Positions 1 to 20,069 of a stretch of DNA of 20,069 nt are shown here, in pieces. The notes under the pieces are model-generated. The model made no database searches, was not told the DNA's origin, and saw only the letters and a list, made by a program, of their open reading frames with translations. The DNA comes from a virus. The stretch is taken from the IMG/VR virus record IMGVR_UViG_3300043444_000008, positions 1-20,069 of that record, one strand, 5' to 3'. Position 1 is the first letter of the stretch. Each line of letters opens with the position of its first letter. A program made the translations under genes and the position numbers.

Positions 1-41
1 TGTATTGTTGGGTCAATCTGAGATGTGGTAGTAGTCGCCAT
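1..41 (-). CDS. Start of a gene cut by the window edge (probable virion protein)
   Basis: Only the first 13 codons are present (MATTTTSQIDPTI). The ATG at 39-41 is preceded by a clean AGGAG ribosome site with about 7 bases of spacing, so the start is well supported. Its place at the downstream end of the tail genes suggests another virion component. The visible part carries no domain, so no function can be assigned. Confidence 0.6.
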   Translation of the reverse strand, partial: MATTTTSQIDPTI

Positions 42-60
42 GTTTTACTCCTAGAGTTTC

Positions 61-90
61 GGATTCCATAGCGGGTCATCCACGGAATCC
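61..90. repeat. Inverted repeat GGATTCC-N16-GGAATCC between virion genes
   Basis: Perfect 7-base arms at 61-67 and 84-90 lie between the stop of the 260-residue protein gene and the ribosome site of the next gene. No T-run follows on either strand, so it is not a standard terminator. It abuts a TATAAT box at 91-96. It could be an operator, an RNA processing hairpin in read-through mRNA, or chance. Confidence 0.4.
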
Positions 91-119
91 ATTATACATA
101 AATTGTGAAAATCAACCAA
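91..119 (-). promoter_or_regulatory. Possible sigma-70 promoter before the truncated gene
   Basis: On the minus strand a perfect -10 box TATAAT (96-91) lies 17 bases after a weak -35-like TTGGTT (119-114). It could add transcription for the gene starting at 41. The -35 is poor and AT-rich intergenic DNA gives chance matches, so this is tentative. Confidence 0.35.
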
Positions 120-894
120 TAATTACATAGCCATATGTCTTATCAGCCGTTGAATTAGCAAAGTGGGTTAATGTCGCCTCACCCTTACCTTGACTGCTTA
201 CATAAACATTTGTGTCAGCCAAAGGTGCAATATATTGAACAGTTGCAATAACAGCAGGAATAGATGGTCTTGGGATGCCTGTATCAGCAGCAAAATGCTC
301 TAAGGTAACGCCAACATCAGAAACAGAACCAACAATCTGGATGTAATCACCAGCGTTTAAATCAAGGAATATATTGACAGAACCAATTAAATGGCTAGGG
401 TCACCTGTGCTTTTTCTTGCTGGCAATCCAAATCTACTAGCTGAACGAACAACATCAGTTCCATTTACTCGAAACCAAACGTCAGCATATTGACCATCAT
501 TTGTTGAGTTTTGCAGTTGTAAGGAAAACTGAACATTGTAAGTTCCACCATTTCTAACATTCATTCTTGTTGTGTTAGATAGGTAAACTCCATTTGATTC
601 TTCTGTTGTGTCAAATTCAACAATAGCAGATGAGCCAACACTAGGTGCTACTTGGTCTGTGTTGTTTGAAAACATCCCATAAGGCGCAGCATCTGCAAAC
701 GCAGCAGCACTATATGGAACTAATAAAATCTTTGAATCTGCACCAATACGCCTGTCAATAATCGTAGTGGTTGTAGCATTTCCAGTCGCTAGAGTAATCG
801 TTCCTGTGTTATTGGTCTTGCCATCCATGATGCCACGAACCACCTCTGCCACGGCTCGTTGGTCACCACCGAAAGCAGGTAGGCTTCTAAACAT
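112..894 (-). CDS. Virion protein with a jelly-roll-like C-terminal region
   Basis: A 260-residue protein, unnamed. Its N-terminal part is rich in Thr and Asn (TGTITLATGNATTTTII). From about residue 95 it reads as alternating beta strands: GVYLSNTTRMNVRNGGTYNV, then QLQNSTNDGQYADVWFRVNG, then DLNAGDYIQIVGS. This rhythm is typical of C1q/TNF-like jelly rolls on phage appendage and decoration proteins, but I infer the fold from pattern only. The ATG lies directly after the stop of the tail accessory gene upstream (its stop and this start share base 894), which implies translational coupling and a late structural role. It could be a head or tail decoration protein or a fibre-associated protein. 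There is no signal peptide or membrane segment. Confidence 0.75.
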   Translation of the reverse strand: MFRSLPAFGGDQRAVAEVVRGIMDGKTNNTGTITLATGNATTTTIIDRRIGADSKILLVPYSAAAFADAAPYGMFSNNTDQVAPSVGSSAIVEFDTTEESNGVYLSNTTRMNVRNGGTYNVQFSLQLQNSTNDGQYADVWFRVNGTDVVRSASRFGLPARKSTGDPSHLIGSVNIFLDLNAGDYIQIVGSVSDVGVTLEHFAADTGIPRPSIPAVIATVQYIAPLADTNVYVSSQGKGEATLTHFANSTADKTYGYVIIG

Positions 895-2333
895 CAGCGA
901 ACCCCTTGACCAACAACATCTACATCAATAGCCACAGCGTTTTTCCAGTCTGCACCAGTAGGAACTAACTGGAGTCTGTGGTATCTACCAGAACTACGCA
1001 AAGAAACCCTGTTCTCAGAGTCTGCTGCTACGGCTGTTCCATAGTTCACACTTTGGTTTAACAATGCACGAGAAGCTACCGCAATAGTGGCTGAACCATT
1101 GTCAACTTGTGGACGAGCCAATGTCACCAAAGAAACACCACCTAAGTCAATGTCTCCAGTAGAAATCTGACCTGTAAGGTTTGCGCCTGTGTATGTGTAA
1201 ACCTTGTTTCCTAACGTACCACCAAGGAAGTATTTACCACCAACATACAAACGAGAGTCAAGGCTTGTTGTCAATGCGTCAATAGAACCATTGATGCTGT
1301 CCAACTGCTCAAGAGTTACAGACGCTGTAGAGGCTTCAGACAAGTAATCTGTACCTGCATCTGCATATGTCCACTTCTTCGTTGCAAAGTTGTAAATAAT
1401 CAGTTTACGATTTCCATCGATAGCAACATAGTTCCATATAACCAACTTGCGAACAGGGTCAACAGCAGCAGACATAGAACCATAATCAGATTCTGAAGCA
1501 TCGTTAATAAAGAATCGGTCAACCTTCTCACTTCCAATTGGTTGAATCGTTTGACCATCGCATAAATAGAAACCATCATCAGATAAGAAGAATGTGATGC
1601 CTTGGTACTGAGCAATTGAGCCAGCAACCATACAGCCCTTGTTACGAGAGATATTGTCAAACTGGAAAATGAATGGCGTACCAACATAGGTCATTCGGCT
1701 AATGGCTCTCTCCAAGAAAACCAAGCCAAACTCACCACCACGAATACCAACAATCTGACCACCATCAGGAATATCTTGATAGTCAGCCTGAGTGTTTACA
1801 TCCTCTGTCCAATCTGTTTCATCATTGATTGCAGACCAGCGAACACGATACTGTTGCTGTGCAGCACTCTCATAAGTATTAGCCACAACCACAAAGTCAC
1901 GAACAACAGTAATGTATTTAGCGATAGGTGCAGAAGCGTCCAAGTCTGCAAATGAAGTGGATGTTCCTAGCGTCCATGCTTGCAATTTGTCAGCATTGTT
2001 GGTTGTGATGACAACCTTGCCAAACTGAGTAAAACGAACTTTATCGTTAATACCAGTAGTCATTCCTGACTTAACTTGAGTCAATGCACCAACACCATCA
2101 ACTGTATAAATCTTAGTGTTGCCAGATGTAAACAACTGAGTTGTGGAGTCTGGATTCTTAGCAGCGTATAAGGTAAATAATTCTTCAGCAGCAGAACCAG
2201 AAAAGGCTACAGCACTAGGGAAAGGGCCGTACCCAACAGCTTGAGAAACGACATTCTTAGCGTCTGTTAAAACACCAGTAATACCTGACTGGTCAGGCAT
2301 CCACTCACCTAGTTGTATTCTTTGTGTAGGCAT
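894..2333 (-). CDS. Tail accessory / DNA stabilisation-type protein (P22 gp10-like)
   Basis: The 479-residue product begins MPTQRIQLGEWMPDQSGI. The frame is open for 19 more codons upstream, but this ATG sits one base after the adaptor gene's stop (TGATATG on the minus strand), so restart here is more likely than a long overlap. It has the layout of head-closure and tail-plug proteins of short-tailed phages: an N-terminal GEW.PD segment, then beta-propeller-like repeats with phrases such as KIYTVDGVGALTQV, RVRWSAINDETDWTE and GGEFGLVFLERAISRMTY. In the P22 family such proteins close the portal after packaging and hold the DNA in. Its position just after the adaptor gene fits. The assignment rests on context and recalled family patterns; similarity to T7 gp12-type tail tubular proteins is an alternative. 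Confidence 0.75.
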   Translation of the reverse strand: MPTQRIQLGEWMPDQSGITGVLTDAKNVVSQAVGYGPFPSAVAFSGSAAEELFTLYAAKNPDSTTQLFTSGNTKIYTVDGVGALTQVKSGMTTGINDKVRFTQFGKVVITTNNADKLQAWTLGTSTSFADLDASAPIAKYITVVRDFVVVANTYESAAQQQYRVRWSAINDETDWTEDVNTQADYQDIPDGGQIVGIRGGEFGLVFLERAISRMTYVGTPFIFQFDNISRNKGCMVAGSIAQYQGITFFLSDDGFYLCDGQTIQPIGSEKVDRFFINDASESDYGSMSAAVDPVRKLVIWNYVAIDGNRKLIIYNFATKKWTYADAGTDYLSEASTASVTLEQLDSINGSIDALTTSLDSRLYVGGKYFLGGTLGNKVYTYTGANLTGQISTGDIDLGGVSLVTLARPQVDNGSATIAVASRALLNQSVNYGTAVAADSENRVSLRSSGRYHRLQLVPTGADWKNAVAIDVDVVGQGVR

Positions 2334-2334
2334 A

Positions 2335-2955
2335 TCAGATGTATGTTGTTTGCATTGCCAATGGAACGCCAGAGAATTGACCCTTCTCATCAGAACGAGT
2401 CAACGAATTCATAGCCCTGTCAAACATAGTTCCCCATGTATTGATTCGAGCATCATTCATCAAGTAAGGCTCTGCCTCTACCAATGACGCATACAAGAGC
2501 AAATCAGGACACACAGTCATGAATGTATTGCTTGTGTTTGAGTCACTCAAGTAAGGAGGCGCAGCAGAGTAAATCAATGTCAATGTGTAGCCAGTATCAG
2601 GTACTGGTGCTAACTTAAATGTGGAAGCTAGGACTGTGTAATCCAATGGCTTACCCACATCTGTTGTTCGTGAGTTACGAGAGAACAAAGATGGCGATTG
2701 GTAGTTCAATGGCATCACAGGATTGACATTGACGACAAAATCTTTTACTTCCAAGAAGTCAGATGGGATACTGACTGTCGCTGTTCCTGATGTACAGGTC
2801 AGCGTTGTTGAACTCAACATCTGGCGAATACGCAAGTCTCTACGCAAGCGAATCTCTGCCAAACGAATAAAGTCTGGGATTTGAGTTGTTAGGTCTGAAC
2901 GAGCCAAGTATCCTGCGATAGTTGTCTGTAGTTCAGCATAGGTAGTAAAACTCAT
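2335..2955 (-). CDS. Head-to-tail adaptor protein (P22 gp4 / T7 gp11-like)
   Basis: A 206-residue protein beginning MSFTTYAELQTTIAGYLARS, followed by a helical N-terminal region (TTQIPDFIRLAEIRLRRDLR) and a beta-rich middle (TATVSIPSDFLEVKDFVV, FKLAPVPDTGYTLTLIYSA). It ends with helices around CPDLLLYASLVEAEPYLMND. These are the hallmarks of the phage adaptor family that docks under the portal and starts the tail of podoviruses. It has a strong AGGAG site and starts in a 4-base ATGA overlap with the 101-residue gene upstream. Its stop is one base before the next start. Adaptor followed by tail plug is the expected late order. Length and motifs look complete. Confidence 0.85.
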   Translation of the reverse strand: MSFTTYAELQTTIAGYLARSDLTTQIPDFIRLAEIRLRRDLRIRQMLSSTTLTCTSGTATVSIPSDFLEVKDFVVNVNPVMPLNYQSPSLFSRNSRTTDVGKPLDYTVLASTFKLAPVPDTGYTLTLIYSAAPPYLSDSNTSNTFMTVCPDLLLYASLVEAEPYLMNDARINTWGTMFDRAMNSLTRSDEKGQFSGVPLAMQTTYI

Positions 2956-3257
2956 ACAACTCCTGTTCTAGTGCGCCAAGCACGATTCATTGGGTCATTC
3001 AGGAAAGCGGCAAAACGCTTATCATCAACAACAGCATAACCACGCATGATGCCTTGTTTGTTAAGGTCATCAATAACTGTCAATGGGATAGATGCAACCT
3101 TGTTGCCAAACAAGTTGTCAGACCATCTTGCTCGTTCATCAAAGGAGTTATATTCCTTTTTGTTCTGCTCAACAATAGCAGAAACGTCTTGACGAGTTTG
3201 AATGATGATGCCACCTTCACCATCGGCATGAACAGCAGTTTCTCTAATCTTTTCCAT
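2952..3257 (-). CDS. Conserved phage protein of unknown function
   Basis: A 101-residue soluble, charged protein. Visible segments are DGEGGIIIQTRQDVSAIVEQ, NKKEYNSFDERARWSDN and a C-terminal NDPMNRAWRTRTGVV. I do not recognise a named domain. The words Asn-Arg-Ala-Trp-Arg-Thr-Arg at the end are reminiscent of small proteins found between capsid and adaptor genes in related phages. It overlaps the adaptor gene by 4 bases (ATGA). No good ribosome site precedes its ATG, and an extended -10-like box sits exactly 7 bases upstream of the A, so it may be read from a leaderless transcript or by read-through from the capsid gene. A head-completion or connector role is inference from position. Confidence 0.7.
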   Translation of the reverse strand: MEKIRETAVHADGEGGIIIQTRQDVSAIVEQNKKEYNSFDERARWSDNLFGNKVASIPLTVIDDLNKQGIMRGYAVVDDKRFAAFLNDPMNRAWRTRTGVV

Positions 3258-3263
3258 ACACTA

Positions 3264-3272
3264 ATTCTATCA
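3264..3272 (-). promoter_or_regulatory. Extended -10-like box before the adaptor cluster
   Basis: TGATAGAAT on the minus strand matches the extended -10 form TGnTAnnnT. It lies just past the capsid-gene terminator and puts the predicted start of transcription on the A of the ATG at 3257. No -35 is visible. It could restart transcription after the terminator. Confidence 0.3.
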
Positions 3273-3280
3273 GTTTGGGT

Positions 3281-3324
3281 AGAAAAGAAAATGCCCCAGA
3301 GGGTTAAGTCTGAGGCATTTTTTG
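3281..3324 (-). terminator. Intrinsic terminator after the major capsid gene
   Basis: A 13-base-pair hairpin has arms 3288-3300 and 3309-3321 around an 8-base loop, 17 bases past the capsid stop. Leftward RNA would pair every position, with one G-U wobble (complement of 3296 and 3313), and then run into TTTTCTTTTC. Rightward RNA has a C-A mismatch at the same place, which argues that it works on the leftward transcript. It probably damps rather than blocks read-through into the tail genes. Confidence 0.8.
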
Positions 3325-3337
3325 GGGTTACCTTAGA

Positions 3338-4288
3338 TTAAGGTGTCAAGTCAGCAATGATGCCGTGAGCAGCTTGGTTTTTAACTTCCAAGGTGTACTC
3401 AGCCAACAACTGTGTGCTTTCGTTGTCACCAGTCACAGCCAACTCGTTGGTCTGGAAAGGACGCAGGTAAGCAACAGCAGCCATGTCGGGGTCAAGCACA
3501 AATGCTGTCTCATCGCATGAGTTGGTAGAAGTCATGAAGCGGTTAGGAACAACAGAAATTGTACCGAAATCGCTCATGTACACATCAGCAGCAGCCACGA
3601 TTGTGGTTGGGCTGTTAGATGGGGCCATGAAACGCTGAGCAGCGATACCAGCAAAAGCTGAAACAACTTGCTTGTGTGCAGGGTTGACCATCAACACTTT
3701 GGGGTTGCCACCAGAAGCGTAAACGCTCTTAACAACAGATTGCAACAAGGCTTCTGTGAAAGTGCGGTTTGTGCCGTTTACACGAGCAGTTGTACCCAAA
3801 GAACCAGCGACACCATCAGTACCACCAGAGTAGTTGCTGTTCAGCCATGCTTGCAGACCGCCCAATTTACGAGCAGTAGAGGAGTCACCATTGGCAGCAA
3901 TCTGGTTGCTCAACAAAGATGTTTCCATGTCACGCTTGATTTCAGCAGAGGCTTTAGCCAACTGATAAGCCTTTTCAGACTTACGACCAGCTTTGTCAAC
4001 TGACTGCAAAGTGCCAGAAATCTTAACAGTTTTCTGAGCGATTTGAGTGCGGTTGCCAACACGAGTTGTTGGAGACATAGTAGCGTCAGATGCTGTTGCA
4101 CCCTCAACTGCAAAGTTTGACAAAGTAGCAGCAGCCAAGCTGTCAGTCTGCCACTCGTGCAGAACAGCAGTAGCCTTTGTCTTGCCAATAGAAGACATAA
4201 AAGGTGTGTCTGTGGGGCTGATGTTATAGATTACATCAGAAAGGTCTTCGCGCATACCGATAGCGGTATATGTTTGATATGTAGCCAT
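3338..4288 (-). CDS. Major capsid protein, SU10-type (DUF5309)
   Basis: A 316-residue protein that forms the HK97-fold shell. The N-terminus MATYQTYTAIGMREDLSDVI followed by ISPTDTPFMSSIGKTKA and the phrase HEWQTDSLA is characteristic of the SU10-type major capsid family. Further matching segments are AEIKRDMETSLLSNQ, RKLGGLQAWLNSN, PKVLMVNPAHKQVVSAFAGI and DFGTISVVPNRFM. Length is normal for the family. A strong GGAG ribosome site lies 8 bases before the ATG, as expected for the most abundant virion protein, and a terminator follows at once. The scaffold gene lies just upstream, the standard order. Confidence 0.95.
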   Translation of the reverse strand: MATYQTYTAIGMREDLSDVIYNISPTDTPFMSSIGKTKATAVLHEWQTDSLAAATLSNFAVEGATASDATMSPTTRVGNRTQIAQKTVKISGTLQSVDKAGRKSEKAYQLAKASAEIKRDMETSLLSNQIAANGDSSTARKLGGLQAWLNSNYSGGTDGVAGSLGTTARVNGTNRTFTEALLQSVVKSVYASGGNPKVLMVNPAHKQVVSAFAGIAAQRFMAPSNSPTTIVAAADVYMSDFGTISVVPNRFMTSTNSCDETAFVLDPDMAAVAYLRPFQTNELAVTGDNESTQLLAEYTLEVKNQAAHGIIADLTP

Positions 4289-4303
4289 GTTAATACTCCA
4301 AAT

Positions 4304-5239
4304 TTAAAAGAATCGTTCAAATGCTTTAGCAGCGTCTTGGACTTTGCCAGTTTCACGCAACCTCTGCATAACCTGTTTATCTTGTGATGACTTTGTAGGA
4401 GGCGCAGAAGTCCCAGAACGCATCATCTTGGGAGCAGCTTGAAGTTTCTTGGTTAATTCAGGCTTACTCTTTTGAAGTTGCTCATACTTCATTGCTTTAT
4501 ACAAACTCACCACAGCCCGAGAGTCATAAACGGAACTGAGTTCTTGGTCAGTCCACCCAACAGACTTCGCATAATCACGGATTTGTTTCCGAATCGCATC
4601 ACCCTGTGGCGTAGCCAACTCAGGAATCAGACCAACTAGCTTTTCAGATTCTTGACGGAGATGGTTTTGCAAAGAGGCTTGTTGCTCGGCTTGTTGCTGT
4701 TGTGCAATGCGTTGCTGTTCTTGCCTTACTACTGCTAACTGCTTCTCACGCTGATTCTGTTCAGCTACCGCTACGGCATAACCGATAGGGTCTGTTTCCT
4801 TTAGAACATCTAAGTCCACACCCTTATTTTGCTGCGTAAGGAAGCTATCCAACGCTTGCAACTTCTGGGCATATGCCTGTCGTTCTTGTTTCACCTGCTC
4901 TAAGTGAATACGCTCTGCTTCTACAGCTTTGCGTTGTTCAGCTAAAGCCTGAGACTTTTTCGTGTAATCTACACCTTGCTGATAACCTTTAATGAGTTCT
5001 TCTTCGTCAACTTCAATCTCCTCACCAGCAGCTTTGACTTTATATCTAGGCTTTGGTTGCTCGACTTCTTCTTCCTCAGAATACTCGGCATCAGCTTCAT
5101 CAGACGCTTGTAGTTCCTCTGACTGTTCTTCGGTTTGGCCTTGTTCGGCTTCCTCTGAATCACCCATTAGCCCCATTAACGCTGAAGCGGCTTGGTTTAC
5201 ATCTAGGCTTTCACTCCCTTGTGGGTTGGTGTTTTCCAT
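4304..5239 (-). CDS. Capsid scaffolding protein
   Basis: A 311-residue protein with the composition of phage scaffolds. Residues 20-60 are strongly acidic (runs of Glu and Asp such as EEQSEELQASDEADAE), followed by a short folded patch YKVKAAGEEIEVDEEELIKG. Residues 90-205 form a long Gln/Glu/Lys coiled coil (QQRIAQQQQAEQQASLQ). The C-terminus is a basic helix-turn region ending RETGKVQDAAKAFERFF, which in known scaffolds binds the coat protein. It lies directly upstream of the capsid gene, 15 bases apart. It acts inside the procapsid and leaves or is degraded on maturation. The role is inferred from position, composition and the basic helical tail. Confidence 0.9.
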   Translation of the reverse strand: MENTNPQGSESLDVNQAASALMGLMGDSEEAEQGQTEEQSEELQASDEADAEYSEEEEVEQPKPRYKVKAAGEEIEVDEEELIKGYQQGVDYTKKSQALAEQRKAVEAERIHLEQVKQERQAYAQKLQALDSFLTQQNKGVDLDVLKETDPIGYAVAVAEQNQREKQLAVVRQEQQRIAQQQQAEQQASLQNHLRQESEKLVGLIPELATPQGDAIRKQIRDYAKSVGWTDQELSSVYDSRAVVSLYKAMKYEQLQKSKPELTKKLQAAPKMMRSGTSAPPTKSSQDKQVMQRLRETGKVQDAAKAFERFF

Positions 5240-5261
5240 TTGTCATCTCAAAAATCGCTAG

Positions 5262-5296
5262 ACACCTTCTAGACGGAGGTGTAGCCCATAGGCTAC
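5262..5296 (-). repeat. Two neighbouring hairpins before the scaffold gene
   Basis: Within the 53-base gap are GTAGCC-N4-GGCTAC (5281-5296, covering the stop of the 79-residue gene) and ACACCT-N9-AGGTGT (5262-5282). They share two bases, so they compete. On the leftward RNA the second is followed 6 bases on by a short T5 run. This may be a weak attenuator or a processing site for the scaffold and capsid mRNA. Confidence 0.4.
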
Positions 5297-5532
5297 AGAA
5301 TCTTCCACTTCTTCTCTCTAATCACAGTTTCCGAGGCTAAGCCTTCTAGGTGTCCTGTAATTAGTTCTAATGTCTTTATGTGCCTGTAAGCGTCTTCACG
5401 CCTATCAGATTCTTCTGCACTTGTGTTAATTATTACACTAATCTGCTCTTTTTTCAAATTATCTATGACATCTTTGAAAAAGTCATCATTTAGTAAGTTT
5501 TTAGCCCATTGTGCGAGAAGCTGTTTGTCCAT
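5293..5532 (-). CDS. Small conserved phage protein, unknown function
   Basis: A 79-residue, highly charged, helical protein: AQWAKNLLNDDFFKDVIDNL followed by EESDRREDAYRHIKTLELITGHLEGLA. The second part, with paired Arg and Glu and the word AYRHIKTL, resembles small proteins encoded between portal and scaffold genes in other podoviruses, but I know no function for them. Its first 32 bases lie inside the end of the upstream 813-codon gene in another frame. The ATG is the only good start, and no strong ribosome site is seen, so translation is probably coupled. A virion assembly role is inferred from position only. Confidence 0.75.
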   Translation of the reverse strand: MDKQLLAQWAKNLLNDDFFKDVIDNLKKEQISVIINTSAEESDRREDAYRHIKTLELITGHLEGLASETVIREKKWKIL

Positions 5533-7942
5533 ATTGGTTTTGTATTCCAGAAATAATGTCGTTGATACTCAAACTACTTGCAGGAGGCATACCTTGCTTG
5601 CTACCCAAGATTCCCATCAAATCGTTGTAACTCAGGTTTGATGGCTGTGAGTATTGCACAGGTGCTGGCACTTTGCCATAGTTGGGGTCTAGGAACTTCT
5701 CCCATTGAGTGCCAATCAGCAGATTACGATTGCCAAAGTTAATTGGAGGCAATTGTGTGGCTGGCGCAACAGTCGGCTTAGGAGGAGTTTTCCAACTTTC
5801 TGGAACAGGAACAATTGGGTACTGAGTAGCACCACCACCAGACATTGCACTACCTGCACCAAGCAGACCAGCAGCAGTTAAACCAAGTTGAGCAGCCCTA
5901 ATTGGGTCAATAGTAGTTGTTTTTTCAGCAGTTACTGGTGTTACTTCCAATGGCACACTTGGTTGAATCAATGGAATCGTTGCAGCAGTAACAGCATCTG
6001 TAATGCTTGATGGTTTTTGAGCAGTAATGGTCTGTGTTGGGACAGTTGTTGGTGTTGTTACTGTTGGAGTTGTTACAGGTGTTGTAGCCACAATAGCGTT
6101 AATAATATCTTGAGTTGTTATAGGCTTTTGCGCTGTGATAGTTTGCGTAGGAACTGTAGAAGTCGTTACAGCAGTAGTTGTAGGCAATGTAGCTGTAATA
6201 GCGTTTACTACCTCTTGTGTAGTTAATGGTTTGTTGCTGGTTACAACTTGTTCAGCAATTGTTGCAGCCTGAGTAGGTGTAACTGTAGGAAGCGTTGCAG
6301 TAATGGCATTTACTATATCTTGCGTAGTAGCAGGTCTGTTAGATGTAATTGTCTGCTCTGCTACTTTTGGTAAAGTAGTTTGTGTTCCTACATTAGCAGC
6401 AATCTGGTTGTTAACCAAATCAATTACTGCTTGGTCAGTCATCTGCGATTTAGGCGCAGCAACAGTTACTGTTGGAGTAGTAGCTGCAATAGTGCTTAAT
6501 ACGTTGCTCAATGATGGAGTAGTTGGCGCAGTAATAGAAACAGTACCACTATCTGTAACTGGAGTTGATACAGCAGTAGGAGTAAATATTGATGAGCCAC
6601 CAGCATTAGTGATGAAGTCATCAATCTGAGCATTTGTTAAACCTGCTCGTTTTGCATCATTGATGAAGTTTGTTTCTGTGGCATCTGCAATCTGCTCTGG
6701 AGTCATGTTGTTAAAGTCAACAGGAACATCCATAGAAGAAATGTAGTTATTCAGTTCACGCCCTAAATAACCACCAGCACCACCAAGCAAAGCAGCACGA
6801 GCAATATCCTCTGCACTACCACCAGTTACTGCTTGCGTACCTGCACCAATGGTTGCGCCTGTAGCACCAGCCAATGTAGAACCAGTAAGACTTGGGAATG
6901 TCGTTGTTAGCAGATTTTGGATAAATGGCAGACCAACAGTAGATGCAGCCAATCCAATAACAGGGGCTGCTGCTCTCAATAAGCCTTGGTCACCACCACC
7001 TGCAAAAGTACCAGAGTCAATTACTTCACCAGTTTTGGGATTGTATGTTTCCCAATTAGCTGTGTTGTTTGGGTCAACTCGTGTTTCGTAAACTACTTGA
7101 GGAACACCTGCAATCTGTTCTTCAATGTTGTCGCCTTCGATAACAGTACCACGAGCAGTAGGAATTACACTTGTCTTTTGTACTTGTGCAATTGCTGCTG
7201 GAGTACTAGATGGCACTTCATTCTTAAACTGCGACAAAGCATCAATAACAGATTGGTTATAGATTGCTGTACCTTCAGCATTGGTATGTAAAGCATCCAC
7301 TAACAAATCTTTATTTTGCAGAATTTCGCCTTGAGTATTAACCAATGCTACGTTTGAATTAGCTTTTGCTACATCTTTGTAAATGGGGTCAACTTCAGGA
7401 TTGAACTTGTTATCAATAACATCTTGAACAGATGTTGCATATGGCGAACCTGTCAAAACAACATTAACACCTTGGTCACCCAAAGTCTTAACAATCTGGT
7501 TTAGGTTGTCTTTAACAACTGCTTTATCTACACCTGTAATGAAGTCAACACCACCTGCTTGCAAGTAAACAGTAGCATTAGGGTCAAACTGACCACCACC
7601 TGCTAAGAATGTATTAAGTTGGTTTAGCGTATCAGCAGTAGTAGAACCACCAACAGCATAGTTAGATGTTTGCTGACCAGTAGCCTCTGTCAAAGCGTTT
7701 TGCAATGCTGTGTTGGTACTGTTCCAACTAGCACCTGCCATGATGTTGCCACTTAGCAAACCACCAGACTTACCACCTGTTGCGTTGGCTACATCCTCAC
7801 CAGAGATGCCATATTGAGCCATTGCTGCTTGAGTAGTAGCAGCATCTGGACTTGAGCCTAAGAATGTACGAATGTCGTTATAAAGGTCATCGGCAGTACC
7901 ACCATTGTTTAAACGCCAAGCCAAAGCATCAGAAATAGCCAT
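5501..7942 (-). CDS. Large SGNH-hydrolase-domain protein with Thr-rich repeats (putative ejected or internal virion protein)
   Basis: An 813-residue protein. Residues about 66-235 look like an SGNH/GDSL esterase-type fold: block I GASW with Ser72, block II YAVGGST (96-101) with its Gly, and block V DALH with Asp216 and His219. Block III reads AGGVD, so the usual oxyanion Asn is Val132. Residues 319-400 are Gly/Ala-rich with membrane-like stretches (PVIGLAASTVGLPFIQNLL, then LLGGAGGYLG), a pattern common in ejected internal proteins. Residues 528-665 hold about four 35-37-residue repeats built on TTQDIxNAIxAT. The C-terminal 130 residues are Pro/Gln-rich. The gene lies between portal and scaffold genes and starts two bases after the portal stop with an AAAGG site. 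Cell-wall or polysaccharide hydrolysis during entry is possible, but activity is uncertain without the Asn. Confidence 0.7.
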   Translation of the reverse strand: MAISDALAWRLNNGGTADDLYNDIRTFLGSSPDAATTQAAMAQYGISGEDVANATGGKSGGLLSGNIMAGASWNSTNTALQNALTEATGQQTSNYAVGGSTTADTLNQLNTFLAGGGQFDPNATVYLQAGGVDFITGVDKAVVKDNLNQIVKTLGDQGVNVVLTGSPYATSVQDVIDNKFNPEVDPIYKDVAKANSNVALVNTQGEILQNKDLLVDALHTNAEGTAIYNQSVIDALSQFKNEVPSSTPAAIAQVQKTSVIPTARGTVIEGDNIEEQIAGVPQVVYETRVDPNNTANWETYNPKTGEVIDSGTFAGGGDQGLLRAAAPVIGLAASTVGLPFIQNLLTTTFPSLTGSTLAGATGATIGAGTQAVTGGSAEDIARAALLGGAGGYLGRELNNYISSMDVPVDFNNMTPEQIADATETNFINDAKRAGLTNAQIDDFITNAGGSSIFTPTAVSTPVTDSGTVSITAPTTPSLSNVLSTIAATTPTVTVAAPKSQMTDQAVIDLVNNQIAANVGTQTTLPKVAEQTITSNRPATTQDIVNAITATLPTVTPTQAATIAEQVVTSNKPLTTQEVVNAITATLPTTTAVTTSTVPTQTITAQKPITTQDIINAIVATTPVTTPTVTTPTTVPTQTITAQKPSSITDAVTAATIPLIQPSVPLEVTPVTAEKTTTIDPIRAAQLGLTAAGLLGAGSAMSGGGATQYPIVPVPESWKTPPKPTVAPATQLPPINFGNRNLLIGTQWEKFLDPNYGKVPAPVQYSQPSNLSYNDLMGILGSKQGMPPASSLSINDIISGIQNQYGQTASRTMG
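5950..6361 (-). repeat. Degenerate 105-111-base tandem repeat in coding sequence
   Basis: Four in-frame units encode variants of QTITSNRPATTQDIVNAIT, with the conserved Gln at residues 530, 565, 600 and 637. The first two units are closest (NAITATLPT in both), and units 3 and 4 share PTQTITAQKP. They look like internal duplication followed by drift. Confidence 0.7.
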
Positions 7943-7944
7943 GA

Positions 7945-10077
7945 TTAACCTTTAATCTCTACATTGGATGTAATGCCAGCACCAATTTTCATTGCTTTCA
8001 ATTGGGCTTCTGCTTCAAACTCTTGTTGCTTCATAGCAAAGTAAGCCTGTTGTTTCTCACGCTCAAGCATCAACTTAGCAGCTTCTTTCTCACGCATCAA
8101 TTGCATCTCAAGAGCAGCTTTCTGTTGTGCCATCTCCATGTCAATCTGCTGTTGCTGTTGCTTCAACTGAATGTCAGCTTGTGCTTTAGCTTGGTTAGCT
8201 TGAATCTCAGCCTGTGTCCGAGCCATGATTGCTTGCACTTCTGGAGGCATTTGCTGTGGTTGTGGAGGAGGATTCGAGAGCATCTGGTCTTGCTCTGGTG
8301 TGATTGGCTTGTAGAACTCAGCAGAATCCTTAAAGCCAGCAATCTCAACCATGCGTCCCAAGGTAGAACGATATTGAGCAGGGGAAACATAGGGATTGGC
8401 AGGGCCGTACTGAGCAATCAACTGCTCTTGCTTAGCCAGAACCATTGACAACATAGCCATCTGCTCTTGTCGGTTACCTGCACCCAAACCAACATTGATA
8501 GCCACATCGTATTGGTTAGCCCATGTACGAGGGTCAAACTCTACGAATTCACCACGCATACGCACCAGACGAGGCTTATCTTGGTACTTGCACAAGAGAT
8601 GCAAGATTCCTTGGAACAAAGACTTAACACCAGTCTCTGCAAAGATTCGAGCCATCAGTTCAATCTTACCTGCGCCAGCTTGTTGCATCGAGGCAACGGC
8701 TGCTGCTGTGACATTCTGCAAGATAGCAGGGTCAAGACCTTGTGAAGCATCAGACACGCCAGTACGCTTAGACTGGACTGTATCCAAGTACTGAAGCATT
8801 GGGAAAGCCTGTGCTGCCACATTCTGCACAACCAGTTGTTGAACAGCATTAGGTGACTTAGCACGAATAACACCACCTGCGGTAGATGTAAGCAAATCGT
8901 CAAGGTTTACCTGACCTTCAACAGCAACCACTCGTGCATTGTTTGTCAGATATAAGTTATCCAACATTTGACGAGTAATAGTTGTCTTAATCAGTTGCAA
9001 GTCAGTTGTTCGGTCAGCAAGTGAGTTGCCAAAGAACTTGTGTGGAATTGGAATTGGACAGATTGAATGGAATGGAACATAGTCCACTTCTTCAACCATT
9101 TCCTTGCCATCCTCATCTTGGAGAATCTCGTTTGAAGCGTAGAAAACCTGAGTCAGAGTAGCAATGCCTTTGCCATTCATATCAGTCTTTACATAGCACT
9201 CAAAGACCTCAATCTCTTGCATTGATGGGTCATCAGTCTGCACTTGGTAAGGTTGCTCACCAGCAGAGTAACGAGCAACTCGCTCTGGCGTATATGCCAA
9301 AGCATCATCCATCTGCAATGATTCAACTTGCTTTTTGTTGAAACCCATAGCAATCAAGTCACTACGAGTCAACATCTGACGATGGGCTACGAATGGGCTG
9401 TCGGCAATAGTACGAGCCTTCTTGCTAATCAAGAACTCCTCTGGAGGAACATTCTCAATCGTAACTTTGCCTGATTTCTTACGCTTTTGGACTACGACAT
9501 TGTGCGTAGAACCCATGACTGGCATACCAGTTGGGTCAAGGACTGGCTGACCCATTGGGTCATAGATTGGAAACTCTGTCGTATCTTGCTCGACAATTTC
9601 CATTGTTTCATCACTCATTAGCATTGCTAACTCGTCATCAGACAAGTCAAAGTAACGCTCTTTTGTAATGTCTTCTTTGTTTTCCCAATATGCTTTTAGG
9701 ATGCCGTTCTTTTGCATCAAAGCATCTTTGAACCAGTCATGCAGAATGGCTACGCCTTCGTTGTCACGCAAAAACACCCAATTACAATAATCGGTGGCCT
9801 GTTTTGCGGACGCTTCGTCGGAAGGCCCTTGTGGCTCAAAGATAACAATATTATCTGAGCCTGTGAAAATACGAACTAAGCTAGGTAACGCACCATCAAT
9901 CGCTTCTGCTACTTCTCCAGTAACGATTTGAGACTTACCTTCAACTTCATTGCCATATGGCTGTCGGAGATACGCTTCCAGAGCCTGTTTGCGCTGGTCA
10001 ACAGTTTCTGTCTCAATGTAGCCAATAGCATCATCAATCTCAGCTTGGAGGATTGACTTCAGTTCGTTCTGTTGCAT
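7945..10077 (-). CDS. Portal protein, P22 type
   Basis: A 710-residue protein, the usual length for P22-like portals. It makes the dodecameric DNA gate and docks the terminase. Typical segments are an N-terminal helix DQRKQALEAYLRQPYG, then GKSQIVTGEVAEAIDGALPSL, and a dense acidic clip and stem region. The core GISDASQGLDP-like segment reads here TGVSDASQGLDPAILQNVT. Residues about 595-690 form a long Gln/Glu/Lys coiled coil after a Pro/Gln linker, matching the barrel found in P22 gp1. An AAGGA site lies 5-6 bases before the ATG. The gene follows the large terminase, separated only by a small overlapping gene, as expected. Confidence 0.95.
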   Translation of the reverse strand: MQQNELKSILQAEIDDAIGYIETETVDQRKQALEAYLRQPYGNEVEGKSQIVTGEVAEAIDGALPSLVRIFTGSDNIVIFEPQGPSDEASAKQATDYCNWVFLRDNEGVAILHDWFKDALMQKNGILKAYWENKEDITKERYFDLSDDELAMLMSDETMEIVEQDTTEFPIYDPMGQPVLDPTGMPVMGSTHNVVVQKRKKSGKVTIENVPPEEFLISKKARTIADSPFVAHRQMLTRSDLIAMGFNKKQVESLQMDDALAYTPERVARYSAGEQPYQVQTDDPSMQEIEVFECYVKTDMNGKGIATLTQVFYASNEILQDEDGKEMVEEVDYVPFHSICPIPIPHKFFGNSLADRTTDLQLIKTTITRQMLDNLYLTNNARVVAVEGQVNLDDLLTSTAGGVIRAKSPNAVQQLVVQNVAAQAFPMLQYLDTVQSKRTGVSDASQGLDPAILQNVTAAAVASMQQAGAGKIELMARIFAETGVKSLFQGILHLLCKYQDKPRLVRMRGEFVEFDPRTWANQYDVAINVGLGAGNRQEQMAMLSMVLAKQEQLIAQYGPANPYVSPAQYRSTLGRMVEIAGFKDSAEFYKPITPEQDQMLSNPPPQPQQMPPEVQAIMARTQAEIQANQAKAQADIQLKQQQQQIDMEMAQQKAALEMQLMREKEAAKLMLEREKQQAYFAMKQQEFEAEAQLKAMKIGAGITSNVEIKG

Positions 10078-10213
10078 TTTTGTCCTTTGGAGGGCGACCC
10101 ATTCGGGGTTTTTCCAATTGTAAAGCTTTTACCACATTTTCCAATACTTCAATGCGGTTTTCAAGTTCTTTTACTTTTGGGGCTAAATTGACCCCTTGAC
10201 GCTCTAAATACAT
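10040..10213 (-). CDS. Small coiled-coil protein between terminase and portal
   Basis: A 57-residue protein beginning MYLERQGVNLAPKVKELENR. Residues about 15-40 show heptads of Leu, Ile and Val (KELENRIEVLENVVKALQLE), so a short coiled coil is likely, and the end is basic and Pro-rich (MGRPPKDKNATER). I chose the ATG overlapping the terminase stop by one base (TGATG); an ATG four codons upstream (10223-10225) is equally open. Its last 38 bases overlap the portal start. Neither start has a strong ribosome site, so coupling to the terminase is likely. It may be a packaging or head accessory; no family is recognised. Confidence 0.6.
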   Translation of the reverse strand: MYLERQGVNLAPKVKELENRIEVLENVVKALQLEKPRMGRPPKDKNATERTEVNPPS

Positions 10214-11475
10214 CAGACAATCCATTTCGGTGCTTGGTTAATCGGTTTAGACCATGTACTGTGACCTTCATCAAGTCCAAGGGCTAAGTAGCGGAATGAG
10301 TCCGAGCCATGCGATGACCAGTCATGCAATGGACGCTCATAGAAAATCTTACGCTTCTCATCGTAATCTCTGCGGTAGTTTCTCAGGCAGTTCAGCCCTG
10401 TCTGGACTTTTGGCACATTAAACCAGCACCTTGGCAGCAAACGCCTTACAGCCTGAATACCATCATCTAATCCCATTCTGGGAGCAATCTTTATCTCTAG
10501 TCCTGCTTCCTCAAGCATTTCTAGTCGGCTTTTGCCAGAGCCTAACTCTCTGACCCTAACGTCATGGGGCAGGATATGCTCTGCTTTGGCATAGTCATTA
10601 TCCCTAATCCACTTCACATAGTGGTCTAGTCCAACACCATGATTCTCGTAATAGTCAATCAGACGCACCTCAGTACCTACTAACTGAGCAACCCAGATAG
10701 AAGTTGAGTCACCCATTCCCAAATCCCAAGCAGTAAAAGTACGGCTTAGTTCCTCTCTGGGAATCTCTTGCATATGGTGCTTGTCTTCCAGTTCATTGAG
10801 AATCTGACCATAGTAAGAGCCTTCTACAGCAGCGTCAAAGCTACATTCAAACTCTTGGCGGTACTTATCCTCACCCATCTCATTACGAGCAGCCTTGAGT
10901 TCTGTATCGTCAACTACCCCTGTCTCGGAGGCTTTAAACTCTAGCAAACCCCACCCATCCTCAGTTTCTGCCCTGTCTCGCAGTTCTTTGAAGTGGTTAT
11001 GACCTTTTGGTGTACCAATGAATAAGCACCACCCTTTGCGGTCTGTCAGCGCAGGGCGAACAATGTCTGTCCAAATCTTTGGGTTTTGGTCACCAACCTC
11101 GTCAATAATCACTCCGTCAAAAAACTGTCCTCGCAAAGAATCAGGATTGTCAGAGCCATATAGTTGGATTCGCCTACCCCAGAAGTCAACTCGTAATTCT
11201 GAGATGTTGTTAGTACCGCCTAGCGGTGTAGTGTATTTAACCAAGTAATCCCATGCCACCCTCTTGGCCTGACCATAGGTAGGCGCAATATAGGCATATC
11301 TTGGTGTCTCTCTTTGGTTTAGCACCGCATCACGGATTAGGTGATTGAGAGCAGCTACAGTTTTACCAAACCTTCGATGCGCCACTACGACTGCAAAGCG
11401 TTTGCCTTCCAGTAGCTCGTGAACCTTTAGTTGGTGTTCCCTTGGCCTGTAAGGGATTTCGATTACTTCGCCCAT
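10213..11475 (-). CDS. terL: Terminase large subunit (packaging ATPase and nuclease)
   Basis: A 420-residue motor that cuts phage DNA and drives it through the portal. The Walker A-like loop is AHRRFGKT (32-39), Walker B is VIIDE (122-126), and the coupling motif is IGTPKG (153-158). The RNase H-like nuclease has Asp251 in AWDLGMGDS, Asp305 in LPHDVRV and a last Asp in SHGSDSFRYLAL near the C-terminus. All expected residues are present, although the protein is at the short end for the family. It starts inside the small terminase gene (13-base overlap) and is followed at once by the coiled-coil gene and the portal gene. Confidence 0.96.
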   Translation of the reverse strand: MGEVIEIPYRPREHQLKVHELLEGKRFAVVVAHRRFGKTVAALNHLIRDAVLNQRETPRYAYIAPTYGQAKRVAWDYLVKYTTPLGGTNNISELRVDFWGRRIQLYGSDNPDSLRGQFFDGVIIDEVGDQNPKIWTDIVRPALTDRKGWCLFIGTPKGHNHFKELRDRAETEDGWGLLEFKASETGVVDDTELKAARNEMGEDKYRQEFECSFDAAVEGSYYGQILNELEDKHHMQEIPREELSRTFTAWDLGMGDSTSIWVAQLVGTEVRLIDYYENHGVGLDHYVKWIRDNDYAKAEHILPHDVRVRELGSGKSRLEMLEEAGLEIKIAPRMGLDDGIQAVRRLLPRCWFNVPKVQTGLNCLRNYRRDYDEKRKIFYERPLHDWSSHGSDSFRYLALGLDEGHSTWSKPINQAPKWIV

Positions 11476-11699
11476 GTAACTATGTGCTGAAGTGGTTGTT
11501 CAGAGTCTCCGCTTACTGTTACAGATGCCATATCAGGCATAGACTTACGCAATAGTATTTCAATTGCTTTCATCCGAGTAGGACTTAAGTCTTCATCTAC
11601 ACCAAGTGCATGATTTTGCAAGACATTTAGTAATTGACTTACCTGTATTTTCTTGCGCACATCTTCTTGATGTAATTTATTTATCGGTCTTCCAGCCAT
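11463..11699 (-). CDS. terS: Terminase small subunit
   Basis: A 78-residue protein that would recognise the packaging site and recruit the large subunit. MAGRPINKLHQEDVRKKIQ and the core NVLQNHALG, then LSPTRMKAIEILLRKSMPDM, match a short small-terminase type often found beside this kind of large terminase. The helix LSPTRMKAIEILLRK is the most recognisable part. A strong GAGGAG site lies 7 bases before the ATG. It overlaps the large subunit gene by 13 bases. It is shorter than P22 or lambda small subunits, so the call depends on the neighbour as well as the pattern. Confidence 0.85.
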   Translation of the reverse strand: MAGRPINKLHQEDVRKKIQVSQLLNVLQNHALGVDEDLSPTRMKAIEILLRKSMPDMASVTVSGDSEQPLQHIVTWAK

Positions 11700-11754
11700 G
11701 TTTGACTCCTCTAGGGTTGGTCAAGGTTAAGTTAATCTACTAAGTGTTGTTTTT

Positions 11755-12006
11755 TCACCACTTAACTTTGTTTGCCCAATAAGCAGCACTCATCTTACCC
11801 TTGGCAATATTGTCTGCGTGACGAGCCTTAAACGCTTCGTTACGCTTAGAGCCATCAGGTGAGCCTTTTACGCCTTGTTGACCAAAGCGGATAAGTTTCA
11901 CATCTTCACCACTCTTTGCCAAAACAGCATGAGACTTGGTTGGATGATTAGGAGTCTTCTTAGGCTTGTTATAGCCAGAAAACTGCTCTGTGCCTCGTTT
12001 AATCAC
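11755..12006 (-). CDS. Small basic phage protein with RFGQQGVKG and YWANKVKW motifs
   Basis: An 83-residue, Lys-rich protein. The C-terminal half reads VKLIRFGQQGVKGSPDGS, then NEAFKARHADNIAKGKMSA, then AYWANKVKW. The order RFG, FKARH, then S/T-x-x-YW-x-x-K is shared with small phage proteins of unknown function found near terminase genes. It starts with GTG in a 4-base GTGA overlap with the 39-residue gene, so translation is coupled. A 55-base gap then separates it from the small terminase. A nucleic-acid-binding role is suggested by charge only. Confidence 0.75.
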   Translation of the reverse strand: MIKRGTEQFSGYNKPKKTPNHPTKSHAVLAKSGEDVKLIRFGQQGVKGSPDGSKRNEAFKARHADNIAKGKMSAAYWANKVKW

Positions 12007-12122
12007 TTTTTAGGCTTCTTTGCTTTGTTCTTTGCAGTACGCTCACCACGCACAGGCATAGGTTTAGGCTTCTTCATCAGCTTCTGCATCATCTCCAGAG
12101 CCTGTTGATTCGTTGTTCCCAT
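12003..12122 (-). CDS. 39-residue basic protein
   Basis: The product is MGTTNQQALEMMQKLMKKPK followed by a tail of Lys, Arg and Pro (RGERTAKNKAKKPKK). A longer open frame begins upstream, but this ATG (12120-12122) has a clean AGGAG site with 7 bases of spacing, so it is the likely start. It overlaps the end of the Cys-rich protein gene by 59 bases in another frame and shares a GTGA overlap with the next gene. The strongly basic tail suggests nucleic acid binding or a terminase or head accessory. No family is recognised. Confidence 0.65.
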   Translation of the reverse strand: MGTTNQQALEMMQKLMKKPKPMPVRGERTAKNKAKKPKK

Positions 12123-12567
12123 TGTCTTTCTCCTGAGTAATTGGCCCACCACTAATCCATGCTTCGCAGGTACGCTTAGAAGCACACTTAAAGTCAAACA
12201 TCTCGCAATAACCTAAGTCACCAGCATCAATGACTTCCCATGCGTCCATCTCTGTATCGCCCATCTCTAAGCCACTCTCAATGCAAGACAGCATCTTGGG
12301 TGTTTGGATAAAAGCAGCGCAGTTACCGCAACGAGACTTCTTTGCTTGTGCAGGGGCAATGCGCCAAGCACGAGAGATTTCACGCCAGTAATCCATGTTG
12401 GATTCGTTGGGATTCATAGGGCCGTAGTTAGCCTTCTCAATCGCCTTCTCACGATTCTCAAGATTGACAGCTACATCACCTGTCGCAACTGGACAGGCTT
12501 CGCCCTTCTTCTCTTGGTTTTGTATCTCAATCTCGATTTTTACTGATGGCTCAAGTAGTCCAGACAT
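12064..12567 (-). CDS. Cys-rich phage protein, iron-sulfur/HiPIP-like
   Basis: A 167-residue soluble protein. The middle carries NREKAIEKANYGPMNPNESN and YWREISRAWRIAP. Then come a Cys pair SRCGNCAAF, a single Cys in MLSCIESG, and the cluster GYCEMFDFKCASKRTCEAWI (C-x6-C-x5-C), followed by SGGPI. Seven Cys in all, so a bound metal or Fe-S cluster is plausible; proteins of this type in other phages are sometimes named high-potential iron-sulfur proteins. I chose the ATG at 12565-12567 because GAGGA lies 5 bases upstream; an ATG 12 bases earlier lacks a site. It is the first gene of the virion-side cluster after a terminator. The C-terminus is acidic and disordered. Confidence 0.75.
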   Translation of the reverse strand: MSGLLEPSVKIEIEIQNQEKKGEACPVATGDVAVNLENREKAIEKANYGPMNPNESNMDYWREISRAWRIAPAQAKKSRCGNCAAFIQTPKMLSCIESGLEMGDTEMDAWEVIDAGDLGYCEMFDFKCASKRTCEAWISGGPITQEKDNGNNESTGSGDDAEADEEA

Positions 12568-12601
12568 GGTTGTCCTCATGGAGTTTGTGCCATTTTCTCA
12601 C

Positions 12602-12627
12602 AAAAAAAGAGGGAACTCAATCCCTCT
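12602..12627 (-). terminator. Strong intrinsic terminator between early and virion genes
   Basis: On the minus strand a perfect 7-base-pair stem AGAGGGA-N6-TCCCTCT is followed directly by a run of T (TTTTTTT). It lies 38 bases beyond the stop of the HNH gene, so it ends the leftward early/accessory transcript. Stem 12608-12627, T-run 12602-12608. Confidence 0.9.
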
Positions 12628-12664
12628 AAGAAACCAAATGGCAACTTGGTTAAGACATTGTGCC

Positions 12665-12922
12665 TTATCCAATTAGTTTTGCAAGTGTTTCGTTTAATAC
12701 CGACATTTCGTCATGTTTCATAACAGACCAAATCCTAGATTGTCCGTGAATTCCGTTATGTGGCCCTTGATGGCAGTCTCTACAAAGCGGAATACACAGG
12801 TACTGGTGATGCTGCTTAATGTGATGAGCATCGCTTGGCCCTGCCTGACCACATACCCCACAAGGCATTTCTTTAATCCTTGCTAGGTGCAATCTTTCCC
12901 TCTTTGTAAAACTGTTATTCAA
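12665..12922 (-). CDS. Small HNH endonuclease-like protein
   Basis: An 85-residue zinc/HNH protein. Cys21-x2-Cys24 and Cys47-x2-Cys50 form a probable zinc site. His33-His34 and the C-terminal CHQGPHNGIHG (His51, Asn56, His59) give the HNH core. The layout (SDAHHIK, IPLCRDCHQ, GIHG) resembles phage HNH proteins related to Ref and other recombination nucleases, so DNA cutting during recombination is the likely job. The start is TTG in the only open position upstream of the zinc site, 6 bases after a GGTGG site and overlapping the previous gene by 8 bases. An internal ATG at residue 19 would leave the zinc site intact. A terminator follows. Confidence 0.8.
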   Translation of the reverse strand: MNNSFTKRERLHLARIKEMPCGVCGQAGPSDAHHIKQHHQYLCIPLCRDCHQGPHNGIHGQSRIWSVMKHDEMSVLNETLAKLIG

Positions 12923-13373
12923 TTTCTACCACCTTATCACCTCGTGACTTTATGTAGTCTTTTGTTTTCTGAATGTATCTCTCAAACTCACTTCGAGGAA
13001 TACTTGATTGCTGCAAGTCTGCGAATTCAATCAAATCACGACAGGCTTGGATTCCCTCTCCATCAAGCACAATACGCATTGTTGTGCCATAGCGTTCTGC
13101 TGCTTTGTGTAGGCTTGCTTGCGCCTTCTCGCAGATTGGAAGAACTTCAGGCCCTACCCCTGCTCGTCCCATAGTCTCTGCTAGATTAAGCACATCAACC
13201 AGACTGCGCCAGTCATGGATAGTTCCTCTGCCCTTGATAATCGCCTCAAGTGCGGAATACTCCATCATTCGAAGTTTGTCCAACTTCTCCCTGTGGGTTA
13301 TCGATGCACCCACGATGGCGTGCTGTATGGGATTTATCAGATTCCAGAATTTGCGTTTCGTCTTTTTTCTCAT
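12915..13373 (-). CDS. Conserved phage protein of unknown function
   Basis: A 152-residue helical protein starting MRKKTKRKFWNLINPIQHAI. Recognisable stretches are KLRMMEYSALEAIIKGRGTI, then HDWRSLVDVLNLAETMGRAG and GVGPEVLPICEKAQ, a pattern I have seen in proteins of unknown function from phages of Gram-negative bacteria. A start 7 codons upstream is open, but this ATG is 8 bases after GGA in AAAGACA context and the sequence before it does not resemble the conserved part. Its first 128 bases overlap the 70-residue gene in a different frame, an unusually long overlap here. No catalytic motif is seen. Confidence 0.75.
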   Translation of the reverse strand: MRKKTKRKFWNLINPIQHAIVGASITHREKLDKLRMMEYSALEAIIKGRGTIHDWRSLVDVLNLAETMGRAGVGPEVLPICEKAQASLHKAAERYGTTMRIVLDGEGIQACRDLIEFADLQQSSIPRSEFERYIQKTKDYIKSRGDKVVEIE

Positions 13374-13458
13374 TGTCTTTTCCAAAGATGGCATCCCATC
13401 TGCTTGCGTATTCTTCGTTGCTTACTTTAAATGGTCTTGGCGAACTTCCCTTGCTCAT
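13246..13458 (-). CDS. Small conserved phage protein (SSPRPF...WDAIFGK)
   Basis: A 70-residue protein. The N-terminal 27 residues, MSKGSSPRPFKVSNEEYASR followed by WDAIFGK, match a short phage protein type of unknown function that normally ends soon after the FGK word. Here the frame runs on for over 40 more residues of low-complexity, charged sequence which lies over the start of the next gene. A strong GGGGG-containing site precedes the ATG, and the start overlaps the previous stop by 4 bases (ATGA). I believe the N-terminal part; the tail may be simple read-through to the next stop. Confidence 0.7.
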   Translation of the reverse strand: MSKGSSPRPFKVSNEEYASRWDAIFGKDNEKKDETQILESDKSHTARHRGCIDNPQGEVGQTSNDGVFRT

Positions 13459-14087
13459 GCTTCCCCCTTAATGCCGTGTGCGGCTTCGATGGCTCGGGCA
13501 AATGTATATAGCCGTGTGCCATAGGCGTTAACATCTTCAAGGATTGCGCCTATCTCCTCATCCGTCAGCGGCTTGCGCTGTGGTGGGGTATATGCAAAAA
13601 ACTCAGCATAAAGAAGTTCGTCACGCCTACGAATAACAATAGAAACTCCATCTTCAGTTGTATCAGAACCTACAGAAATATCGTTTGCAGACATTGATGC
13701 GGCTCGAATATGCGCTTTGACTTGTTCGTATGTAAACGATTTTGGCGGATGCGTATAAAGCAAACAGTTCTGAGGCCAATCATCAATCATCCATGTGATG
13801 CGACCTCCCTCGTTTTTGGCAACTGGTGCAGGCTCATCCTTCGCTTCTAGTTTTGGTTCATAAGACACGATAAATGTTTCACCTTCTTTTTGTTTCGGCA
13901 ACATTGCAGGCACGCCTTCATTCCATACCACAGGCTCATCCTTCGCTTCTAGTGCGGCTTTAATGGCGGTGATTAGTGCGTCTTGGTCAATGTGTTCTGC
14001 GTTGTATCTGTCATCTGGCACTAATTCCACGTATTCCAATGCAAGGCGTAACGTTTGTTCCAAACTCAATGCTTCTTCTTTGGTCAT
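13455..14087 (-). CDS. Phage accessory protein with repeated LEAKDEP segments
   Basis: A 210-residue acidic protein. It contains two copies of LEAKDEP (in AALEAKDEPVVWNEG and PKLEAKDEPAPVAKNEG) and a C-terminal module QRKPLTDEEIGAI, then AIEAAHGIKGEA. The PLTDEEI...AHGI module ends many otherwise unrelated accessory proteins in phages of Gram-negative bacteria, so this looks like a mosaic protein. A middle segment around FTYEQVKAHIRAA may be a small helical domain. No enzyme motif is seen. It is coupled by ATGA at both ends, to the 33-residue membrane peptide before and the 70-residue gene after. Confidence 0.7.
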   Translation of the reverse strand: MTKEEALSLEQTLRLALEYVELVPDDRYNAEHIDQDALITAIKAALEAKDEPVVWNEGVPAMLPKQKEGETFIVSYEPKLEAKDEPAPVAKNEGGRITWMIDDWPQNCLLYTHPPKSFTYEQVKAHIRAASMSANDISVGSDTTEDGVSIVIRRRDELLYAEFFAYTPPQRKPLTDEEIGAILEDVNAYGTRLYTFARAIEAAHGIKGEA

Positions 14088-14185
14088 TCTTTATCTTTCA
14101 ATTTAACTTCAGCAAATGCTTTGAGAAAAGGAATAAGCAATGCAAAAAACACACCAATCAGCATATATCCAATAGCTTCAATCAT
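14084..14185 (-). CDS. 33-residue single-span membrane peptide
   Basis: Reading leftward from the ATG at 14183-14185 gives MIEAIGYMLIGVFFALLIPF followed by LKAFAEVKLKDKE and a stop. Residues 4-21 form one clear membrane span, and the tail is basic, which predicts the C-terminus in the cytoplasm. The start overlaps the glutaredoxin stop by 4 bases (ATGA) and the stop overlaps the next start in the same way. Perfect linkage at both ends is strong evidence that it is a real gene despite its size. Function unknown; possibilities are a superinfection or membrane accessory peptide. A holin is less likely at this length and place. Confidence 0.75.
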   Translation of the reverse strand: MIEAIGYMLIGVFFALLIPFLKAFAEVKLKDKE

Positions 14186-14418
14186 GTCATTCCTAACTTC
14201 TTTAAAGCATCTTTTAACCCTGCCAAACCACCTACTCTTTGGTCACCAATGAAACACTGTGGCATCTGACGAGCTTCTGGATAGTTCGCAACAAAGTTAG
14301 CAAACCTGTCACCAGTCTCAATGTCTATCTCTTTGTATTCAAGATTCAAAGTCTTGAGTAGATTCTTTGCTGTCACGCAATTAGGGCAGCCAGATTTACT
14401 ATAGATAGTGATGTTCAT
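14182..14418 (-). CDS. Glutaredoxin / NrdH-type redoxin
   Basis: A 78-residue thioredoxin-fold protein. The active site is Cys11-Pro-Asn-Cys14 after a first strand MNITIYSKSG. The cis-proline is in RQMPQCFIG (Pro53), and the glutathione-side motif is Gly63-Gly64 in RVGGLAGL. Length is normal for a class I-type glutaredoxin. In phages such proteins reduce ribonucleotide reductase or other thiol enzymes during DNA synthesis. No reductase gene is visible here, so the host enzyme is the probable partner. An AAGGA site precedes the ATG, which overlaps the HNH-AP2 stop by 4 bases. Confidence 0.92.
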   Translation of the reverse strand: MNITIYSKSGCPNCVTAKNLLKTLNLEYKEIDIETGDRFANFVANYPEARQMPQCFIGDQRVGGLAGLKDALKKLGMT

Positions 14419-14909
14419 AATGTGTTTCCTTCATGAAACTCTCTTTTAGCATTTAAGTAAGCCTGATGAGCTAATTCTGCTGTATCAAAAAACCCAAGAA
14501 ACTTTTGTTTTCGATTTACAGTAATAACACCACGCCATTTTTTTCTATCTTCACGCCAACCAGCACCTAAATAGCCTGAAGTATTTTTTGTTCCAATAGT
14601 TCTCTTGTTTTCGCAATTTGTTTTATGTGAAACATCTCGTAAGTTTTCAATTCTGTTATCTAATGGATTTCCATTTTTATGGTCTATAAATTGATTGGGC
14701 CATTCTCCATACACATACATCCATGCCAATCTATGTGCAAGATATCGTTTTCTATTGATTGCAATTTCAATATAGCCTTTGTTATGATGAGTTCCAGCAA
14801 TTGACCAAGGCTTCTTTTTTCCTGCATGGCTTTTACCACTAAACCTCCAGCGAAAAACACCAGTTTGCACATCGTAATGAATCACTTGTTTAATTTCATC
14901 TTGTGTCAT
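14415..14909 (-). CDS. HNH homing-type endonuclease with AP2 DNA-binding domain
   Basis: A 164-residue protein. Residues 59-90 carry the HNH core: AHRLAWMYVYGEWPN, then IDHKNGNPLDNRIENLR, with His59, Asp76-His77, Asn79 and Asn89 as the usual residues. Residues 106-155 form an AP2-like domain (SGYLGAGWREDRKKWRGVI, then KFLGFFDTAELAHQAY), the common DNA-binding partner of HNH homing enzymes. Such genes cut a target site and spread by repair. It is not visibly inside an intron: the reading frames on either side join it through TAATG at the start and ATGA at the end, so it is a stable member of this operon or an insertion that kept coupling. Confidence 0.9.
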   Translation of the reverse strand: MTQDEIKQVIHYDVQTGVFRWRFSGKSHAGKKKPWSIAGTHHNKGYIEIAINRKRYLAHRLAWMYVYGEWPNQFIDHKNGNPLDNRIENLRDVSHKTNCENKRTIGTKNTSGYLGAGWREDRKKWRGVITVNRKQKFLGFFDTAELAHQAYLNAKREFHEGNTL

Positions 14910-15166
14910 TAGATGCCTCGCATATCATAGTCAACAGAACGAGCATGGTCAGCTTCATCCAAGATATGCTTAGATAAACGCATACAACCTTCAATCTCTA
15001 ACTCTTTAAACTGGACAGCAGAGAACAGACCAATCACATTACGGCCTTCAAACCATATTTCTTCAATGTTCTCGCCATAGATTCCTTCTTCGTCTGTGTC
15101 GTATTCCATGACAACAGTAACAATCTCAGAGCCTTCACCAACAGTTGTGTCAAATTCGTATTTCAT
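14909..15166 (-). CDS. Small acidic phage protein, unknown function
   Basis: An 85-residue, strongly acidic protein: MKYEFDTTVGEGSEIVTVVM, then YDTDEEGIYGENIEEIWFEG, ending in a helical part around LEIEGCMRLSKHILDEADHA. The beta-rich acidic front and helical end are seen in small phage proteins of unknown role. It is the first gene after the leftward promoter at about 15.2 kb, has an AAGGA site about 9 bases before the ATG, and shares base 14909 with the HNH-AP2 start (TAATG). Acidic DNA mimics have similar charge, but nothing here proves that. Confidence 0.8.
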   Translation of the reverse strand: MKYEFDTTVGEGSEIVTVVMEYDTDEEGIYGENIEEIWFEGRNVIGLFSAVQFKELEIEGCMRLSKHILDEADHARSVDYDMRGI

Positions 15167-15185
15167 TGCTTATTCCTTAAAAGTA

Positions 15186-15204
15186 CCCTTGCGAATTGCT
15201 TGGG
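15186..15204 (-). promoter_or_regulatory. Shared 19-base leader element, leftward copy
   Basis: Read leftward this is CCCAAGCAATTCGCAAGGG, identical to 18115-18133. It begins 8 bases after the -10 box TACAAT and has partial dyad symmetry (CCC/GGG and GC/GC around the centre). Operator or RNA signal; see the right-hand copy. Confidence 0.7.
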
Positions 15205-15212
15205 CTGAGTGC

Positions 15213-15242
15213 ATTGTATAGTTTTCTCAACACAATTGTCTA
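15213..15242 (-). promoter_or_regulatory. Leftward sigma-70 promoter for the accessory genes
   Basis: The -35 box is TAGACA (15242-15237) and the -10 box is TACAAT (15218-15213) with an 18-base spacer; TATACA with a 16-base spacer is an overlapping choice. It lies in the 87-base gap between the 110-residue gene and the acidic protein gene, and the predicted start is about 15206, just before the shared element. Confidence 0.65.
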
Positions 15243-15253
15243 GGTGTTTATAC

Positions 15254-15586
15254 CTACTCTGTGGTTTTTACGCCAAGACGCTCACTTGCTTGCTCACTTC
15301 TCCAAATGTCAGCTTTCATCTGGGCAGCAACAAGCATCCACTTTAATGTTTCTTCTTTCTCAATAGCAACCATTAACCCTTTAAGCAGGTCAGCGTATTC
15401 GTAGTGCGCATAGGCTTCACGCTCTTGAGCAACAGCAGAATCTATCCCTCTTGCCATTGCATCTTTCATCAGCAAAGCCTTCTTTGTTTTGCGGAACTCC
15501 TCAAGGTAGATTCTTTGTGCTTTAGCTTCCGCATATTTGCATGAATTTTCAATGATGTACTCAATGGCTTTGTAAGGTGCTTTCAT
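15254..15586 (-). CDS. Helical phage protein of unknown function, next to RusA
   Basis: A 110-residue, almost wholly helical protein: YAEAKAQRIYLEEFRKTKKA, then LLMKDAMARGIDSAVAQERE, then YADLLKGLMVAIEKEETLKW and AAQMKADIWRSEQAS. This series is common to a small phage protein usually placed among replication and recombination genes, but I know no tested function. It starts in an ATGA overlap with the RusA gene, so the two are made together and may act in the same process. It is the last gene before the 87-base gap that holds the second leftward promoter. Confidence 0.8.
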   Translation of the reverse strand: MKAPYKAIEYIIENSCKYAEAKAQRIYLEEFRKTKKALLMKDAMARGIDSAVAQEREAYAHYEYADLLKGLMVAIEKEETLKWMLVAAQMKADIWRSEQASERLGVKTTE

Positions 15587-16011
15587 TCAAGGCACTCCTT
15601 GACGCAAATATCCACACCAGATTGACTTGAATAAACCTTGGTCACATGGATATTCACAATCTGAGAATCATCCTTGTAAACAACACCATTCATTCCGTCT
15701 TCTATGCTTTTCAAAATATTGGAAGCATCAGGTTTCTTGATTGGTTTTTCATCACCTTTAGCAATAGCCTCCAAACGCTTTTTTGTAGCGGATGCAGGGA
15801 TTTGCACTCGGATGTATAAATAAAGGCTTACAGGGGTCTCTAAAGGCTCGGAAGACCCCATTGCTTGCTTTGCTGAGTCTTTAATCAAAGATTCGTATGT
15901 TCTGGTTTTTTCAGGCGTGTAAGTTTGGACAAAGTTTCCACGCTTGGCATACCTTGCTCTTTGCTTACCAACAGGGTTGCCTTCAACCATAAATGTGACC
16001 ATAAATGTCAT
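15583..16011 (-). CDS. rusA: RusA-family Holliday junction resolvase
   Basis: A 142-residue endonuclease that cuts four-way junctions left by recombination or replication. The N-terminal EGNPVGKQRARYAKRG is the family glycine/basic motif. The catalytic region is KKPDASNILKSIEDGMNGVV followed by YKDDSQIV, with Asp95, Asp105 and Asp114-Asp115. The position matching the second Asp of the E. coli PDxDN-type motif is Ser97, which some family members also vary. The first codons contain a 12-base tandem duplication (MTFMVTFMV), so starts at residues 4 and 8 are also possible. ATGA overlaps join it to both neighbours. Confidence 0.9.
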   Translation of the reverse strand: MTFMVTFMVEGNPVGKQRARYAKRGNFVQTYTPEKTRTYESLIKDSAKQAMGSSEPLETPVSLYLYIRVQIPASATKKRLEAIAKGDEKPIKKPDASNILKSIEDGMNGVVYKDDSQIVNIHVTKVYSSQSGVDICVKECLE

Positions 16012-16220
16012 TCCAGTTTTCCTTCTCGCATCTGAGCCATATAAGCCCTTATTCTGTCTCTAGCACCAGTCCCATAAATTCGTTCTGCTCTTTCAAGCCT
16101 TGCACGAATAAGGTCACGATTCTTTGTTTGTTCCCAGTTGTGGAATAACTCTCGGGCTTCTGCTTGCTCAAGAATTACCCTATCGCTTGGGCTTTCGACA
16201 TTACGTCTGCTGTAAGTCAC
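16008..16220 (-). CDS. Small Arg-rich phage protein, unknown function
   Basis: A 70-residue, highly charged helical protein: ESPSDRVILEQAEARELFHN, then LIRARLERAERIYGTGARDR, ending IRAYMAQMREGKLE. It resembles small proteins beside replication genes in phages of Gram-negative bacteria, with no known role. The start codon is GTG, with GGA 9-12 bases upstream inside the 37-codon gene it overlaps by 20 bases. Its end overlaps the RusA start by 4 bases. Confidence 0.7.
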   Translation of the reverse strand: MTYSRRNVESPSDRVILEQAEARELFHNWEQTKNRDLIRARLERAERIYGTGARDRIRAYMAQMREGKLE

Positions 16221-16314
16221 CAGTCAATTCCAATGCTTTGTTTATCAGGTAAAGAGGGTAGTTAACGCCATCCTTGACCTTATCTAAAAGTTTGTGTGCA
16301 TCTGCGTGACTCAT
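16201..16314 (-). CDS. 37-residue protein linked to the P-like gene
   Basis: Leftward from the ATG at 16312-16314 the product is MSHADAHKLLDKVKDGVNYP followed by LYLINKALELTGDLQQT. It fills a 90-base hole between annotated neighbours. Its ATG overlaps the stop of the P-like gene by 4 bases (ATGA). The segment DGVNYPLYLINKALELTGD looks like a folded helical hairpin. No family is recognised. The perfect overlap and the filled gap are the main evidence. Confidence 0.65.
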   Translation of the reverse strand: MSHADAHKLLDKVKDGVNYPLYLINKALELTGDLQQT

Positions 16315-16700
16315 TTTGCAAAAGCCTTTCTAAGTTCAGCAAGTCTTGCCAATCCTTCAGCTTTTACTCTGTCAGCTTCAATTTGTTCATGCAGCGTTTT
16401 TTTACGCTCAATCTGAACCATTGGTTTGACAGGAATCTCTGGCCCAGCATTGCAAAGGTTTCTAAACTTAATTGCACTAGGAATGAACTCTCCATCCAGT
16501 TTGGCAATGGCAAAATCCATGCTTGGTCTGTATGTCAGAAATCGACCCAGTTGATTTTTCCATTCTTGTCGAACAAAGTCTGGGTCTAGTCCATCAAAGT
16601 GACGATTAAATGGCGCACCAAAAATAGCCATCATTCTTCCAAAGATGTAATCAAGTCCTTGGTCTTGTGTGCAGAAATCAGTTTCCGAGTAGCTTGACAT
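16311..16700 (-). CDS. Replication accessory protein, lambda P-like (helicase loader candidate)
   Basis: A 129-residue protein. The core LDYIFGRMMAIFGAPFNRHF, then PDFVRQEWKNQLGRFLTYRP and GEFIPSAIKFRNLCNAGPE, matches the conserved helical part of phage replication proteins of the lambda P group, which bring the host helicase to the origin. The C-terminus is a charged helix (LHEQIEADRVKAEGLARLAE). A GTG eight codons upstream is open, but the ATG at 16700 has GGAGG 8 bases before it and is preferred. It directly follows the O-like gene (23-base overlap), the order found in lambdoid phages. Confidence 0.75.
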   Translation of the reverse strand: MSSYSETDFCTQDQGLDYIFGRMMAIFGAPFNRHFDGLDPDFVRQEWKNQLGRFLTYRPSMDFAIAKLDGEFIPSAIKFRNLCNAGPEIPVKPMVQIERKKTLHEQIEADRVKAEGLARLAELRKAFAK

Positions 16701-17400
16701 TGCTGTTGCCTCCAATAAGTCCACGAGTTAAGCCTGAGATTACACGCTGATTCATCTGACCAGTCTTGCTCAAACTTTCGTCTTTTACCCAATCAGCTTT
16801 AAAAGACTGCCAGTTGCGAACAATGGTTTCTTTCAATGCATCTTCCAATGACCAACCCGCAATCCTTGCTTGCTCTTGTATGCCATCAACAACCAATTGA
16901 GTAACACGAGCCTTCTTGGATTTCCTGTGAGCAATAAACTCTTGCCAAACAGAATCAGAAACACCTTCAGGTGTTGCAACGATAGTTGTCTTCTTATGCT
17001 TCTGTTCTGTATCTGTATCTGTATCTGTATCTGTATCTATAGCGTTACTTTGACGTTTCTGTAACGTTTCATCAACGTTACTTGGTTGTTTCTTTTTATC
17101 TCGATACTTGCGAACCCGCATGGTGCTTGAGTCTGAGACAAATTGACGTTTATCCCAATTCAATAAATTCCATTGCTCATCAATAAAATTCTTACTGACA
17201 AACAGTTGTTTTGTTTCAATGAGTTCAGCTTCTGATATTCGCAATTGAAACGCTATCTCTGTTTCATGTAACGTTTCAAGTGTTTCACTACATCTGAGGC
17301 ACATAAGCATGACATAGCGTCTTTGCATAGCCTCTGGAAGCATTTGAATTTTTGGGTCATGTGCGAACTCTGAATAGAGTCGAAACCACGGATTAGCCAT
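16678..17400 (-). CDS. Replication initiator, lambda O-like
   Basis: A 240-residue protein. The N-terminal MANPWFRLYSEFAHDPKIQM, then LPEAMQRRYVMLMCLRCSET, and a winged-helix part (AFQLRISEAELIETKQLFVS) are typical of phage replication initiators that bind the origin. Residues about 95-135 form a linker with RVRKYRDKKK and a run of Asp-Thr pairs encoded by a hexanucleotide repeat. The C-terminal part (SVWQEFIAHRKSKKARVTQL, GWSLEDALKETIVRNWQSFK) is the usual second domain. It heads the leftward replication genes, with no strong ribosome site at the ATG. In lambda-like phages the origin lies inside this gene; no clear iteron set was found here. Confidence 0.85.
   Translation of the reverse strand: MANPWFRLYSEFAHDPKIQMLPEAMQRRYVMLMCLRCSETLETLHETEIAFQLRISEAELIETKQLFVSKNFIDEQWNLLNWDKRQFVSDSSTMRVRKYRDKKKQPSNVDETLQKRQSNAIDTDTDTDTDTEQKHKKTTIVATPEGVSDSVWQEFIAHRKSKKARVTQLVVDGIQEQARIAGWSLEDALKETIVRNWQSFKADWVKDESLSKTGQMNQRVISGLTRGLIGGNSNVKLLGN
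17007..17040 (-). repeat. Hexanucleotide tandem repeat (CTGTAT)5 in the O-like gene
   Basis: Five perfect copies at 17007-17036 plus a partial sixth. On the coding strand it gives alternating Asp-Thr codons in the linker between the two domains. Copy number changes would alter linker length without shifting the frame. Confidence 0.9.
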
Positions 17401-17415
17401 AATTTTTGCCGCTTT

Positions 17416-17475
17416 TTAAAGCCCCTTGAAAGAAACTTCGGCAGGAGAAGGGGTAACTCTTTTCGGTCTGCTCAT
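17416..17475 (-). CDS. Possible 19-residue peptide upstream of the O-like gene
   Basis: An open frame in the 109-base gap reads MSRPKRVTPSPAEVSFKGL. AGG lies 9 bases before its ATG and the stop is 15 bases before the O-like start. It could be a leader peptide or a remnant. The length is too short to be convincing. Confidence 0.3.
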   Translation of the reverse strand: MSRPKRVTPSPAEVSFKGL

Positions 17476-17486
17476 GACTTCAGACC
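17465..17486. promoter_or_regulatory. Inverted repeat GGTCTG-N10-CAGACC, candidate operator
   Basis: Perfect 6-base arms one helical turn plus apart (17465-17470 and 17481-17486) lie between the winged-helix regulator gene and the O-like gene, just downstream of an extended -10 box at 17504-17512. Such spacing suits a dimeric repressor. No protein is shown to bind. Confidence 0.35.
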
Positions 17487-17503
17487 TAGCCGTGTTTCAA
17501 ATT

Positions 17504-17512
17504 ATTGTATCA
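17504..17512 (-). promoter_or_regulatory. Possible promoter for the replication genes
   Basis: TGATACAAT on the minus strand fits the extended -10 form and overlaps the stop codon of the winged-helix gene. No good -35 is visible. It could serve the O-like gene 100 bases downstream. Confidence 0.3.
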
Positions 17513-17857
17513 AATAAATTGATTGTTAGTGATTTCTTTTTTACCTTGTTTGCCAAGCAATCGAGTAGCCTGTTGTTTCATCACAGCATACTCAGCTTTT
17601 GTAAAGATGCCGTAAGTCTTGATGCCACAGATGATTTTTACATTGCTGTCTTGCTTTTCTATTTCATTGTCAGCCAAGGTGTATTGAGCAACCCAATGTC
17701 TGCCTACTTTGACCTGCTCTGTTGTCAGCTTGCCTAGGCTACGCAGTTTCTTGGCTGTTGACAGGACTGTGGCTTGTGGCATACCAGTCAGGTTAGCAAC
17801 TTCGTGTGAAGTCAATGGGCCGTTCTGGAGGGCTTTGATTACTTGTGCTTGAGTCAT
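17510..17857 (-). CDS. Winged-helix regulator coupled to the Cro-like gene
   Basis: A 115-residue protein. Residues 1-50 form a winged helix-turn-helix: MTQAQVIKALQNGPLTSHEV, then ANLTGMPQATVLSTAKKLRS and LGKLTTEQVKVGRHWVAQY as the wing, in the style of MarR or IclR family DNA-binding domains. The rest is basic and less ordered (FTKAEYAVMKQQATRLLGKQ). The frame is open 21 codons further from a TTG, but the ATG at 17855-17857 overlaps the Cro-like stop by 4 bases (ATGA), so I start here. It probably controls the early promoters, or lysogeny, together with its partner. Confidence 0.75.
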   Translation of the reverse strand: MTQAQVIKALQNGPLTSHEVANLTGMPQATVLSTAKKLRSLGKLTTEQVKVGRHWVAQYTLADNEIEKQDSNVKIICGIKTYGIFTKAEYAVMKQQATRLLGKQGKKEITNNQFI

Positions 17858-18006
17858 TTGAACCAATCTGGTCTGAGTTCTTTGAGTTGATAAAGGCGTA
17901 ACAAGGGAATTGTCTTCCAATGGTTGACTGCTGCTCTTGATATGCCAAGGATACGAGATAGCTCACTCTGCGAGCCAGCAAGTGTGATAGCGGTTTGTTT
18001 GTCCAT
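17854..18006 (-). CDS. Cro/YdaS-like helix-turn-helix repressor (50 residues)
   Basis: Reading leftward from the ATG at 18004-18006 gives MDKQTAITLAGSQSELSRIL, then GISRAAVNHWKTIPLLRLYQ, then LKELRPDWFK and a stop. The helix-turn-helix QSELSRILGISRAAVNHWK is clear, and the following IPLLRLYQLKELRP is the usual closing helix of Cro/YdaS-type regulators of 50-80 residues. It faces the strong rightward promoter across a 144-base divergent region, the classical place for a Cro or CI gene. Its stop overlaps the winged-helix start by 4 bases. No ribosome site precedes the ATG; a leaderless transcript is predicted. Confidence 0.85.
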   Translation of the reverse strand: MDKQTAITLAGSQSELSRILGISRAAVNHWKTIPLLRLYQLKELRPDWFK

Positions 18007-18012
18007 CTTTGG

Positions 18013-18021
18013 AGTATAGCA
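18013..18021 (-). promoter_or_regulatory. Leftward extended -10 promoter giving a leaderless repressor mRNA
   Basis: TGCTATACT on the minus strand fits an extended -10 box, and the base 7 after it is the A of the Cro-like ATG (18006). No -35 or ribosome site is visible. The geometry is that of lambda PRM and cI. Confidence 0.6.
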
Positions 18022-18033
18022 AAATCAACAAAA

Positions 18034-18096
18034 TGTTTACTAAAAACGACACTAGGGAAAATACTTATGAAATAGTTATTGACCTGTCTGTTTACT
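18034..18096. promoter_or_regulatory. Paired TGTTTACT sites, candidate repressor operators
   Basis: The octamer TGTTTACT occurs at 18034-18041, upstream of the leftward -10 box, and at 18089-18096, inside the spacer of the rightward promoter. Same orientation, 55 bases apart. Placement at both promoters fits half-sites or operators for the Cro-like or winged-helix protein. Confidence 0.4.
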
Positions 18097-18106
18097 TTGA
18101 TATACT
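18079..18106 (+). promoter_or_regulatory. Strong rightward early promoter
   Basis: The -35 box is TTGACC (18079-18084), the spacer 16 bases and the -10 box TATACT (18101-18106). The predicted start is near 18113, two bases before the shared 19-base element. It drives the recombination operon and diverges from the repressor genes. Confidence 0.8.
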
Positions 18107-18114
18107 TCATCCAA

Positions 18115-18133
18115 CCCAAGCAATTCGCAAGGG
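18115..18133 (+). promoter_or_regulatory. Shared 19-base leader element, rightward copy
   Basis: CCCAAGCAATTCGCAAGGG starts 8 bases after the -10 box, exactly as in the leftward copy at 15186-15204. Flanks differ, so the match is not part of a longer duplication. It ends 6 bases before the AAGGAG ribosome site of the first gene. Confidence 0.75.
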
Positions 18134-18150
18134 CCATAAAGGAGAACCAA

Positions 18151-18243
18151 ATGAAAAGTAAGATTATTCAAACGCTAGTTGAGTGGACATTGGCAGTCAT
18201 CATCTTTGGCGGTATTGGCGTAATGTTGGCATGGAGAGGCTAA
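18151..18243 (+). CDS. 30-residue membrane peptide, first gene of the rightward operon
   Basis: The product is MKSKIIQTLVEWTLAVIIFG followed by GIGVMLAWRG. Residues 8-27 form one hydrophobic span with a Gly-rich core (FGGIGV). A near-perfect AAGGAG site lies 6-7 bases before the ATG, the best in the rightward operon, and the stop shares a base with the next start (TAATG). As the first gene after a strong early promoter it should be made early and in quantity. The role is unknown: host membrane or exclusion functions are typical for such genes, but that is inference. Confidence 0.75.
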   Translation: MKSKIIQTLVEWTLAVIIFGGIGVMLAWRG

Positions 18244-18401
18244 TGCAAACAGAACACTTAAGACGCAAGGCTCGTCAGCTTTACAACAACGAGCAAGTCC
18301 CTACTAAAGTCAACCAGTACAACCAACGTAAATGGGTCAGGTCAGTTCTTAAACTTGGTGACAAGTGGTTAGTAGCCAAGCAGATAGGACGCATCCAATG
18401 A
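18243..18401 (+). CDS. 52-residue basic phage protein
   Basis: The product begins MQTEHLRRKARQLYNNEQVP and continues with NQRKWVRSVLKLGDKWLVAK. I use the ATG that overlaps the membrane peptide stop (TAATG); a GTG 20 codons upstream in the same frame would lie inside the membrane peptide gene and gives an implausible N-terminus. The pattern RRKA.xLxN...VP...RxWxxSVxxLGDxWLxA is shared by small early-operon proteins of unknown function in other phages. The basic helices suggest DNA or protein binding. Confidence 0.75.
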   Translation: MQTEHLRRKARQLYNNEQVPTKVNQYNQRKWVRSVLKLGDKWLVAKQIGRIQ

Positions 18402-18571
18402 TTACCAGAGAAGACGCAATCAAGGACTTGTCACATGGTCTTTACTGCTGTTACTGCTGTGAGCCTAAGACATACGGCTCATGCTGCCAAGAGAATCACT
18501 TTGTAGAGTTTGCAGACCTTTATGAAGAAGATAAAGAAGCAATGATTGAAGATTATTTAAAGGAAGAATGA
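18398..18571 (+). CDS. 57-residue Cys-rich protein, possible zinc binder
   Basis: The product begins MITREDAIKDLSHGLYCCYC and has the cluster CCYCCEPKTYGSCCQENHF, six Cys and one His in about 20 residues, enough for one zinc or a metal pair. The C-terminal half is acidic and helical (EFADLYEEDKEAMIEDYLKE). The ATG overlaps the previous stop by 4 bases (ATGA); an earlier start would read into the upstream gene. No known family is recognised. It may be a protein-binding zinc knuckle in the recombination operon. Confidence 0.75.
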   Translation: MITREDAIKDLSHGLYCCYCCEPKTYGSCCQENHFVEFADLYEEDKEAMIEDYLKEE

Positions 18572-18572
18572 A

Positions 18573-19187
18573 ATGGTACATAAGAAGTTAATGCAAGCAC
18601 GAATTGCCCTGCAAAACGCACCTCTGAAGAAGTCTGGTCACAATAAGTTTGCTGGTTACAGCTACTTTGAACTTGGTGACTTTATCCCCACGATTAACCA
18701 AATCTTTGCTGATGTAGGTCTGTGTGGCGTAGTGTCATACGATGCTGAGATAGCAAGCCTTACAATCACAGACGTAGATGATGGTACTAACATCATCATT
18801 ACTAGCCCAATGGCAGACGCTAATCTGAAGGGTTGTCATCCTATCCAGAACCTAGGGGCTGTAGAAACCTACACAAGACGCTACCTTTGGGTTACAGCAA
18901 TGGAAATCGTTGAGCATGATGCTTTGGATTCTTCTGCACCACTCAAGGAAGAAAAAAAAGCACCAGTCATTGCACCAGCGCAAGGAATACGAGAGGAGTT
19001 ACCTATTGAAGAACTTAGGTATCTCGATGAATTAGCAGTTGAGTTAATTGCTATTTGTGAGAAAGACCCAAAGGCTGCTTGGGTTAGGTTGGAGAAAGAG
19101 AACTTAGAAGCTGACCAGAAGGTTGCTCTTTGGACTCTGATGCCAAGCAATGTAAGAAGCGCCATCAAGAAAGCAAAGGAAGTTTAA
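18573..19187 (+). CDS. erf: ERF-family single-strand annealing recombinase
   Basis: A 204-residue protein. The ERF domain spans residues 1-115: QARIALQNAPLKKSGHNKFA, then GYSYFELGDFIPTINQIFAD with VGLCGVVSYD, then NLGAVETYTRRYLWVTAMEI with VEHDA. The GAxxTYxxRYL core is the family signature. Such proteins form rings that anneal complementary single strands and circularise or recombine phage DNA, as Erf does in P22. The C-terminal half is a charged linker and a helical end (LRYLDELAVELIAICEKDPK), usual for the family. An AAGGA site lies in the end of the previous gene. Confidence 0.92.
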   Translation: MVHKKLMQARIALQNAPLKKSGHNKFAGYSYFELGDFIPTINQIFADVGLCGVVSYDAEIASLTITDVDDGTNIIITSPMADANLKGCHPIQNLGAVETYTRRYLWVTAMEIVEHDALDSSAPLKEEKKAPVIAPAQGIREELPIEELRYLDELAVELIAICEKDPKAAWVRLEKENLEADQKVALWTLMPSNVRSAIKKAKEV

Positions 19188-19433
19188 ATGGAATACAACA
19201 ATGAAAATCGTGGTGCGTTGTGGAAGAACGACCGCAGAGATGATGATAAGTTTCCTCACTACAAAGGGTCACTCAATGTAGAGGGTGTAGATTTTTGGAT
19301 TAGTGCATGGATTAAAGAAGGTAAGGACGGCTCTAAGTTTATGTCTTTATCTATCAAAGCTAAAGACCAAAAGGAAGCTAAAGCAACTGCAAAGCGTTCA
19401 CCAAGAGATGATTTTGAGGACGCACCTTTCTGA
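19188..19433 (+). CDS. Small single-stranded DNA-binding-type protein
   Basis: An 81-residue protein immediately after the ERF stop. N-terminal NENRGALWKNDRRDDDKFPH, then YKGSLNVEGVDFWISAWIKE and GSKFMSLSIKAKDQ, give the beta strands of a small OB-like fold seen in phage proteins near ERF or RecT genes. The C-terminal tip DDFEDAPF ends in acidic residues plus Pro-Phe, like the protein-docking tail of bacterial SSB (DDDIPF). Binding single-stranded DNA for the annealing protein is the likely job. The absence of a known SSB core motif keeps this at the level of inference. Confidence 0.75.
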   Translation: MEYNNENRGALWKNDRRDDDKFPHYKGSLNVEGVDFWISAWIKEGKDGSKFMSLSIKAKDQKEAKATAKRSPRDDFEDAPF

Positions 19434-19469
19434 GTTATGGGCGAAAGTGGCTAGAAATAGCGGACGAAC

Positions 19470-19856
19470 ATGAGTAGCCCACCCAATCAAATGCGAAACT
19501 CTCTGGCAAGTCATACAGACTTCCGAGATTTCGCAGGGTTGATTCCTGAAAATACGCATTTCTTGCCTAGCAACATAGACATGATTTGCGAAAGACGAGG
19601 TTATTTCTTAATCGGTGAGTGGAAGAAACCAAACGAGAAAATAGCCAAAGGCCAAGAGCTACTACTTAGGGCTTTTGCACAAGTACCTAAATTTACTGTG
19701 ATTATCATTATTGGCAACACAGATACAGAACACACAACTGTCGGAGATGTTTTCCAAGTACCGACATTTGGTAATTGTAAAAAGCTAGGTACTGGTCTTG
19801 ATTTCCTAAAAGACTTTTATGTCATGTGGTATGACTTCGCAAATCAGAAAGGATAA
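19470..19856 (+). CDS. PD-(D/E)XK-like nuclease candidate
   Basis: A 128-residue protein. DMICERRGYFLIGEWKKPNE contains Asp37 and the Glu50-x-Lys52 pair (GEWK), and Gln62 follows in AKGQELLLRAF; D-xn-ExK-Q is the layout of this nuclease fold. The next strand FTVIIIIGNTD is hydrophobic as expected. Similar small proteins with DxDM.xERxGxFLxGEWK occur in phage recombination clusters. The ATG at 19470 follows GGACGAAC; a second ATG seven codons on has no ribosome site. The gene lies after ERF and the SSB-like gene, so DNA end processing or junction cutting is plausible. Confidence 0.7.
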   Translation: MSSPPNQMRNSLASHTDFRDFAGLIPENTHFLPSNIDMICERRGYFLIGEWKKPNEKIAKGQELLLRAFAQVPKFTVIIIIGNTDTEHTTVGDVFQVPTFGNCKKLGTGLDFLKDFYVMWYDFANQKG

Positions 19857-19858
19857 AC

Positions 19859-20069
19859 ATGAGTTACGCAAATGTAGAAATAAAGATTATTCAATGGGCA
19901 GAAGCAAGAAAAATTATTCCTAACAGCACCCCAGAAGTTCAACTTCTAAAAGCAATGTCAGAGATGGGAGAACTAGCAGATGCAACCATTAAGAAAGACA
20001 AGGAAGCTATTGTGGACGCTGTTGGTGATGTCATGGTCTGCCTTGTTAATTACTGCGCTTTGCAAGACC
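19859..20069 (+). CDS. MazG-like nucleotide pyrophosphohydrolase, cut by the window edge
   Basis: The first 70 codons are present. MSEMGELADATIKKDKEAIV followed by DAVGDVMVCLVN shows the helical MazG fold: Glu35 and Glu38 in SEMGELAD and Asp53 and Asp57 in DAVGDV bind magnesium. These enzymes hydrolyse nucleoside triphosphates to monophosphates; phage versions may clean nucleotide pools or lower alarmone. AAAGGA precedes the ATG, 2 bases after the nuclease stop. The C-terminal end is beyond the window. Confidence 0.88.
   Translation, partial: MSYANVEIKIIQWAEARKIIPNSTPEVQLLKAMSEMGELADATIKKDKEAIVDAVGDVMVCLVNYCALQD

Follow-up and report, generated by a model that had tools for sequence, protein, structure and literature searches.

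An RNA hairpin at the predicted 5′ ends of two divergent operons was identified in a 20,069-nt stretch of viral DNA (the window, analysed at its full length), and it is shared by uncultured tailed phages that form a large group; it has no match in Rfam. In these widespread environmental phages, the small structured RNA marks both operons and defines two sites of expression that exchange accessory genes. It can serve as a handle in searches for such genes, and its 30 natural versions form a series for testing the minimal requirements of a 5′ leader.

In the window, an exact 19-mer is present once on each strand (Table 1), as claimed in the initial annotation, and no further site with three or fewer mismatches was found there (none expected, from 100 dinucleotide shuffles). 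Other parts of that annotation were reproduced as well: the −10 boxes TACAAT (left) and TATACT (right) both end 8 nt before the element, the sequences flanking the two copies differ, and the predicted transcript start, an A two bases 5′ of CCC in both copies, agrees with the proposed transcription from about +3. Both transcripts would be ‘early'. The right one heads an operon of small ORFs and ERF, SSB and MazG genes, and the left one heads an accessory-gene block within a leftward operon. Folding of the two leaders, a check proposed in the same annotation, gave modest predicted energies (−7.6 kcal mol−1 for the left and −6.1 kcal mol−1 for the right; z of about −0.4 to −0.9). Elsewhere in the window, positions 17422-17496(−), between the winged-helix and O-like genes, resemble int-alpA RNA (RF02996) at 32.9 bits, just under the cut-off of 35.8 bits; the score in one relative (L236), 38.7 bits, is above it. 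A run of TCTGTA/TATCTG repeats that encodes Asp-Thr repeats is present at 17009-17038 in the O-like replication gene, where phage origins are commonly located.

Table 1. Positions in the window of the two leaders, their promoters and first genes, and the neighbouring regulator.
Feature	Position	Strand	Basis or remark
Left promoter TAGACA-18-TACAAT	15213..15242	−	10/12 consensus; −10 TACAAT at 15218-15213
Left conserved leader block CAG-hairpin-TACTTTTAAGGA, entire predicted 5′-UTR up to the Shine-Dalgarno sequence (SD)	15174..15207	−	Column entropy
Left hairpin CCCAAGCAATTCGCAAGGG	15186..15204	−	Exact match; predicted fold −7.6 kcal mol−1; covariation in relatives; about +3 to +21 of left transcript
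First gene of left leader, 85 aa, no assigned function	14909..15166	−	Relatives in at least 156 viral stretches
Right promoter TTGACC-16-TATACT, TG before −10	18079..18106	+	10/12 promoter-like; −10 TATACT at 18101-18106
Right hairpin, same 19-mer	18115..18133	+	Exact match; about +3 to +21 of right transcript
SD of right leader, AAAGGAG	18138..18144	+	Sequence
First gene of right leader, 30-aa hydrophobic peptide	18151..18243	+	Family starts 52 right leaders
P22_Cro-like regulator	17854..18006	−	Pfam PF14549, 2.8e-08, above cut-off
Promoter of cro-like gene: O2 dyad TAAACATTTTGTTGA (18039-18025) and −10 TATACT (18018-18013)	18013..18039	−	−10 six nt before ATG
Left upstream dyad O1 TAGGTATAAACACCTA	15241..15256	−	O1 dyad in 85/103 left promoters
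Right upstream dyad O1 TAGGGAAAATACTTA	18053..18067	+	O1 in 70/90 right promoters; this form and position in 14

Thirty distinct versions of the hairpin were aligned without manual adjustment into one structure. Standard pairs fill 96.6% of the pair cells over the 30 hairpins, a level reached in 0 of 500 shuffles; displacing the structure by 1–3 columns lowers the share to 35% or less. These figures are counts of pairing rather than probabilities, as the 30 sequences are related. At three pairs both sides have changed, with G-U intermediates present; the outer stem reads CCCAC/GTGGG, CCCGC/GCGGG or CCCT/AGGG, and the inner stem GC/GC, AC/GT or GA/TC. The covariation thus indicates real base pairing, which is to be expected of a 5′-terminal stabilising stem-loop. 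The versions are 19, 21 or 22 nt long, and these lengths together with the G-U pairs favour an RNA over a DNA operator. In the internal loop, two unpaired As are the same in each of the 30 versions, an indication of recognition or of a specific fold; the hairpin loop mostly begins with A, and its sequence as well as the size of the internal loop vary. A covariance model run over 885 kb returned 98 sites at 39–62 bits and nothing weaker up to E=0.5, in a search where the model's own sequences match by construction and the loci had been chosen by protein. As far as the compared sequences can tell, the case for an RNA hairpin is strong, and the RNA-level signal that the initial annotation had placed in the leaders of the two divergent operons is upheld by the covariation and by a conserved block that begins at the predicted transcript start.

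The exact 19-mer was present in at least 119 viral stretches in a scan of IMG/VR. At nearly all of the listed loci it lies 8–9 nt behind a −10 box and ahead of an SD, so that the search behind the promoters of related phages, which had been recommended earlier, met with the element. Two exact copies, L028:2306-2324(−) and L072:6827-6845(+), are in unrelated context without promoter or SD and probably represent chance or a different use. The same leader was also seen in independent samples that were fetched by the 85-aa left protein and by the ERF protein, with no selection on the 19-mer. Comparison of the terminase places the window closest to Manatee Spring phage ctXG6705 (64%) and Methylophilales phage Venkman (60%), followed by Pelagibacter phages of the HTVC010P kind. 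Applied to these two nearest isolates, the hairpin model returned no hairpin, just partial alignments to the SD end. No DNA or leader similarity was found among 50,697 phage records, and the leader pattern, used as a clue to the host, gave a single chance match in 84,980 prokaryote genomes. The models of Rfam 15 had no match at the two sites with E up to 5, and no description of the hairpin was found in the literature searched, which lay mostly outside subscription journals.

Among the relatives, no locus carried more than two leaders, and the left and right leaders were divergent in all of the 105 loci having both. The distance from the −10 box to the stem is 8 or 9 nt at every site, in a site search that admitted 7–10 nt only. 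The stem begins 1–2 nt after the predicted start, and it is separated from the SD by 4, 5 or 7 nt, this gap being TACTTTT, TCTTTTT, TAATT or CAATT, and CCAT in the right leader of the window. The left leader is an almost invariant 33-nt 5′-UTR, from CAG to AAGGA, located between variable promoters and variable genes: over 103 left leaders, column entropy across the block is about zero, as it is over the 28 chosen without the 19-mer, and it rises to about 1–1.7 bits on either side, except at the −10 box. For the right leader, 25 hairpins were found among 90 distinct sites, diverse in sequence and with fold and place kept.

The first genes behind the leaders belong to 20 families, the 85-aa family being the commonest at the left site. 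Six families were found behind both the left and the right leader; therefore, genes have either passed from one site to the other or been acquired at both. In a sister group, the HNH gene (12665-12922 in the window) comes directly after the 110-aa gene, without the left leader block, and thus the left leader heads an accessory cassette. The accessory block at 12915-15242, which includes the 85-aa protein, an HNH endonuclease and a glutaredoxin-like protein among others, is missing in the sister group, where its flanking genes are adjacent. The sister group, without the present hairpin, carries an unrelated GTGG..CCAC hairpin near the start of the right transcript, whose position there is uncertain. 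In the window, a clean intrinsic terminator at 12608-12627(−) separates the accessory block from the terminase and structural genes, downstream of the left leader.

The exact identity of the two copies is a peculiarity of the window's genome: left and right hairpins are identical in one of 58 distinct pairs, that of the window alone, in collections that may lack close relatives of the window. Shuffling led to an expectation of 3.2 identical pairs (P(≤1)=0.023, a statistic noticed post hoc and on related genomes). This is weak evidence that identical copies are avoided and good evidence that their identity is unnecessary; a sequence-specific shared signal thereby loses its main support.

Comparison among the relatives establishes the predicted fold, its fixed place, the two copies per genome, the conservation limited to the leader and the exchangeable genes. 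As to function, we propose, at about even confidence, that the 5′-terminal hairpin shields the mRNA end and acts as a generic stabilising leader for exchangeable genes. The 19-mer would form the transcribed 5′ end of the two divergent operons, folding 1–2 nt after the predicted start and ending 4–7 nt ahead of the SD, which would be left open. Both RppH and RNase E require a single-stranded 5′ end, hence the stabilising effect of 5′ structures (PMC3997798), and the hairpin may hide the 5′ end from the two enzymes. With such a generic leader, any small gene behind the promoter could be expressed. Both promoters are probably repressed together by the Cro-like protein via separate upstream dyads, and the invariant left block probably doubles as a short homology for the swapping of accessory genes. 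In favour of this reading, the sister group has its unrelated hairpin at the corresponding place, and the cro-like transcript, which is probably leaderless, lacks the hairpin. The weak stem (−7.6 and −6.1 kcal mol−1) argues against a stabiliser, as a pure one need not be so weak.

Recognition of the hairpin by a trans-acting protein on both operons, whether for nut/put-like antitermination or for translational regulation, is possible although not probable. A binding factor is kept in play by the weakness of the stem and by the unpaired As common to all versions; the two copies (one per divergent operon), the loop that mostly starts with A, the terminator downstream of the left leader and a small basic 52-aa protein in the right operon (18243-18401(+); one version begins with the arginine-rich LRRKARQLYNN, another with LTHVRKIF) also fit it. 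However, no conserved boxA (CGCTCTTA-like) was found between the hairpin and the SD, which follows the hairpin directly, the loop sequence and the internal-loop size vary, the left and right hairpins of one genome are normally unlike, and the sister group has an unrelated hairpin. Moreover, the 52-aa protein, the only arginine-rich N-like candidate found, is missing in several genomes with the hairpin (for example, L092 and L016) and was rejected as an obligatory partner. The nut-like signals envisaged in the initial annotation are thus not supported: no cognate arginine-rich N protein was found to go with the hairpin in all genomes, and candidates other than the 52-aa protein may still fill that role. 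Conceivably, a phage or host factor reads the fold and the unpaired As rather than the sequence, an undescribed RNA-based control that would switch on or protect both operons and any gene inserted behind them; this, too, is tentative. Two other candidates were rejected. The 110-aa protein encoded immediately upstream of the left promoter, considered as a Q antiterminator, is not similar to the two annotated antiterminators; for the hairpin plus U-run as an attenuator, the U-run is missing in many leaders including the right one of the window. It appears unlikely that the element is mainly a recombination linker, that is, a conserved boundary for the swapping of accessory cassettes without an RNA role: the 33-bp block conserved amid mosaic sequences, the gene families that the two leaders have in common and the ERF recombinase gene of the phage are consistent with a linker, yet covariation and length changes in the right leader keep the fold and not the sequence, and the two copies tend to be non-identical.

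Very improbable is the remaining alternative, in which the hairpin at +3 to +21 is a DNA operator of the Cro-like repressor; an operator had been allowed for in the initial annotation. The dyad is imperfect, its phase to the promoter is fixed and the P22_Cro-like gene adjoins, but a repressor operator should have a fixed dyad length and be common to the regulator's own promoter, whereas the hairpin takes three lengths (19, 21 and 22 nt), accepts G-U for G-C and is absent from the cro promoter. An upstream dyad is present there: O2 matches the palindrome TMAACA-3-TGTTKA at 12 of 12 positions in the window. Among the relatives, 11 or more positions match in 26 of 62 cro promoters, and the same threshold was reached upstream in 61 of 103 left promoters and 49 of 90 right ones but in no shuffles, so that a palindrome other than the hairpin occurs in all three kinds of promoter; in the window it is perfect at the cro promoter, though weak at the left and right ones. 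The O1 dyads follow the pattern TAGG..CCTA, upstream in 85 left and 70 right promoters. The upstream dyad common to the cro promoter would therefore be a better operator candidate than the hairpin. The mRNA of the cro-like gene is probably leaderless, since the −10 box of this gene ends 6 nt before the start codon in the window, as it does in 56 of 62 distinct relatives.

Among known systems, lambda nutL and nutR likewise provide two divergent operons with one RNA hairpin each, and the present hairpin is boxB-like in this respect; unlike them, it has no boxA, no spacer and no N candidate common to all genomes, and it stands at the extreme 5′ end beside the SD. Among T7 late transcripts (the gene 10 leader), several mRNAs carry a similar hairpin at the 5′ end, ahead of a U-rich stretch and the SD, yet its sequence is unrelated, and here the promoters are host-type and two divergent operons only are served. 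Published work comes closest with 5′ stabilising stem-loops (PMC3997798) and with the Start Associated Sequences of Cluster K mycobacteriophages (SAS/ESAS; PMC3203893). As with the stem-loops of Escherichia coli ompA and papA mRNAs, to the extent that these are described in the source consulted (Emory et al. 1992 and Bricker and Belasco 1999, cited in PMC3997798), the phage stem lies within 1–2 nt of the predicted 5′ end and upstream of an accessible SD; it differs in being short and weak, in its conserved unpaired As and in its two copies per genome, and stabilisation would here be by analogy. SAS are conserved at the translation starts of exchangeable, unrelated genes, about half of them with an upstream inverted repeat, and their function is unknown (PMC3203893). 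The phage hairpin resembles them as a conserved element ahead of exchangeable, unrelated phage genes. Whereas SAS (13-bp GGGATAGGAGCCC) occur at start codons in 11–19 copies per genome (PMC3203893), the phage hairpin has a different sequence, lies at the predicted 5′ end of the transcript in two copies, and its dyad itself covaries as RNA.
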